NCBI RefSeq assembly: GCF_013344475.1
Contig: NZ_JABUOU010000014.1
Coordinates: 1 to 50,431 of the forward strand
Direction of reading: 5' to 3'
Source: Martelella limonii
GTDB lineage: Bacteria; Pseudomonadota; Alphaproteobacteria; Rhizobiales; Rhizobiaceae
Length of the DNA stretch: 50,431 nt
The position numbers and the translations under genes are program-made. The notes beneath the pieces are model-generated. The model worked only from the letters and a program-made list of their open reading frames with translations. It ran no database searches and was not told the origin of the DNA. Positions 1 through 50,431 of the stretch are shown here, piece by piece (within the stretch, counting starts at the first letter, position 1; the number at the start of each line of letters is the position of its first letter).

Positions 1-42
1 CCCTTAGCAGGGGAGCGCCTTCGACCACTCGGCCACCTCTCC
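1..42 (-). tRNA. tRNA-Ser(GCU), 5' half only in window
   Basis: The minus strand from 42 reads GGAGAGGTGGCCGAGTGG and continues to an anticodon loop CTGCTAA (anticodon GCT). This is the typical class II serine tRNA start. The 3' half would lie outside the window to the left. The tRNA keeps its full sequence after integration, but everything upstream of base 45 is now phage DNA. Confidence 0.85.
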
Positions 43-45
43 GGT
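1..45. repeat. Left attachment-site repeat (att core)
   Basis: A perfect 45-bp match to 50387-50431 in the same orientation. It covers the first 42 nt of a minus-strand tRNA-Ser gene plus 3 bp upstream. The integrase gene abuts the other copy, so the two repeats are read as attL and attR of an integrated prophage. The window starts inside the anticodon stem, so the true core may extend further left. Confidence 0.92.
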
Positions 46-53
46 GAGGCTCG

Positions 54-81
54 TTTATGGGCAAATGCCATTGAGATCAAG
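54..81 (-). promoter_or_regulatory. Candidate phage-borne promoter for the tRNA-Ser gene
   Basis: On the minus strand, CTTGAT (76-81) and CATAAA (54-59) are separated by 16 bp, and the tRNA 5' end lies 12 bp further at 42. Integration in the 5' half separates the tRNA from its original promoter, so a phage-supplied substitute would be needed. The hexamers are moderate matches only. Confidence 0.4.
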
Positions 82-146
82 GGTATTTTTCAGAAAATCA
101 CTGACGATCACGAAATGGTAGCCTCGCAGAAACTTGCAGAAGAAAG

Positions 147-206
147 CGGGAACATGATTGGAACAAGCGGCATTGCCCGTGCAAACCCCGTACAGTCCTG
201 TTCCCG
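147..206 (-). terminator. Long-loop inverted repeat after the leftmost gene; contains GAAC-N7-GAAC
   Basis: GCGGGAACA (147-155) and TGTTCCCGC (198-206) are perfectly complementary. On the minus strand the stem is followed by TTTCTTCT, so it could end the late transcript just after the stop at 215. The loop is about 42 nt, longer than usual. Inside it, 150-164 reads GAAC-N7-GAAC, which matches the alphaproteobacterial LexA box (GTTC-N7-GTTC on the other strand). No gene start lies close enough to make that box clearly functional. Confidence 0.35.
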
Positions 207-214
207 CATCGTTC

Positions 215-529
215 TCAGTCGGCAATCGGAGGCCAGAAGTTTGCCGGCGAAAATGCCCCCTTCTTGTCGAGGAAGGGGCGCTTGAACTCCTCGCTGATCA
301 GTTCAATCTTGTGTTTGCGTTCCTGAGCGCGGAGCCATTGCAGGTCTTCAAGAATGCCTTGGCGCTTCAATTCAGCTTCATCGAAGACTTCCTTGAGGCG
401 CTCGCGGCGGCGTTCCTCAGCTTTTCGAGAGCGATCAACGTCCGCGCTCAGCGCTTCCATGATCTGCTTTTTCTGATCGATCGATAGGGCCGAAAGGTCC
501 AGCCCTTCAACAGTCGGCTTCTTTGCCAT
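215..529 (-). CDS. Hypothetical coiled-coil phage protein
   Basis: A 104-aa protein. I do not recognise the family. Residues about 15-80 are highly charged and helical (QKKQIMEALSADVDRSRKAE and onward), consistent with a coiled coil. The C-terminus is short, with aromatic and proline residues (NFWPPIAD). The start at 529 is chosen because GGGAG lies 6 nt upstream; an ATG at 535 is too close to it. It is the last gene of the late operon before the attachment site, downstream of the lysis genes. This position often holds lysogenic-conversion or accessory genes. Confidence 0.6.
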   Translation of the reverse strand: MAKKPTVEGLDLSALSIDQKKQIMEALSADVDRSRKAEERRRERLKEVFDEAELKRQGILEDLQWLRAQERKHKIELISEEFKRPFLDKKGAFSPANFWPPIAD

Positions 530-580
530 ATTCATCTCCCTTGTTGATGGAGATGACAAATGCATGATGCCGTGGATCGG

Positions 581-937
581 TCAAGGTATTCTGAGTAGAT
601 GGCGAACCCATTGCGCAAACGCCTCGCCCATCGAAGCCGCGATCACGCCGACCGAAACACCTGACAGCGTAATCAATCCCGCTACGCCAAGACCAAGCGT
701 TTTGATCCGCTTCCAGTCGGCGGCGGCGGCTTTCAGGTCTTTCAATTCCTCGCGCACCTGTGCGTCGGCATGGACGCCAATAGTGATGTCTGTGCGTGCT
801 TGGGCTATGTCGGCCGCAAGCCTGTCAACGCGGTCTCTGATGGCCTTTCGGCTCTCTGTGCTTTCCGCTCTGGAGTCGCGCAAGTCTTGCCTTATCTCGC
901 GCAACTCCTGCATTATCAAATCTGTCTCAGTACCCAT
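581..937 (-). CDS. Small membrane protein with N-terminal coiled coil (DUF1515-like)
   Basis: A 118-aa protein. Residues 1-75 are a charged heptad-rich helix, followed by one clear transmembrane segment at about 80-105 (LGLGVAGLITLSGVSVGVIA) and a short basic tail. This layout resembles the DUF1515-type proteins of rhizobial prophages. It lies directly after the spanin pair, so a role in lysis (second holin or antiholin) is plausible but unproven. Topology predicts a cytoplasmic N-terminal coiled coil. No catalytic motif is visible. Confidence 0.65.
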   Translation of the reverse strand: MGTETDLIMQELREIRQDLRDSRAESTESRKAIRDRVDRLAADIAQARTDITIGVHADAQVREELKDLKAAAADWKRIKTLGLGVAGLITLSGVSVGVIAASMGEAFAQWVRHLLRIP

Positions 938-955
938 GCCGCCGCCCGCTATATC

Positions 956-1156
956 TTACCAACAGCCGAGGCGTTCGCCGGCCCGGTCATTTCCGATCAC
1001 TCGCAACCCGCCGCCTTCACCGACAGCGAGGAGGGCGACCGTTTCATTCGGAGAGAGGTTATTCGCTACGAACGGTCCGCAGCCGCTCACACTCTGGCAC
1101 CCGGCCAAGATACTCGACACACAGATCATAAGCGCCAAGACGCTGAAGTTTCGCAT
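956..1156 (-). CDS. Outer-membrane spanin lipoprotein (Rz1-like)
   Basis: A 66-aa protein with a lipoprotein signal. A hydrophobic start (residues 4-17) ends in the lipobox LAGC, giving a mature lipoprotein of about 47 residues. The gene begins inside the Rz-like gene in another frame (overlap 1059-1156), the usual nested Rz/Rz1 arrangement of Gram-negative phages. Rz1 sits in the outer membrane and joins Rz to fuse the two membranes in the last step of lysis. The mature part is less proline-rich than lambda Rz1, so the call rests on lipobox, size and overlap. Confidence 0.75.
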   Translation of the reverse strand: MRNFSVLALMICVSSILAGCQSVSGCGPFVANNLSPNETVALLAVGEGGGLRVIGNDRAGERLGCW

Positions 1157-1337
1157 CGTCCTTCACCCTTTCTTTTGTTGCATCGAGCGTGGCTTGCGCG
1201 ACCGCCGCACGTTCGGCGTTGCGGCCTTCGATCCTGGCACGCGGCAGGAAGATGAGTTCCATCATGAGGAAGACCACGGCAGCGCCAACGAGAGCTCCAG
1301 CAATCGCCGCCGGCGCTTGTTTCAGTAGGGCGATCAC
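1059..1337 (-). CDS. Inner-membrane spanin (Rz-like)
   Basis: A 92-aa protein with one N-terminal transmembrane segment (about residues 9-32, IAGALVGAAVVFLMMELIFL). A periplasmic, alanine-rich helical domain follows (RNAERAAVAQATLDATKERV), and the C-terminus has two cysteines. This is the i-spanin layout. It starts with GTG at 1337, coupled to the preceding stop (GTGA overlap), and its 3' third encodes the Rz1-like lipoprotein in another frame. It works with the Rz1-like product after the endolysin has degraded peptidoglycan. Confidence 0.78.
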   Translation of the reverse strand: MIALLKQAPAAIAGALVGAAVVFLMMELIFLPRARIEGRNAERAAVAQATLDATKERVKDDAKLQRLGAYDLCVEYLGRVPECERLRTVRSE

Positions 1338-1534
1338 AGCTTCCAGCCCTTCGCCTTGGCGATCTTGTAAACCCGCTCCGTCGCGACACCGATAATCACC
1401 GACAGCGCGGCTGAAGTGACTGCGACGACATCGGGATCGGACGCCAGTTCTTTGCCGACCGCAAGGCCGAACAGCGCGCCGGCACCATAGCGAAGAGCAA
1501 TGCGGGCGGTCGGCCCCATGAGGGCATTCATCAT
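1334..1534 (-). CDS. Small membrane protein, probable holin
   Basis: A 66-aa protein with two hydrophobic segments (about residues 12-28 and 33-52, the latter VVAVTSAALSVIIGVATERV) and a basic C-terminus (KIAKAKGWKL), like small class II-type holins. The start at 1534 has GGAGG 6 nt upstream and overlaps the endolysin stop (ATGA). The order endolysin - this gene - Rz/Rz1 supports a role as the membrane-permeabilising timer of lysis. Holins are too diverse to assign on sequence alone. Confidence 0.65.
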   Translation of the reverse strand: MMNALMGPTARIALRYGAGALFGLAVGKELASDPDVVAVTSAALSVIIGVATERVYKIAKAKGWKL

Positions 1535-2274
1535 TTCTTGCCTCCGAAAAGCTTGGCGATTGCCATAAAAAAAGCCGCCCATGCGGACGGCGGGGTTTCG
1601 GGCTGTGTTGGTGCGTCCGGTGGCGGATCGCTCTCAGTGGGCTTCTGTGCGTCTTTCACGGGGTCAAAAGGCGTATCCCTGATATTCGCCCATTTTGCAT
1701 ACGCCTCGGCAAGCTTCTCGTCATATCGGTTTATCCGATAGTTCGATCCGTTGTAGCCGCGAGCGAACCCGGCCCAATCATGATTCCGCAGTTCGTCGTC
1801 GAGGTCCGCGTTGATGATGAAGTTGACCGCCGCCTGCAGGTGGTTTTCCTCGTCATCCATGAACGCGAAGATCATTTCTTCGACGCTGTCATACCCGGCA
1901 AGTGCATAGTTGAAACCCATGACTTGCGCCATGCCCCACGAACAAGATAACAGTGCCGCCCGCTCATCGATCGCCATGGCCCGCATCAGCTTGCCATACT
2001 GCTCACTTTCCTTGCCGTAGCCGCCCGGCGACTTATTCGCGATCCCGGATGCAACGCCAGCGGCTTTCTTGTCATCTGGCAAGAACTTGTAAAATTTGTG
2101 CCGTTCGAACAGGATGCGCGGTCGCCCCTGCTTGTCGAAGCCATTGCCCCGTGTCTCCGCGTCGATGAAAGCGTGGATTTCGTCCTCTCCGACGCCGATC
2201 TGATGACCGATGCGTGGCAGGTCGATATCATCTATCCGCTTGGCGCGGCCTTTGAAATAGTTGAAGTCGGTCAC
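1531..2274 (-). CDS. Endolysin, N-acetylmuramidase (DUF3380 type)
   Basis: A 247-aa protein. An N-terminal region (residues 5-30, RIGHQIGVGEDEIHAFIDAE) leads into the muramidase domain with the glutamate in IDAETRGNGF, the likely catalytic acid. The motif FERHKFY and a conserved WGMAQVMGFNY block follow, as in the gp110/DUF3380 muramidases that cleave MurNAc-GlcNAc bonds. The C-terminal 50 residues are a proline/acidic linker plus an amphipathic or hydrophobic tail (SAWAAFFMAIAKLFGGKK). It has no signal peptide, so release probably depends on the adjacent holin-like protein. Confidence 0.88.
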   Translation of the reverse strand: MTDFNYFKGRAKRIDDIDLPRIGHQIGVGEDEIHAFIDAETRGNGFDKQGRPRILFERHKFYKFLPDDKKAAGVASGIANKSPGGYGKESEQYGKLMRAMAIDERAALLSCSWGMAQVMGFNYALAGYDSVEEMIFAFMDDEENHLQAAVNFIINADLDDELRNHDWAGFARGYNGSNYRINRYDEKLAEAYAKWANIRDTPFDPVKDAQKPTESDPPPDAPTQPETPPSAWAAFFMAIAKLFGGKK

Positions 2275-2350
2275 TAATCCGCCTCCTCAGGCGTTGCCGC
2301 CCGCCTCAGCACGGAGGCGGTGCGGGTGTTCGTGTTGGATTGAGGGTGGG

Positions 2351-2464
2351 CTAGGCGAAAATCTCCGCCGGTGTTGTCGGGTCCGGCGTCACCGCGAAAG
2401 CAGCGAGCGCCACGGGCAGCGACGCTTCATGGTCAAGCCGCAGATTGACGTGGAAGCCCGTGTC
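2351..2464 (-). pseudogene. 3' fragment of a second copy of the fibre-associated gene
   Basis: The minus strand encodes GFHVNLRLDHEASLPVALAA and ends in TPDPTTPAEIFA. This parallels the C-terminus of the intact gene at 2977-3333 (GFHVNIRIEDGADLPEALSA ... EPTTPAERFA). The upstream part is missing. DNA identity is partial, so it is a diverged remnant rather than a recent duplication. The plus-strand gene 2501-2899 sits between fragment and intact copy, which suggests that gene arrived by recombination at this boundary. Confidence 0.65.
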
Positions 2465-2500
2465 AGGCTTCAATATCTTTGTAAAAGAGGAGGATTCCCC

Positions 2501-2899
2501 ATGGCGGAAAAACCGAAGCCTATCGTAGCTGCCCGCTTTCAAGGTCTGCAATCAACGCAGGATTTTCGGATTGGCATCATTCACGTCTCCGATTCCAGTG
2601 GAAACGAGATTGAAGTTCATCTTTCGATGGCTGATATGATTGAGTTAGCCAGCCAGTCCCTTCAAATGTTGTCGGCACGCGGACAGGCGCTCGGCCCCGC
2701 ACAAAACAAAGAACTTGAAGCCGTAGATACTGTCGAAGTTGTCCCCACGAACGCTGCCATAAGCCGCTTTGCGACTGATCAACCGCTCGACGGAACGGAC
2801 CTCGTTTTCCGACTCGGTCCAGATGTTTCAATCGGTTTTCGTGTTGAAACTGAACTATTAACTTCTCTCGGCCAGTTGGCGACCAAGAAGCACTCTTAG
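2501..2899 (+). CDS. Hypothetical protein, inserted accessory gene (moron)
   Basis: A 132-aa protein on the strand opposite to all surrounding late genes. The start at 2501 has a strong AGAGGAGGA ribosome site. I do not recognise the family. It looks soluble and mixed alpha/beta, with repeated strand-like segments (FRIGIIHVSDSSGNEIEVHL; TDLVFRLGPDVSIGFRVETE) and no signal peptide, membrane segment or metal motif. Opposite orientation, own RBS and flanking by a homologous fragment all mark it as a horizontally acquired cargo gene, possibly expressed from the prophage. Confidence 0.7.
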   Translation: MAEKPKPIVAARFQGLQSTQDFRIGIIHVSDSSGNEIEVHLSMADMIELASQSLQMLSARGQALGPAQNKELEAVDTVEVVPTNAAISRFATDQPLDGTDLVFRLGPDVSIGFRVETELLTSLGQLATKKHS

Positions 2900-2976
2900 G
2901 AATACGTCGGAAAGGGGCATAGATTCTAGTCATTCCGCTTTTCCATGCTTGATTGTGGGGAGCCAGCGATTGTCTG

Positions 2977-3333
2977 TCACGCAAACCGTTCCGCCGGGGT
3001 CGTTGGCTCCGGCGCCACTTCGAAGGCCGAAAGCGCCTCGGGCAGGTCCGCGCCGTCCTCGATCCGAATATTGACATGGAAACCTTCCACGGCGGCCATG
3101 ACCGGATATTCAAACCCTTCCGCGTCCGTTTCCGTCTCGCCCGTCTGCTGATAGACGGTTCCATCGCAAACCGCGCCGACAGCCTTCACGATCAGCATGC
3201 CCACGGGCAGACCGGTGTCATGATAGGTGATGCGAACCACCTCGCTTTCGCTGGGTCGGATGACAATGCCGGCCGCCTCAAGCGTCGCCAGCGCTTGCGT
3301 ATGGTCCGCGAATTTCAGAAAGACATCATGCAT
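2977..3333 (-). CDS. Tail-fibre-associated hypothetical protein
   Basis: A 118-aa protein starting at 3333, overlapping the stop of the upstream fibre gene. I do not recognise a named family. It is acidic, with alternating strand-like segments (VVRITYHDTGLPVGMLIVKA; FHVNIRIEDGADLPEALSAF), and could be a fibre chaperone or small structural subunit. Its C-terminal 37 residues recur as a fragment at 2351-2464. Position at the end of the fibre block suggests a part in adsorption-organelle assembly. Confidence 0.65.
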   Translation of the reverse strand: MHDVFLKFADHTQALATLEAAGIVIRPSESEVVRITYHDTGLPVGMLIVKAVGAVCDGTVYQQTGETETDAEGFEYPVMAAVEGFHVNIRIEDGADLPEALSAFEVAPEPTTPAERFA

Positions 3334-4219
3334 AGGGCACCGCCTTTGCCTGAAGATCGGCATCCGTCATGCGGAACGGCCAGATCACGAGTTGATCATA
3401 CCAGCCATTGGCGAAACGGTCGGTTGAAGCATCCCGATCCCGACCGAGATAGACGAAATCAAGTTGCGCGTTCAACGAACTGGCGCTCGATTTCACGGAG
3501 CCGCCATTGTAGGCCGCCGATCGCAAGGGCGCCGCCCGATCTATGCTGGCGGCAACGCCAGCAGCCGGCGTCGGCTGCGTCAAACCGGTCTCGATAACGA
3601 GGCTTGGATCGAACCGCAGCGTTCCTCCAATGTCGAGGGATATGATCGGGAAGAACGATTCCGCACCCATGATCCTCATCGAACCGCTGCCGGAGAGCCC
3701 CTGAAACTGGACCAGGAACGAGGCTTCATTGCTCCGCAGCAGCGCCACAACAGGCTCTGTCAGTTGCGCTTTGTCTGCGGGTCTGGTGACGGCGCTGCCT
3801 GCGGTCGGGACATAGGAGGTTGCATGAGAGCCGAGTTCGAGTTGGGCGCTCCTTACATCCCCCGAGACCGTGATTGTCAACGTTCCAGCGGCAGCAGAAA
3901 ATGCTATCCTGCTCCTGTCATTCGCCCCGGCACCTGCCAGTACGCCAGAATACGCACCTGTAAGGGTCACCGAACCGGAGCCATAGAAACTCAGGACATG
4001 GTTAGCATTTGTTACCGTGACCGATTGTGTCGCCAGCACTGCCGAATTGAGAAGCAAATTCGTCGCCGGTCCCTCCAGCAGCAACTGCCTTCGGCCATGC
4101 GTATAATCGAAGCGCGGCTGATTGGCCGCAGCTGTCTGAATCAGGCCGCCAGCATCGATGTAGGTCGCCGCGCCCGCGCGCGTGAACGTGATCATGTCCG
4201 TGAAGGTTTTAACCAGCAT
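3326..4219 (-). CDS. Tail fibre / spike protein with lectin-like domain
   Basis: A 297-aa protein. The N-terminal motif FTRAGAATYIDAGG, then RFDYTHGRRQLLLEGPATN, is the signature seen in many phage head- or tail-spike proteins with a concanavalin-like fold. The central part is a beta-rich, Ser/Thr/Gly-rich region, and the C-terminus (WYDQLVIWPFRMTDADLQA) is typical of carbohydrate-binding fibre modules. Located after the SGNH fibre gene, it probably contributes to receptor or capsule binding. Exact position in the virion is not visible from sequence. Confidence 0.75.
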   Translation of the reverse strand: MLVKTFTDMITFTRAGAATYIDAGGLIQTAAANQPRFDYTHGRRQLLLEGPATNLLLNSAVLATQSVTVTNANHVLSFYGSGSVTLTGAYSGVLAGAGANDRSRIAFSAAAGTLTITVSGDVRSAQLELGSHATSYVPTAGSAVTRPADKAQLTEPVVALLRSNEASFLVQFQGLSGSGSMRIMGAESFFPIISLDIGGTLRFDPSLVIETGLTQPTPAAGVAASIDRAAPLRSAAYNGGSVKSSASSLNAQLDFVYLGRDRDASTDRFANGWYDQLVIWPFRMTDADLQAKAVPYA

Positions 4220-4358
4220 AGCGGTTCTCCGCGAAATTCAGAATGGCCGCAGGACTGGCACTCTCACCGGTGGCTGCATCGATGGCGAGATAGGCGGTGG
4301 ACGTCCACCATGCCCGCATTCTCGTCACGAAGCTCAGTCCAAATCCAAGTGCTATCAT
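4209..4358 (-). CDS. Small tail-module protein (49 aa)
   Basis: Reads MIALGFGLSFVTRMRAWWTS, then an alanine-rich segment ending in NRYAG. It starts at 4358, overlapping the stop of the 32-aa gene (ATGA-type), and its last codons overlap the next gene start at 4219. Translational coupling on both sides supports a real gene. No domain is recognised. The N-terminus is hydrophobic with arginine and tryptophans and may touch the membrane. Confidence 0.55.
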   Translation of the reverse strand: MIALGFGLSFVTRMRAWWTSTAYLAIDAATGESASPAAILNFAENRYAG

Positions 4359-4453
4359 TGTGGCGTCTCCTGCACTTCGGCTTGTGAAGCCAGGACGTAA
4401 TCAGCGATTTCCGCAGGCCCGGAGGTCGCCACGTTTTTCTGTTCTGTAGCCAT
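4355..4453 (-). CDS. Small tail-module protein (32 aa)
   Basis: A 32-residue ORF beginning MATEQKNVATSGPAEIADYV. Its ATG follows the TAA of the large fibre gene with no gap, and its stop overlaps the next start. Very small coupled genes after fibre genes are common in siphophages. No function can be read from the sequence. Confidence 0.5.
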   Translation of the reverse strand: MATEQKNVATSGPAEIADYVLASQAEVQETPQ

Positions 4454-7153
4454 TTATTCAGCCTTCCATGAAATACCGTCAAGAACGACATACGTAGCAG
4501 TTGAAATATTGCGGATTGTAATGTTCCCGTCCGCTTGCACATCAATTCGAGCTGGATCCCCAGCGTCGTTTGTCGCGGTAATAAATACGAGATCCACTGA
4601 GGGGCGAAGATTGACAGGGAGCACATAAAAAACTGTCCCGTCTGTTTTTGTTCCTGTGTTTACACCCCCTGATAGCGTGACAACTCCATCCTCAGAAACG
4701 CGAAGTCTCGCACTGGCCGACGACCATCCATTCTGAAACAGGCTTGGCACTGATCGTGGCGAGATTTCGGGGGTCATCTTGCGGAACATCTTGTCTGCAA
4801 GCGCGCGAGCAAAAGCCATTGCGATCAGCCTGTTTGTTGCCAGCGTCCCATGAATGTTGTCGCGAAGGCCATTGTCCACATCGGCAAGCGCGATGTAGTT
4901 AGCGATCATCGGCCCCAGCGCTTGCTGAAGGTCGATACATTTGATCCCGCGTTGCGCACAAAGCCTTACGATTGCAGCCCTCGTTCGTGCTCCAGCGGCA
5001 TAGTTGAATGTCTCCCCGCCTTGGCCCGACAAGGCTTGCGTATACCAAAGCGGAGGGATCGCAACTATTGGCTCGCAGAATGAAGCCCGCAGCAGAGACA
5101 GCAACCCGCCGTCACCATCAGTGAAGCCTAGATTTCCAAGCGTCGTTTCCGCAGATGCGCCGCCTTGGATATCGTTTGTTCCGATCAAGACTAATCCATA
5201 ATTGCAAGACCTGGTTCCGTTGTTGTTGATTTCCGTGACCATGTCGGAACTGTTCGCTCCAGCAACCGCAACATTCACGACTTCGAGCAGGCGGAGACCA
5301 AACGATCCGTCCATGGTCTGACGCATCTGAGACGGCCAATCACCCTGAATAGGCGCAGAAATGCTATCGCCAACAATCAAGAGGCGCGACGGCGCTGGCG
5401 TTTGAGAAATGCTGCGATTGTTCTTGCTGACAAGTTCAATCTTGACCGAGGCAGAGGCATCGCCGTACGAGCCGAACCCAGCGTCATAGATGATGCCGTC
5501 GCCGATATCCTGCTTGCCGATGACTTCCATGCCGTTAAGAAGAACCGACCATGTACGGTGATCGATGATGCGGATCGTCCACATCGCGTTTGCAGGCTGC
5601 ATTGAGAGATGATCGGATCGCGCTATCCAATCCACCGCAGACGACACAACGCTGTCACCTGTCAGCTTGTAGGCATAGAGACCTGATCCGCTGCCAGTAG
5701 GGGTATAGAAAACGAAATATCCACGGCTCGTTCGGATAAATGCCGCACGCTGATAGCTGCCAGCACCGAACACACAGTTTAGCTCCTGACCCCCGCGCAT
5801 TGGCGTGAAAGAAGCCCGCCATGTTGCGTCGGAAGATGTGGGCCAGTTTATCTCACTCGCATCACCTGTAGGGGCGGCTGAAGGCGTCCATGTGTCGCTG
5901 GAAGGCCATGCAATCGTCGCATGCTCCATATTGATCGCATCAACATTTGAATAGAAGGACCTATCAATGTCTCCCTCACCAAGCCACATGTCTTTCTGCG
6001 ACTGAGGTGTTGTATATGATGGCGTGAAAGTGTGGGAGAAATCGACCCCGGTGCTGTCCTCGTAGTTGATCGTGAGTTCTGCCGTAACGCGTGGAGGAGT
6101 CCCGCCATAAATAAGTACCGCTCCAGTTATCGACGCACCTGGATCAACTTCGATCGTTACGCCCTCGAAATCAAATCCGGGGAGAGTATCACCGATGTTG
6201 TAGTCGTTTGGACCGAGAAGGATTGCTGTACCTTTTGCTACGGTGTACCCTTTTGCTGATGTCAGCGCTGCTCGGCCTGTACCAAAATATTCGGGGCGGG
6301 CCTTCGTCTCGGCTAACTCATACCAAACATCCGTTACGGCATCATCGAGTGTAATGAAGAACTTACCGTCATGCGACGGCTCGCTTGCCGCCTTCTTGTA
6401 CAAAGCTCCTCCGCCATCACCTGATGCTGCATAACCCGCAGTGCGAATATAATCCGGCGCAAGAGTAGGCGCGAATGCTTCAGCGGTCGAAATGTTTGCG
6501 AACTGCGGATCAATGACCGTCGTCATTACCCCGACAACGACGTTCTTCGCATCCTCAACCACCGCAAGAATCGCCGAAGACGCTTGGTCTGAGATCAAGC
6601 GAAATTCCGTGCCCGTATAAACGCCAAGAAGCTGCATTCCAGCCACAACGCCGCCCGCCGTGATCTGATTGCCACTGGCTGACCTGATGGGAACCGCAGC
6701 GCCGCTATTAAACACGACCGTCATATTTCCGGTGTTCGTGTTCACCACTGGAAGCGTCACAAGCATACCTGTGGTCAGCGGAATGTCAGTTGTTGCCGTG
6801 ATTGCATTTGTGCCTCCGGTATTGGTCGCCCTTGCATACTGATAAGGTAGCGAAAGAATACGGGTCCACGATCCTGATCCGGATACACCAGACTTGATGT
6901 AGATGCCGTTGTAGGCAGCAGTGCTATCGGCATAAACCCACGCAAGAGCGCCGGCATCGTGCGCAAGATCTGCGTAAAGTAGCGCGCGTGTCGTCTTGGC
7001 TGTTCCTCCAGTTGTGTTGACAAATGCCTTGACCGAAGCCTCCATTTCGACGGACCAAACTTGCATCTCGCCCATATTCGGGCCGCGCGCGCTTCCATCC
7101 GGATTTTGCGAAGCCCAAATCTCAATGCCGCTATAAGTAAAGATATCTGCCAT
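4454..7153 (-). CDS. Large tail fibre/spike with SGNH (GDSL) hydrolase domain
   Basis: An 899-aa protein. Residues about 1-110 (MADIFTYSGIEIWASQNPDG) form a fibre N-terminal domain likely to dock on the tail. A beta-rich shaft follows, then an SGNH hydrolase domain: block I LLIVGDSIS (catalytic Ser), LIGTND (block III, Asn) and DNIHGT (block V, Asp and His). A short C-terminal domain ends the protein. SGNH domains in tail spikes deacetylate surface polysaccharide, so this is probably a receptor-binding depolymerase/esterase. The start at 7153 has GAGG upstream and follows the J-like gene by 7 nt. Confidence 0.88.
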   Translation of the reverse strand: MADIFTYSGIEIWASQNPDGSARGPNMGEMQVWSVEMEASVKAFVNTTGGTAKTTRALLYADLAHDAGALAWVYADSTAAYNGIYIKSGVSGSGSWTRILSLPYQYARATNTGGTNAITATTDIPLTTGMLVTLPVVNTNTGNMTVVFNSGAAVPIRSASGNQITAGGVVAGMQLLGVYTGTEFRLISDQASSAILAVVEDAKNVVVGVMTTVIDPQFANISTAEAFAPTLAPDYIRTAGYAASGDGGGALYKKAASEPSHDGKFFITLDDAVTDVWYELAETKARPEYFGTGRAALTSAKGYTVAKGTAILLGPNDYNIGDTLPGFDFEGVTIEVDPGASITGAVLIYGGTPPRVTAELTINYEDSTGVDFSHTFTPSYTTPQSQKDMWLGEGDIDRSFYSNVDAINMEHATIAWPSSDTWTPSAAPTGDASEINWPTSSDATWRASFTPMRGGQELNCVFGAGSYQRAAFIRTSRGYFVFYTPTGSGSGLYAYKLTGDSVVSSAVDWIARSDHLSMQPANAMWTIRIIDHRTWSVLLNGMEVIGKQDIGDGIIYDAGFGSYGDASASVKIELVSKNNRSISQTPAPSRLLIVGDSISAPIQGDWPSQMRQTMDGSFGLRLLEVVNVAVAGANSSDMVTEINNNGTRSCNYGLVLIGTNDIQGGASAETTLGNLGFTDGDGGLLSLLRASFCEPIVAIPPLWYTQALSGQGGETFNYAAGARTRAAIVRLCAQRGIKCIDLQQALGPMIANYIALADVDNGLRDNIHGTLATNRLIAMAFARALADKMFRKMTPEISPRSVPSLFQNGWSSASARLRVSEDGVVTLSGGVNTGTKTDGTVFYVLPVNLRPSVDLVFITATNDAGDPARIDVQADGNITIRNISTATYVVLDGISWKAE

Positions 7154-7160
7154 GGTTGCC

Positions 7161-9281
7161 TCAGGTGTTGAAAGTTGTTGATGGGCCAGGCGTGCCATCT
7201 GAAGTAAGCGCAAAGATGCTGAAGGTCTTACCTTCGTCTCCTGCGAAATTAGAGAATGTCACCGCGTCACCGGGTCGGCATTCTGTGGTTCTGTCGATGA
7301 AGAGCGGCGCTGTTATACGGATCGCTACGACGCTTATTTCCGCAGGCGCTTGCACCGTTACAAAGTGACTTTCTCCGGGCCCGGTGTTGTTTGAATCTGT
7401 GATTGTAGGAATGCCGGGCAATGTATTATTGACCGCTACAATTCCATTGAAGATGGGTGAAAAGCTTGAAGCGCTTTCGCCGTCGATCGCACGCACTCTT
7501 CCGTCAAGCACTTGACCCGTGAAATCCCCAGAAACGTATGAAAGCGTTCCGGTTGCACCTCCCGATTCAGTCATGGCCTGCCACGGATTAGGATTACCCC
7601 CCGTATAACTGCGGTAATTCGCCTCCGCTCCGTCATAGCCAACTGCAGCGTACTGAAGGCGCATTTCATACCCGCCACTCGGATATTGCACCTGAGCAAA
7701 TGCCGTTGGAGCGCTTGGTGCATCAATCGATGACGTGAAGCCAATTTGTGGCCTGTCTTCCGGCGGATCCGCTTCATCCGTGGCGGGATTAAATGGAGAT
7801 AGCGCGGGCCATACCTTACCGCTCAGCTTGACAACACCGTCCGCGTCACTCACCTGCGGAGCGCTGATGCGAAGCTTTGTCGCCGTGTCCTCGTCTGGAA
7901 GGATTATGGTGGCGTAGTGCTTGTTCCATGCCGCTAAGCCCACCATGTTTGTCGTCATCGAAACGGTCGATGCGCGTTGAAGATAAAATAGCCTGCGGGC
8001 AATACGGCAGGCCTGCGATACGGAAGGGCAAAACGGCAAATCAACCGTGAATTCCTTCGGCCCATACTTGTTGATTTCGGCGGTGACATTGGCCCACGCA
8101 ATGCCGGTCATATCGACCTGAGTCAGCTCGTAGTCCATCTCTGGCGCGTAATACTTCACCACGCATTTGTTTGGCCGCTCCGCCGCGTCAGGGCCGAGCT
8201 TTTCCGTTACGTCAATGCAGTAGTCTTCCGCGCTGCTGAAATCGACCTCAGACGCGGGGTCGTCATCAATCAGGGCGATGTAATAAAGCCCCTGATCGGT
8301 CTTTCTCAGTTCGCCACCAATGCTTTCCAGCGCGTCATTGAGCGTCTCGCCACGAGTGCCGGAATGCTCCCATATGCCCCAAAATCGTGACCGCTTTTCC
8401 GTGCCTGTCTTCGTCGAAACCAGAACGTCGGCAGCATTGGCCGAGGCTTGCATGCGCGTCATATCCCAAAGCGAGGCGCTGAAGTATTCAGGAAGCCGGC
8501 GCATCATGTGCATGACGTAGAGCGGCCCGTTGTCGGACCACTGCCATGTCGCCTCATTTTCCGCGCTCTGTGCCCCGTCGCGCGGGTCATAGATCGGAGA
8601 GGCGCGGACAACAACTTCAGCCTTGTCGAACTCGCCCTGATAGAGCGTCAGAAACTTGTCGTCATCGATGCCTGGATTGTAGAACGTCAGTAGGCTTTGA
8701 AAGATGCCTCGGTTGCGATGGTTCGCGGTCCATATGCCGGGGAATGCGCTAACAAGCGCAGGCCATGCTATTTCCGTGCCGTCTCCTATCTTTGTCTGCC
8801 ACGTCGCCCATGATCCGCCCGGCTTGCTCCACGGCGGCGACTGGACAAGTCCAGTATCGCTGTCAACCACGACTTCTTTCCCGGCAAGCCAATATTCCTC
8901 GACCCCATCAATCGGCCCTTGGAGGTGGCAAATCTCGCGCCAACGGGTAGACCCATCCGTATTGCCGAATGCCTTCAGTCCGCCGATGCGGACACGTCCA
9001 CCGGCCTCAATGACCGCCGTCTCGTTGTTGGAGAACGTGTTCTTGACATCGTTGCCTTTTAGAGCTCCGGACCTTCCTCGACCGAGACTTCCCGCCAGAA
9101 CGGTTGCACCCAAGACCACGTACGGAAGAACGTTTGCAACGGCGTTGGCAACAGCACCCGCCACACCAGCCGAATAGAGGAACGAAAAGATCGCATTGCT
9201 GATCGATATGATTTCGGCATGCGCCGGAACCGCCATCGCGAGATACGATGACGTTGCAAACCAGAGGATGCTTTTTTTCAT
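7161..9281 (-). CDS. J-like tail tip / host-specificity hub protein
   Basis: A 706-aa protein. After residue 60 a conserved hub region begins (NTFSNNETAVIEAGGRVRIGG, with REICHLQGPIDGVEEYWLAG), as in J-like central tail-tip proteins. Fibronectin-like modules follow in the C-terminal 200 residues (SAPTAFAQVQYPSGGYEMRL). The start at 9281 overlaps the previous stop (ATGA). Oddly, the N-terminus looks like a Sec signal (MKKSILWFATSSYLAMAVPA, then HA), followed by a long hydrophobic Ala/Val stretch. The hub forms the tail tip and anchors the SGNH fibre encoded next. Confidence 0.85.
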   Translation of the reverse strand: MKKSILWFATSSYLAMAVPAHAEIISISNAIFSFLYSAGVAGAVANAVANVLPYVVLGATVLAGSLGRGRSGALKGNDVKNTFSNNETAVIEAGGRVRIGGLKAFGNTDGSTRWREICHLQGPIDGVEEYWLAGKEVVVDSDTGLVQSPPWSKPGGSWATWQTKIGDGTEIAWPALVSAFPGIWTANHRNRGIFQSLLTFYNPGIDDDKFLTLYQGEFDKAEVVVRASPIYDPRDGAQSAENEATWQWSDNGPLYVMHMMRRLPEYFSASLWDMTRMQASANAADVLVSTKTGTEKRSRFWGIWEHSGTRGETLNDALESIGGELRKTDQGLYYIALIDDDPASEVDFSSAEDYCIDVTEKLGPDAAERPNKCVVKYYAPEMDYELTQVDMTGIAWANVTAEINKYGPKEFTVDLPFCPSVSQACRIARRLFYLQRASTVSMTTNMVGLAAWNKHYATIILPDEDTATKLRISAPQVSDADGVVKLSGKVWPALSPFNPATDEADPPEDRPQIGFTSSIDAPSAPTAFAQVQYPSGGYEMRLQYAAVGYDGAEANYRSYTGGNPNPWQAMTESGGATGTLSYVSGDFTGQVLDGRVRAIDGESASSFSPIFNGIVAVNNTLPGIPTITDSNNTGPGESHFVTVQAPAEISVVAIRITAPLFIDRTTECRPGDAVTFSNFAGDEGKTFSIFALTSDGTPGPSTTFNT

Positions 9282-9688
9282 TGGCCTTGATACCCAACCG
9301 ACCATGCGGCTATGACATTCGCAGGTCGAACAGGGAGGCGCTTAACGCCGTCATTGAAGCGACTGGCAAAACCTCCTCCGTACGCGAAGAAGATGCCGCC
9401 AACCGGGCCGCTGATAGTCGTGTTCAGAATTCCAACATCGCCGGTTCGGACCCGATGAATGGGGATTTCATAGATGTGTGATTTAGCCAGCGCTTCTTGC
9501 CATAAGGCATACAGAGAGCCTGCCTCTGCTATCAGCCTCTTGGCTTCCTTTCGGCTTGACCATTGCGGAAGCGGGACATCAATTCCTCTCGCGTCCTTGA
9601 TCCAAAGGGCCGCAAAAGCGGAGCAATCATCCACGCCCCATGTGATCGGCGTTTCGCTCCACTGCGCAATCCAATCAGCCCAAGTCAT
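9278..9688 (-). CDS. NlpC/P60-like tail-tip protein (DUF6950-like)
   Basis: A 136-aa protein. The motif VDDCSAFAALW carries the cysteine expected of an NlpC/P60-type papain-like fold. RTGDVGIL and a later glycine-rich loop match the small tail-tip variants. Such proteins sit in the tail tip and may cut peptidoglycan during DNA entry. The cysteine is present, but I cannot confidently place the catalytic histidine (candidates are in SHIYEIPIHRVRTGD). Start and stop overlap both neighbours by 4 nt. Confidence 0.8.
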   Translation of the reverse strand: MTWADWIAQWSETPITWGVDDCSAFAALWIKDARGIDVPLPQWSSRKEAKRLIAEAGSLYALWQEALAKSHIYEIPIHRVRTGDVGILNTTISGPVGGIFFAYGGGFASRFNDGVKRLPVRPANVIAAWSVGYQGQ

Positions 9689-10281
9689 GCAACGATCACC
9701 TCTTGGACATCGACACCTACGAACTGCAAACCCTGATCACCGGGATAGCGTTCAAGCTGGCCGCTGTAGTTCCAAAGCCCGCCCCATTCGAAATTGATCG
9801 CGGAGAACTCGCTTTCGATATTGATGTTGACTATCCTGAAGCGCTGTCCGTCGGCATTCCCCCAGTGTCTGGAAGGGGCAGAGAGCTTCCCCCTGAAAAG
9901 CAGCTTTAGGCCGGAGGGCCATATCGTCTCTGTTTCGGGGTCAAAGCAGGCCCAATAGATCGTTGCCGACTGTCCTTCGATATTCGCTGCCTGCTCTTTG
10001 ATCGAGGCAAGGAATTCAGAGGTGAAGCCGGATAGAATGATTTCCATCTTGGCCGTCTCTCCGAACCTGGAATCGACAACGTCACCGACGCTGATCAACT
10101 GATGCTTGTCAGGGTTGCCAACACCTTCCCAAGTGACGCCATCAATGACCTTTCGCCCTGAAGCGGTGTGCACCCGCCAAATACTGTCATCCGGCATCGT
10201 GATCTCTGCAAACCACGCGCGGAAAATCGACATCGATGAGCCGAGGAACTGCTTTTCGGCTTCTGTGAATTCTGTGCTCAT
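9685..10281 (-). CDS. Tail-tip assembly protein (DUF2163-like)
   Basis: A 198-aa protein. The order tape measure - 281-aa tail protein - this gene - NlpC/P60-like - J-like matches the tail-tip block of lambda-like phages and gene transfer agents, where this slot holds a DUF2163-type protein. Visible segments include WFAEITMPDDSIWRVHTASG and GETAKMEIILSGF. The start at 10281 is chosen for GAGG upstream. A strong terminator (10294-10320) lies right before it, so its transcription must come by read-through or antitermination. Confidence 0.72.
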   Translation of the reverse strand: MSTEFTEAEKQFLGSSMSIFRAWFAEITMPDDSIWRVHTASGRKVIDGVTWEGVGNPDKHQLISVGDVVDSRFGETAKMEIILSGFTSEFLASIKEQAANIEGQSATIYWACFDPETETIWPSGLKLLFRGKLSAPSRHWGNADGQRFRIVNINIESEFSAINFEWGGLWNYSGQLERYPGDQGLQFVGVDVQEVIVA

Positions 10282-10293
10282 GATGACCTCAAT

Positions 10294-10320
10294 AAAAAAG
10301 GCCCGCCGAAGCGAGCCTTT
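10294..10320 (-). terminator. Rho-independent terminator with UUCG loop
   Basis: On the minus strand, AAAGGC-T-CGC-TTCG-GCG-G-GCCTTTTTT forms a 9-bp stem with a stable UUCG tetraloop and a six-T tail. It ends the accessory transcript (10594-12051 plus the pentamer array) just before the tail gene at 10281. Confidence 0.88.
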
Positions 10321-10377
10321 CTGTTTAGTTTGATATGCCACACTATGGCGTTGGTTGACTTGGCGCTACACAATGAA

Positions 10378-10546
10378 CCTTGCCTGCCGTGCCCAACCAT
10401 GCACCGACCCGGCCAGCCTCTCCTAACCTTGCCTGCCGACCATGCCAGACCTCGACCTGCCACACCGGACCTTGCCTCGCCTGCCAGAACCCGCCTTAGC
10501 ACGCCCCGCCTAGCCTAACCAATTCGCGCCTTACCTGCCTTAATCC
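10378..10546 (-). repeat. Phased pentanucleotide array (GG about every 5 nt)
   Basis: On the minus strand a GG dinucleotide recurs with a mean spacing near 5 nt for about 170 bp. The plus strand shows CC at 10378, 383, 387, 392, 397, 404, 409, 413, 417, 422, 427, 432, 436, 440, 445, 450, 456, 460, 465, 470, 475, 480 and so on to 545. The bases between GGs vary, so it is a phased motif (roughly GGYNN), not a simple tandem repeat. It lies between the stop of the 164-aa gene and the terminator, so it is transcribed in the G-rich sense. I see no credible coding use. Confidence 0.8.
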
Positions 10547-10595
10547 ATTCCGGGCGCGGGGTTGATAGGAGAACTCCCGCCGTAACTCCATGGGC

Positions 10596-11090
10596 TCAAT
10601 TGAACTTCTTTTTCGTGGCGTCTATCACGTCGATCAGGTCGGAGAATTCCGAAAGATCGGCGTATCGCCTGCGCCAAGCCTGCAACTCTCGCCATGCCTG
10701 TTGCAGAACCATATCCCGGGTCTTCGTCATCGACATGGCGTGACTGGTTTCCCGATAGTGCGGGATGCCGGCTTCCGCGACATGGACATACGCTCTCTGC
10801 CTGACCGCCGGGCGGTCATCACTGACATAGACGGCTACCACAGATCGGATCAGACCGCGCGCCTGCTTGAGCCTGTATTGATGCGCCGCCGCGCTGTCAT
10901 CCCACTCGAAGAACGAATGCAGCGGCGAATTGTCATGCTTGGCATCGTCAAGAATGTCTTCAGGGGTCAGCTCGCCCTTGAAGCGCTGCCGGAGCATTTC
11001 TAGATGCTCACCGACTTCCTTCGCATTTTTCGACGCTCCGGCCTGAAAGCGAGCCCCTTCGGCAAATTCAAATCCAGCGATCCGCATCAC
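10596..11090 (-). CDS. Hypothetical partner protein of the accessory pair
   Basis: A 164-aa, mostly helical and charged protein (ASKNAKEVGEHLEMLRQRFK; SPLHSFFEWDDSAAAHQYRL). I know this type only as a conserved uncharacterised phage protein usually next to a gene like 11087-11749. Its start overlaps the end of that gene (ATGA), so the two are co-translated. The N-terminal third has EVGEHLEMLRQRFKGELTPE, helix-rich and possibly nucleic-acid binding. There is no tail or head signature despite its place in the tail module. The pentamer array follows its stop directly. Confidence 0.72.
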   Translation of the reverse strand: MMRIAGFEFAEGARFQAGASKNAKEVGEHLEMLRQRFKGELTPEDILDDAKHDNSPLHSFFEWDDSAAAHQYRLKQARGLIRSVVAVYVSDDRPAVRQRAYVHVAEAGIPHYRETSHAMSMTKTRDMVLQQAWRELQAWRRRYADLSEFSDLIDVIDATKKKFN

Positions 11091-11749
11091 GCAGCCTCCA
11101 GATTTTCAATCTCATCCTCGGTCGCAACATGGAACATGCCGTACATGCCGTCCTTTTCGGGCCTCCATTCCCCGACGCCGACCGCGAAGCCCGCCACATT
11201 CAGAATGTTCAGTATCTGCCCTTCGCTCAGGACGTTGCCGTTGTAGCGAACCAGAAGCCGGGCATGCCAGTCCGGAAACTCGCCGCGATACCGAATGTCT
11301 GCGGTGCCCATCCCGATCCGAACCGTGTCCTCGCGCATTGAGGGCTCGCAGCCCTCGATTTTCACGAGATTGTGCCGGCCCTTCGTACCTTCGAACACAC
11401 CCTGGACGTCAACATCTTCGCCGAGGATATGGAAGGCCTGCCGGGCGGCGATTTTCGTGATCCCGGCAACAGACGTGCACGCAGTGACCGCCGCGCTCTT
11501 GAAGCCGACAGACGGAAAGCCGAAGCCGTCCTTGAGGCGATACAGCGAGCTTTCGAAGTCAGCCTTGGGGTCTTTCGCTTCCTTCGCGCCCTTGGCTTTC
11601 TTCATCTGCTTGTCGAGCATTTCCCGCTTGGCCTTTTCAGACCACGCATGAACGATCAGAGGGCTATCGCCGATGACGGCTACCTCCATCATGCGAATGT
11701 CAAGCTTGGGAAGTTCTATACCGATATTCTCTTTCTTTGCTACAGCCAT
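11087..11749 (-). CDS. Conserved phage protein, possible RAMP/Cas7-like fold
   Basis: A 220-aa protein. It opens with a strand-rich segment (LDIRMMEVAVIGDSPLIVHA), then a Lys-rich loop (EKAKREMLDKQMKKAKGAKE). Next come DGFGFPSVGFKSAAV, GTADIRYRGEFPDWHARLLV and a glycine-rich C-terminal loop (VGVGEWRPEKDGMYGMF). The 'hPsvgFKsAa' element and the late glycine loop recall RAMP-type RNA-binding folds such as Cas7, but this is only a visual resemblance. The start at 11749 has GGAG 6 nt upstream. It is co-translated with the 164-aa gene and preceded by a hairpin leader. Confidence 0.72.
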   Translation of the reverse strand: MAVAKKENIGIELPKLDIRMMEVAVIGDSPLIVHAWSEKAKREMLDKQMKKAKGAKEAKDPKADFESSLYRLKDGFGFPSVGFKSAAVTACTSVAGITKIAARQAFHILGEDVDVQGVFEGTKGRHNLVKIEGCEPSMREDTVRIGMGTADIRYRGEFPDWHARLLVRYNGNVLSEGQILNILNVAGFAVGVGEWRPEKDGMYGMFHVATEDEIENLEAA

Positions 11750-11784
11750 TTCAGTCTCCATAAGCGCCCGGCCCGCCAAGCCCG

Positions 11785-11846
11785 GTAACGCACAGGGGTT
11801 CGCTTTCACGAACACCGGGGCTTATGAAGCTCAGTGTTCGCGTTAC
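11785..11846 (-). promoter_or_regulatory. Structured leader upstream of the accessory pair
   Basis: GTAACGC (11785-11791) pairs with GCGTTAC (11840-11846), and CGAACAC (11809-11815) pairs with GTGTTCG (11834-11840). The same CGAAC (11809-11813) can instead pair with GTTCG (11798-11802), so two mutually exclusive hairpins exist. It lies 35 nt before the start codon of the 220-aa gene, on its transcript, and could work as an attenuator or riboregulator. The arms resemble the immunity operator (GTAACG...CGTTAC), but the spacing is far larger. Confidence 0.5.
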
Positions 11847-11877
11847 ATCCTCATTGGCGGCGAGGAATTTCAGAATT

Positions 11878-12051
11878 TCATGATGCGTAAAATTCGTTGA
11901 CTAGCCGATCGAACTCCGGACCCTCGATGCCAGCCAGAGCGGCGTCAAGAATGCGGTTGAATGCCGATTGCTGCGGCTTTGTCATCTGAGCGACGAGAGC
12001 GAGAATTCTTGCGGCTGCACTGCCGCCTGTGGTATTTCCACGATCAGCCAT
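11878..12051 (-). CDS. Small protein leading the accessory unit (57 aa)
   Basis: Starts MADRGNTTGGSAAARILALV, with GGAG 6 nt before the ATG at 12051. It is helical (QQSAFNRILDAALAGIEGPE), without membrane segments or known motif. It is the first gene after the promoter at 12123-12151 and is separated from the 220-aa gene by a 128-nt structured spacer. Function unknown. Confidence 0.6.
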   Translation of the reverse strand: MADRGNTTGGSAAARILALVAQMTKPQQSAFNRILDAALAGIEGPEFDRLVNEFYAS

Positions 12052-12122
12052 ATCAATCTCCAACAAGATTGGTTTCGGTTAGGGCCGGTGCGGAAGGTGG
12101 TGCTTCCCATCGGCCTGATTTT

Positions 12123-12151
12123 CATATATAGGTTATTCTACTGCCCGTCAA
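12123..12151 (-). promoter_or_regulatory. Promoter of the accessory unit
   Basis: On the minus strand, TTGACG (12146-12151), 17-bp spacer, TATATG (12123-12128). This is one of the best promoter matches in the window. It points at the 57-aa gene (5' UTR about 65 nt). The -10 lies inside one copy of the CATATATAGG repeat, so a regulator bound there would block it. Confidence 0.7.
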
Positions 12152-12164
12152 TAACATATATAGG
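12123..12164. promoter_or_regulatory. Paired direct repeats CATATATAGG, likely RHH operator
   Basis: Identical 10-mers at 12123-12132 and 12155-12164, 32 bp apart (about three helical turns), in the divergent intergenic region between the 57-aa gene and the RHH gene at 12174. Copy 1 covers the -10 of the leftward promoter; copy 2 ends 9 bp before the RHH start. RHH proteins commonly bind tandem repeats in their own promoters, so autoregulation plus control of the accessory unit is likely. Confidence 0.65.
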
Positions 12165-12173
12165 AAATTATTT

Positions 12174-12353
12174 ATGCCACCTCGCGGACGTCCTTCTGCA
12201 TTTCCGATAAAAAAGTTGATCGCTATTGATCAGACGATACTTGATGCCGTCGAGGCATACCGCTCAGAGGTTCAACCGCCGATCAATCAATCGGAAGCCT
12301 TCCGAACCATCCTCCGCGACTGGCTCATCGGCAACGGATACCTCAAGGGCTGA
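12174..12353 (+). CDS. Ribbon-helix-helix DNA-binding protein
   Basis: A 59-aa protein. A basic arm (MPPRGRPSAFPIKK) precedes the strand LIAID, then helix A (TILDAVEAYRSEV) and helix B (NQSEAFRTILRDWLIG). This is the CopG/Arc-type RHH fold, which binds DNA as a dimer through the paired strand. Paired repeats just upstream are its likely operator. It is divergent from the accessory unit, in line with the lipoprotein gene, and lies opposite to the late genes. No toxin gene follows, so it is probably a plain repressor. Confidence 0.82.
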   Translation: MPPRGRPSAFPIKKLIAIDQTILDAVEAYRSEVQPPINQSEAFRTILRDWLIGNGYLKG

Positions 12354-12412
12354 CTTGACTTAATTTCCCAGCCGCGTAACCATCGCTACGGGATGGCCTT
12401 TCGGAGAAACCA

Positions 12413-12784
12413 ATGAAGCGATTTATCATTATGGCGGCATGTCTAGCGCCGCTCGCTAGCTGCGGAACCGTGGCTGAAAACGCTGACGTTGGTGTTGGCT
12501 TCTCAATGGGGCAACGAGCGATCGAGCCTGTTGAAGAAGTCCAGATCGTAGAAACTGGCCCGCGCCAAACGGACCCTAAGCAGCGAGTCGAGGGGTATAG
12601 CTGCAAGAACAAGCTTTGGGACCCACGCGCAAGCAAAGACAACGCCGTCAATCTGATGAAGAAACAGGCGAAGGATCGCGGTTACAACACCGTTCATTCT
12701 GTGACTGTCGCGAACGATCCGATGGCTCCTATCAAAAACTGCTGGGAGGGAATCATGGCCAGAGGCATTGCCTTCAGCCAGTGA
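12413..12784 (+). CDS. Lipoprotein, probable lysogenic-conversion gene
   Basis: A 123-aa protein with a lipoprotein signal (MKRFIIMAACLAPLASC, lipobox LASC). A mature region of about 106 residues ends with NAVNLMKKQAKDRGYNTVHS and CWEGIMARGIAFSQ, like small DUF4156-type lipoproteins. It has GGAG before the ATG. It lies on the plus strand inside the tail operon, co-oriented with the RHH gene, and its last codons overlap the tail gene ending at 12774. A surface lipoprotein expressed from a prophage is often a superinfection-exclusion factor; here that is inference. Confidence 0.75.
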   Translation: MKRFIIMAACLAPLASCGTVAENADVGVGFSMGQRAIEPVEEVQIVETGPRQTDPKQRVEGYSCKNKLWDPRASKDNAVNLMKKQAKDRGYNTVHSVTVANDPMAPIKNCWEGIMARGIAFSQ

Positions 12785-13619
12785 AACTCTCTCTGATGTA
12801 GTAGTCCTGAATTTCGATCAGCGTCACATTCGCCCCCTGAAGCAGGTAATCCGTGCGGGACAGGTCCGCGCCGTCTTGCCCGGATAGTTTCACCGCGAGA
12901 ACTGGCCTCAAAGTGCAGTAGTCGCCTGCAGATACCGCCTTTCGCAGCGGAGGCCAGATGCGATAAACGCCAAGGTCGAGAACCTCCGTCACTTTGTATG
13001 CGCCAAGGTGAAACGGGAAGAACCCGATCACGTCGCCAAGGTCCAGAGACCGGCCCCACCATTCATCGGTGAGATAGATCGTTGTGCTATCAATCGGCGA
13101 TCCGGTTTCAACCTTAACCACAGGCGGAGCGCCTTCGTTGTACATGCCGTTGGAATAAGGAAGCGAGGTAGGGACGTACTCACCAAGCAGCGTTTCGATG
13201 GAATCGTAAAGGCTGTATTCCCCGGTTACAAAATCCAGCGAAGCGCCGATATAATCGTCTAATGCATCACCGGTGACCGTCGAGAAATCATAAGGACGAT
13301 ACACCAATCCCGTATTTGGAACATTCGCAATTTCAACGCCAAGCTCTTTCGCATCCCGTCGATCCGGATCAAGGTAGGGCCAGCGAGAAGCGTTCGCGCC
13401 ACCATGCATCGCCGTTGCCCATCCTGACAGAAGGCGAGCGCGCAAGCCGCGCATCGGTCCAAACGTGACCTTGAGAGCAACAGCTCCGAAGGGAGATGCG
13501 TAATCCTGTGTGAAGTTGCCAATGGTCGATGTCTGCCCCGCCCCGACCGTGCGAGGACCACCGGGATAGGACTGTTCGACAATCTCAACGTCGGGAGCGT
13601 TTAGAAGTCTGCGGGTCAT
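12774..13619 (-). CDS. Tail protein between tape measure and tail tip (distal-tail-like)
   Basis: A 281-aa, beta-rich protein (APDVEIVEQSYPGGPRTVGA near the start; DVIGFFPFHLGAYKVTEVLD late). I do not recognise the exact family. The slot directly after the tape measure corresponds to the minor or distal tail protein of siphophages, which links the tube to the tip. Start overlaps the tape-measure stop (ATGA). The C-terminus overlaps the opposite-strand lipoprotein gene by 11 bp. Confidence 0.75.
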   Translation of the reverse strand: MTRRLLNAPDVEIVEQSYPGGPRTVGAGQTSTIGNFTQDYASPFGAVALKVTFGPMRGLRARLLSGWATAMHGGANASRWPYLDPDRRDAKELGVEIANVPNTGLVYRPYDFSTVTGDALDDYIGASLDFVTGEYSLYDSIETLLGEYVPTSLPYSNGMYNEGAPPVVKVETGSPIDSTTIYLTDEWWGRSLDLGDVIGFFPFHLGAYKVTEVLDLGVYRIWPPLRKAVSAGDYCTLRPVLAVKLSGQDGADLSRTDYLLQGANVTLIEIQDYYIRESFTG

Positions 13620-15526
13620 CGGCGAACTGGCCTCTTGAGGCTGGATGCCTGGTTGTAGCTTGCAACGCGGGCCTGCTCGCCCTTGAGGTTCGACGACATG
13701 GCCTCATTGGTGCGGCGCTCAGACGAGGCGACGACACTTTCAACATAGGGGGCGATCGTGCCGCTGCTGTCGGCCGATACGCCAACCGTGACGTGCACGT
13801 TCTGCGATTGGTTGCTGTTCGCCGGACGTGGCGCTACGGCTCTACCCTTATGCATCGCGTCAAGATTGCCGCGCCCGATACGATCGACTGCGGGCTTGGA
13901 GAACACATATTCACCGCCATGAACAACGCCAGCGACTTTAGACGCCGCGCCATTCCCGGTATACCCACCAGAAGCAAAGCCGATCCCGAGCAGCCCGCCA
14001 AGGACACCCTGAAGCAGACCGCCGCCGAAGATTCCAGAACCACCCTTCGCGACGTTGACCTTGTTGAAATACTGAAGGACGGTCTTGCCTATATCCATCA
14101 GCACATCGCCGATCTTCTTTGTGCCGTCGAGAATACCCTTGAGCGCGGAGCCGATCCCCTGCCCCAACTCTCCGACCGCATCGGCCAAGGTCTTCCGCAA
14201 CTTTTCGGCGGCGCGCTCGGCTTGATCGATCGCCTTCTTGGCAGCGCCTCCGGCTTTCCTTCCAGCCTTTTCGCCCTCATCTCCAAATGAACGGATGCTG
14301 TCGGCAAGGCCCATGATGCGTTCTTTGGCATCACCGATATACATCGTAGCCAAGCTCGTTGCGCCGCCGATATAATCGACACCTTGTGCTGCATTGAAGG
14401 CCTCACTGGCCATAGAGGCATTGCGATCACGAGCGCCAGCAAATGGGTTCGGTATTGATGGTGCTCCAATATCTGGAATGGTATTCAAGCCGCCAAACAT
14501 TTCCATGCCCGGCAAACTCTTCATAAGGCTGCTGATGCCGCTTATAAACTTGTTCAACAGGGCTATTTGACGGTTCACCATATCGGTAACGACCTTCAGA
14601 ACACTGTTTGCGGCCTGCACGAACAAATCACCGAGCGCGGAAGGGATATTGCTCCACGTGGCGATCACGGCATCATAGGCGCCTACCAAAGCGCCTATGA
14701 TGTTGTTGCCAGCATTCTTCGCTTCAGCAACGATATCAATGCCGATAGCCTGAGCGATTTCGTCACGGAAGATGTAGACAGCAGCAACCACGGCAGCGAT
14801 TGCTCCGATGATGAGCGTGAAAGGCCCAGCAGCAGCGGCCCATGCCACTGCAAATCTAGCCGCTGCGCCGACAGCAGCAGCGCCAAGACCCCAAACCGCT
14901 GTCGTAACGGTCGCAATACCGCCGAGAATGGCAGGGGCATACATCAGCGCCAGAGCGCCAGCCGCATACCCGCCATAGGTGACGATTGCTTCGAGATTGT
15001 TTGCGAGGAAATCAAGAGCGGATGCCGCTGCCATTGGCCAATTGACCATCTGGATGCCAGCCGCAAGGAGCGCGGCAAGACCGATCGAAGCAAGAGATAT
15101 GGGCGAGATCAGGGAACGGATTGCCGTGCCAAAGACAGAAGCAGCCGATGCGCCGCTCTGCATGGCCATCTGCATCTGCCCAGCGATCTGCGTGCCTTGC
15201 TGAAGGCCAATGATCATCGGGTTCATGCCCATTGCGGCAGTAACTCCAATGTCCTGAGCCTGTGCAGCAAGACCAGAGAAGCTGCCACCCATGCGAGCCG
15301 CCGCGCTGTTCTGGTTCGCGGCCATCTTGTTGACCTGAGCCGCCGCGCTTGAGGCCGATGCTCCGAGGCGCTTGTTCGCCGCGCTTGCGCCGTCTGCCGA
15401 AGCCTCAAGACGATCTGTCGCCCCTTCCGCCTTCGTAGCAGCGCCGGCAAGCGTGTTCAGATCGCCGGTTGCCTTCTTCGCGCCTCGGCTGTCAATCTCG
15501 ATACCAAGCTGGGCAATGTCGGCCAT
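13616..15526 (-). CDS. Tail tape measure protein
   Basis: A 636-aa protein. The N-terminus MADIAQLGIEIDSRGAKKAT and the following Ala/Ser-rich coiled coil (to about residue 110) are typical of tape measures. Hydrophobic segments follow at about 120-270, then a Lys/Ala helix (KAGGAAKKAIDQAERAAEKL) and a glycine-rich C-terminal third with GVVHGGEYVFSKPAVDRIGR. The last is a recurrent motif near the end of lambda-like tape measures. Start at 15526, with GAAGGG upstream, lies 1 nt after the frameshifted chaperone stop. It sets tail length and is ejected during DNA entry. Confidence 0.9.
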   Translation of the reverse strand: MADIAQLGIEIDSRGAKKATGDLNTLAGAATKAEGATDRLEASADGASAANKRLGASASSAAAQVNKMAANQNSAAARMGGSFSGLAAQAQDIGVTAAMGMNPMIIGLQQGTQIAGQMQMAMQSGASAASVFGTAIRSLISPISLASIGLAALLAAGIQMVNWPMAAASALDFLANNLEAIVTYGGYAAGALALMYAPAILGGIATVTTAVWGLGAAAVGAAARFAVAWAAAAGPFTLIIGAIAAVVAAVYIFRDEIAQAIGIDIVAEAKNAGNNIIGALVGAYDAVIATWSNIPSALGDLFVQAANSVLKVVTDMVNRQIALLNKFISGISSLMKSLPGMEMFGGLNTIPDIGAPSIPNPFAGARDRNASMASEAFNAAQGVDYIGGATSLATMYIGDAKERIMGLADSIRSFGDEGEKAGRKAGGAAKKAIDQAERAAEKLRKTLADAVGELGQGIGSALKGILDGTKKIGDVLMDIGKTVLQYFNKVNVAKGGSGIFGGGLLQGVLGGLLGIGFASGGYTGNGAASKVAGVVHGGEYVFSKPAVDRIGRGNLDAMHKGRAVAPRPANSNQSQNVHVTVGVSADSSGTIAPYVESVVASSERRTNEAMSSNLKGEQARVASYNQASSLKRPVRR

Positions 15527-15527
15527 G

Positions 15528-15914
15528 TCATTTACCCTTCTTCGCTTCACTACGCTTGCGCGCCTGATCGTGTTCTTCGTTGACCGCAGCCAAGTATGCA
15601 TCGTCCATGGCAAGCAACAGGCCGATTTCCTCACGCATCATGATTTCACCCGTAACGCGAGAGAACGTCTCAATATCGCCGTATCCCATCGGCTCCGGTC
15701 CGCTCATTCCCGATCGGATGCGAACACGGATGCGCCAGAACCAGTCCTGTATCTGCTCAGACCCTTCGGGCCATTCCGGCTCCGGCGTCAGATGCGATTG
15801 CTTGAAACGCGCATTCCTCTGAGCGCGCGTCTCGCCATTTTCGTCCGGCGTCCCATACCGTGCCGTTATTTCGACGGCTTCGATGCAGCCTTGCCGGATT
15901 GAGTGGTAAAATTT
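15528..15914 (-). CDS. T extension of tail assembly chaperone (GT, by -1 frameshift)
   Basis: The frame is open from the slippery site to a TGA at 15528-15530, about 126 codons. It ends QARKRSEAKKGK, 1 nt before the tape-measure ATG. It has no start codon near its beginning (first ATG about two-thirds of the way back, in IRSGMSGPEPM), as expected for a region translated only by frameshift. Visible segments are WFWRIRVRIR and MGYGDIETFSRVTGEIMMRE. In lambda-like phages the minor GT product binds the tape measure through T during tail assembly. Confidence 0.8.
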   Translation of the reverse strand, partial: KFYHSIRQGCIEAVEITARYGTPDENGETRAQRNARFKQSHLTPEPEWPEGSEQIQDWFWRIRVRIRSGMSGPEPMGYGDIETFSRVTGEIMMREEIGLLLAMDDAYLAAVNEEHDQARKRSEAKKGK

Positions 15915-16282
15915 CCGAAGGTGTTTGCAGCCTCGGCCACCTGCTGATAAATCCAGCCCTGCTCGATCAGCACCTTAACCTTGTTTTCCCATGTATCCGC
16001 AGGGACGCCGAGATTGCCATAGGTGTTTTCACCCCAATCCCATGAGGCGATGCATGCGGCGGTCTTTTCAGCTTCCTGCTCTTCCAGCTTCTTGGCGCTG
16101 AGCGTCTTGCCTTTCTGGCGAAGCTCGACGTTCTCGTTGGTGTGGCGGCGGATGACCGCAGACACATCGTCGCTGCTGACCGATCGGATCTTCATGGAGA
16201 TGCCGACCGGCTCGTCCGTTTCAGGATTGACGATATCGAGGCTGAACAGATGGGATTTGTCGTGAAGCTTGGAGATATCCAC
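15866..16282 (-). CDS. Tail assembly chaperone G
   Basis: A 138-aa protein read in the zero frame, start GTG at 16282 with AAGGAG 7 nt upstream. It is acidic and helical in the middle (TNENVELRQKGKTLSAKKLE) and aromatic toward the end (WDWGENTYGNLG). It lies between the major tail protein and the tape measure, the fixed position of G/GT genes. Most ribosomes stop at 15866; a fraction slip at 15908-15914 to make GT. The chaperone acts transiently and is not in the virion. Confidence 0.85.
   Translation of the reverse strand: MDISKLHDKSHLFSLDIVNPETDEPVGISMKIRSVSSDDVSAVIRRHTNENVELRQKGKTLSAKKLEEQEAEKTAACIASWDWGENTYGNLGVPADTWENKVKVLIEQGWIYQQVAEAANTFGNFTTQSGKAASKPSK
15908..15914 (-). promoter_or_regulatory. 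Programmed -1 ribosomal slippery site A_AAT_TTT
   Basis: The heptamer fits X_XXY_YYZ in the G frame: codon AAT starts at 15913, which is in phase with the G stop codon. Slipping back one base lets both tRNAs re-pair (AAA, TTT) and opens the T frame to 15528. Position near the end of G, just upstream of the tape measure, matches the conserved siphophage arrangement. Confidence 0.85.
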
Positions 16283-16293
16283 GCATGCGCTCC

Positions 16294-17046
16294 TTACGAG
16301 ATGGTCGTGGCGGCGGACGTGGCGGTGACTTCCGTGCCGACATTGCCCGTGGCGGTTACGGCCACAGTGATATCGTTTCCGCTTTCGCCAGCACCAACGG
16401 TGTATGTCGAAGCCGTCTCTCCGGAAATGGCAACGCCTTCGGAATACCACTGATAGGCCAGAGAGATCGGGCCGGAACCGGTCCACGTTCCGCCGGTTGC
16501 GGTCAGAACCTCACCGACAGATGCCGTGCCGCTGATCGTGGGGACTGCGGAATTCGCGAGGGTGACCAGCGCTTCGGGATCGGCGTAGACCTCGTAATCC
16601 GTCATCTCGAACGCGACAGTTTCGATGTCGAAATCCTCAAGCTGGGCGTCTGGGCGGGACGGCAGGCCGATGTGGGCCCGGTTGTATATCACAGTGTTGG
16701 TTTTGCCGACCGGCGCATCATTCATGACGATTGCCACGGGATAGGTGTAATCCCGGTCCAGACCACGCAACAGCTTCTGCCCCGGCGCATCGGAAGCGCG
16801 GGCATATTCCACCGAACCCGAACCCGGAGTGCGAACACCACGAGCCTTGCGGGCAAGTCCGTCCTTTATCAGGTTGTAGGTCGGATAGTTCGTCTCCGTA
16901 CCGGTGGCCGGCACCTGCCCGACGTTCTCGACCTCAAACCAGTCGGTGATTGCCTCATATTGAGCCTGCGTCAGAGCCGAGCCATATGCGGTCTGAGACA
17001 CAAGAACGCGCTGGCCTTCGCGCGTCCGCACGTTATCATAAGCCAT
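16294..17046 (-). CDS. Major tail protein with C-terminal Ig-like domain
   Basis: A 250-aa protein. Residues 1-165 form the tail-tube domain (RVLVSQTAYGSALTQAQYEA; AHIGLPSRPDAQLEDFDIET). Residues about 168-250 are an Ig-like module (PTISGTASVGEVLTATGGTW ... YQWYSEGVAISGETASTYTV), the kind often fused to major tail proteins and exposed on the tail surface. Like lambda gpV it polymerises into the tube. Gene order (terminator upstream, G/GT downstream) agrees. Confidence 0.9.
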   Translation of the reverse strand: MAYDNVRTREGQRVLVSQTAYGSALTQAQYEAITDWFEVENVGQVPATGTETNYPTYNLIKDGLARKARGVRTPGSGSVEYARASDAPGQKLLRGLDRDYTYPVAIVMNDAPVGKTNTVIYNRAHIGLPSRPDAQLEDFDIETVAFEMTDYEVYADPEALVTLANSAVPTISGTASVGEVLTATGGTWTGSGPISLAYQWYSEGVAISGETASTYTVGAGESGNDITVAVTATGNVGTEVTATSAATTIS

Positions 17047-17057
17047 GTTTCGCTCCT

Positions 17058-17486
17058 TTAGATTGCGGTGGCTTCATAGGGGATGGTGATCGGCATCTTG
17101 ATCCGGTCATCATCGATAATCGGGCCTGAAGCCCACGGAACCCGGTTCACGACGACTTTCGCGCTGTCCGAGAAAAGGATTGTACCCTTGGCAAAGTGGA
17201 GGATGACCTCATGGGCGATATCGAGCGGTTTCACGATACCCGCGCCCTTGGTGTACATCACCGAGACCTGAAACAAGCCCTGACGCATCCCCTGCCCTTT
17301 GCCAACAGAATACGTGACGGTCTCGTTGGGGATATGCTGGGCCTCAAGGAAGATGCTCGCCTTCGCCCCACCCTCTCCGGGATAGTCCACATTCGGCCAA
17401 GCGATATCGAGCGCCGGGATGAACGTCAGAGCCGAAAGACGGTTCGCCAACGCCACAAAGATGTTGCCGTCAACGCCAGTTGCCAT
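17058..17486 (-). CDS. Tail terminator / completion protein (gpU-like)
   Basis: A 142-aa protein starting MATGVDGNIFVALANRLSAL. It shows alternating strands and a conserved-looking centre (LFQVSVMYTKGAGIVKPLDI), like the minor tail proteins that cap the tube. Position directly before the major tail protein and after the HK97-gp10-like protein fits gpU/tail-completion. Family assignment is by length and order more than by a strict motif. Confidence 0.78.
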   Translation of the reverse strand: MATGVDGNIFVALANRLSALTFIPALDIAWPNVDYPGEGGAKASIFLEAQHIPNETVTYSVGKGQGMRQGLFQVSVMYTKGAGIVKPLDIAHEVILHFAKGTILFSDSAKVVVNRVPWASGPIIDDDRIKMPITIPYEATAI

Positions 17487-17500
17487 TAGCGTGCCGCCTC

Positions 17501-17719
17501 ATGTCCGATAAGTTGTCAGAAAATCAGGTTCACGACCTGCTGTTTCGTTGTCTTGCCCTTCTTTCAGGCAAGGAAGGCGATACAGTGCTTGCGGACACCA
17601 CGGTTAAGGCAGCGCACCGCGCACTGATGCTGCTGTCCTTAGGCATCCTGAAGGCCCAAGAAGAAGAGACGCAAGAGAACGAGGCGATTAAAGCCCGAAA
17701 GCCTTCCGAACCCGATTAG
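17501..17719 (+). CDS. Small opposite-strand accessory protein (72 aa)
   Basis: Starts MSDKLSENQVHDLLFRCLAL and is helical with an acidic C-terminus (EEETQENEAIKARKPSEPD). It fills an otherwise empty 200-bp gap between two late genes and overlaps the end of the HK97-gp10-like gene by 32 bp on the other strand. No strong ribosome site precedes the ATG, which lowers confidence. If real, it is another plus-strand cargo gene in the late operon, like those at 2501 and 12174. Confidence 0.5.
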   Translation: MSDKLSENQVHDLLFRCLALLSGKEGDTVLADTTVKAAHRALMLLSLGILKAQEEETQENEAIKARKPSEPD

Positions 17720-18134
17720 TGTTCCGTTCCACAATCTGCGGCCATTTCTGTGCCGCTGTTCTCACGAATGCATCTGGCGGCTGACCACGCGCGCCGTATT
17801 CCCGATACCCGGCATAATTTGCGGTGTAGCCGAAATAAAGCGTATCCTCGAAATCAGAGCCGGCGATAACCGCCTCGACCTGACCGAAATCGAAGCTGTA
17901 TTTCTGCCCCGGCGATGGCTTTGCGCTTGGATTAATGGATGGCATTGCCGCAGTGGACGCCAAGAGGGAGCCCCAAAGAAACCCGGTCTTATATCTCATG
18001 CGACCGCCCTCAGAGTCGAGCGTCTGCATATCCCTGACAACTTCCTTGGCGCTTTCGTTCCGGACGGCCTCTGCCGCTTCTGGAACCTTCTTGGCCCAAT
18101 CGCGAATGGTCGCGGAGAATGAGAGCTTAGCCAT
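17688..18134 (-). CDS. HK97-gp10-like head-tail / tail completion protein
   Basis: A 148-aa protein. MAKLSFSATIRDWAKKVPEA, DMQTLDSEGGRMRYKTGFLW and YAGYREYGARGQPPDAFVRT match the HK97 gp10-like family (the 'Y..xxEyGtr..pp.pFvr.a' pattern). Such proteins sit at the neck and help join heads and tails. The start overlaps the 3' end of the Mu-F-like gene by 8 bp. Confidence 0.85.
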   Translation of the reverse strand: MAKLSFSATIRDWAKKVPEAAEAVRNESAKEVVRDMQTLDSEGGRMRYKTGFLWGSLLASTAAMPSINPSAKPSPGQKYSFDFGQVEAVIAGSDFEDTLYFGYTANYAGYREYGARGQPPDAFVRTAAQKWPQIVERNTNRVRKAFGL

Positions 18135-19167
18135 TAATGCGCGCCCGATATTTCCTATAACCGGCGGCGATGTAATCTACGTCGTATTCGTCCCTGCACT
18201 TGCATCCGATCTTGTGACGCGCTGGCGCTTTTGGATCATGCGGGTGCATCATTCGCGTTCCGTCCGCCATAACGAAAGGCTCGTCAATCTGAACCTTCAC
18301 GTTGTTCATTGCGACGTGCTGCAATCGGGGATGCCCAGATCCAGAATGCTTCCACTTTTTTTTCACGTCGCTGGCGGAAAGTTTACCGCTATCTATCTGC
18401 TGCCTCATAGCGTTTGCGCGGGCGGAGAATAGCGCCGTTCTCGTTTCCTCCAAGCCGATTGTGTCGGCCCTCAGCTTCAGGTTCCTATCCTTCAGTCGAT
18501 CAATGATGCGTGTCAGCATGTCGCGATCAACGGGCCTTTCTTCCCGGATCGCCTTCGCCACGGTTCTGTCAAAGCGCTTGTCGCGGGTTCCTAGCGTGAG
18601 ATATTCCCGCATCAACTCAGGATCGCCCGACAAGAGCTTCTGACGCGCGCTTTCGATAAACCTGATCTGCGGTTCATTCAGACCGATAAACCCGCCCTCA
18701 CGCCTTCCTGTGACGCGGGAAACGCGGCCCACGACATCAAGCGCCGTCCGTGTCGGATTGTCGCCACGTGCCAGCCCCTCGGAGAAAGCAACGCGTAGTC
18801 CCTGACGTTGATCCTCCGTGATCCGGGTTACCAGCGTCGAAGACTGTTCGCGGACAAGTCTTTCCGCCTCAAGGTTGCGAACACTGAAGGTCCAGACCAC
18901 GGCAGGGCCATCGGGACGGCGCAGGTTCGGCAGTTCATCAACCATCGCCTCGCCGCCATCGGCAAAGGCTTCCTGCAATGAGCGCTCAAGCACTCCGAAC
19001 GCAGCCGGGTCAACCTGGATCGCGTCAATCGCGCCCTCGATATCACCTACGCGGAGACGAGCAGTCACCACATCGAGGATGACGCGAGACCGGATCGTTG
19101 ACATGGCATCCTGAAAAGCCGCTGCTACCTTCGCGCGGTGCTTTTCATAGAGTTCGTCAAAGATCAT
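18127..19167 (-). CDS. Mu gpF-like minor head protein
   Basis: A 346-aa, helical protein. The C-terminal domain has VKKKWKHSGSGHPRLQHVAM, RMMHPHDPKAPA and a terminal Cys/Arg motif (IGCKCRDEYDVDY), the signature of Mu gpF / SPP1 gp7 head-morphogenesis proteins. These are minor head components near the portal. It is placed downstream of the connector genes rather than next to the portal, a local rearrangement of the commonest order. Confidence 0.85.
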   Translation of the reverse strand: MIFDELYEKHRAKVAAAFQDAMSTIRSRVILDVVTARLRVGDIEGAIDAIQVDPAAFGVLERSLQEAFADGGEAMVDELPNLRRPDGPAVVWTFSVRNLEAERLVREQSSTLVTRITEDQRQGLRVAFSEGLARGDNPTRTALDVVGRVSRVTGRREGGFIGLNEPQIRFIESARQKLLSGDPELMREYLTLGTRDKRFDRTVAKAIREERPVDRDMLTRIIDRLKDRNLKLRADTIGLEETRTALFSARANAMRQQIDSGKLSASDVKKKWKHSGSGHPRLQHVAMNNVKVQIDEPFVMADGTRMMHPHDPKAPARHKIGCKCRDEYDVDYIAAGYRKYRARING

Positions 19168-19397
19168 TTCGACCGGCGAAGGAATGCATACGTAGTGAGA
19201 GGGTCAACCTTCCCCGTCTTGCCGTCGTACTTGACTTGAAGGTCAATCTTAATGTCGCCGGGGCCTTTGATATTCGATACCGCCTCAGACGCTCGTTCCG
19301 CCGCAGCGCAAAGGTTGTCGAGAGCAACCGTCAATTCTGCTATTGATTCCATGGCGTCTTTGGCGTCGAAGCCAATACCAAGCTGTGCAAGTTCCAT
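19164..19397 (-). CDS. Small protein resembling the tape-measure N-terminus
   Basis: A 77-aa protein. MELAQLGIGFDAKDAMESIA followed by a coiled-coil-like helix (ELTVALDNLCAAAERASEAV) closely parallels the tape-measure start MADIAQLGIEIDSRGAKKAT and its helix. A short strand-rich tail follows (DIKIDLQVKYDGKTGKV). Start at 19397 is chosen for AGGGA upstream; an in-frame GTG at 19412 is possible. It may bind the same partner as the tape-measure N-terminus, but function is unknown. Confidence 0.65.
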   Translation of the reverse strand: MELAQLGIGFDAKDAMESIAELTVALDNLCAAAERASEAVSNIKGPGDIKIDLQVKYDGKTGKVDPLTTYAFLRRSK

Positions 19398-19408
19398 AAT
19401 CTTTCCCT

Positions 19409-19765
19409 TCACCCAACGAAAATGACTTCGTACATGATCACAGGCCCGTTCGGGTCGGGCTGAAGCGGCTGAACGCTCTTGATCGTGTATTCCTTGCCAG
19501 CGAGTAAAAGCTTGTCAGCTGTCGTCGGCACAATCTCGAGGTTCGATGCAGCGATATATTCGCGCCGGTCTGTCGCCTCGATCAGCGTGCCCTTTACCTT
19601 CGTCATGTCTAGCATGTCCTGAAACAAGGTGCACGGATACTCGACAGGTGTTAGCGTCGGATCATATCCGCCCGTCGTTTCCATCCTGATGATTGCAGCC
19701 GTGCCGCCAACCTCGGCAAGCGCTTCCGTGACTTCTGCGGCGACCGCGGCCCAATCTTCCGCCAT
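19409..19765 (-). CDS. Head closure / head-tail joining protein
   Basis: A 118-aa protein (MAEDWAAVAAEVTEALAEVG; REYIAASNLEIVPTTADKLL; GKEYTIKSVQPLQPDPNGPV). Length, late 'G.eYtI.sv.pl.p' pattern and place between connector and tail-completion genes fit the head-closure (stopper) proteins of HK97-like phages. Ends 11 nt before the start of the next gene at 19397. Confidence 0.7.
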   Translation of the reverse strand: MAEDWAAVAAEVTEALAEVGGTAAIIRMETTGGYDPTLTPVEYPCTLFQDMLDMTKVKGTLIEATDRREYIAASNLEIVPTTADKLLLAGKEYTIKSVQPLQPDPNGPVIMYEVIFVG

Positions 19766-20079
19766 CAGGTATCAGCGATCCACGCGGCTTTGTCTCCGGT
19801 CTTCACTTCGAACCAATCGATGCTATCGGCTCGAATATAGTGCCTTGGCGATGTGGTGGGATCTGGATCGACGCCAAAAGCAACATAAGCAGCGACAGAG
19901 GCGTAAACACGGATCACCGCTCGGTTTCCGTCGTTCGGCAGGTTTGGAACGGTGTTGGTCGAAGCCGTATTAGATGCGGTCTCTTCCGACCAGATAGACC
20001 GACCATTGACATTTACCGGATCGTCTCCGGGCGTTCTTGCAATCTGACAGCACCCGAAGTGCACACCTGTAAGGGCCAT
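19765..20079 (-). CDS. Hypothetical structural protein in the connector block
   Basis: A 104-aa protein (NDGNRAVIRVYASVAAYVAF; RHYIRADSIDWFEVKTGDKA). A beta-rich core with a short N-terminal Cys pair (FGCCQIAR). I recognise it only as a type of small protein found among connector genes. It may decorate the head or neck. Its stop meets the next start (shared base at 19765), so it is translationally coupled. Confidence 0.65.
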   Translation of the reverse strand: MALTGVHFGCCQIARTPGDDPVNVNGRSIWSEETASNTASTNTVPNLPNDGNRAVIRVYASVAAYVAFGVDPDPTTSPRHYIRADSIDWFEVKTGDKAAWIADT

Positions 20080-20082
20080 TGA

Positions 20083-20541
20083 TCAGCATCCTTGGATTGA
20101 TGGGCCGATGGATTTCAACATGAAATTCGGCATGTTTCGGTCATAGACATAAGGCAGGAATAGCGCATCAATGAGCGATGACGTGGGCATATAGGCGTAA
20201 TATTTGCTGCTGTCGCCCGTCACCGTCCATTTGATGCCCTTGACCTCGGTGAGCACCTTCTGTTCCGATGCGGTGTATGTCTTCGAGAAGAAGCCAGGCG
20301 TTGCTAGTTCATACGAGGCAGCGACATAGGTTCCTTCTTCAGCAAGCGACAGATCATGTCCATCGGGCGTGAAGTCTGCGGCATAGCCAGCAGCCACCAG
20401 ATTGGAAACATAGCGCATGCGGATATAGTCTGAGGCCCTGACCAGCGCTGCGGTTGCGTCGGCGTCTGATGCGTCCGTAGGCGCACTGTCGCCACGCTCA
20501 AGAGCATAGGCTCGCCACCCGGCAATCGTTCCGTAGGTCAT
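20083..20541 (-). CDS. Head-tail adaptor (DnaT-like family)
   Basis: A 152-aa protein. The N-terminal helices (ATAALVRASDYIRMRYVSNL) and the C-terminal half (ELATPGFFSKTYTASEQKVL, VKGIKWTV) match the small DnaT-like/gp6-like connector family, which forms the first ring under the portal. It is adjacent to the capsid/decoration genes and starts on the last base of the preceding stop. Confidence 0.78.
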   Translation of the reverse strand: MTYGTIAGWRAYALERGDSAPTDASDADATAALVRASDYIRMRYVSNLVAAGYAADFTPDGHDLSLAEEGTYVAASYELATPGFFSKTYTASEQKVLTEVKGIKWTVTGDSSKYYAYMPTSSLIDALFLPYVYDRNMPNFMLKSIGPSIQGC

Positions 20542-21494
20542 CAGGTCGCACTCACATTTCCGGCGTATTGCCCTGAGACTGAAGCGTTGTAGGCCGATCC
20601 AGACGTGTAGGCGAATTGGATCACGACATCACCCAAAGCCGGGGTCACGTTCCCACGCGGCGACGGCAGCGTCAGGCCGGTGTTTATCGCCGTAACGCCG
20701 GTAAGCTTGAAGGCTGTGGCGACGTCTGTCAGTTCCCCGCCCGATTGGCCAAGCTTGAGAGGATGGTCGAATATTCGGTCGCGCTCGATTGAGCGGTCAG
20801 AGGTGTTTGTGAAGCTCACGCCTTGCACCAAGGAAACATCAGCGTCAGTGCCGTCAATTCTCGTTATCACGCCAAGACGAACGGACCCCGCAGAGTTGGC
20901 CGCTTTGTCAACCAGCAGGAACGTCGAATACAGATCAATTCGGCCAGTGTCGTTGTGCGGGAAATTTGTCGTATCCGACAGGTCAACCAGCATAGCGTAA
21001 GTCGTGCCCGATATCCCAGATCCGGAATACGCGATGAACTTCGGAGCGTCTCTGTCGCTGATGGCGAATGGATAAAGCCCCGACCCGGTAAACGTCGATA
21101 GGACGAATGAACCTTGAGCCGATCCCCCATTCACATACCGAACACGATGCGACCGTGGCCCCTTCACAAAGGCATCAAAGCGCGCTTCACCGGCGCGAAT
21201 GTCGTATTGCTTCGAAAGGGTGATCGTTACGCCGCCATCTGGCGAAATATCAACGAACAGTGTGCCGTCTTGATCTGCCTTGACGTTGAACCCGATATGC
21301 GGGTCAGTGTTGCTAACCCACTCGCCGGTGAACGTTCCAGATGAAGTTAGCTCAACGTCAGTGCTATTTGCCGCATCAACCGAACCCTGCCCGCCAGCAG
21401 AAACAGGGTTTCCATCCTGGTCAACGGCAAGAACAGGAGTTACCTCGACGCCGCGACCACCGTCACCTGTAAGATTTGGCAGTTGGTCAACCAT
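20541..21494 (-). CDS. Head decoration / fibre-like structural protein
   Basis: A 317-aa, strongly beta-rich protein with Gly/Ser/Thr-rich sequence. The N-terminal part has HIGFNVKADQDGTLFVDISP and RSHRVRYVNGGSAQGSFVLS, and the C-terminal part has FAYTSGSAYNASVSGQYAGN. It resembles head-fibre or outer-capsid proteins but I cannot name the family. It lies between the 117-aa gene after the capsid and the connector gene, so a virion component is likely. Confidence 0.65.
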   Translation of the reverse strand: MVDQLPNLTGDGGRGVEVTPVLAVDQDGNPVSAGGQGSVDAANSTDVELTSSGTFTGEWVSNTDPHIGFNVKADQDGTLFVDISPDGGVTITLSKQYDIRAGEARFDAFVKGPRSHRVRYVNGGSAQGSFVLSTFTGSGLYPFAISDRDAPKFIAYSGSGISGTTYAMLVDLSDTTNFPHNDTGRIDLYSTFLLVDKAANSAGSVRLGVITRIDGTDADVSLVQGVSFTNTSDRSIERDRIFDHPLKLGQSGGELTDVATAFKLTGVTAINTGLTLPSPRGNVTPALGDVVIQFAYTSGSAYNASVSGQYAGNVSAT

Positions 21495-21509
21495 GGTCGC
21501 GGCCTCCGA

Positions 21510-21863
21510 TTATTCAGGCTTATGGAGCTCGACAAATGCGTCCTTGTCGTCGTCAGACATGGCGTCGAAGCCTTCGAGATCGCCCTTGCGCATATTCTTG
21601 GTGACGACAGCGCCGTCCTTGGTGACGGCATACCAGCCGGCGGACTGCTCGGCGATGGCATAGCCAGTCTTCGGCGGTTCGGTGTTGTCCGGATTGACAA
21701 CGGGCTCCTTGCCCTTTTCGTCGCTGACGATGTCATAGCGACCGCGCCATTTCGTCGGCTCTTCCTTGACGGTCAGTTCCGTGCCGACCTCATATTCCTT
21801 GCCTTCGGCACCATAGATGCCGGTCGTGGTGCGGCCATGAGGGGCCTTCAGGCGGATTTTCAT
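21510..21863 (-). CDS. Small structural protein after major capsid (117 aa)
   Basis: Starts MKIRLKAPHGRTTTGIYGAE with AAGGA upstream. It contains a compact beta domain (WRGRYDIVSDEKGKE), a Pro/acidic linker, and a second small domain (AGWYAVTKDGAVVTKNMRKG). The type is commonly found next to capsid genes, possibly as a head-associated protein. It ends with an acidic helix (DDDKDAFVELHKPE). Confidence 0.65.
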   Translation of the reverse strand: MKIRLKAPHGRTTTGIYGAEGKEYEVGTELTVKEEPTKWRGRYDIVSDEKGKEPVVNPDNTEPPKTGYAIAEQSAGWYAVTKDGAVVTKNMRKGDLEGFDAMSDDDKDAFVELHKPE

Positions 21864-21882
21864 CGGGTTGATCCTTGTTGAG

Positions 21883-21908
21883 AAAAGGCCCCGCCCGAAA
21901 GCGAGGCC
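21883..21908 (-). terminator. Terminator-like hairpin after the major capsid gene
   Basis: On the minus strand, GGCCTCGC-TTTCG-GGCGGGGCC followed by TTTTCT. It lies 9 bp after the capsid stop. Partial terminators at this point are common in phages and reduce expression of downstream genes relative to capsid. Confidence 0.65.
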
Positions 21909-21916
21909 AAGCCATG

Positions 21917-22960
21917 TTACGAGCTGGTCGAGTAGATGACGCCAGCCTTGCCGTTGTAATCCGCCCGGATTTCCAGACCCATCGCACCCATGCAAAGGAA
22001 CTGGTAATTCGCAGTCGGATACTGGCGCGGCATTGCCGTCGTGTTGACAGCCATGCCGATCAGGGGCCGGATGTACTCGGCGGACGGAACGAAAGCGAAG
22101 AACTCGTTGCCCGTCAGCTTGTAGGTCACCGCGATCTTGTTGATGCGGCGGTTGGTCTCCAGGTAGCTCATGAGCGTGCCGCCCTTGAAGCCGCCCGACC
22201 CCGAGTAGGACCGATCGAAGTTGCGCCCGATCTCCGGAGAGATGTAGACGTTGACCGGACGCGTGATCAGGTTCGCATCCATCACCGCCCCGAAGGTCTG
22301 GGTAAAGAATGCGTCGATCGCGTCGGACGTGGTGGATGCGGACGTCAGGTCGATGTTGGCGCCGGACGCGCCGATGTTGATCGTCTTCGACAGAGCGTTG
22401 GAGCGAATGCCGGTGGCTGCGTAGCCCTGGAATACGATGTTGTCATCGCCATCGAGGGAGTAGTCGGCCATGTCGCTGCGGAGCTTCGCAACGGTGGCCT
22501 CCTGATCGTCCGCCAAAGCGTCAAAGTTCTCCGACTGCAGGGTGTTCCATTCCCGCCATTCACGGCCATAGCCATCCTGGAAGATCGGAACGACAGTGCC
22601 GCGATAGTCATAGACGACCTTGTCCATCGGAACCGGCGTCTGACCACTCATGGAGCGAATGACCGGCGCATTCGTGTCGGACGATACACGGGTCATATGG
22701 ACCAGCTTGCCGATGTTCACCGGCTTGGCCAGCGCCATCAGGTCCGACATGAACACTTCACCTTCATCGTCGCGCATGACGCGGCGGGTGATGGTGTCCA
22801 TTTCCAGCCATGCGTCGCGCGGAAGCACGGCGGCGGCGTTGCTGAGGCTCGCCATGTGGTCTTCGACCTGGTGGAAGTGTTCACGGTTGACCGTGAGTTC
22901 ATTCCACCATTCACGGTGCGGTCGGGAGTTTGCGACGAGCTGTTCGTCAAAATAGCGCAT
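21917..22960 (-). CDS. Major capsid protein (HK97-fold)
   Basis: A 347-aa protein. An N-terminal helix (RYFDEQLVANSRPHREWWNE) is followed by RDAWLEMDTITRRVMRDDEG and VVYDYRGTVVPIFQDGYGRE. The P-domain-like end has NEFFAFVPSAEYIRPLIGMA and GLEIRADYNGKAGVIYSTSS. This is a lambda gpE-like/HK97-fold coat protein of usual length. It follows the protease/scaffold and decoration genes, as expected. Confidence 0.9.
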   Translation of the reverse strand: MRYFDEQLVANSRPHREWWNELTVNREHFHQVEDHMASLSNAAAVLPRDAWLEMDTITRRVMRDDEGEVFMSDLMALAKPVNIGKLVHMTRVSSDTNAPVIRSMSGQTPVPMDKVVYDYRGTVVPIFQDGYGREWREWNTLQSENFDALADDQEATVAKLRSDMADYSLDGDDNIVFQGYAATGIRSNALSKTINIGASGANIDLTSASTTSDAIDAFFTQTFGAVMDANLITRPVNVYISPEIGRNFDRSYSGSGGFKGGTLMSYLETNRRINKIAVTYKLTGNEFFAFVPSAEYIRPLIGMAVNTTAMPRQYPTANYQFLCMGAMGLEIRADYNGKAGVIYSTSS

Positions 22961-22972
22961 CTGGTTACCCCT

Positions 22973-23425
22973 TTACGCTGCTGCCGTCAGGTAGCCCTTG
23001 GCCACGCGAGCGCGGACGAGCTGACCAGAACCGGACGTGTTGTTGTAGGCCTCTTCAGCGAAGAAAACGACCATGTCGGAAGTCGAGGCGATGGCGAGTT
23101 CGCCATTCGCAGCCGGCGTCAGGGCAGCGCCGCGAGAGACGTTGTTGCCGGTGGCCACACGGACGTTGAAGAACTGTTCGTCCAGCGCTTCCATGCCCAT
23201 GGCGACATCGCCAGTGGTATAGGCATCATCAACGCCCTTCATGGCGAGATAGTTGTCCTGAAGGACATAGACCTTGCCAACGGTCGAGGTGCCCGCCAGA
23301 GCCCAAGCAGCGCCGTTTTCTACGACGATGCGGCCGGGAATGGCGTTTGCCGGGGCGGTGCGCTCCTGGACCTGAGGCAGAACCTCAGATACAGGGCCGG
23401 CGTAGATCTTGTTGTACCGAGCCAT
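22973..23425 (-). CDS. Capsid decoration protein
   Basis: A 150-aa protein (MARYNKIYAGPVSEVLPQVQ; IPGRIVVENGAAWALAG; LVRARVAKGYLTAA). Small beta-rich proteins with a 'pG.iv....' N-terminus, encoded immediately before the capsid gene, are gpD-like head stabilisers that bind the expanded capsid. The gene ends 12 nt before the capsid start codon. Confidence 0.8.
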   Translation of the reverse strand: MARYNKIYAGPVSEVLPQVQERTAPANAIPGRIVVENGAAWALAGTSTVGKVYVLQDNYLAMKGVDDAYTTGDVAMGMEALDEQFFNVRVATGNNVSRGAALTPAANGELAIASTSDMVVFFAEEAYNNTSGSGQLVRARVAKGYLTAAA

Positions 23426-23428
23426 GGA

Positions 23429-23797
23429 TTAGGCCTCCTTCTTCTCGGATGCCGGCAGCTTGAACGTCGGCTTGTCGTTGCCGCCGTTGAAGCCGGAGCG
23501 GAGGGGAGCCGCCTTGTCGTTCTTGATCGTCTTGGAGAGGGAACGGGCGAGGTTGAGCGTAAGCTCCTTTGCGCCGTCTTCGTCCATCAGGTTTGCCTTG
23601 ACGATCTTCTCGCGGAGTTCGCCGAGTTCGGCGTCATCCTTGGCCTTCTGATTGGCGACCATCTCGTTCTGAGCATCGACAATCGGCTTTACGGCGTTTG
23701 CCACGGCGGTACCAACGGTATCACCGATCTTGCCGATAGCTTCCGAGAGGGCGTCAACCTTCGCGGAAAGCTCACCAAGCTGCTTTTCATCAGCCAT
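23429..23797 (-). CDS. Nested in-frame scaffold protein (internal start)
   Basis: An internal ATG at 23797 (codon 254 of the protease gene, MADEKQLGELSAKVDALSEA) has AAAGGAAG 5 nt upstream, a better ribosome site than many gene starts here. It would yield a 122-aa scaffold identical to the C-terminus of the fusion, as Nu3 is nested in lambda C. It would be in excess over the protease form and act as the assembly core. Confidence 0.7.
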   Translation of the reverse strand: MADEKQLGELSAKVDALSEAIGKIGDTVGTAVANAVKPIVDAQNEMVANQKAKDDAELGELREKIVKANLMDEDGAKELTLNLARSLSKTIKNDKAAPLRSGFNGGNDKPTFKLPASEKKEA

Positions 23798-24556
23798 GTC
23801 TGCTTCCTTTCTGTTTGCAGAGGGTTCCCGCTCGGATAAGCCGATGGCTTCCAATATCGCGGTCTTCATTCGCTCCAGAGCACCAGCCTTCTGCTTGCGG
23901 TCCAAAGCTCGGGCGAGGCTTTCCACCGCCCAATTCATGTCGCGATCCGCATCGTCTTCGATGCTGCTGTTGATCACGTTGATTTCTTCCTGCTTGCCAT
24001 TGGCGTTGACAAGCATTCCTACACCTTGATCGGGAGTTGCTGCCCCTTCCTGATTCAGGAGGATGGCGTCATGATCCCAAACCATGTCGCGAGCGATCTT
24101 CGAATAACCCTTTTCGTTGGTCACCGTTTCCATTCTGGCAAGAAGGCCCGTGGACGTGTGTATCGGCCCACCGTCCTCTATCGCCTTCAGGACGGCCTTG
24201 CCGCCTTCGCTACGGTTCGCGACTTCGACGTCGATTACCTTATCAAGAAGGACTCGCCCATTTTCCTGCCTCACCCGTTCGTTCCAGGCACCGATGTGCC
24301 CGATGTTGATGCCTTCAGGGTCGCGGGCCGAAACAAGCTTGCCGTTGATGATCGGATGACCAAGCGGAGCCGGCGTGCGCTCAAGGCCGGTAAAGCTCTT
24401 GGCGATCTCTTCCGCTGGGTACATGATGCTGTTCATGACGATGTTGTCGGGAAGTGTGGCGCTTGGCACGATGACCACATCTCGGCCATTGCGCTTTTCC
24501 TTGCGCGCAGCCTTCACGTTCGCCAATGTCTTGACGTTGACACGTACCTGGTTCAT
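23429..24556 (-). CDS. Prohead protease (DUF2213-like) fused to scaffold
   Basis: A 375-aa protein. Residues 1-200 are the protease part: NIVMNSIMYPAEEIAKSF, TPAPLGHPIINGKLVSARDP (conserved PLGHP histidine) and GPIHTSTGLLARMETV (candidate serine region). These resemble DUF2213/U35-type prohead proteases. Residues about 254-375 are a helical, charged scaffold (ELSAKVDALSEAIGKIGDTV; DAELGELREKIVKANLMDED). This mirrors lambda C/Nu3. The protease would cut scaffold and itself during head maturation. Confidence 0.85.
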   Translation of the reverse strand: MNQVRVNVKTLANVKAARKEKRNGRDVVIVPSATLPDNIVMNSIMYPAEEIAKSFTGLERTPAPLGHPIINGKLVSARDPEGINIGHIGAWNERVRQENGRVLLDKVIDVEVANRSEGGKAVLKAIEDGGPIHTSTGLLARMETVTNEKGYSKIARDMVWDHDAILLNQEGAATPDQGVGMLVNANGKQEEINVINSSIEDDADRDMNWAVESLARALDRKQKAGALERMKTAILEAIGLSEREPSANRKEADMADEKQLGELSAKVDALSEAIGKIGDTVGTAVANAVKPIVDAQNEMVANQKAKDDAELGELREKIVKANLMDEDGAKELTLNLARSLSKTIKNDKAAPLRSGFNGGNDKPTFKLPASEKKEA

Positions 24557-24560
24557 CAGG

Positions 24561-24631
24561 CTACACCTCTTCTGTTGGTGGCGTGATGCCAGCGGCGGCG
24601 TCCGATTCTTCTTCGGTCACGTCGTCGGCAA
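24561..24631 (-). pseudogene. Possible orphaned C-terminus of the portal gene
   Basis: Upstream of the protease the minus strand reads VADDVTEEESDAAAGITPPT, then EEV and a TAG at 24561. There is no start codon or ribosome site. Composition (acidic, Pro/Ala) looks like the C-terminal tail of a portal protein, and the intact portal ends upstream of the inserted HNH gene with a similar acidic tail. It may be the old end of portal, cut off by the HNH insertion. Confidence 0.4.
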
Positions 24632-24659
24632 CAAAAAAAGCGGCCTTGCTTGGGCCGCT
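24632..24659 (-). terminator. Terminator after the HNH gene
   Basis: On the minus strand, AGCGGCC-CAAGCAA-GGCCGCT followed by TTTTTT (perfect 7-bp stem). It lies 28 bp after the HNH stop and probably came with the HNH insertion. It would reduce read-through from the portal into the protease/capsid genes unless antiterminated. Confidence 0.8.
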
Positions 24660-24687
24660 CTTGTTTATCCGTCTATCTGGTTCTCGG

Positions 24688-25275
24688 TCAGGTGAGCCAA
24701 GACCATGTAGCACCTGATGATATCAAGCTAACAGTTGCCCTTGTCACCCCATAAATGGCGGCAATGTCCTCGTGAGTAGCTTGTCCAAGCATGGACCGGA
24801 TAGAAATGACATCGTCCTCTGTGAGCTTGGCGTTCTTATGCCTAGATCCTCGCACGACCGTCCCATGGATCAACTTGTCTGCCTCGTTCTCCGATGGCGT
24901 TGCCCATCGCAAGTGCTTCGGGTTAACACAACCGTCTCTGCCCCTGCCGCACGAATGAGCCGCTTGATGGTTGTCGCTCGGCGGTGCGCCGTGAAACAAC
25001 TCGCATATGATGCGATCTGCACGTCCTGACGGATACCCAGCGTATCTTCCCTGAGCGTACCCGTCTTTGTGCCGACCAAAAGGCCAGATCAAACATTCGT
25101 CGCCATCATACGCAAGGGCTATGCTATCAATCCACGTTGGCAGTGCCCTCTGCGGCGTTCCCCCGGCGAGCGGGTCTCCGTGCCGCTTGAACCGGCGGTA
25201 GTGATCCTCACACCACCCTTTAGCGACATGCTTCTTGCAGCAATCGGGAATAGAGCATAAACGATTTGAAGCCAT
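24688..25275 (-). CDS. HNH homing endonuclease
   Basis: A 195-aa protein, start at 25275 with GGAGG. The N-terminal Cys/His cluster (CSIPDCCKKHVAKGWCEDHY) is a likely zinc site. The HNH core reads QAAHSCGRGRDGCVNPKHLR (His, Asn, His) then WATPSENE. A C-terminal HTH (ATHEDIAAIYGVTRATVSLI) would recognise the target. Such free-standing endonucleases spread between phage genomes. It interrupts the portal-protease junction and brings its own terminator. Confidence 0.88.
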   Translation of the reverse strand: MASNRLCSIPDCCKKHVAKGWCEDHYRRFKRHGDPLAGGTPQRALPTWIDSIALAYDGDECLIWPFGRHKDGYAQGRYAGYPSGRADRIICELFHGAPPSDNHQAAHSCGRGRDGCVNPKHLRWATPSENEADKLIHGTVVRGSRHKNAKLTEDDVISIRSMLGQATHEDIAAIYGVTRATVSLISSGATWSWLT

Positions 25276-25341
25276 CTTGACCTCCACAATAGGTTGGGCT
25301 GGTTAGAACCCGTCGAGAGGTGAGATGCTCGGCGGGTTTGC

Positions 25342-26739
25342 TTATTCTACCTCATCCGCCTGAGATTGCGAAGCGGCATCAACCTCTCCGTCTGTTGCAT
25401 CATCAAGATATTTCTCGGCATCAGACAGTGGCTCATATCCACCCTCTGCGCGCATCTCCTCTGGGGTGAATATCCATTCACTGGTTGCGTGCATTTTATC
25501 ATTTACATTAGCCATACGTTCAATGCGCTCAAGACGTTCATTTGGGCTTGGATCGAGCAAATCTGTCCAATCGATGAACCAATCGCGCTCCGGCAGGATG
25601 CCAAACCGCTCAAGACGATTGACGAACAGCATGATGTTCGGAACAGTCTGGTTCGCCCGCCGAGACATGCACGTCCGTGCCCATTCGTCCGCGTCTTCCG
25701 TTGATGCGCGCTCGCCTGTCTGCGATCCGGCCAAAATCTTCAGCGGGATCGAGTTGGAAGCGGCGAAGGACTGAAGCGCGATCAGGAAAAAGTGTTCCGG
25801 GCTCGGCAGGGTGACGTTTAGGGTCTTGGCCTGCATGCCCTGAAGCATAAGGAGTTGATCGAATCCCTTTTGCCAGTCCTCGACCTGCTCCGACATTTTG
25901 TCGGCGATCTCGTCAGGCTTGACCCCCATGGCCTGCGCCATGGCCTGAATGTTGATATTGTCCTGCGCCTCAAGGACCGGGGCAGACTTAGCGTTCTTCC
26001 AGAACCCCTCGCCACCCGCGCCAATGATCTTTTCCAGCGTGACCAGATCATTGAAACCGGGCTCAAGCGCCGATCGCGCATCAAGGGTTCCGTCCGCCGA
26101 CCAAACAATCACCCGATCAGGGTGGATAAGGAACTGCCGAGCCGTTCGATTCGTGTTCTTGCTGTCGCCCACCGCGCTTTCGGTGAACTGGTACATCTTC
26201 GGCAGGCCGTAGGATTCCGACGACTGATCCTCATCCCACTCGCTTACCGTGATCTGCCCTTCCCAAGCCGGGATAACTTCGATGAGCTTTTCGAGCCCGC
26301 CATTGGTCATGGTCACGGGCTTGTCGAACATCTGCCCATCGGCGAGGCGGAGAATAACGGCGCAATACCGACCGACCATGCCCCGCCGGTCAGCCTCGGC
26401 CAGGCGAGCCCAAACGCGAAGATCAGAGAAGCGCTGACGAATGTCCTTTTCGAGCGAGGTTTCCGCCGTCTTGCCCTTCTGAGAGCCGTCACGTTCCTTT
26501 TCGAGCAAGAACGGCTGATCCTGCCAAGTCTTCTCAACGGTCTTGTTCACCGCTGCCCGGGCCAATCCATTGCGGTTATAAGCGGCATAGGTGTGCGTAA
26601 ACGTGACCTGATCCGGAAACCCAAAATCTTTGTAATGGTTGTGCTTGGCGTTCGTATTGAACACCCCGCCAAACATGCTTGCCCACGTCCGCGCCGCCGC
26701 ATTGGCGAGGAACGATCGCGCCGGGATCTGTGCGTTCAT
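25342..26739 (-). CDS. Portal protein (DUF1073 type)
   Basis: A 465-aa protein. HYKDFGFPDQVTFTHTYAAY, GLARAAVNKTVEKTWQDQPF and the late block ILAGSQTGERASTEDADEWA (with NSIPLKI before it) are characteristic of DUF1073-type portals. It forms the dodecameric DNA gate. It follows the terminase by 7 nt. The C-terminus is acidic (DDATDGEVDAASQSQADEVE) and may be shortened by the HNH insertion. Some databases label this family after an anti-CBASS protein; nothing here suggests that activity. Confidence 0.88.
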   Translation of the reverse strand: MNAQIPARSFLANAAARTWASMFGGVFNTNAKHNHYKDFGFPDQVTFTHTYAAYNRNGLARAAVNKTVEKTWQDQPFLLEKERDGSQKGKTAETSLEKDIRQRFSDLRVWARLAEADRRGMVGRYCAVILRLADGQMFDKPVTMTNGGLEKLIEVIPAWEGQITVSEWDEDQSSESYGLPKMYQFTESAVGDSKNTNRTARQFLIHPDRVIVWSADGTLDARSALEPGFNDLVTLEKIIGAGGEGFWKNAKSAPVLEAQDNINIQAMAQAMGVKPDEIADKMSEQVEDWQKGFDQLLMLQGMQAKTLNVTLPSPEHFFLIALQSFAASNSIPLKILAGSQTGERASTEDADEWARTCMSRRANQTVPNIMLFVNRLERFGILPERDWFIDWTDLLDPSPNERLERIERMANVNDKMHATSEWIFTPEEMRAEGGYEPLSDAEKYLDDATDGEVDAASQSQADEVE

Positions 26740-26746
26740 ATCTTCC

Positions 26747-28198
26747 TCAACGGTGGCGTTTGGTCAGGAACATGGCTACAGCCGGCCCGACTTCGATATT
26801 GATGTTGTCAGCCGCAATCACCGCATCAGCCAGGTTGTGCGACTTCACGCCCATATCTTTCTTGAGCTTCAGCTTTGGCACGACACGCTTTTTACCTTCA
26901 CTCTCCACCCACCAAGGGATGCAAAGTTCGGTGAACAATGCGTCAAGCTTTTCCTGCCCCATGGATGACGAGAACGACAAAACGTCCTCTGGCCGGATCG
27001 AATGACCGCGAACCACAGCGTTGAACGTCAGCATCGCCTTGTGCGCCGTTCTCGCCCATGCCTGAGCCTTTAGGTTCAGATACTCGTTCCGGTTCGTCGG
27101 GCTGTTGTCGTTCTGCTCGTCGCTCGGCTCGTCCGGGTCCATGACAGCGCCGCCGGCATGAAACGCGAAGTGCTCAACCGATGCACCATTCGCCTCGTTT
27201 TGCTCATCGACATATCCGCCGACAAAAGCGCCAACTCCGATCGTGTCGTATGAAATCGTCGCACCAAGGATGCGGGCCTTGCCCCAAACCTTCTTTGCGT
27301 TTTGGACCAGTTCATCCTTGTCAGATGACCAGTCCTCGACATTCTGAAACACGCCCTTAATCTTGTCAGCCGTGGCGCACTTGTCTTCTCCGTCATCAGC
27401 CGGGTCAAAGCCTATGACGTTGCGACCCTCAAGTGTCAATCCAAGAGCCTTGTCAGCGTCAATGCAAGCATCAAGCCAGCGGCGCTTGAAGATCGAATAT
27501 TCGCTATCCCCAAGCGGAACGCCGCCGTAGATATGTTCGAACGTCTCCGGGTCACGTACCTGCATCGCTGCGATATCGCGCAATGCCTTCTCGCTCAGGA
27601 ACGGATTTTCATCGTAATTGATCTGATGCACCACGCAATGCGGTGGCGTGTTGATGACGAAATTCTTCCAGACGTAATCCGTTACGAACTTCGGGTTGAA
27701 CAGCAGGATAGAAAGGCTATCTTCCTTTCGGATCGTCGGGGCGATAACTGTCCACTGTTCCTCAGTGAGCTTTTCCGCCTCCTCTACCCAAAGGATATCG
27801 ATATCGGACGTTCCCTTGATTTCCTCAAGGTTGCGCTCGATACCGTAGAACACGAACTCCGACCCGGTGCGAAGATGAATGATCGTCGTCTTCTGGACGT
27901 CGTACTCAGCCTCAAGCTCAAGATGAGCAATGGCCCACTTCAATTCGGTGTAGACCGACTCCTGAATTTTGTTCTGGAACCGCCTGATGCAGAGAACCCG
28001 CATCCGAACCGGAACGTGGTTGACCAGCCTGATTAGCTGGCAAGCCGTGTCCCTTGTCTTCGAGCTTGATCGACCGCCATGCAGGACAGCAATATCAACT
28101 CCCGGCTCAAATGCACTTTCCCAAAACTCGAACAGTGCGGGATTCGTGAGATAGGTGCTACCCTCTAACCCTTCTCGCTGCGCAGCACTTCCCGCCAT
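26747..28198 (-). CDS. Terminase large subunit
   Basis: A 483-aa protein. ATPase domain: Walker A-like HGGRSSSKT (residues about 40-48), adenine-side RVLCIRRFQNKIQESV, Walker B IDILWVEEAE and coupling motif LLFNP. Nuclease domain: first acidic residues in VIGFDPADDGED and later SYDTIGVGAFVGGYVD, with NLADAVIAAD near the end. This is the PBSX-type phage terminase that packages DNA through the portal and cuts it. It overlaps the small subunit by 34 bp. Confidence 0.93.
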   Translation of the reverse strand: MAGSAAQREGLEGSTYLTNPALFEFWESAFEPGVDIAVLHGGRSSSKTRDTACQLIRLVNHVPVRMRVLCIRRFQNKIQESVYTELKWAIAHLELEAEYDVQKTTIIHLRTGSEFVFYGIERNLEEIKGTSDIDILWVEEAEKLTEEQWTVIAPTIRKEDSLSILLFNPKFVTDYVWKNFVINTPPHCVVHQINYDENPFLSEKALRDIAAMQVRDPETFEHIYGGVPLGDSEYSIFKRRWLDACIDADKALGLTLEGRNVIGFDPADDGEDKCATADKIKGVFQNVEDWSSDKDELVQNAKKVWGKARILGATISYDTIGVGAFVGGYVDEQNEANGASVEHFAFHAGGAVMDPDEPSDEQNDNSPTNRNEYLNLKAQAWARTAHKAMLTFNAVVRGHSIRPEDVLSFSSSMGQEKLDALFTELCIPWWVESEGKKRVVPKLKLKKDMGVKSHNLADAVIAADNINIEVGPAVAMFLTKRHR

Positions 28199-28464
28199 GA
28201 TCTCTCTTCGGTCTGTATCGGACCACCGTCCTTACCCGTGTGTTCAAGAGCCTGTGGCGGCTTGCCGTAGCCCCGATCAAGGATCGCGTTTGCCGCGCTC
28301 ACTCGTGCCGCCGCCGGGGCCTCGTCATCGTTGGCAATGTTGACCAGCGTGTTCAGCGCTTTCTCCGCATGGTCCTTCGCCATGTCGATCAGTTCGCGCT
28401 TTGCCTTGCCGACCTTGCCCGGTTTGCGCCCAGCGCCAGAGCGGGCACCGCCATGTTGCGCCAT
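28165..28464 (-). CDS. Terminase small subunit
   Basis: A 99-aa protein. The N-terminal HGGARSGAGRKPGKVGKAKR is the classic basic start of many phage small terminases. A helical region follows (EKALNTLVNIANDDEAPAAA) with DRGYGKPPQ. It binds the packaging site and hands DNA to the large subunit. It is the first gene of the late operon; its 34-bp overlap with the large subunit implies coupled translation. Confidence 0.85.
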   Translation of the reverse strand: MAQHGGARSGAGRKPGKVGKAKRELIDMAKDHAEKALNTLVNIANDDEAPAAARVSAANAILDRGYGKPPQALEHTGKDGGPIQTEERSWREVLRSEKG

Positions 28465-28498
28465 CTTGATTTCCTCAATTGTTTTTCAAGCTTCCCGA

Positions 28499-28534
28499 AT
28501 TATCGTGCTACGGAAATTGAATTACCGTGTTACG
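28499..28534. promoter_or_regulatory. Paired direct repeats in the divergent terminase/BrnA-like promoter region
   Basis: ATTATCGTGCTACG (28499-28512) and ATTACCGTGTTACG (28521-28534) match at 12 of 14 positions, 22 bp apart (two helical turns). They lie between the small terminase gene (minus) and the BrnA-like gene (plus). A dimeric regulator, perhaps the BrnA-like protein itself, could control both the late operon and its own gene. Confidence 0.55.
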
Positions 28535-28561
28535 CTAAATGCAGCACCATCGGAGACAGCA

Positions 28562-28810
28562 ATGGCCATCAGGTTCGACCAAGGCAGCGAGTCGAAGAAG
28601 CCGACGACGTCGGCCAAGCCGACACCATCAAAAAAGACCGATATCGGTATGTCGAGATCGAAGCGCGGAAGACCAAAGACCGGCAACGCCAAGGTTCTCG
28701 TGTCTCTCCGCCTGGATGCCGATGTTGTCGAGGCCTACAAGGCTACCGGCAAAGGTTGGCGATCTCGGATCAACGATGATCTCAGGAATGCAAAAGGCCT
28801 CCCCGGTTAG
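28562..28810 (+). CDS. BrnA-like RHH protein (orphan antitoxin-type regulator)
   Basis: An 82-aa protein, with GGAGA before the ATG. The first 35 residues are basic and disordered (SKKPTTSAKPTPSKKTDIGM). The C-terminal half KVLVSLRLDADVVEAYKATG then GWRSRINDDLR is the BrnA_antitoxin pattern (strand-helix-helix DNA binding). No BrnT toxin is adjacent, so it is probably a stand-alone repressor. It is divergent from terminase across paired 14-bp repeats, its likely binding sites. Confidence 0.75.
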   Translation: MAIRFDQGSESKKPTTSAKPTPSKKTDIGMSRSKRGRPKTGNAKVLVSLRLDADVVEAYKATGKGWRSRINDDLRNAKGLPG

Positions 28811-29084
28811 AGGGAGGCCGACCCTGTCCAGGGCGTTTTCACCGGCGCTGCAGCGTTACCTCGCGATCGAGATGCCTCAATCCCTTGGAACCGGTGATGG
28901 AGCACGGGAGAGCGTAGCGAAAGCGCCAAGAACGATCTGGAAGTCCTTGTCGCTCACTCTCCCGATCTGTTTTCCGTCGCTATGAAGCGCCAGAGGAATT
29001 TGGTGGACCCGACCGGCTGCGTTACCGGTATCTCCGCCCCTTTCGGCTACGTCAGCTTTTACGCTTTAAGCTACAGGCCCATAT
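28811..29084. other. Non-coding stretch after the BrnA-like gene
   Basis: No credible gene. The plus strand contains a long inverted repeat CGGGAGAG (28905-28912) ... CTCTCCCG (about 28967-28974) that encloses GC-GAAA-GC, a GNRA-type tetraloop in the plus sense. It may be a 3' structure of the BrnA-like mRNA or one end of the larger hairpin-rich region. Confidence 0.4.
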
Positions 29085-29162
29085 TGGTTGCAGTGGCCGG
29101 ATTTGAACCGGCGATCGCTCCGTTATGAGCGGAGAGCCTTAACCGGGCTTGGCTACACTGCG
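29085..29162 (-). tRNA. Phage-encoded tRNA, anticodon CAU, initiator-like acceptor end
   Basis: A complete cloverleaf of 78 nt including an encoded CCA (29085-29087). Acceptor CGCAGTG/CACTGCA gives a C1-A72 mismatch, the hallmark of bacterial initiator tRNA. D arm is GCC...GGC. Anticodon stem/loop is CTCCG-CTCATAA-CGGAG, variable loop CGATC, T arm GCCGG-TTCAAAT-CCGGC. Discriminator is A73. It lacks the three G-C pairs (GGG/CCC) and the A11-U24 pair typical of initiators, so it is a hybrid. Alternatives are elongator Met or Ile (lysidine) tRNA. Confidence 0.9.
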
Positions 29163-30154
29163 TTGATAACGATCATCCGCACTACCTGCCGACACAGAGC
29201 GCCTGTCGGTGCGCACCTCATGCGAATGATCAGCTCTTTGCCCTTTCAGGCTATTGAATTGGCCCGATGCTTGCGACACCGGGCCTTGACCTGCCAGCGT
29301 CTTTCGGGGGACTCGTTGTGCCGATCCGAAAGCGAAGGCAGAATTGAATTGGCGGGCCGGGCGCTACTCCGGCGAGGCTTGGCTGGCTTCGAACCAGCAT
29401 CATACACGTCACAGCAAAACAGCTTCGAAACCTGCTTCGCCTATCGTGAACGGCTCTGCTACCACATATTGCCGTCCTGTCACGTCTGACTGCGCTTCTG
29501 CTTCAGCGCCGCCGCCAAACTGAGCGAAGCGGGAATTCCCGCTTCGGAATGAATTGGCAGCCCTGTCGGTTCAGGGAGGGTTCATCGGCTGCTACCCAAA
29601 AAGGGTCTCTGGTGCGCCAATCCGCTCTCGCGTCTGAGGTCAATCCTCAACCTGACCCGTGTTCACCTTACTGGAGCAAGAAGCTCCTCCGCCAAACTCT
29701 TTGAGGCTATCGCCTCGAAACTGCCAGGCAGTGGTAACGGGATGCCTGAACCCGTTCTATTACCCTCAGAATGAGCATCACCCTTAAATCAGCCGGTTGT
29801 GACTCCGACGCGCCGTGACCGCGCATCCACCGCTTCCAGTTTATAGCGCCTGCCCCGGTGGATCTGGCGTCGCTCTCTCGTTGCCCATTCGGGCGAAATT
29901 TGCGATGTTTAGCTTCGACTTCACCGCCAACTTAATGGCTCCATCTCAACCGAGGCTTAAGGGCTCTAACCCACGCGCTTCCTCGTTCTTATGGCGTTGC
30001 GCCGTATGCATCCGACGACTTCGAAGGTCAAATTCACCAGCCTTCGCACTGGCCCGGACATAAAGCATGAAAGCTGCCGGAAACTCTTGGGGGTGATTTG
30101 CCCTCTTGCGAACGCACTTCGGCCAATACCATTGATCGCATTTAATTCGATCCG
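29163..30154 (-). ncRNA. Candidate large structured non-coding RNA region
   Basis: About 1 kb without any ORF that looks like a protein. Many short hairpins are packed along it: CCGACA/TGTCGG (29188-29209), GCCCG/CGGGC (29262-29284), CTTTCGG/CCGAAAG (29301-29332), GCCGG/CCGGC (29356-29373) and a 22-bp perfect palindrome at 29525-29546. Others are CCCTG/CAGGG (29561-29576), GGAGC/GCTCC (29673-29687), GAGGC/GCCTC (29704-29717), GGTAACGGG/CCCGTT (29732-29755) and ATCCACCG/CGGTGGAT (29825-29861). The motif GAATTGGC occurs three times. It adjoins the tRNA, as large phage RNAs such as GOLLD and ROOL often do; identity with those is not established, and strand is a guess. Confidence 0.5.
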
Positions 30155-30736
30155 TCACCCAATGTCAACACCCCTTTCGAGATTATCATAGCCAAAGTTT
30201 CGCGCCAGTCCGTTCGCCACAAGTCGAAGCACTCCGACCAGATGAGGCATCTCGATATCCCGGAAAACCATCCACTCAATGACCTTGAAGCCGTTCGAGA
30301 ATCCGCCCTCTCTCATGACGGCCCGAACAGCCGCGTTGGCCTCGTCATACCGCTTTCGGAGAGCCTTCATTGATTGCTCCTCGTCTTCCTCGCTCATCTC
30401 AATTACAGGTCCGGCAGATGAGGAACACAGGCTGTCAGGAGCGCCGATTCTCCGCTTGTATGCCGTCGCCAATCGATGATACTCCCGCAGAGCCTCGTAC
30501 TGGCGATACATGATTTCTCCGCGCTGCTCCATCCGGCCTATGACGCTGTTTGCCTCTTGCTTTGAGGCTGCATGCTTGGAAAGGCCGAACAGCCGCATAC
30601 GAGCCTCTACAGCCACCTTGCGAGGGTCTTCCTTGGCGCGGGATAGCTGGCCGCTGTCCGTGCGCGGGCCTTCCTTGCGCGGCCTTCCCCGCTTCCGCTT
30701 CACTTCCAGCTTTGCCGCCTTGCTGTATGCTTTCAT
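30155..30736 (-). CDS. Hypothetical early protein (193 aa)
   Basis: The N-terminus is very basic (AKLEVKRKRGRPRKEGPRTD). The body is helical and charged (EANSVIGRMEQRGEIMYRQY; EEDEEQSMKALRKRYDEANA), and the end is more hydrophobic (HLVGVLRLVANGLARNFGYD). I recognise it only as a conserved uncharacterised protein of rhizobial prophages. It is the last gene of the early-left operon, downstream of the methyltransferase, and may bind DNA through its arginine-rich start. Confidence 0.7.
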   Translation of the reverse strand: MKAYSKAAKLEVKRKRGRPRKEGPRTDSGQLSRAKEDPRKVAVEARMRLFGLSKHAASKQEANSVIGRMEQRGEIMYRQYEALREYHRLATAYKRRIGAPDSLCSSSAGPVIEMSEEDEEQSMKALRKRYDEANAAVRAVMREGGFSNGFKVIEWMVFRDIEMPHLVGVLRLVANGLARNFGYDNLERGVDIG

Positions 30737-30754
30737 GCCGCCGTCCTTTGCCGT

Positions 30755-31624
30755 CTATTCCGCCTTGAGTGTTGCCGTCATACTCTGGACCGCCTCTATT
30801 CTGGAACCAATCCATCGCATCATCCTGACTTCCATGCTGTTTCCCAACGCCTTCCAGCGTGGCCCGTCAGGGCAGTCTTGTGATGGCTTTCCTCGCCAAC
30901 GTATCGCTGTGTAGTGGTCTGGGAACCCCATAGCTCTCTCCCATTCAAGCGGCGTACTCAAACGAGCGCCGTACTCATCCAATATGCATGGCGTTCTGTC
31001 ATCGAGAGCCATTCCCCCTCTTGCAGTGAGAACAGGGGCGGTCGACGCGACCTTTTCGCTATTCCTTGTAGTGCCTTCTGGCTCAAGTAGTACCGCTGCG
31101 GCACGTCTCCAGTCGCTACGATTTCCGACCACGACAAGGCGTTTCCTCGGCTGGTCGGACAGTCCAAAGCAGCGCCCGTCAATAACGCGCCAGGAACAAA
31201 AATACCCTGCGTCCCCAAGCTCGGAGAGGAACCGCAGAAACCCACCGGAATGCCGTGCCGATAGGGTATTGGGGACATTTTCCCAAACAACCCACTCAGG
31301 CTCATATCTACCGGCAATTCCGGCAAAGTCGAAGGCAAGTCCAGAACGCGCGCCATCCATTCCGTCACCGGCTCGCTTGGCTCCGGCAGCATATCCGATG
31401 CTGTTGTCCTGACACGGGGTTCCTCCAACGAGAACATCGATAACATGATCTGGCCACTCCTCGTATTCTGTCATGTCGCCAAGGTTTGGCGTTTCCGGGT
31501 AGTGATGTCGAAGGACGGCGCTTGGGAACGGATCAATCTCGGAGAAAAATTCTGGCCTCCAGCCGATTGAGCCCCACGCCACACTCGCCGCCTCTATTCC
31601 GCTGCATACGCTTCCGTAGATCAT
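30755..31624 (-). CDS. DNA (cytosine-5) methyltransferase
   Basis: A 289-aa protein. Motif I SVCSGIEAASVAW, motif IV GGTPCQD with the catalytic Cys, motif VI WENVPN, motif VIII QPRKRLVVVG, and a C-terminal GNSMEVRMM-like motif X. It is short for the class, with a small target-recognition region. No restriction partner is visible, so it probably protects phage DNA or resets expression. Start overlaps the upstream gene by 4 nt. Confidence 0.92.
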   Translation of the reverse strand: MIYGSVCSGIEAASVAWGSIGWRPEFFSEIDPFPSAVLRHHYPETPNLGDMTEYEEWPDHVIDVLVGGTPCQDNSIGYAAGAKRAGDGMDGARSGLAFDFAGIAGRYEPEWVVWENVPNTLSARHSGGFLRFLSELGDAGYFCSWRVIDGRCFGLSDQPRKRLVVVGNRSDWRRAAAVLLEPEGTTRNSEKVASTAPVLTARGGMALDDRTPCILDEYGARLSTPLEWERAMGFPDHYTAIRWRGKPSQDCPDGPRWKALGNSMEVRMMRWIGSRIEAVQSMTATLKAE

Positions 31625-32151
31625 CCCGCCACCTGTGGCACGTATTCGCCGCGATCAATCAGACCGGCGATAAACAAACTCAAGTCAGCACCAACGCGAT
31701 CCGCCTCCGCCTGAAGCCCGCCACACTTGATCAGGTCTCTGATCTTCCGGTATCCGTGGAGCACTGTCGTATGGTCCTTGTTCATCATCCGCCCGATCTC
31801 GGGAAACGATTTACCGTAGAACTCCTTAAGCTCGAAAAACGCGATCTGGCGCACGAGGGTCATTGCCTTGAAGCGCCTGTTGCCGACCAAATCGGCATAT
31901 TCGAAACCCGACTGAATAGCCCGCGCATATATCGTCAGCTTTGCGCGTGAACCGAAGTACTTGCGCCACTCTACCATGTGCCAGTCTTGCTGCACATTTG
32001 ACGGCTTGCGAGCCTCGACCGCCACAGGTTTTTCCACAACCTGTTCAATCATTGCGGGTTTCACAACACGCGGATTCCATATCCGTGCTTTCCGCTCGAT
32101 CGTGTTGCGTCTGTTCGTCGCGAGATAGTCGATTGCTTCTGCTGCGTTCAT
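31621..32151 (-). CDS. DnaA domain-IV-like protein
   Basis: A 176-aa protein, start at 32151 (GGAAAAG upstream). The C-terminal half contains FPEIGRMMNKDHTTVLHGYR, the DnaA box-recognition signature (helix-turn-helix plus DHTTV..a..k). There is no AAA+ ATPase domain; the first 80 residues are unrelated and basic. It could bind DnaA boxes to recruit, block or imitate host DnaA. It lies with Toprim, helicase and ParB-like genes, which supports a replication role. Confidence 0.82.
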   Translation of the reverse strand: MNAAEAIDYLATNRRNTIERKARIWNPRVVKPAMIEQVVEKPVAVEARKPSNVQQDWHMVEWRKYFGSRAKLTIYARAIQSGFEYADLVGNRRFKAMTLVRQIAFFELKEFYGKSFPEIGRMMNKDHTTVLHGYRKIRDLIKCGGLQAEADRVGADLSLFIAGLIDRGEYVPQVAG

Positions 32152-32306
32152 GACTTTTCCTTTCCGCTGAGCGCATCGCGCCGAATTAGAGCGACCTTCC
32201 ATCCTTTTGGCGGCGGCCACGGAACGCCCCAACTCGCGAGCGTCTCTTTGCTCCAACCGCCGCTCTTCGTTTTTGCAGCCTCAATCATCTTTTCTGTATC
32301 GTTCAT
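32148..32306 (-). CDS. Small conserved early protein (52 aa)
   Basis: Starts MNDTEKMIEAAKTKSGGWSK and continues with a tryptophan/proline core (LASWGVPWPPPKGWK) typical of a recurring short phage protein type. Its stop overlaps the next start (ATGA). Function unknown; possibly a small DNA-binding adaptor. It follows a 480-bp gap without genes. Confidence 0.65.
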   Translation of the reverse strand: MNDTEKMIEAAKTKSGGWSKETLASWGVPWPPPKGWKVALIRRDALSGKEKS

Positions 32307-32786
32307 CTGTCTCTCTCATTGTTTGGCATAGGATGCTCGGGCTCTGTTGGGCACACTTCGCCCGTCGTCGGGACGAAGTGCTGCTTGGCATGAGGACCTC
32401 ATGGGACTGCCGTCGCAAACCATCGGAAAGGATGCGCCATTATCGCGCTGGATTGGGGTCAGGCTGTCAATCCATGTCCTTCGCTTCGCTCCCTTTCGGG
32501 ACCTGGCGGCACCTTCCACACGATCCGATGGCGACGTGTGGTGGCCGCACATCAATCGTGTGCGTCCTGTGCGGGTAATGGGCTTGTCGCGTCCCCTGCC
32601 GGGGTTTCCGGTCCCGTCATGTTCCGGGATGCGGGCCACTGCCTGTGGCGTATCAGAGCGACTATGTTGACCGTTTAGGGCCGTATCAGTTCGTTACCAC
32701 CCGAACCTTTCACCCCGAACATCCGCAACATCCATTGCGGAAATCGACCCCACCAAGCGAGTGCCCTTCGCAAAGGCGGGCAACCC
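32307..32786. other. 480-bp gene-free region with many hairpins
   Basis: No convincing ORF on either strand. Hairpins include TGAGGACCTCA (about 32390-32402), TCCCG/CGGGA (about 32613-32630), CGCAA/TTGCG (about 32726-32741) and CCTT-CGCA-AAGG (about 32765-32776). It interrupts an otherwise tightly packed early operon between the Toprim gene and the 52-aa gene. Candidates are a replication origin or a second structured RNA; no DnaA-box cluster or iteron was seen. Confidence 0.45.
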
Positions 32787-32814
32787 AAAACTAAGGAGGC
32801 GCTAGCCCCCTTAG
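32787..32814 (-). terminator. Terminator at the 3' end of the Toprim gene
   Basis: On the minus strand, CTAAGGGGG-CTAGCG-CCTCCTTAG followed by TTTT. The stem has one mismatch and overlaps the last codons and stop of the Toprim gene. It would separate the replication genes from the downstream methyltransferase block. Confidence 0.7.
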
Positions 32815-33705
32815 CTTCAGCGCGACAGCCCGAACGCCTTCGCTCAGGTACATGTCGTCAAAGTCTCCGCGCTCCGGCGGCATCACCCAACGGCACCCGC
32901 TCTTGCGTGACCAGTACTCGCCAGTGCCGAGACCGCCGAAGGCCTCGACAGGCTTATCGTTGTCGGTCGCAATGACAGCGCCACGGATGGAGCCGGCAAC
33001 CTTTGCCGCATTGGAAGCAGAGAACGCGGATAGAACCGTCGCAGAGCGCCCGAGGAGGCTCAGAGCGGCCCTTACGGCCAATGCGGTAGCAATCCCCTCG
33101 CACACCCACGTTTCGCGTCCTGTGGCTATCCTGTGGAATGCGCCGTCCATCTTTCCGTGAAGCGCGTTCTTCTTGTCGCCGTCGATTGTGATTGCCTGGA
33201 ACGTCGTCACGATCTTGCCGACGCGGCCCGGAACGATCAGCAAAGGGGCATCGCTCTTTGGCAGATATTTCAGCATCGCCCGGCCTACGTCAGTGTCAGG
33301 GATGACCCCGGCCACGTCATGCAACACAAGCCCAAGCTCATTCGGAAAGCCCTTGCGCTCAAGATATGGATGCGTTTCGGCCTCGCATGAGCGAACAACC
33401 TTGAGGCAGATTTCCTCTACTTCTCGCTGTCGCTCGGCGGCGCGGCGCTCGGCCTCGTAGTCGCGCTGTCTCGGCGGCGGGGCGACATACTCACCAGCAC
33501 CCCTGATGCTGAAATACTGCTCCTGCATCGTCTGCCAGTTCTTCGCGATCCCGGCGACACCATCGCCAAAGATCAGAACCGAAGCGTCCTGCTTGCCGTT
33601 CTTCGCAAGCGTGTCTGTTCGGTTCCATTGCCCATACCGCAGAGATTTCGGGGGCTTGATGCCGATCGACCGGCATGCATCATTCATGGCGTCCTGAATG
33701 TTCAT
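32791..33705 (-). CDS. Toprim-domain protein (primase-like)
   Basis: A 304-aa protein. After a linker rich in Arg/Glu (about 75-95), a degenerate zinc-binding/primase-like region leads to the Toprim core: WVCEGIATALAV (conserved Glu) and RGAVIATDNDKP (Asp-x-Asp). No helicase motif is present; the separate SF2 helicase is encoded next. It probably primes phage DNA synthesis. Start overlaps the helicase stop by 4 nt. Confidence 0.85.
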   Translation of the reverse strand: MNIQDAMNDACRSIGIKPPKSLRYGQWNRTDTLAKNGKQDASVLIFGDGVAGIAKNWQTMQEQYFSIRGAGEYVAPPPRQRDYEAERRAAERQREVEEICLKVVRSCEAETHPYLERKGFPNELGLVLHDVAGVIPDTDVGRAMLKYLPKSDAPLLIVPGRVGKIVTTFQAITIDGDKKNALHGKMDGAFHRIATGRETWVCEGIATALAVRAALSLLGRSATVLSAFSASNAAKVAGSIRGAVIATDNDKPVEAFGGLGTGEYWSRKSGCRWVMPPERGDFDDMYLSEGVRAVALKLRGLAPP

Positions 33706-35270
33706 GCTGCTCTCCGACTATTCTTGCGGAAACGCTTCACTTCCCGTTCAGCCAAGGAATATGCGCCCGCATCCGGCAGGGTCGCCTTCATGTCGAACCA
33801 GCCAAAGGGCGGCTTCTCGGTTGGAAAGATACCCTTCCATATCGCATATGCCTGCTTGCGCGACTTTTCGCAGTCACCGTCACGGCAATGCTCGATCGCA
33901 TAGCAAAGGGCTGCGTTATAAACCGCCTTCGGGTCCTTTAGGCACGCGGCGCGCAGTCCGGGCCGCGCTTCCATTGCCAAGGCTTGCGCGTTGAACTCAT
34001 AGAGCTCCCCGTCGACCGCATGAATGCCAGATCGCGCTGGCTTCTCCCAGCCGCAGCATGTGCAAACGAGACCGCGCAATGCGCCGCTGCACTCCGGGCA
34101 AACCACCTTTTCACGTGTTTGCTCGCTGCGCTCCCTCGGCTTCTTGTCATGCTTCTCAGCTTTCGAAAGCTCACCGACTCCATTTTCCCAGACGTCATAG
34201 AGATCGAGGGCGAACCGCTCAAAATTGCCGGAATGGCAGATCCACAAAGCAAGGTCTTTGTCCGGGTGCGTCCGCATAAGGCGGCCGACTTCCTGCATGT
34301 GGCTGGAGAGGCTTTTGCGGTAAGGCTTGCAGGAAATCCCGATACGGCAATCGGCTACATCGAAACCCTTTGTGAGCACCCCGCACGAGACCAGGCCATG
34401 TATTATGCTGTCGGGACGTCGGAACTCCCCGATCTTGGCCGCGCGCTCATCGTCCGAGCGGTCCATGTAGCTGATTTGCTGAAAATTGTAGCCAGCCGCC
34501 GCGAAGGCCGCGCAAAGCTCACGCCCGTGCTCGACCGTGGGCGAAAACACTATAGTCTTGGCCGGACCACCAAAGAACTCGTGGGTTTTCGATATCCATT
34601 CCTTGACGACATCGCCAACAATCCGAATGCCTGCGGATGCCGCGCTTTCGTCCGAGAACTCGCCAAAGCTGTTGCGGCCATATTCCGAATCCTCCGGGCT
34701 TTTGGCGACAAAAACTTTCGGCTCGATCAGATAACCCTCATTGATAAGCTGTCGCGCCGTCACGGTATCGACAATGCCGTCCCAATGATCGGCCATCCCG
34801 GCGGAAAATGGCGTTGCGGTCAGCCCAACGCAAACCGCATCCGGGTTTTCCTCCATGAACTTCAATGTCGATTTGTGTTGCGCGTGCGCCTCATCGACAA
34901 CAATAAGCTTGGGCGGACGGGGGAGCATCCGGCGCGCAAGGGTCTGCGCCGAACACACCTGAATGTTCTCGAACGGCGACCAGCGATCATTGATGCCCTG
35001 CACAATCCCGTGACCGATCCCGTACCGGTCGAAGACATCGCTCGTCTGGTTTACCAGCGTGATCCGGTCAACGATGAATGCCGAATAGCTGCCCTTGTTG
35101 TCTGCTTCCTTGAGAAGCTTCGACGCGCAAACCGTCTTCCCGAACGCCGTTGCCCCGCAAAGGATAACGCGGCGCTTGCCTTCCCTGATTTTATCGCGAA
35201 GGGCATCAATCGCAGCCGACTGATAGGGGCGCAAGACAATCTCTTGTGATTCAGGTTGAAAAAGGTTCAT
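33702..35270 (-). CDS. SF2 DEAD/DEAH-box helicase
   Basis: A 522-aa protein. Motif Q region LRPYQSAAIDAL, Walker A variant CGATAFGKTV, motif II VVDEAHAQH (DEAH), motif III GLTATPF, motif IV/V VSCGVLTKGFDV and motif VI HMQEVGRLMR. After residue 390 a zinc-ribbon-like element (CPECSGALRGLVCTCCGW) and a unique C-terminus follow. It probably unwinds DNA at the phage origin. It overlaps both neighbours by 4 nt in the replication block. Confidence 0.92.
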   Translation of the reverse strand: MNLFQPESQEIVLRPYQSAAIDALRDKIREGKRRVILCGATAFGKTVCASKLLKEADNKGSYSAFIVDRITLVNQTSDVFDRYGIGHGIVQGINDRWSPFENIQVCSAQTLARRMLPRPPKLIVVDEAHAQHKSTLKFMEENPDAVCVGLTATPFSAGMADHWDGIVDTVTARQLINEGYLIEPKVFVAKSPEDSEYGRNSFGEFSDESAASAGIRIVGDVVKEWISKTHEFFGGPAKTIVFSPTVEHGRELCAAFAAAGYNFQQISYMDRSDDERAAKIGEFRRPDSIIHGLVSCGVLTKGFDVADCRIGISCKPYRKSLSSHMQEVGRLMRTHPDKDLALWICHSGNFERFALDLYDVWENGVGELSKAEKHDKKPRERSEQTREKVVCPECSGALRGLVCTCCGWEKPARSGIHAVDGELYEFNAQALAMEARPGLRAACLKDPKAVYNAALCYAIEHCRDGDCEKSRKQAYAIWKGIFPTEKPPFGWFDMKATLPDAGAYSLAEREVKRFRKNSRRAA

Positions 35271-36241
35271 GACGCTTGCTCCTTCTTCATCTTATTCAGC
35301 TGCCAAGTCGCCTTTCGAGCATCCTCAAGTGCATTCTGCTTCTCGAACTTCATCCCCTGAAGCTGTTTCGTCAGCCGCGAGATAACAGCGCCCTGATTGC
35401 TCGATGACAGATCGCGGTTTGCGCATTTCAATTCCTCATTTTCGCGCTTCAGCTTTGCAATCGCGGCGCGGTACTCTGCATTCTCCTCACGCAGCCCGAT
35501 CACCTCATCCTCAAGTCCCTCGCGCGTCAGCCCGCGAAGCTCTTTGCGCTCGTCCGCATAAGGATCGTCAGGGGGCGTATCGGCGACTGCTGCGGTCTTC
35601 GGCTTCTCTGGCGCCTCAAGGTCCGCCTTCACCTTCGCGGCTTGCTCCTCGGCTGGAACCTTCTTGAGCGCGTCCAGGTATGAGCCTTTGTCCAGCTTCG
35701 TCCCGCGAACCGCCTCGATCGCTTCCGGCGCGATCTTCTCGCCGCGCTCTGCGTTACGCTGAACAACGCGTTCTGACTGGCCTGTTCTCGCGGCAGTGTC
35801 GGCGGTGAAGCGGTCGGCTTTGGCAGAGTCGCCAAGTTGGCGACTCTGGTCATGCCCTCCGCCAATTGCACCGTGGGCCGTCTCTGGATGCAGCGCCTCG
35901 TAAGCCGCCTTGCGCTTTGCCGTGAATGTCGCCCGCTCTGCCGGCGTGAGCGTTGGCGCGCAAAGGTTCTCGTCGCACTCAGCAATGATGCGGCGCTGAT
36001 CATCAAGATCGACCACGAAGGCCGCTATCTGCTCCATACCAAGCGAGCGGCAAGCCTCAAGACGATGCAGTCCGGCAATGAGCTTGTAGCTGTAGCTTTC
36101 AGGCGCGACCGTGATAGGGTTCAAAAGCCCAACTTCACGAATGCTCTCAGCAAGCGCGGACACCTGCCGCGCGTCCGACTCGCGGATACGATCGGATGCA
36201 CTGACGCCGTGAATAGGAATGTTCTGAAATGTGCCGTCCAT
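35267..36241 (-). CDS. ParB-like nuclease-domain protein
   Basis: A 324-aa protein. Residues 5-90 are the ParB N-terminal fold: RQVSALAESIREVGLLNPIT and YKLIAGLHRLEACRSLG (the G.hRl.A motif). A middle HTH-like segment (RTGQSERVVQRNAERGEKIA) follows. The C-terminal 90 residues are a long coiled coil (EDEVIGLREENAEYRAAIAK). There is no ParA partner, so it is likely a regulator or replication accessory that binds DNA rather than a partition protein. Confidence 0.85.
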   Translation of the reverse strand: MDGTFQNIPIHGVSASDRIRESDARQVSALAESIREVGLLNPITVAPESYSYKLIAGLHRLEACRSLGMEQIAAFVVDLDDQRRIIAECDENLCAPTLTPAERATFTAKRKAAYEALHPETAHGAIGGGHDQSRQLGDSAKADRFTADTAARTGQSERVVQRNAERGEKIAPEAIEAVRGTKLDKGSYLDALKKVPAEEQAAKVKADLEAPEKPKTAAVADTPPDDPYADERKELRGLTREGLEDEVIGLREENAEYRAAIAKLKRENEELKCANRDLSSSNQGAVISRLTKQLQGMKFEKQNALEDARKATWQLNKMKKEQAS

Positions 36242-36262
36242 CGGTTGCCGTCCTTTGTGCCT

Positions 36263-36352
36263 TCAGTCTGCCGTCTGCTTCTGTCTCAGCTTCTCGATCA
36301 GTTCCGCCGCGAACTCACCTGCGCTTTTCCATTCGTCGTCTTCGTCGCTCAT
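36263..36352 (-). CDS. Small acidic early protein (29 aa)
   Basis: MSDEDDEWKSAGEFAAELIE and a basic end. The start overlaps the stop of a 15-codon ORF upstream (ATGA) and it ends 21 bp before the ParB-like start. Coupling is the only support. Function unknown. Confidence 0.45.
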   Translation of the reverse strand: MSDEDDEWKSAGEFAAELIEKLRQKQTAD

Positions 36353-36396
36353 TCCACCACCTCAATCTCTACCGTGCATTCCGGACCTTCAGTCAT
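36349..36396 (-). CDS. 15-residue coupled micro-ORF
   Basis: MTEGPECTVEIEVVE. It has a near-perfect AGGAG ribosome site 8 nt upstream, overlaps the stop of the DUF1064-like gene, and its own stop overlaps the next ATG. It may exist only to carry ribosomes to the 29-aa gene, or it may be a genuine micropeptide. Confidence 0.4.
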   Translation of the reverse strand: MTEGPECTVEIEVVE

Positions 36397-36764
36397 GCGC
36401 TGATCTCCTGAATTTCGATCCCGTGAACAGCCCGCATGAGCTTTTTCTTGATCTCGTAATCTTTGGTTCGTACGCCCTTCACGTCTTCAACGACCGTTCT
36501 CTTTTCCCGGCAATCGAAATAAACGAAATCGGCCTTGTAGGCGCACACATGTTCGCCGTTTACGTCCAGCCTGTAGCTTACCTGGCGCTGTAGCTCGACA
36601 ATCTCTCCGGCCTTCTGAAGCGTCTTGAGATCGTTATAACGATTGCCCTCTGCCGTGCTGTCGAAGCGGATGCCGTCAATCACCACCGGCTTGTTGCGGT
36701 ACTTGTTCTGCTTGGCAGGCTTCAGGTGTTCGCGGGCTTCCGCTGCTGTCATTCGTTCGGTCAT
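36393..36764 (-). CDS. DUF1064 nuclease-like protein
   Basis: A 123-aa protein. NKYRNKPVVIDGIRFDSTAE (the conserved Glu in FDSTAEG) plus YKADFVYFDCREKRTVVEDV then KG contain the D...ExK pattern of restriction-endonuclease-like folds. DUF1064 proteins are thought to be phage Holliday-junction-resolvase-like or recombination nucleases. Start at 36764 has GGAGG 8 nt upstream. It lies with the replication genes. Confidence 0.85.
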   Translation of the reverse strand: MTERMTAAEAREHLKPAKQNKYRNKPVVIDGIRFDSTAEGNRYNDLKTLQKAGEIVELQRQVSYRLDVNGEHVCAYKADFVYFDCREKRTVVEDVKGVRTKDYEIKKKLMRAVHGIEIQEISA

Positions 36765-36788
36765 TTCCCGCGCCTCCATCTTGCCCAC

Positions 36789-37175
36789 CTAAGCCTGATC
36801 CTCTCCCAAAACCTGCGCACCAGACTTTTCGTCAGTCTTTTCATTGCTTAGCTCCCGGCGCTCCGCAGCCATGCGGTCCGCTTCTCGTTCGTTTGCTTCA
36901 CATGCCTTGATGTACGTTTCCCGGAGTGCCTTATAAACGCTTCCGGCAACGTCTCTCATCTCACCGGCCTTGTATGTCAGCCGGTAAATATAGCTCTCCG
37001 AAACGCCCGTGCGCTTCGCCAGTCGGTAGCGAGCCAGGTATTCCTTATCGCCCCGACCTCGGTACTCGTTCTTCAACAGAAAGTCGGTCCACTTGACCGC
37101 TTCATCTAACGCCGTGTCACTCATGTCTTCCTCGGAAAAAACCTTTCCGTAATCGGAAACTTTATTGTCGGACAT
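36789..37175 (-). CDS. HTH-containing early regulator-like protein
   Basis: A 128-aa protein, start at 37175 with GAGG. A middle HTH (RLAKRTGVSESYIYRLTYKA) sits between an acidic N-terminus (YGKVFSEEDMSDTALDEAVK) and a helical charged C-terminus (EANEREADRMAAERRELSNE). It is likely a DNA-binding accessory in replication or early control. No known family recognised. Confidence 0.65.
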   Translation of the reverse strand: MSDNKVSDYGKVFSEEDMSDTALDEAVKWTDFLLKNEYRGRGDKEYLARYRLAKRTGVSESYIYRLTYKAGEMRDVAGSVYKALRETYIKACEANEREADRMAAERRELSNEKTDEKSGAQVLGEDQA

Positions 37176-37431
37176 TCCAGCCTCACCGTGGTTCATTACT
37201 CCTCGTCCAAAGGGGCTTTTGATGAACCACACAAAGCCAAAAACTGATTGCATTGACCGGGAAAGATTGCCGTCCTTACCGGTCATTGCCGCGCCAGAGA
37301 GTTTAGAAACCGCCGTCCCTCTCGGCTCTCTGGCGCTTCAAATTGTTGAGCGTTGTCGCTCTGAAAAAGGTGGCGTCCCGGCCAACGGAGGGAGAGGAAA
37401 ACCGGGACGCCTATGGGCACTGAGGGAGAAG
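37176..37431. other. Intergenic region with two hairpins and complementary loops
   Basis: GCCAGAGAG (37293-37301) pairs with CTCTCTGGC (37326-37334). GGCGTCCCGG (37372-37381) pairs with CCGGGACGCC (37402-37411). The two loops contain complementary hexamers (TCCCTC at 37316-37321, GAGGGA at 37388-37393), so they could kiss. In the minus sense the 10-bp stem is followed by ACCTTTTT and may terminate or attenuate the early-left transcript. A plus ORF at 37222-37464 exists but looks non-coding. Confidence 0.45.
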
Positions 37432-37551
37432 TCAGCAGCCCAATGCTTTGCGGAGAGCAGCTAGATTGCGGCGCTCAATCATCGCTTCATATTTCTTGTC
37501 GGAGGTCTTGACGTCCTTGCTAACGCTGATCTTGCGCTTGGGAGCAGTCAT
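37432..37551 (-). CDS. Small basic early protein (39 aa)
   Basis: MTAPKRKISVSKDVKTSDKK, then YEAMIERRNLAALRKALGC. Lysine/arginine rich and helical, possibly nucleic-acid binding. It sits in line with the early-left genes, 4 bp after the 54-aa membrane protein gene. No known family. Confidence 0.5.
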   Translation of the reverse strand: MTAPKRKISVSKDVKTSDKKYEAMIERRNLAALRKALGC

Positions 37552-37555
37552 TGCT

Positions 37556-37720
37556 TCAGAGGCCATTGAACCACACCAGAAATGCAGCGCCACCAAGGAC
37601 GGTGAATATCAGGGCCAAAGCCGCCATCGCGAACGAAGGCGCTTCGTCATTGGGGTAATAGGTGTGATCGTCGTCTTCGCCGTAGCGATCCCAATCTGTC
37701 GTTCCGAAATCGTCCTTCAT
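37556..37720 (-). CDS. Small membrane protein (54 aa)
   Basis: A highly acidic first half (MKDDFGTTDWDRYGEDDDHT) is followed by one transmembrane helix (FAMAALALIFTVLGGAAFLV) and WFNGL. Its start overlaps the stop of the next upstream gene by 4 nt. It is likely an early inner-membrane protein; superinfection immunity or host takeover are possibilities. Confidence 0.6.
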   Translation of the reverse strand: MKDDFGTTDWDRYGEDDDHTYYPNDEAPSFAMAALALIFTVLGGAAFLVWFNGL

Positions 37721-37944
37721 GCCGCCCTCACCTTGATCGTTGTCAGGCCCTGTGCGGCCCGAATGTCGTCAACAAGATCCAGAACTTTCGTCCAGTGCAT
37801 GTTCTTGCTCCACTTCCGCGATCCGGGCTTCTTGATCTGACACCGGCCCACGCTCTGCCGAAGGCAGTAGCCGTGCCGCTCCAGAAAGGATTGGATCGCG
37901 TGGTAATCCGTAGAAAAGCCTTCTTCGAATTGGCGGGGTGTCAT
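37717..37944 (-). CDS. Hypothetical early protein (75 aa)
   Basis: MTPRQFEEGFSTDYHAIQSF, a basic middle (GRCQIKKPGSRKWSKNMHW) and a helical end (TKVLDLVDDIRAAQG). Start at 37944 has GGAGG 7 nt upstream. Coupled to both neighbours. Function unknown; the basic aromatic middle suggests nucleic-acid contact. Confidence 0.6.
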   Translation of the reverse strand: MTPRQFEEGFSTDYHAIQSFLERHGYCLRQSVGRCQIKKPGSRKWSKNMHWTKVLDLVDDIRAAQGLTTIKVRAA

Positions 37945-38204
37945 ACCGAAACCTCCACGAGGTCGGGATGAACCGGCACATCGTACGGCATCCAGGCAAT
38001 CGGCTCCTCGCCGGTCGCAAGTCCTCCCCATCGGCCATTCTCAAGCCGGTAGCTCGGGAAGACCTTTTCGCATTTCGTCGCGATCCAGACCTTTTCCGGC
38101 ACGAAGTCCCGGCGCTCTCGCGTCTCTCCGGTGTTCGTCTTGTAGGTGGAGACGGAATGATGTCCTTGAGGCGCTGCGGATATGTCGAAGTTCCAGCCGG
38201 TCAT
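37941..38204 (-). CDS. Hypothetical early protein (87 aa)
   Basis: MTGWNFDISAAPQGHHSVST and a C-terminal GGLATGEEPIAWMPYDVPVH. The WMP / 'eP.aWmp....P' pattern resembles DUF551-like proteins found in many phages. It lies between the Cro-like gene and the 75-aa gene, with 4-nt overlaps on each side. No enzymatic motif seen. Confidence 0.65.
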   Translation of the reverse strand: MTGWNFDISAAPQGHHSVSTYKTNTGETRERRDFVPEKVWIATKCEKVFPSYRLENGRWGGLATGEEPIAWMPYDVPVHPDLVEVSV

Positions 38205-38413
38205 GCTGCGCTCTCATTCTTCGGAAGAAGCTCCGCAACAGAAACGACGCCATCGGTGGCGGCGCTGATCCTCTCGAGAAGCCGAACCGTATGGTTCTGG
38301 CTTCCATCAATGACCCGGTAGACCGTCATGCGGCTGCATCCGGCCTTGGCCGCGATGCTGGCGATCGAGTTTCCCGTGTCTTCCACGTATTTGTGCAAAG
38401 GATGCTGTTTCAT
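38201..38413 (-). CDS. Cro-like HTH regulator
   Basis: A 70-aa protein (MKQHPLHKYVEDTGNSIASI; AAKAGCSRMTVYRVIDG; RLLERISAATDGVVSVAELL). It is a compact XRE-type HTH. It is the first gene of the early-left operon, and its promoter has an operator in the spacer. The ATG is only 7 nt after the -10, so its mRNA is probably leaderless. Size and position fit a Cro or CII-like role; which of the two divergent regulators maintains lysogeny is not proven. Confidence 0.75.
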   Translation of the reverse strand: MKQHPLHKYVEDTGNSIASIAAKAGCSRMTVYRVIDGSQNHTVRLLERISAATDGVVSVAELLPKNESAA

Positions 38414-38420
38414 GATCACG

Positions 38421-38449
38421 ACTGTAACGCTGAACGTTACTGCACGCAA
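38421..38449 (-). promoter_or_regulatory. Early-left promoter with operator in spacer
   Basis: On the minus strand, TTGCGT (38444-38449), 17-bp spacer, TACAGT (38421-38426). The spacer carries most of operator copy 1. Design and sequence closely match the early-right promoter at 39459-39487 (shared GCAGTAACG and GCGTTACA blocks). Confidence 0.75.
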
Positions 38450-38475
38450 GTGTTTTTTGTAACGTTGTGCGTTAC
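38424..38475. promoter_or_regulatory. Two immunity operators GTAACG-N5-CGTTAC
   Basis: Perfect 17-bp palindromes at 38424-38440 (centre CTGAA) and 38459-38475 (centre TTGTG), with 35 bp between their starts, in the divergent region between the Cro-like and repressor-like genes. A third copy lies at 39468-39484 (centre TGTCG). Outer hexamers are identical in all three, so one repressor dimer should bind all. Confidence 0.85.
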
Positions 38476-38497
38476 CACACGTCACACAGTTGGTGAT

Positions 38498-38851
38498 ATG
38501 ACTTTCGCCATGGAAAAAAAGCAGCTTGGCCGGCACTACCTTAAGGAATGGCGAGAGTACCGTGGGCTCTCGTTGAGGAAGCTTGCCGACCGCATGGAAG
38601 CGCAGCCGGGCGTCCCCATCACGTCTTTTGCGAACCTGGGCCGCATCGAGAAGATGCAGCAGCAATACAGCCAAGAAATTATGGAGGCGGCGGCGGTCGC
38701 GCTTCAGTGCACCGTCGCGGATTTGCTCACGGTAAATCCTGCGGTCGAAAGCGAAGTCGTGGAATTGAAAGACATGGTGCGCGGGAAAGACATCGACACC
38801 ATCAAGGCCATTCTCTCAGCACTGCCGACGAAAGAGAGCGGCGCGGCTTAG
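38498..38851 (+). CDS. CI-like XRE repressor without peptidase domain
   Basis: A 117-aa protein. The HTH is at about residues 12-60 (KEWREYRGLSLRKLADRMEA; ITSFANLGRIEKMQQQYSQE). A short C-terminal helix domain follows (VELKDMVRGKDIDTIKAILS). There is no LexA/S24 peptidase domain, so RecA-driven self-cleavage is not expected and induction must use another route. It is divergent from the Cro-like gene over two operators and is the best candidate for the lysogenic repressor. An alternative ATG is at 38510. Confidence 0.75.
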   Translation: MTFAMEKKQLGRHYLKEWREYRGLSLRKLADRMEAQPGVPITSFANLGRIEKMQQQYSQEIMEAAAVALQCTVADLLTVNPAVESEVVELKDMVRGKDIDTIKAILSALPTKESGAA

Positions 38852-39019
38852 GCAATACGCTATCTAAATGATGGTCCTGAGGAGGAGCATCAAACCCTGC
38901 GCCGTCTTCCAGCGCCAAGCATCCGAGAAGTCCATATCGCCCAAGAGCTCGGTTTGTTTTCGCAGCCGCTACTGCGCTGTGAGGTGGCTCCTCCCGCTGG
39001 TCAGGCGGTGCAATCGGAT
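38852..39019. other. Spacer after repressor gene
   Basis: No gene I can support. Plus-strand ORFs here are strongly basic with unlikely composition. It probably forms part of the repressor mRNA 3' region, which ends at the terminator at 39359-39392. Confidence 0.3.
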
Positions 39020-39295
39020 TTATGCCAGTGTCCCGGATTTCTCCGGGCTCCTCGAAAGGTGCTCTTGGTTATCCCGTGGTTTGCAAAACAATTGATCGGG
39101 CGGGCCATCAACCCCGTGTGACTTCGCCCGGTGAGCCTGGCACCGGTACCGCTCGAATTTCATGAGCCGGGCTGATCGGTAGGCGCGGGAGAAATCCATG
39201 AAAAACCGCGTCTGTTCGCGATCGAGACACAAAATATTGGCGGGAACCTCCGAGCGGACCCAATATTTTGCGAATTTCTCGCCTTCAGACGCCAT
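39020..39295 (-). CDS. Possible small hypothetical protein (91 aa), antisense to repressor mRNA tail
   Basis: MASEGEKFAKYWVRSEVPAN, then LDREQTRFFMDFSRAYRSAR and a His/Arg-rich middle. Codon use is plausible, but the ribosome site is weak. The first 30 codons contain an 11-bp inverted repeat (CAAAATATTGG at 39230-39240, CCAATATTTTG at 39260-39270), which could fold in the mRNA. It may be real or a chance ORF in the repressor 3' region. Confidence 0.4.
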   Translation of the reverse strand: MASEGEKFAKYWVRSEVPANILCLDREQTRFFMDFSRAYRSARLMKFERYRCQAHRAKSHGVDGPPDQLFCKPRDNQEHLSRSPEKSGTLA

Positions 39296-39312
39296 TTTTT
39301 ATTTCTCAAATC

Positions 39313-39325
39313 AGCACAATGTGCT
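39313..39325. repeat. Short palindrome AGCACAATGTGCT
   Basis: A perfect 6-bp inverted repeat around one A, upstream of the terminator and downstream of the minus-strand ORF start. It is unlike the immunity operator. It could be a site for another regulator; evidence is slight. Confidence 0.3.
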
Positions 39326-39358
39326 AAGGGAAATCATCACAATTTTTGGCGTCTAAAG

Positions 39359-39392
39359 CCCCGGTCGGATCACCCCGCCGGGGTTTTTCTTT
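39359..39392 (+). terminator. Plus-strand terminator after the repressor unit
   Basis: CCCCGG (39359-39364) pairs with CCGGGG (39378-39383), followed by TTTTTCTTTT. It isolates the repressor transcript from the early-right promoter 67 bp downstream. Confidence 0.8.
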
Positions 39393-39458
39393 TGCCTTGA
39401 TAATCCAGCCCCTTACCCCCCGTCAATAAAATTGTCTCGCCATGCGTTACGATTTTTC

Positions 39459-39487
39459 TTGACCGCAGTAACGTGTCGCGTTACATT
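39459..39487 (+). promoter_or_regulatory. Early-right promoter with operator in spacer
   Basis: TTGACC (39459-39464), 17-bp spacer, TACATT (39482-39487). The third GTAACG-N5-CGTTAC operator (39468-39484) fills the spacer and -10, so repressor binding would exclude RNA polymerase. A degenerate half copy lies at 39434-39450. It drives the long plus-strand operon from 39567. Confidence 0.82.
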
Positions 39488-39566
39488 CCTCTCATCAACC
39501 CCGCACCGAATGAGCCCGCCAAGGCGAAGACGCGAAACGGAGCGGATAACGAGAGGAATGAGAGAG

Positions 39567-39743
39567 ATGACCACGCAAGAATACCATGATCTTCAGAAGA
39601 GCGGCAAACAGGCGGAAGCTCGCGTTGGCAGCATTCTGCGCGGCGGCTTTGTCCTCAACGAAGAATTCTTCTTCGTGAGTTCCAGACGGGAACGCGTTCC
39701 GTTGGCATCGGTCCGTGACCTGCGTTTCGCTCCCTACACCTGA
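39567..39743 (+). CDS. First gene of the early-right operon (58 aa)
   Basis: MTTQEYHDLQKSGKQAEARV, then FVLNEEFFFVSSRRERVPLA. Soluble, mixed charge, no known motif. The start at 39567 has GAGAG directly upstream; an in-frame ATG at 39558 is too close to the ribosome site. As the first early gene it could be an antiterminator or host-takeover protein, but no arginine-rich motif is clear. Confidence 0.6.
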   Translation: MTTQEYHDLQKSGKQAEARVGSILRGGFVLNEEFFFVSSRRERVPLASVRDLRFAPYT

Positions 39744-39808
39744 TCACTTGCGGCATGCCGCCCACCACAGCGGCATATCGAAAGTGATGAACAAGAGAGG
39801 ACGAAGCA

Positions 39809-40294
39809 ATGTTTGGATCACCGAAAGATCGTCGCATTGAGATGAAGCCGCCAGCGGGCGCAATCCTGTATCGGCAGGAAATCCGCGACCTCGTAATTGA
39901 GGCTCGCAAGGGAAAGAAGGCTATCCGCGTCTATACCGTCACACAGGGCGGGCGGCTGGACTGTTTTTATATCTACTCCCGTTCGCGGCTTCATAAGCCC
40001 GAGGACGCTGGACTGAGCTTCACCTCAGAGAACGACCCGGGACAATGGTTTGTTGATGTGATCGACGATCATGCGTGCATCGGACGCAAGAAGACCAACG
40101 ACCGATGGTTCAAAACCAAGGAGATCCTTGGCTCCTACAACATCGAATCGTTCGGCGGCAACTGCCACTACGCATTCACGTCGAAGTTGGCCGCTCAGGC
40201 ATATTCCAATGAACTGAAACACGACGCCACGTACCAGCAATACGTCAAGGACTGGCACGCTCACTGCGACAAGCTTTTCGCCCGCATGTGGTGA
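39809..40294 (+). CDS. Hypothetical early protein (161 aa)
   Basis: Basic N-terminal half (IRDLVIEARKGKKAIRVYTV), aromatic middle (GRLDCFYIYSRSRLHKPEDA) and helical end (AQAYSNELKHDATYQQYVKD, ending HCDKLFARMW). No known family. GAGAGGA precedes the start. It lies in an operon of small soluble proteins with recombination genes downstream. Confidence 0.6.
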   Translation: MFGSPKDRRIEMKPPAGAILYRQEIRDLVIEARKGKKAIRVYTVTQGGRLDCFYIYSRSRLHKPEDAGLSFTSENDPGQWFVDVIDDHACIGRKKTNDRWFKTKEILGSYNIESFGGNCHYAFTSKLAAQAYSNELKHDATYQQYVKDWHAHCDKLFARMW

Positions 40295-40318
40295 TCAGCG
40301 TAACCGGAGGACTGACCA

Positions 40319-40705
40319 ATGGCAGACCGTACCAAATTCATCGAAGCGCATGAGACCCTGCTTCTGGAAGACCAGATCGCCGGCGCACCCCGGTTCATTG
40401 CGGAGAGCGATTGCTACGGCACGACCTATGCGACCGCAGCCGATGCGATCCAGGGCGCTGAATTCGTCCGTGCCTTCCGCCTCGATCGCGAGACGATGAC
40501 GCTGGAAGACATCACCGAGGAATGCGCCAAGGCGTTCATGGCGACCTTTGACGGCGATCCCGATGACGACCGTCTGCCCGATTTCGTCAAGAACTCGGAA
40601 GCGCTGGAAGCCTACGCGGAAGACTATCGTATCGAGAAGGGTTTCAGCCCCGTCCGAGCCTACAGCACGCTCTACACCACGGGGGCCGGTCATGTCGTTG
40701 GGTAA
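40319..40705 (+). CDS. Hypothetical acidic early protein (128 aa)
   Basis: Contains ETMTLEDITEECAKAFMATF and a long acidic stretch (DGDPDDDRLPDFVKNSEALE). No known family; perhaps a nucleic-acid mimic, given its charge. GGAGG upstream. Its end overlaps the next gene by 14 bp. Confidence 0.6.
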   Translation: MADRTKFIEAHETLLLEDQIAGAPRFIAESDCYGTTYATAADAIQGAEFVRAFRLDRETMTLEDITEECAKAFMATFDGDPDDDRLPDFVKNSEALEAYAEDYRIEKGFSPVRAYSTLYTTGAGHVVG

Positions 40706-41042
40706 GATCATCTCGGGTCCGTGGGCCGTCGAAAGCCCCATGGGCGCGGATAACGGACTGTGGATCGTGCAGGCAGGATTGCCGACCTACGAATGGGACG
40801 ACATCGCGATCGTCATGAATTCAGACCCGAGCGAAGTGCACGGCAGGAACTTCATCACGAAGAAGATGCAGCGCACACACGCGAACCTGATCGCCGCAGC
40901 GCCGGAGATGTACGAGGCGCTTCAGAACGCGGTCATCACGCTCGAGCAGGTTTGCGAAGGCCAGCACGAAGACAACGTGTGCTGCCATCATCTGAGAGAT
41001 GCCCGAGCGGCACTCGCAAAGGCAGAAGGGAAAACATCATGA
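40692..41042 (+). CDS. Conserved small phage protein (116 aa)
   Basis: GPWAVESPMGADNGLWIVQA and RTHANLIAAAPEMYEALQNA. The latter ('aNa.LIaaAPeMyeAL') is a very common C-terminal element of small phage early proteins of unknown function. A His/Cys-containing end (HEDNVCCHHLRDARAALAKA) may bind metal. The start at 40692 lies inside the previous gene. Confidence 0.7.
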   Translation: MSLGKIISGPWAVESPMGADNGLWIVQAGLPTYEWDDIAIVMNSDPSEVHGRNFITKKMQRTHANLIAAAPEMYEALQNAVITLEQVCEGQHEDNVCCHHLRDARAALAKAEGKTS

Positions 41043-41293
41043 CCCGTATCGCACTTGAAGACCTTGCCTCGGAAATCAGCCGCATCGAAGGCGACCGGGC
41101 CACGCTGCACAAGGTCAAGGACGTGCTTCGCGCCGCTGGCATCAAGCCTCGGCACGTTGATCAGGCCATCGTCGGCGACATTCAAGTCAGCGCCTTTCAG
41201 AGCGGCGCAACCTACGCCTACCGCATCACCAAGACACCGATAACCGACCTGCCGACGATCCAGGCAGAGACCGCCGCAGACAGAGCGGCTTGA
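41039..41293 (+). CDS. Hypothetical early protein (84 aa)
   Basis: MTRIALEDLASEISRIEGDR, KDVLRAAGIKPRHVDQAI and a strand-rich end (VSAFQSGATYAYRITKTPIT). ATGA overlap with the previous stop. No recognised family. Confidence 0.6.
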   Translation: MTRIALEDLASEISRIEGDRATLHKVKDVLRAAGIKPRHVDQAIVGDIQVSAFQSGATYAYRITKTPITDLPTIQAETAADRAA

Positions 41294-41305
41294 GAGGATA
41301 GAGCA

Positions 41306-41470
41306 ATGAACCGCGAAGGCATAAAAAACCTTGACGACGTTCGCGCCGCTGTCGGCTTTGTGCGCCAGGAAGAAATTAACGCATTGGTAGCCCAACAGCA
41401 GGCAGACGCCCGCAGGATCGCCAATAGCGCCCGCGCCATCCTCGCCAAGATCGAAGGAACAGGAGAATGA
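41306..41470 (+). CDS. Small helical early protein (54 aa)
   Basis: MNREGIKNLDDVRAAVGFVR, then a Gln/Ala/Arg helix (ALVAQQQADARRIANSARAI). GAGGATAGAGC before the ATG and an ATGA overlap with the next gene support it. Probable coiled coil; function unknown. Confidence 0.6.
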   Translation: MNREGIKNLDDVRAAVGFVRQEEINALVAQQQADARRIANSARAILAKIEGTGE

Positions 41471-42255
41471 GTAATACGGAAATAAAGCCGTGCCCTCATT
41501 GCGGCAGCACCAGGACCACAATTCACGGCACCAAGTTTGATGCGAATAGCAGAGCGATCGGCGCTGAGGCAATTTGCAAGGACTGCAGAGCACGCGGGCC
41601 GAACCTCACTGATGATGAAAAGGCTTTCGATCTCGCACGCGTCGCATGGAACACCCGCGCCCCTCAGAGCGCAGAGGGCCAGGTGAAGGTGAAGCCGCTC
41701 AAATGGGATGGCCTTGAGACATCATCCGTGGTTGGCGCTTACAGCGTTCAAGGGCTTATGAGCAAATGGGAACCGCTTCATAACGGTCACTATATGCTTG
41801 CGAAAAAGTATGGCCACGTGGATGCATTTGACACTCCGGATGAAGCCAAGGATTACATCAAGGCCGACTACGAACGCCGCCTCCTTTCCGCCCTCGAACC
41901 GGCAGACACCGGGGCGACCCGAAAGCTTCCGCCGAAAGGCAGAGATGAAACGCTTATCGCTATGATGGGCATTCTCGGCGAACGGTATCGGCAGATTTAC
42001 AGCGAGGGATGGACGCCGGAGCATGATCGGCAGTGGTCACAAGGTGAACTTGCCGTTGCAGGCGCAGCTTACGCCCTGAACACGGCGGACGATACCGACG
42101 GACCGCACCCTCGCATGATCAGCACCGAAATATGGCCGTTCGCGGATGAATGGTGGAAGCCGACCAGTCGTCGGTGCGACCTCGTGAAGGCCGGAGCCCT
42201 CATCCTCGCAGAAATCGAGCGCCTTGACCGCGCAGAGAAAGGCGGTGACGCATGA
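41467..42255 (+). CDS. Lar-like zinc-finger domain fused to phage C-terminal domain
   Basis: A 262-aa protein. Residues 1-65 are a Lar-type restriction-alleviation zinc domain (IKPCPHCGSTRTTIH ... AICKDCRARGP, with CxxC pairs, and RVAWNTRA). Residues about 140-260 are a separate conserved phage domain (GERYRQIYSEGWTPEHDRQW; WPFADEWWKP; LVKAGALILAEIERLDRAEK). Lar proteins modulate host type I restriction; here that function is inferred from the first domain only. Confidence 0.8.
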   Translation: MSNTEIKPCPHCGSTRTTIHGTKFDANSRAIGAEAICKDCRARGPNLTDDEKAFDLARVAWNTRAPQSAEGQVKVKPLKWDGLETSSVVGAYSVQGLMSKWEPLHNGHYMLAKKYGHVDAFDTPDEAKDYIKADYERRLLSALEPADTGATRKLPPKGRDETLIAMMGILGERYRQIYSEGWTPEHDRQWSQGELAVAGAAYALNTADDTDGPHPRMISTEIWPFADEWWKPTSRRCDLVKAGALILAEIERLDRAEKGGDA

Positions 42256-42386
42256 TCACCATCCACAAATTCAACCGGACGGCGCGAGACACACAAGAGC
42301 GGTTCTGGTCCGGCTACTTCATTGCTCTGGTTACGGCGGTTCCTATCGCTTTCCTAGCCGGCGCTTTGGTGGAGCGTTTCGGATGA
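42252..42386 (+). CDS. Small single-pass membrane protein (44 aa)
   Basis: MITIHKFNRTARDTQERFWS followed by one transmembrane helix (GYFIALVTAVPIAFLAGALV). Four-nt overlaps with both neighbours. Small early membrane proteins often act in exclusion or host arrest; there is no specific evidence here. Confidence 0.6.
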   Translation: MITIHKFNRTARDTQERFWSGYFIALVTAVPIAFLAGALVERFG

Positions 42387-42577
42387 CCATCAAGACCCCC
42401 ATCACCGTCGAAGGCGAAGGCCCAATATGGGCTCTGGTCGATGCCGATGGCGTATCGATCGGCGAAATCTACAAACACGATGATGCCGAGGAACTGGCGA
42501 CTGCGAAGAACATAGTGGACCCGCCACGGCTCAAGCCCCGCGAGGACGTGATTATACGGCGCGTCAGGGCTGGTTAA
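42383..42577 (+). CDS. Hypothetical early protein (64 aa)
   Basis: GPIWALVDADGVSIGEIYKH, a small beta-rich protein with a basic end (LKPREDVIIRRVRAG). Coupled to the membrane protein gene. No known family. Confidence 0.6.
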   Translation: MTIKTPITVEGEGPIWALVDADGVSIGEIYKHDDAEELATAKNIVDPPRLKPREDVIIRRVRAG

Positions 42578-42591
42578 CAAGAGGACGGACG

Positions 42592-42798
42592 ATGACAAAG
42601 ACGGCATACAACGACGCACTTGAATACGCGCTCGTCAATGCACGGCACTTGGCGATGGAATACGAGCAAGACGCGGAGGATGAGCGGAACGTGATCCGCC
42701 AGAACTACCTCAAAAGCGAGGCACAACGCATGCATGACAACGCGGGCTGGTACGAAGAAAGAATGAGGATGTTTGGCTATGACGTACCTGTATCTTGA
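42592..42798 (+). CDS. Hypothetical early protein (68 aa)
   Basis: MTKTAYNDALEYALVNARHL, helical and acidic (MEYEQDAEDERNVIRQNYLK). Overlaps the exonuclease start by 20 bp. Possibly a small partner of the recombination proteins, judged only by position. Confidence 0.6.
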   Translation: MTKTAYNDALEYALVNARHLAMEYEQDAEDERNVIRQNYLKSEAQRMHDNAGWYEERMRMFGYDVPVS

Positions 42799-43456
42799 TA
42801 TCGAAACTATCCCGACACAGGACGACGAGGTTAAGCGCGATATCGCGGCTAATATCCGTCCGCCTGCTTCGATGAAGAAAGAGGAAACCATTGCGAAATG
42901 GGAAGCGGAACAAAAGCCGGATGCGATCAAGGAGGCGATCGACAAGACGTCTTTTGACGGGGCTTATGGAAGCGTCTCCTGCATCGGCTTTGCGGTCGAT
43001 GATAGTCCTGTGACTTCCATGTCTTTTCCCCTGAATGCGAGCGGTGAAAGGCTGCTTTTGGGCGGGTTTTATGATACTGTTTCTGATGCCCTGAACATGT
43101 CGTTTCCGGTTATTGTCGGCCATTACATCACCGGCTTTGACCTGCGATTTCTCTGGCAGAGAAGTATGGTTCTTGGCATCCGCGTCCCGGCATGGCTTCC
43201 GAGAGACCCGAAGCCGTGGGACGCGATGGTATTCGACACGATGACAGCCTGGGCCGGCGCGCGGGACACAATCGGACTGGACCGTCTTTGCAAGGCGTTC
43301 GGCGTCGGCGGCAAGGATGGCGTTGACGGAAGCATGGTCGCGGGAATGTTCGAGCGCGGCGAGCATGAGGCAATCGCAGAGTACTGCCGCGATGACGTTG
43401 AACGGGTTCGGTCAATCCACCGAAAGATGATGAAGGCATTGGGAGAAGCAGCATGA
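42779..43456 (+). CDS. 3'-5' exonuclease (DnaQ/PolB-like, RNase H fold)
   Basis: A 225-aa protein. ExoI motif YLDIETIPT (Asp, Glu), ExoII region VGHYITGFDLRFLW (Asp) and ExoIII region EYCRDDVERVRSIH (Asp) give the DEDD set. DTMTAWAGARDTIGLDRLCK is characteristic of phage PolB-like exonucleases. It is followed immediately by a Rad52/Sak-like annealase and SSB, so it probably trims ends for strand annealing. Start at 42779 has GAGGA upstream. Confidence 0.88.
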   Translation: MTYLYLDIETIPTQDDEVKRDIAANIRPPASMKKEETIAKWEAEQKPDAIKEAIDKTSFDGAYGSVSCIGFAVDDSPVTSMSFPLNASGERLLLGGFYDTVSDALNMSFPVIVGHYITGFDLRFLWQRSMVLGIRVPAWLPRDPKPWDAMVFDTMTAWAGARDTIGLDRLCKAFGVGGKDGVDGSMVAGMFERGEHEAIAEYCRDDVERVRSIHRKMMKALGEAA

Positions 43457-44181
43457 CTGATAACAAAGCCATCTGGAATAGATTTGCTGACATCAACCCG
43501 AAATACACCAAACCGATCTCTGGCAAGGCATACAAGGGAACGTCTCCCAGCCCTCAGCATGTCATTGAATGCCTGACGGAGTTATTTGGTCCGGTGGGTC
43601 AAGGATTTGGATGGGAAGTCATTGCTGAAGGTTTTCAGCCTCTAGGGGATGAGGTTCTTCACTGGTGTCGCATCCGGTTTTGGCATACGAGCAGAGATAA
43701 CACCTTCGAGGAGTACGGGCAGACAAAGGCACTGATGAAAACGAAAAGTGGCCTTATGTCCGATGAGGATGCACCTAAGAAAAGCCAGACTGATGCGATC
43801 GTTAAAGCTGCATCCCACCTTGGAATTGCGGCGAACATTTTCCTTGGACGATGGGATGATCAGAAGTACGTCGCAGATGTCCGGAAGTCATTTGAGGATA
43901 CTGACGACGCGGCAAATTCATCAGTTAAGCCTTCCAGCGCATCAATGAAGAAACAGCTTGAGGAGATTGACGAAGACTTGGTCGACTGCGTCACCATCGC
44001 AGACGTGGACAAATGCGCTAAGGTTTGGGGCAACATCATGAAGCGCGACCAGTGGCCGAAAGATTTCATGGATTGCGTCCCTCCAAAATTCAAGCAGCGA
44101 AGAGACGCAATTCAGGCGGCAAGTGATGACGGCTTTCCCGGATCGAACGAAACAAACTACAGCGGAGTAGCGGCAGAATGA
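43453..44181 (+). CDS. Rad52/Sak-like single-strand annealing protein
   Basis: A 242-aa protein. [34 protein letters not shown] and [20 protein letters not shown] match the Rad52/Rad22-like (Sak) annealase domain of phages. The C-terminal third is acidic and variable. It should anneal complementary single strands during phage recombination and replication. It overlaps the exonuclease and the SSB genes by 4 nt each, forming a recombination set. Confidence 0.85.
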
Positions 44182-44651
44182 GCGGAACAGTCAACAAGGT
44201 AATTTTGGTCTCGAACCTCACGGCCGATCCTGAGGTAAGGCGCATGGCCAATGGCAACCCCGTCGTTAATATGCGGGTCGCCACGTCGGAAAGCTGGCGC
44301 GACAAGTCCACCGGGGAACGCAAGGAACGATCGGAGTTCCACCGCGTAGTTGTGTTTTCGGAAGGCCTCTGCAAGATCGCGGAACAGTACCTCCGCAAGG
44401 GCAGCAAGGTCTATCTGGAAGGGCAGATCGCCACGCGCAAATGGACCGACCAGAGCGGACAGGACAAGTTCTCAACTGAGATAGTCCTTCAGGGATTCAA
44501 TGCAGTTCTGACGATGCTGGACGGTCGCAGCAACGAAGACGCCGGTCAGCAGCGTGAAGCGCCCCAGCGTGACTCCTCGGCTGGATACGACAAGAGAGAT
44601 AGCTGGCGGAGGCCGATTGATGATCTCGACGGAGATACGATTCCGTTTTAA
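44178..44651 (+). CDS. ssb: Single-stranded DNA-binding protein
   Basis: A 157-aa protein. The OB-fold begins [20 protein letters not shown] with [23 protein letters not shown] and [21 protein letters not shown] glycine-poor linker leads to the acidic tip [10 protein letters not shown], which binds partner proteins. It coats ssDNA and works with the adjacent annealase and exonuclease. Confidence 0.95.
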
Positions 44652-44669
44652 TCGACAAGGGACGGCACC

Positions 44670-45179
44670 ATGGCAGATACAACAGACATGATCTTTCAAT
44701 GGGACGGCGAAACGATGCGCCCCATGAGCCGATACCACAACAAGGCCAATGCTGAATTCGTGGTCGGTGAACACTACAAGATGGAGGTGCAAGAGTACAG
44801 GTCGTGGGTTTCGCACAAGCATCAATTCGCATGGCTTCACGAGGCTTGGCTTTCGCTTCCAGAGCACATTGCGGAGAAGTTTGCAAATGAAGACGAGCTT
44901 CGCAAGTTCGCGCTGATCAAGGGCGGCTTCTGCGACAGCGCCACATTCGTTTGTTCCAGCAAGGCTGAGGCGCAACGGTTCGTTGCGTTCCTCAAGTCTG
45001 GCGACAGTGAATACCGCATTTACAAGGTCGATGGGCCGACAATCTACCGTTTTACTGCGCACTCACAATCCATGAGGGCGATGGGAAAGAGGCGGTTTCA
45101 GGAATCGAAGGACGCCGTTCTGAGCTATGTCGCGGAACTACTTGGCGTCGAGAAGCGGGAATTGGAGAGCGCGGCATGA
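44670..45179 (+). CDS. Hypothetical protein, DUF1367-like
   Basis: A 169-aa protein. RSWVSHKHQFAWLHEAWLSL followed by PEHIAEKFANEDELRKFALI recalls DUF1367-type phage proteins ('rs..qhr.ffall.eaw.nlP'), found near recombination genes. The C-terminal part is helical. A role in recombination or as a Nin-like accessory is possible. GGGAC precedes the start. Confidence 0.65.
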   Translation: MADTTDMIFQWDGETMRPMSRYHNKANAEFVVGEHYKMEVQEYRSWVSHKHQFAWLHEAWLSLPEHIAEKFANEDELRKFALIKGGFCDSATFVCSSKAEAQRFVAFLKSGDSEYRIYKVDGPTIYRFTAHSQSMRAMGKRRFQESKDAVLSYVAELLGVEKRELESAA

Positions 45180-45382
45180 ACACCGCCATCCACACCAAGA
45201 TAATGCAGAACGCCGGAAGCGGAAAGCCTTTCTGGTTCACGGATACAGGGCTGATGAATGCGATGGAAGCGGGCGGATGGCTTCGGCGATCGAAACAGTA
45301 TCGCGGGCTGGTCGAGCTGACCGACAAGGCAGAGGAATATGCCGCGAAGGAAAAGCGGTGGGTGAAAGGGAGGGTGGCATGA
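45176..45382 (+). CDS. Hypothetical early protein (68 aa)
   Basis: MNTAIHTKIMQNAGSGKPFW, GLMNAMEAGGWLRRSKQYRG and a basic end. The middle looks like a small winged-helix fragment. Overlaps both neighbours by 4 nt. No family recognised. Confidence 0.6.
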   Translation: MNTAIHTKIMQNAGSGKPFWFTDTGLMNAMEAGGWLRRSKQYRGLVELTDKAEEYAAKEKRWVKGRVA

Positions 45383-45741
45383 ACAGGAAAGTGGCGCTTC
45401 TGGAGCTTTTGAAGGTGATCGAAGGCGGGGAAGACATCCGCAGGATGATTGATCTCGCCGCATCTGTCTTCCCGCCGGAAAGCGGGGGAGGCCCTTGCAC
45501 TTTTCACAAGGTACACCCGGCATTTCACGGATCACTTGACGCCGCCAAGGCGCTGCATGAGACGGTTTTGCCAGATAGGATTTGGATCATTAGCGCAAGA
45601 GACAGTAGCGCGTATGTGGCATCAATTCCATTTGGTGACGAGGAGAGCCATGAGATTGAAACGAAATGCGACGGCAACCCGGTCAGAGCGTGGCTGACCG
45701 CAATCCTCAAGGCCCTGATCGCGATGGAGGGCTACAAATGA
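45379..45741 (+). CDS. Conserved phage early protein (120 aa)
   Basis: LLELLKVIEGGEDIRRMIDL, HGSLDAAKALHETVLPDRIW and NPVRAWLTAILKALIAMEG. The 'd.AkaLhe.vlP.w.W......ga....'-type core and the 'pArAWl.AilkAl.a' end are common in small phage proteins of unknown function. Starts inside the previous gene's stop. Confidence 0.7.
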   Translation: MNRKVALLELLKVIEGGEDIRRMIDLAASVFPPESGGGPCTFHKVHPAFHGSLDAAKALHETVLPDRIWIISARDSSAYVASIPFGDEESHEIETKCDGNPVRAWLTAILKALIAMEGYK

Positions 45742-45932
45742 CCGACCTCCACACCACCGCCGCCAAGCACCCCCATGCAAGGCTAGGAACCTTCGAACGT
45801 CGCCGTGCTGAAAAGGAAAAGAGAGACGCCATGACAGCGCAGTTGCGGCGGGAGAACGAGCTTTGCATGAGAGAGTACCGCGCCAGAAAGAGACTTCGGT
45901 TCATTCGTTGGATATTCGGAAAGGATGCGTGA
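45738..45932 (+). CDS. Small basic early protein (64 aa)
   Basis: MTDLHTTAAKHPHARLGTFE with a charged helical remainder (RRRAEKEKRDAMTAQLRREN) ending RFIRWIFGKDA. Coupled to both neighbours. Possible nucleic-acid binding; no family known. Confidence 0.55.
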   Translation: MTDLHTTAAKHPHARLGTFERRRAEKEKRDAMTAQLRRENELCMREYRARKRLRFIRWIFGKDA

Positions 45933-46306
45933 TGGCAAGATCAGTGCCGGAATGGATAGCGAAGCACGATGACCAGAAGGTTCCGCCAAAGGTCCGCCAG
46001 CGCGTGTTCGACCGGCACGGCGGCATCTGTCATCTGACAGGCCGCAAGATCTGCCCCGGCGAGGCATGGGAGCTTGAACATGTCCATGCCCTAATACTCG
46101 GAGGCGAGCACCGCGAAAGCAACCTCGCGCCGGCGCTGAAGGAAGCCCACAAGCGCAAGACAGCAACCGAAATGAAGATCAAAGCCAAAATCGCCAGAAC
46201 GCGACAGAAGCACATCGGCATCAAGAAGCCGTCACGCGGCTTCCGGAAGCCAAAGGGCGCTAAATTCGACTGGTCAAAGGGCCGGCATGTGATGGAAAGG
46301 GATTGA
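45932..46306 (+). CDS. HNH endonuclease (early)
   Basis: A 124-aa protein. VRQRVFDRHGGICHLTGRKI (Cys-x-x-x-x..), then WELEHVHALILGGEHRESNL (the H..a...GG.....NL HNH core) and PALKEAHKRKT. It resembles small phage HNH nucleases that act with recombination or packaging genes, not the homing type at 24688. The C-terminus is basic (RGFRKPKGAKFDW). Confidence 0.88.
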   Translation: MARSVPEWIAKHDDQKVPPKVRQRVFDRHGGICHLTGRKICPGEAWELEHVHALILGGEHRESNLAPALKEAHKRKTATEMKIKAKIARTRQKHIGIKKPSRGFRKPKGAKFDWSKGRHVMERD

Positions 46307-46308
46307 GC

Positions 46309-46590
46309 ATGATTTCTGCCAATATGGAAATCCTGGTGCTGCTTTCTTCAGGCGAGCGCCTCTATGGCATTCAGATGGTGAAACGGTCGAGTATCCTCAA
46401 GAGAGGATCAGTCTACGTGCATCTGGCAAGACTGGAAGCCACAGGCCTTGTTTCGTCTGAGGAGGAGCAGGAGGAGACGATCGAAGGTTTCCCGCGCCGA
46501 ATATATTCAATCACTGACAAGGGCCGGGCGGCATGCCGGGCTGCAACCGAGGCCGCTACGGCGGTCATTATGCAGGGAGTGACGGGATGA
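46309..46590 (+). CDS. PadR-like winged-helix regulator
   Basis: A 93-aa protein. ILVLLSSGERLYGIQMVKRS, then KRGSVYVHLARLEATGLVSS and RRIYSITDKGRAACRAA form the PadR winged helix (helix, recognition helix, beta-wing). A short C-terminal helix follows. An internal regulator of the early-right operon, target unknown. Start at 46309; an in-frame TTG at 46303 is less likely. Confidence 0.82.
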   Translation: MISANMEILVLLSSGERLYGIQMVKRSSILKRGSVYVHLARLEATGLVSSEEEQEETIEGFPRRIYSITDKGRAACRAATEAATAVIMQGVTG

Positions 46591-46676
46591 ATTGGCCTGA
46601 AGCGATAGTGACAAGCTGCGTCTTTATTTCAATTGCCGCCGTGATCTGCGTCGGCCTATGGAGTGAGAAGCGATGA
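46587..46676 (+). CDS. Tiny membrane protein (29 aa)
   Basis: MNWPEAIVTSCVFISIAAVI, then CVGLWSEKR. A single transmembrane segment with a short basic end. ATGA overlaps with both neighbours support translation. Function unknown. Confidence 0.55.
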   Translation: MNWPEAIVTSCVFISIAAVICVGLWSEKR

Positions 46677-46957
46677 CCTACACACCTGAAGACCTGCGCA
46701 GTTTTGCCGACGCATGCGACGGTGAAGGCGTTGCCGCCATGCTACGGGCCGGAGCCGATGCAATGGAGCGGGAGAAGCAGGCCCGCAATCAGGCGCTTGA
46801 GGAAGCGGCAAAACATTGCGACGACGAAATGCGCAGGTACGAAGACGCCATGGACAAGCAAAAGCACAGCGATGGGATACTGAGGTTTTCCGGCCTTGCC
46901 GACGCTGCCGAGAGACTTGCCTCCGCCATCCGCGCACTGAAGGAGAAGACAGAATGA
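46673..46957 (+). CDS. Hypothetical early protein (94 aa)
   Basis: MTYTPEDLRSFADACDGEGV, then AGADAMEREKQARNQALEEA and RLASAIRALKEKTE. Helical and coiled-coil-like, of a type frequent among phage early genes with a terminal 'aeaIRaLk'. It overlaps both neighbours by 4 nt. Confidence 0.65.
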   Translation: MTYTPEDLRSFADACDGEGVAAMLRAGADAMEREKQARNQALEEAAKHCDDEMRRYEDAMDKQKHSDGILRFSGLADAAERLASAIRALKEKTE

Positions 46958-47136
46958 GCGTAAAGGAAAGCATTCCAGTTGAGCGGCCATGCGGAAAGTG
47001 CGGAAAGGTATTCACGCCCGCAATTTTGACGTGGCCCGACCCAACGCGCGATAAGTGCGAAGCCTGCACAGACGAATTCATACGGAGCATGCTCGTCAAG
47101 ACGGATGCGGCGGATAAGGAGAACGGCAATGACTGA
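46954..47136 (+). CDS. Small zinc-ribbon protein (60 aa)
   Basis: PCGKCGKVFTPAILTW and DKCEACTDEF form two CxxC pairs, likely one zinc ribbon. No catalytic domain. Small zinc proteins of this kind can bind nucleic acid or host enzymes. Coupled to the previous gene. Confidence 0.65.
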   Translation: MSVKESIPVERPCGKCGKVFTPAILTWPDPTRDKCEACTDEFIRSMLVKTDAADKENGND

Positions 47137-47866
47137 CATCGTGGAAAGGCTTCGAGGGTATGGCGACGATCCGCAAGACGTCTCGCTTGGTGAAATCGCA
47201 GAGTGGTCACACAAGGCAGCAGACGAGATCGAACGCCTGCGCGCCGAGCTTGCCGGGCTGAAGGAGCAGGAGCCTGTTGGAAGGCAGCACCGTTTTCGTG
47301 ATCCTGATGGGCCGTGGTCTGACTGGATCAATGGCCTCCTACCTTCACGCGCATTCGACGGCGTAATTGAGTTTGAGCAGCGCCACATCTACGCCGCCCC
47401 TGTCCCTGCCGTGGATGAAAAGTGGAGGCCAATCGAGACGGCCCCATACAAAACCGTCGTGCGGGTGAAGGTAGGCAACAGTATGACATTCGAAGCCCGG
47501 CTTATGCCTGATGCGTCACTGAATTCAGGTGGAAAATCCTGCGATCAGTGGCAAGCCGTGCATGAAGGAGAACACCCGGAAGACTGGTCTGATGGTGCAT
47601 GCTGGGAAAGCAACGCTGACGAAATGCCATCATCTCAGCCGACAGCTTGGAGGCCAATTGCCTCTCGCGGAGGAAACACAGAACCAGACGCCGCCTATTT
47701 TATCGATGCGACCGGCTGCGAGCACATGTCCCGTGACGTGGCGAACATTGAACGGATCAACGCTGATACCTTCGGCGGGAAATATCAGATCACATATCTG
47801 TTTGCCTCTCACGACAGCAACACAAACCCTGTGGAGCAGGGAACGGGGGAAGGGAAGCCATCATGA
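47129..47866 (+). CDS. Hypothetical protein with DUF551-like repeats (245 aa)
   Basis: The N-terminal MTDIVERLRGYGDDPQDVSL, then KAADEIERLRAELAGLKEQE is the frequent phage 'ivErLR......aAdeIerLr.el' start. After residue 95 there are two 'W.PIaS'-type blocks (KWRPIETAPYKTVVRVKV; TAWRPIASRGGNTE), as in DUF551-like proteins. It is probably a fusion of small modules; role unknown. Confidence 0.68.
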   Translation: MTDIVERLRGYGDDPQDVSLGEIAEWSHKAADEIERLRAELAGLKEQEPVGRQHRFRDPDGPWSDWINGLLPSRAFDGVIEFEQRHIYAAPVPAVDEKWRPIETAPYKTVVRVKVGNSMTFEARLMPDASLNSGGKSCDQWQAVHEGEHPEDWSDGACWESNADEMPSSQPTAWRPIASRGGNTEPDAAYFIDATGCEHMSRDVANIERINADTFGGKYQITYLFASHDSNTNPVEQGTGEGKPS

Positions 47867-48177
47867 TGCGCTGGCTGCTACGTAGGCTCTTTGGGGCCAA
47901 GGCGTCGGCATCAAGGCTACAATGGACATTCCAAAATGATCTGTTTTGGCCGGACGGGTCATTACGGCAAGAGGCCATGGTTTACGCAAAGACCGATATC
48001 GGAACATTCGAGATATATTGGCCAAGCGACCCTGTTAGGCAATGGGGGCTTTCATGCCCAAGATCAACCGGCGAGAAATTCGATATTTTTGCGACGGATG
48101 CTGAGGCAATGGCGAGAGCCCAAGAGGTATATGACCAACACCCGCGAGAGCGGAACGGAAACGATATAGAGGAGTGA
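47863..48177 (+). CDS. Hypothetical early protein (104 aa)
   Basis: MMRWLLRRLFGAKASASRLQ (amphipathic basic helix), then YAKTDIGTFEIYWPSDPVRQ and a C-terminal helix (DAEAMARAQEVYDQHPRERN). No known family. Overlaps the previous stop (ATGATG). Confidence 0.55.
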   Translation: MMRWLLRRLFGAKASASRLQWTFQNDLFWPDGSLRQEAMVYAKTDIGTFEIYWPSDPVRQWGLSCPRSTGEKFDIFATDAEAMARAQEVYDQHPRERNGNDIEE

Positions 48178-48181
48178 ACGG

Positions 48182-48589
48182 ATGGGAATGTTCGACTATA
48201 TCGTGTGTGAGGCTGATCTGCCAAAGACGGCCATCGATCCGCCATGTGGTCCGTTTCAGACGAAGGACACTCCGGATCAATACCTAACCGTCTACACGAT
48301 AACTACGGATGGACGTTTAACGTGGCGACCATATAGGATGCTTGAGGTTCCAAAGGAAGAACGACCTTATCCAGATGGCGATGAATTTCTGGTTGTGTGC
48401 GGTAGCTTGAGGCGCGAAGAGAATGACCCTGAGCAGGTCAATTTTCACGGGGACATAGAATTCTACACAGATGATGAAGATCATGGTGGATGGTGGAAAT
48501 ATCGGGCGCACTTTAATGATGGCAAGCTGGCGTCTATCGATCTGGTGAAATTTGAGGCCCCAAACTATGAAACCCCACCGCGCCTATGA
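48182..48589 (+). CDS. Hypothetical early protein (135 aa)
   Basis: MGMFDYIVCEADLPKTAIDP, FQTKDTPDQYLTVYTITTDG, then VNFHGDIEFYTDDEDHGGWW. The MGMFD start and the 'fqTKd....l..y.it..G.L' pattern recur in a widespread uncharacterised phage/plasmid protein type. Overlaps the next gene start by 4 nt. Confidence 0.68.
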   Translation: MGMFDYIVCEADLPKTAIDPPCGPFQTKDTPDQYLTVYTITTDGRLTWRPYRMLEVPKEERPYPDGDEFLVVCGSLRREENDPEQVNFHGDIEFYTDDEDHGGWWKYRAHFNDGKLASIDLVKFEAPNYETPPRL

Positions 48590-48886
48590 ACGCAGAGAGG
48601 AAAGCAGATATGACCGGAATGATTGAGCGCGTTGCAGAAAGTGAGGCGAAGTTCGATGGCCGATCCCTTCAGGGCATGCCACGAGGTGAGCGCGAGCGGT
48701 ATATGGACCGCGCCCGTGCTGCCATTGAGGCAATGCGCGAACCAATGCCGGCGATGCTTGTCCATGCTGGCACGATTGACGGCTACGACACAGACTTGGG
48801 TACCCCCCCCCGATCGCGATCACAAAGACTGGTGGTCCTTAATGATCGACGCAGCCCTACAGGAAGGAAAGGAGGACGGGGAATGA
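48586..48886 (+). pseudogene. Hypothetical early protein with a +1 frameshift at a C9 tract
   Basis: The first 75 codons (MNAERKADMTGMIERVAESE ... YDTDLGTPP) run into nine Cs at 48803-48811. After the tract the natural continuation is in another frame (DRDHKDWWSLMIDAALQEGK, ending EDGE and a TGA at 48884-48886), a typical phage protein end. With eight Cs the gene would be one 99-aa ORF overlapping the next start by ATGA. As given, the frame instead fuses artificially with the next gene. Sequencing error, slipped-strand variation or slippage are possible. Confidence 0.7.
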
Positions 48887-49119
48887 CACCAGAGGCAGAA
48901 AAGTTCTTGAGAGCGGTGGAACGCTGCATGGATGGCGCGCGCGGGAAAGATTTGCCGCATGCCGACAGAGCGCAAGACCGAGTTCGACAAAGTATGCGCC
49001 GCGTCGGCTATGTGAAGTGCGAAGATCGCGGGAACGGTAGACGGTGGCATATCACGCCATTGGGCCAAAGAATGCTGCATAAGTCGGAGAAGACCTATGA
49101 CACTCCCAAAAATCCTTGA
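48883..49119 (+). CDS. Hypothetical early protein (78 aa)
   Basis: MTPEAEKFLRAVERCMDGAR, then QSMRRVGYVKCEDRGNGRRW and HITPLGQRMLHKSE. A small winged-helix-like protein ('GyV......rrW.iT.lG..mL'), probably DNA binding. It has GGGGA upstream and a coupled start at 48883. It overlaps the excisionase-like gene by 23 bp. Confidence 0.68.
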   Translation: MTPEAEKFLRAVERCMDGARGKDLPHADRAQDRVRQSMRRVGYVKCEDRGNGRRWHITPLGQRMLHKSEKTYDTPKNP

Positions 49120-49483
49120 GACAGGAAAGACCCCGGAGCAATGGGCGGAGGTGTTCGCCGAGCAGGGTATCAAGGTTTCGCCCCGCACCATTCGCGAGGA
49201 AGCCCGGAGGCTTCGCAGTTTTTGCAAAATCGGTAACGCTATGCTTTTGAAGCCGGAACACATCGACAGGATATTTGAGGCCGCAGCATGCCGCTTGAAC
49301 ACTACAGACGCGGGAATAAATGGTGGGTCCGGGGAAGGCCTGAAGGCGATTCCGGTTACATCAACCGAAGCCTTGGAACGAGCGATGAAGATGTCGCGAA
49401 AGCCAAAGTCCGGGAAATCGAGCGGAAAGCGCGGCAACGTGCGATACTTGGAAACGATGCGCCAAGCGACGAGGACGAGCTAA
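49097..49483 (+). CDS. Excisionase-like HTH protein, long overlap with integrase
   Basis: A 128-aa protein. The first 65 residues (KTPEQWAEVFAEQGIKVSPR; IREEARRLRSFCKIGNAML; KPEHIDRIFE) form a winged-helix of the kind found in phage excisionases. The C-terminal half is Ser/Lys-rich (MSRKPKSGKSSGKRGNVRYL), read in a different frame across the first 196 bp of the integrase gene. Position directly before int supports a recombination-directionality factor. Part of the C-terminus may be tolerated read-through rather than function. Confidence 0.72.
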   Translation: MTLPKILETGKTPEQWAEVFAEQGIKVSPRTIREEARRLRSFCKIGNAMLLKPEHIDRIFEAAACRLNTTDAGINGGSGEGLKAIPVTSTEALERAMKMSRKPKSGKSSGKRGNVRYLETMRQATRTS

Positions 49484-50385
49484 CCTTTGCCGAAGCCTTC
49501 ATGTTCTATCGCAGCAGCGAGGCGAACATGGGCTTTCTGGCAAAGGCAATGCCGTTCATCGGCGAGATGAAGGTTCGCGAGATCAAACCGAAATTCGTTC
49601 GCGACCTTGGCGCGAGGATCTACCCCGACGCGGCGACTGACACATGGCGGCGGCAAGTCGTCACACCGATATGCGCCGTGATCAACAACGCGCACGAACT
49701 CGGAAAGTGCCAGCCGATCCGTGTCCGCGCCTATACCGCTCAGGAGCGCATAGAGCAGGACAAGAGACGCAACAAGGTATCGCGACAGGCAAAGACACCC
49801 GGATCATGGGAATGGCTCTCTGCGTTCCGCTCTGAGGCAAACCCCTATCTGTCTGCCATGGCGCTGTTCATGTTCACAACTGGCGCGCGGATCGGGCAGG
49901 CAATCGAGATCACGCCGGATCACCTGGACCTGCAAAATCACCGCCTCGTCATGCCGCCGGCCAAGGGGCATCAGGCCCAATGGGTCGAGATCATGACCGA
50001 GCTTGTTGTGGAACTGGCGAACCTGCCGCCAAGAAAGGGCAAGGTGTTCGGCTATGCCTCGCGGCACGGGGTATATGAGGTTTGGAAAAGGGCATGCGAG
50101 AGGGCGGGGATTGAGTACATAGCTCCGCATGCTGCCGGGCGTCACGGATTCGGAACGGAATTGACCGTCCGGCAGGGTATCGACCCGGTGACGGCGGCAA
50201 AACATGGCCGCTGGTCAAGCCCGAGAATTTTGCTTGACACCTATGCCCACGCGGAGGACAGTTCCGCATCTATTCATGATGCGTTCCGCCGCGGGAAAAT
50301 CGAGAAATCTGCAAAATCGAAACAGGGCGTTTCGGACAATGCAGGTAAGAATATGAAAAATAAGCGGAAATCCGGAAGTGAATAA
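49288..50385 (+). CDS. int: Tyrosine-family site-specific integrase
   Basis: A 365-aa protein. The N-terminal arm-binding part (LEHYRRGNKWWVRGRPEGDS) and core-binding helices precede the catalytic domain. That has Arg in TTGARIGQAIEI, a Lys in the beta2-3 hairpin (PPAKGHQAQWVEI), HAAGRHGFGTEL (His-x-x-Arg), KHGRWSS (second His) and the nucleophile Tyr in LLDTYAH. It inserts the phage into the 5' half of tRNA-Ser(GCU). The stop codon lies 1 bp before the attachment repeat. Confidence 0.95.
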   Translation: MPLEHYRRGNKWWVRGRPEGDSGYINRSLGTSDEDVAKAKVREIERKARQRAILGNDAPSDEDELTFAEAFMFYRSSEANMGFLAKAMPFIGEMKVREIKPKFVRDLGARIYPDAATDTWRRQVVTPICAVINNAHELGKCQPIRVRAYTAQERIEQDKRRNKVSRQAKTPGSWEWLSAFRSEANPYLSAMALFMFTTGARIGQAIEITPDHLDLQNHRLVMPPAKGHQAQWVEIMTELVVELANLPPRKGKVFGYASRHGVYEVWKRACERAGIEYIAPHAAGRHGFGTELTVRQGIDPVTAAKHGRWSSPRILLDTYAHAEDSSASIHDAFRRGKIEKSAKSKQGVSDNAGKNMKNKRKSGSE

Positions 50386-50386
50386 C

Positions 50387-50431
50387 CCCTTAGCAGGGGA
50401 GCGCCTTCGACCACTCGGCCACCTCTCCGGT
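50387..50431. repeat. Right attachment-site repeat (att core)
   Basis: Identical to 1-45. It starts 1 bp after the integrase stop codon and carries the same tRNA-Ser 5' half, here without its 3' half, so this copy is not a functional tRNA gene. Host DNA including the original tRNA promoter should follow to the right. Confidence 0.92.

Follow-up and report, generated by a model that had tools for sequence, protein, structure and literature searches.

The window, by which we mean the whole stretch of 50,431 nucleotides of Martelella limonii DNA analysed here, carries tail, terminase and integrase genes, which makes the unit described below phage- or prophage-encoded. This unit lies on the minus strand and, as the preliminary description of the DNA had noted, splits tail genes, with the phrog_1302 distal tail gene upstream and the phrog_2048 tail protein gene downstream. 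Read 5' to 3', it comprises a 57-aa ORF at the operon start (11878..12051), a gene for a 220-aa protein (11087..11749, phrog_4652), an accessory gene in the vap position (10596..11087, 163 aa from the ATG, phrog_15946), a 5' leader (10536..10591), a G-rich array (10378-10546) and a terminator-like hairpin with a TTCG loop and a T run (10322-10295). Both the overlap of the two larger genes, in which the accessory start runs into the preceding stop (TGATG), and the UUCG-loop hairpin are present as first described; the hairpin folds at -17.4 kcal/mol and is likely the end of the operon RNA, though the consensus scan listed no terminator, this hairpin included. Hairpin-like stretches 3' of the array are also visible in several relatives.

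Both phrog_4652 and phrog_15946 are PHROGs of unknown function, and Pfam gave no usable match for either protein. The RAMP/Cas7-like look earlier ascribed to the 220-aa protein was borne out by its AlphaFold2 model (pLDDT 87), which has a RAMP/Cas7 fold with the glycine-rich loop GFAVGVGEWRPEKDG and for which Foldseek returned Csm3, Cmr and Cas7-type chains, with 50 at E ≤ 0.001 and a best E of 1.4e-5. The family profile, searched against the PDB, matched the chain 36pp, named 'SUSP1 Vipr protein' (E = 2.5e-10), and hhalign of the window family with the SUSP1 gene, picked as the CDS adjoining the GGY/NN tracts, gave E = 9.2e-12. On these two matches, membership of the protein in the Vipr family, and with it the identification of the unit as a VIPR system, is firm. 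A 2026 preprint describes VIPR as made up of a RAMP protein together with an accessory gene and with vrRNAs of GGY/NN repeats, in which the vrRNAs read double-stranded DNA with one base skipped per unit and co-purify with SUSP1 Vipr (PMC13142463). The suggestion of a new RNA-protein system has therefore been overtaken by publication, and the kind of system is not new.

The accessory protein offers less to compare. Its model is of good quality (pLDDT 90), but no PDB fold matched it at E ≤ 0.001, the weak winged-helix-like names that were listed being no evidence, and the best hit of a sequence search against the PDB had E = 0.57. Similarity was found neither to the SUSP1 neighbour gene, taken as Vap1, nor to the neighbour gene in the Pseudomonas phage LESphi2. 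A conserved partner gene nevertheless adjoins vipr in 74 of the 83 related loci collected. PADLOC returned no match for the three proteins scanned (Vipr, the accessory protein and a divergent 59-aa protein).

On the minus strand of 10378-10546, 18 GG pairs are found at lag 5; 2000 dinucleotide shuffles gave 8.0 ± 2.3 and never reached 18. In the rest of the window, on both strands, the best 170-nt stretch holds at most 7 such pairs vs 19 for the array, and a unit parser run over the whole window on both strands found arrays of at least eight units at this place alone. The recurrence of GG every 5 nt first described is thus real; it was called strict, however, and in fact GGYNN units are broken by four-nucleotide GGCA units, here named commas, while the second G is replaced by another letter, mostly T, in about one fifth of units over all arrays. 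A dynamic-programming parse gives the order leader, comma, S1 (10 units), comma, S2 (8 units and one running into the comma), comma, S3 (9 units), comma. The first comma is the end of the 5' leader, and the others lie at 10485-10482, 10437-10434 and 10388-10385, the last belonging to the array end (10375..10388), where the closing GGCA is followed by GGCAA GGTTC. Segment S1 (10486..10535) has the NN letters AA GC TT TA TA GG GT AA GG CT, S2 (10438..10481) GA AA CC GT AG GA CT AT with (CG) as the ninth unit, and S3 (10389..10433) AA TA GA TG GG GG AT TG AC. Published vrRNAs are defined by 9-16 YNNGG units with GGY conserved and NN variable (PMC13142463), and the window segments count 10, 9 and 9 units, S2 having 8 if the unit running into the comma is left out.

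The same grammar holds for the relatives. In 3910 units from 92 distinct arrays, the window included, the first position is G in 94.8%, the second G in 79.7% (T in 15.4%) and the third C or T in 93% (0.594 and 0.340), followed by two mixed positions. Of the four-nucleotide units in these arrays, 294/348 are GGCA, and 162 of 268 intervals between successive ones measure 8-11 units, the commonest being 9 (53 intervals). GTY stands for GGY in about 14% of units overall, a share that rises to 44% in locus L056, 70% in L057 and 33% in L042; a count of lag-5 GG pairs misses L056 and L057 (score 2) because so many of their units are GTY. In L029-L034 (around 5066-5225 of L029), all 28 five-nucleotide units are GGY, many of them GGCAA or GGCAT, and this array looks freshly expanded or low in information. 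The LESphi2 array (L083, 4525-5000) has another form, with three short, separate GGYNN tracts upstream of vipr and, by eye, hairpin-like stretches between them, unlike the window array.

Several physical readings of the phase were weighed. DNA helical phasing was dropped as its cause, since a slip of 4 nt does not correct a 10.5-bp phase, and TRAP-like scaffold and G-quadruplex readings were likewise considered and dropped. TRAP, the tryptophan attenuation protein, binds phased triplets separated by spacers of 2-3 nt and has a fold that differs from that of a RAMP protein; in the window array, the spacers are best read as carrying the information.

Related genes were found in 34 phage records for vipr and 33 for the accessory gene, mainly from Mycobacterium and Gordonia phages with a cyanophage in addition and, for vipr only, a Pseudomonas phage, and at 59 (vipr) and 19 (accessory gene) IMG/VR loci. 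The 83 loci contain three contigs twice (L004/L066, L010/L067 and L012/L074) and sets that are alike, such as L024-L025 and L029-L034. For the vipr alignment (A2), the window was joined by 37 of the 59 loci, 21 being left out by choice, some as near-duplicates, and L052 being removed on account of a stop codon in its stretch; the accessory alignment (A1) holds the window and 18 of the 19 loci, without L072. An array of at least eight units lies on the coding strand at 79/83 loci, compared with 3/83 for the reverse-strand control, whose longest array has 10 units. The expectation that homologous pairs would carry a phased array beside them was thus upheld, the nearest array being no more than 250 nt from the matched genes at all 79 array loci and no more than 100 nt at 74. 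The four loci without an array (L004, L009, L027 and L066, of which L004 and L066 are one contig) are on contigs that end 6-64 nt past the partner match. Relative to the nearest gene, the nearest array is downstream in 68 of the 79 loci and upstream in 11, and in five named phages it stands downstream, upstream or between the genes, so that its position is free and its strand is not. One could suppose that the array acts as DNA, the phased GG duplex being a binding or packaging site or a former of G-quadruplexes or R-loops with the genes as passengers, and the G-richness of one strand would suit this; the constancy of the strand set against the variable position, together with a leader that covaries as RNA structure and a protein of a family of RAMPs that bind RNA guides, makes such a role for the DNA barely credible.

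The leader (10536..10591) is predicted to form two hairpins and a pseudoknot that joins its 5' end to the loop of the first hairpin. An alignment of 10 copies (A5; the window and eight relatives, one of them with two copies) has 93.2% of cells paired, with 7 of 12 pairs doubly changed; 0/500 shuffles matched either the pairing or the double-change value, and slid controls reached at most 58.7% paired. A second type of leader, a single hairpin in 12 relatives (A4), has 66/66 cells paired, a percentage reached by 1/500 shuffles, and is the weaker case because its 2 doubly changed pairs were equalled in 88/500. The copies of both alignments were chosen by eye from the flanks of the window, L002-L014 and L061-L079, a sample in which not every locus is represented. 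Rfam yielded nothing at the gathering threshold for the window locus, with one sub-threshold STnc100 match (23 bits vs 47). Across 16 relatives it matched nothing but tRNAs, five in number and confined to L047; this locus is on a 463-kb viral contig and its five tRNA genes are near its VIPR arrays.

The start of the operon is less clear than it had appeared. What had been taken for a good promoter is visible on the minus strand as TTGACG-17-TATATG (12151-12123), read directly from the sequence, but it is weak by consensus and the consensus promoter scan did not list it, so that promoter-like is the better word. The 57-aa gene does stand at the operon start as an ORF, though it has homologues in 0/83 loci and belongs to no PHROG or Pfam family. 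On the plus strand, a divergent gene (12174..12353) encodes a 59-aa protein, ribbon-helix-helix-like by eye, for which Pfam and PADLOC gave no match; since 13/83 loci have a homologue upstream of vipr that is encoded on the other strand, it may be the regulator of the VIPR operon. The similar direct repeats CATATATAGGTTATT and CATATATAGGAAATT lie around the promoter-like site, within 12123-12169, beside this divergent gene.

The bases between the GGY triplets had been regarded as merely free. To read them against DNA, 314 segments were decoded from the window and its relatives and 1.5 million letters were scanned on both strands, comprising the fetched loci, the window and L094-L096, with arrays masked. 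At E < 0.001, NN pairs read with one target base skipped per unit gave 5 matches; skips of 0, 2 and 3 gave 0, shuffled NN order 0, 0, 0, 0 and 1, and reversed order 0. At E < 0.05 the excess is modest (23 for skip 1 vs 3-16 in nine controls). L094-L096 entered the scanned set owing to earlier matches, so the rows of the window guides are not independent; the five best rows do not involve them. These five link L011 to the major tail protein gene of L063 (18/18, phrog_158), L005 to the tape-measure gene of L072 (16/16, phrog_19914), L011 to the inside of the partner (accessory) gene of L065 (20/22), L055 to the inside of vipr in L052 (22/26) and L068 to the leader of another VIPR array in L062 (20/22). 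Four of the five fall within genes, and in 4/4 of these the skip coincides with the wobble base, codon position 3, of the gene, with overlapping open frames at those sites set aside by judgement. No convincing continuation of a match across a GGCA comma was seen in 7 cases tried, 2 of which were without neighbouring units, and guides are therefore read as separate. The exposed bases are best read as information-carrying guide letters rather than mere spacers, and the window array and its relatives appear, on computational evidence, to obey a one-base-skip target code. If the RAMP protein instead coated a phased RNA with a structural or regulatory role, as a scaffold or sponge with free NN and no DNA target, phase and GGY conservation would look identical; yet under skip 1 the NN letters find more DNA matches than the controls do, with the skip at wobble positions, the matches fall in phage tail genes and other VIPR loci, and two guides of one array fall in one element, which leaves such a role very unlikely.

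That element lies in the same genome as the window. S1 matches G000:C1:616011 on the plus strand at 18/20, its only match in the host genome, with no second place at ≤2 mismatches in 247 family genomes; the backward-pattern control had 2 matches in the same genomes. S2 matches G000:C1:614063, also on the plus strand, at 15/16 with 8 NN or at 17/18 with the ninth unit, which was read only after the target had been seen and with which the backward control also finds one place at ≤2 mismatches. Both guides are thus imperfect, with 2 and 1 mismatches, and across the family the 8-NN S2 is at background (19 places vs 18 for its backward control, by our count), so that the weight rests on the coincidence of the two sites within 1.95 kb of one element. 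By our own estimate, about 2e-4 matches of S2 quality would be expected within 5 kb of the S1 site. The S2 target is in a gene of 131 aa, and the beginning of a DnaD-like replication gene overlaps with it; here too the skip falls on the wobble base. Searches of 13 genus genomes and of phage records turned up no other copy of this 131-aa gene. The S1 target is past a phrog_2134/DUF6950 gene (function unknown), outside any recognised gene. Exact scans of IMG/VR with S1 (first 9 NN), S2 (9 NN) and S3 found none. S3 has no place at ≤1 mismatch in the 247 family genomes and no credible target: two places in its own genome at 3 mismatches are about chance level by our estimate, and two exact matches in unrelated bacteria are no more than chance would give.

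The matched element (L095/L096, about 610.5-628 kb of G000:C1) has genes for integrase, portal, capsid, terminase, major tail and tape-measure proteins and a tRNA-Ser at its integrase end; L094 was scanned for guides and for tRNAs. Past the tape measure, the ORFs of at least 150 aa are one of 222 aa without a family, an HNH gene and then host-like genes, of which one was checked (DPBB_1) and the others were judged by eye; inspection by eye picked out no distal tail or fibre gene among these ORFs. For the capsid and the large terminase, the element and the window phage have different PHROGs, while the tape-measure C-terminus (68% over 63 aa) and the DUF6950 gene (55% over 130 aa; in the tail operon of the window phage) are common to both. 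By its gene content the element looks satellite-like or defective, and S1 and S2, which nearly match it, would be aimed at a rival that shares their genome and is phage-like or a satellite. It resembles in this the SUSP1 case, in which targets converge on a satellite sharing structural genes (PMC13142463). The element could also be an ordinary degenerate prophage, the guides being directed at related free phages and the resident copy being incidental; the mismatches of the guides and the integrase, portal, capsid, terminase, major tail and tape-measure genes fit this, while the lack of a recognised distal tail gene after the tape measure and the tape-measure C-terminus and DUF6950 gene shared with the window phage count against it without being decisive, and we rate it at somewhat less than an even chance.

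The present system is similar to SUSP1 VIPR in its homologous RAMP protein, neighbouring accessory gene, GGY/NN repeats and phage origin, in its one-base-skip code with a wobble bias and in targets within competing mobile elements. In SUSP1, an Escherichia phage of type II, each guide carries a structured 3' tail according to the preprint (PMC13142463), and the guides (L099) are separate tracts; in the window they run head to tail through GGCA commas behind one 5' pseudoknot leader, the structure thus being 5' of the array rather than 3' of each guide, and the clade of the window is therefore organised differently. Another difference is the accessory protein, which has no similarity to the SUSP1 neighbour gene. 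The preprint refers to 'staggered arrays with overlapping vrRNAs' and illustrates them in its supplement; these may be the comma-delimited arrays seen here or something else. In its main text no GGCA commas were found between guides, nor a covarying 5' pseudoknot leader, nor this accessory protein (PMC13142463); a literature search on VIPR terms led to no other paper. With class 1 CRISPR-Cas (Csm3/Cmr/Cas7) the system shares the RAMP fold, the glycine-rich loop and the expected alignment of subunits along a guide RNA, although its repeats are 5 nt long, its guide information is gapped and the neighbours examined are tail genes. CRISPR-type repeats were found neither in 9800-12600 nor among the tandem repeats of the window.

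Altogether, we hold with a probability of about 0.9 that the locus is a VIPR system belonging to an integrase-carrying phage, in which Vipr and its vrRNA guides would silence DNA through one-base-skip reading. One transcript would include vipr, the accessory gene, the 5' pseudoknot leader and three guide segments, or vrRNAs, of 9-10 GGYNN units each with GGCA commas between them. Vipr subunits would line the RNA, one per five-base unit, holding GGY, an arrangement modelled on RAMP complexes; the phased grip of the array RNA by a RAMP protein, as first proposed, is supported by homology to SUSP1 Vipr. The exposed NN pairs would then read double-stranded DNA as NNxNNx, with one target base skipped per unit, and the DNA-bound filament would block transcription, two of the three guides being directed at the co-resident phage-like or satellite rival. 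Protein family membership, array anatomy, the covarying leader and the target matches were observed here; expression, RNA binding, DNA binding and silencing we infer from the homologous SUSP1 system.

We give about even odds to a more specific proposal, that this is a distinct VIPR architecture with one operon RNA, a covarying 5' pseudoknot leader, head-to-tail guides that have no tails of their own and whose GGCA commas are possibly a processing or filament-phasing signal, and an accessory protein of a different kind. By it helper phages would act against a tail-borrowing satellite present in the same cell and, among the relatives, would strike at rival VIPR loci in their vipr gene, accessory gene and leader. 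The analysis adds a distant clade that keeps to the one-base-skip code, arrays divided by commas, a leader that covaries and a pair of targets within the same genome. VIPR was described only recently; it recognises DNA through RNA guides with a gapped code, in a form that possibly predates CRISPR, and its one-base-skip reading is now backed by computation in a clade distant from SUSP1. The comma-delimited guide array becomes visible, guides matching rival VIPR loci are exposed, and a single genome supplies a target pair that is plausibly native, made up of a phage and of a satellite-like element with which it shares tail parts.
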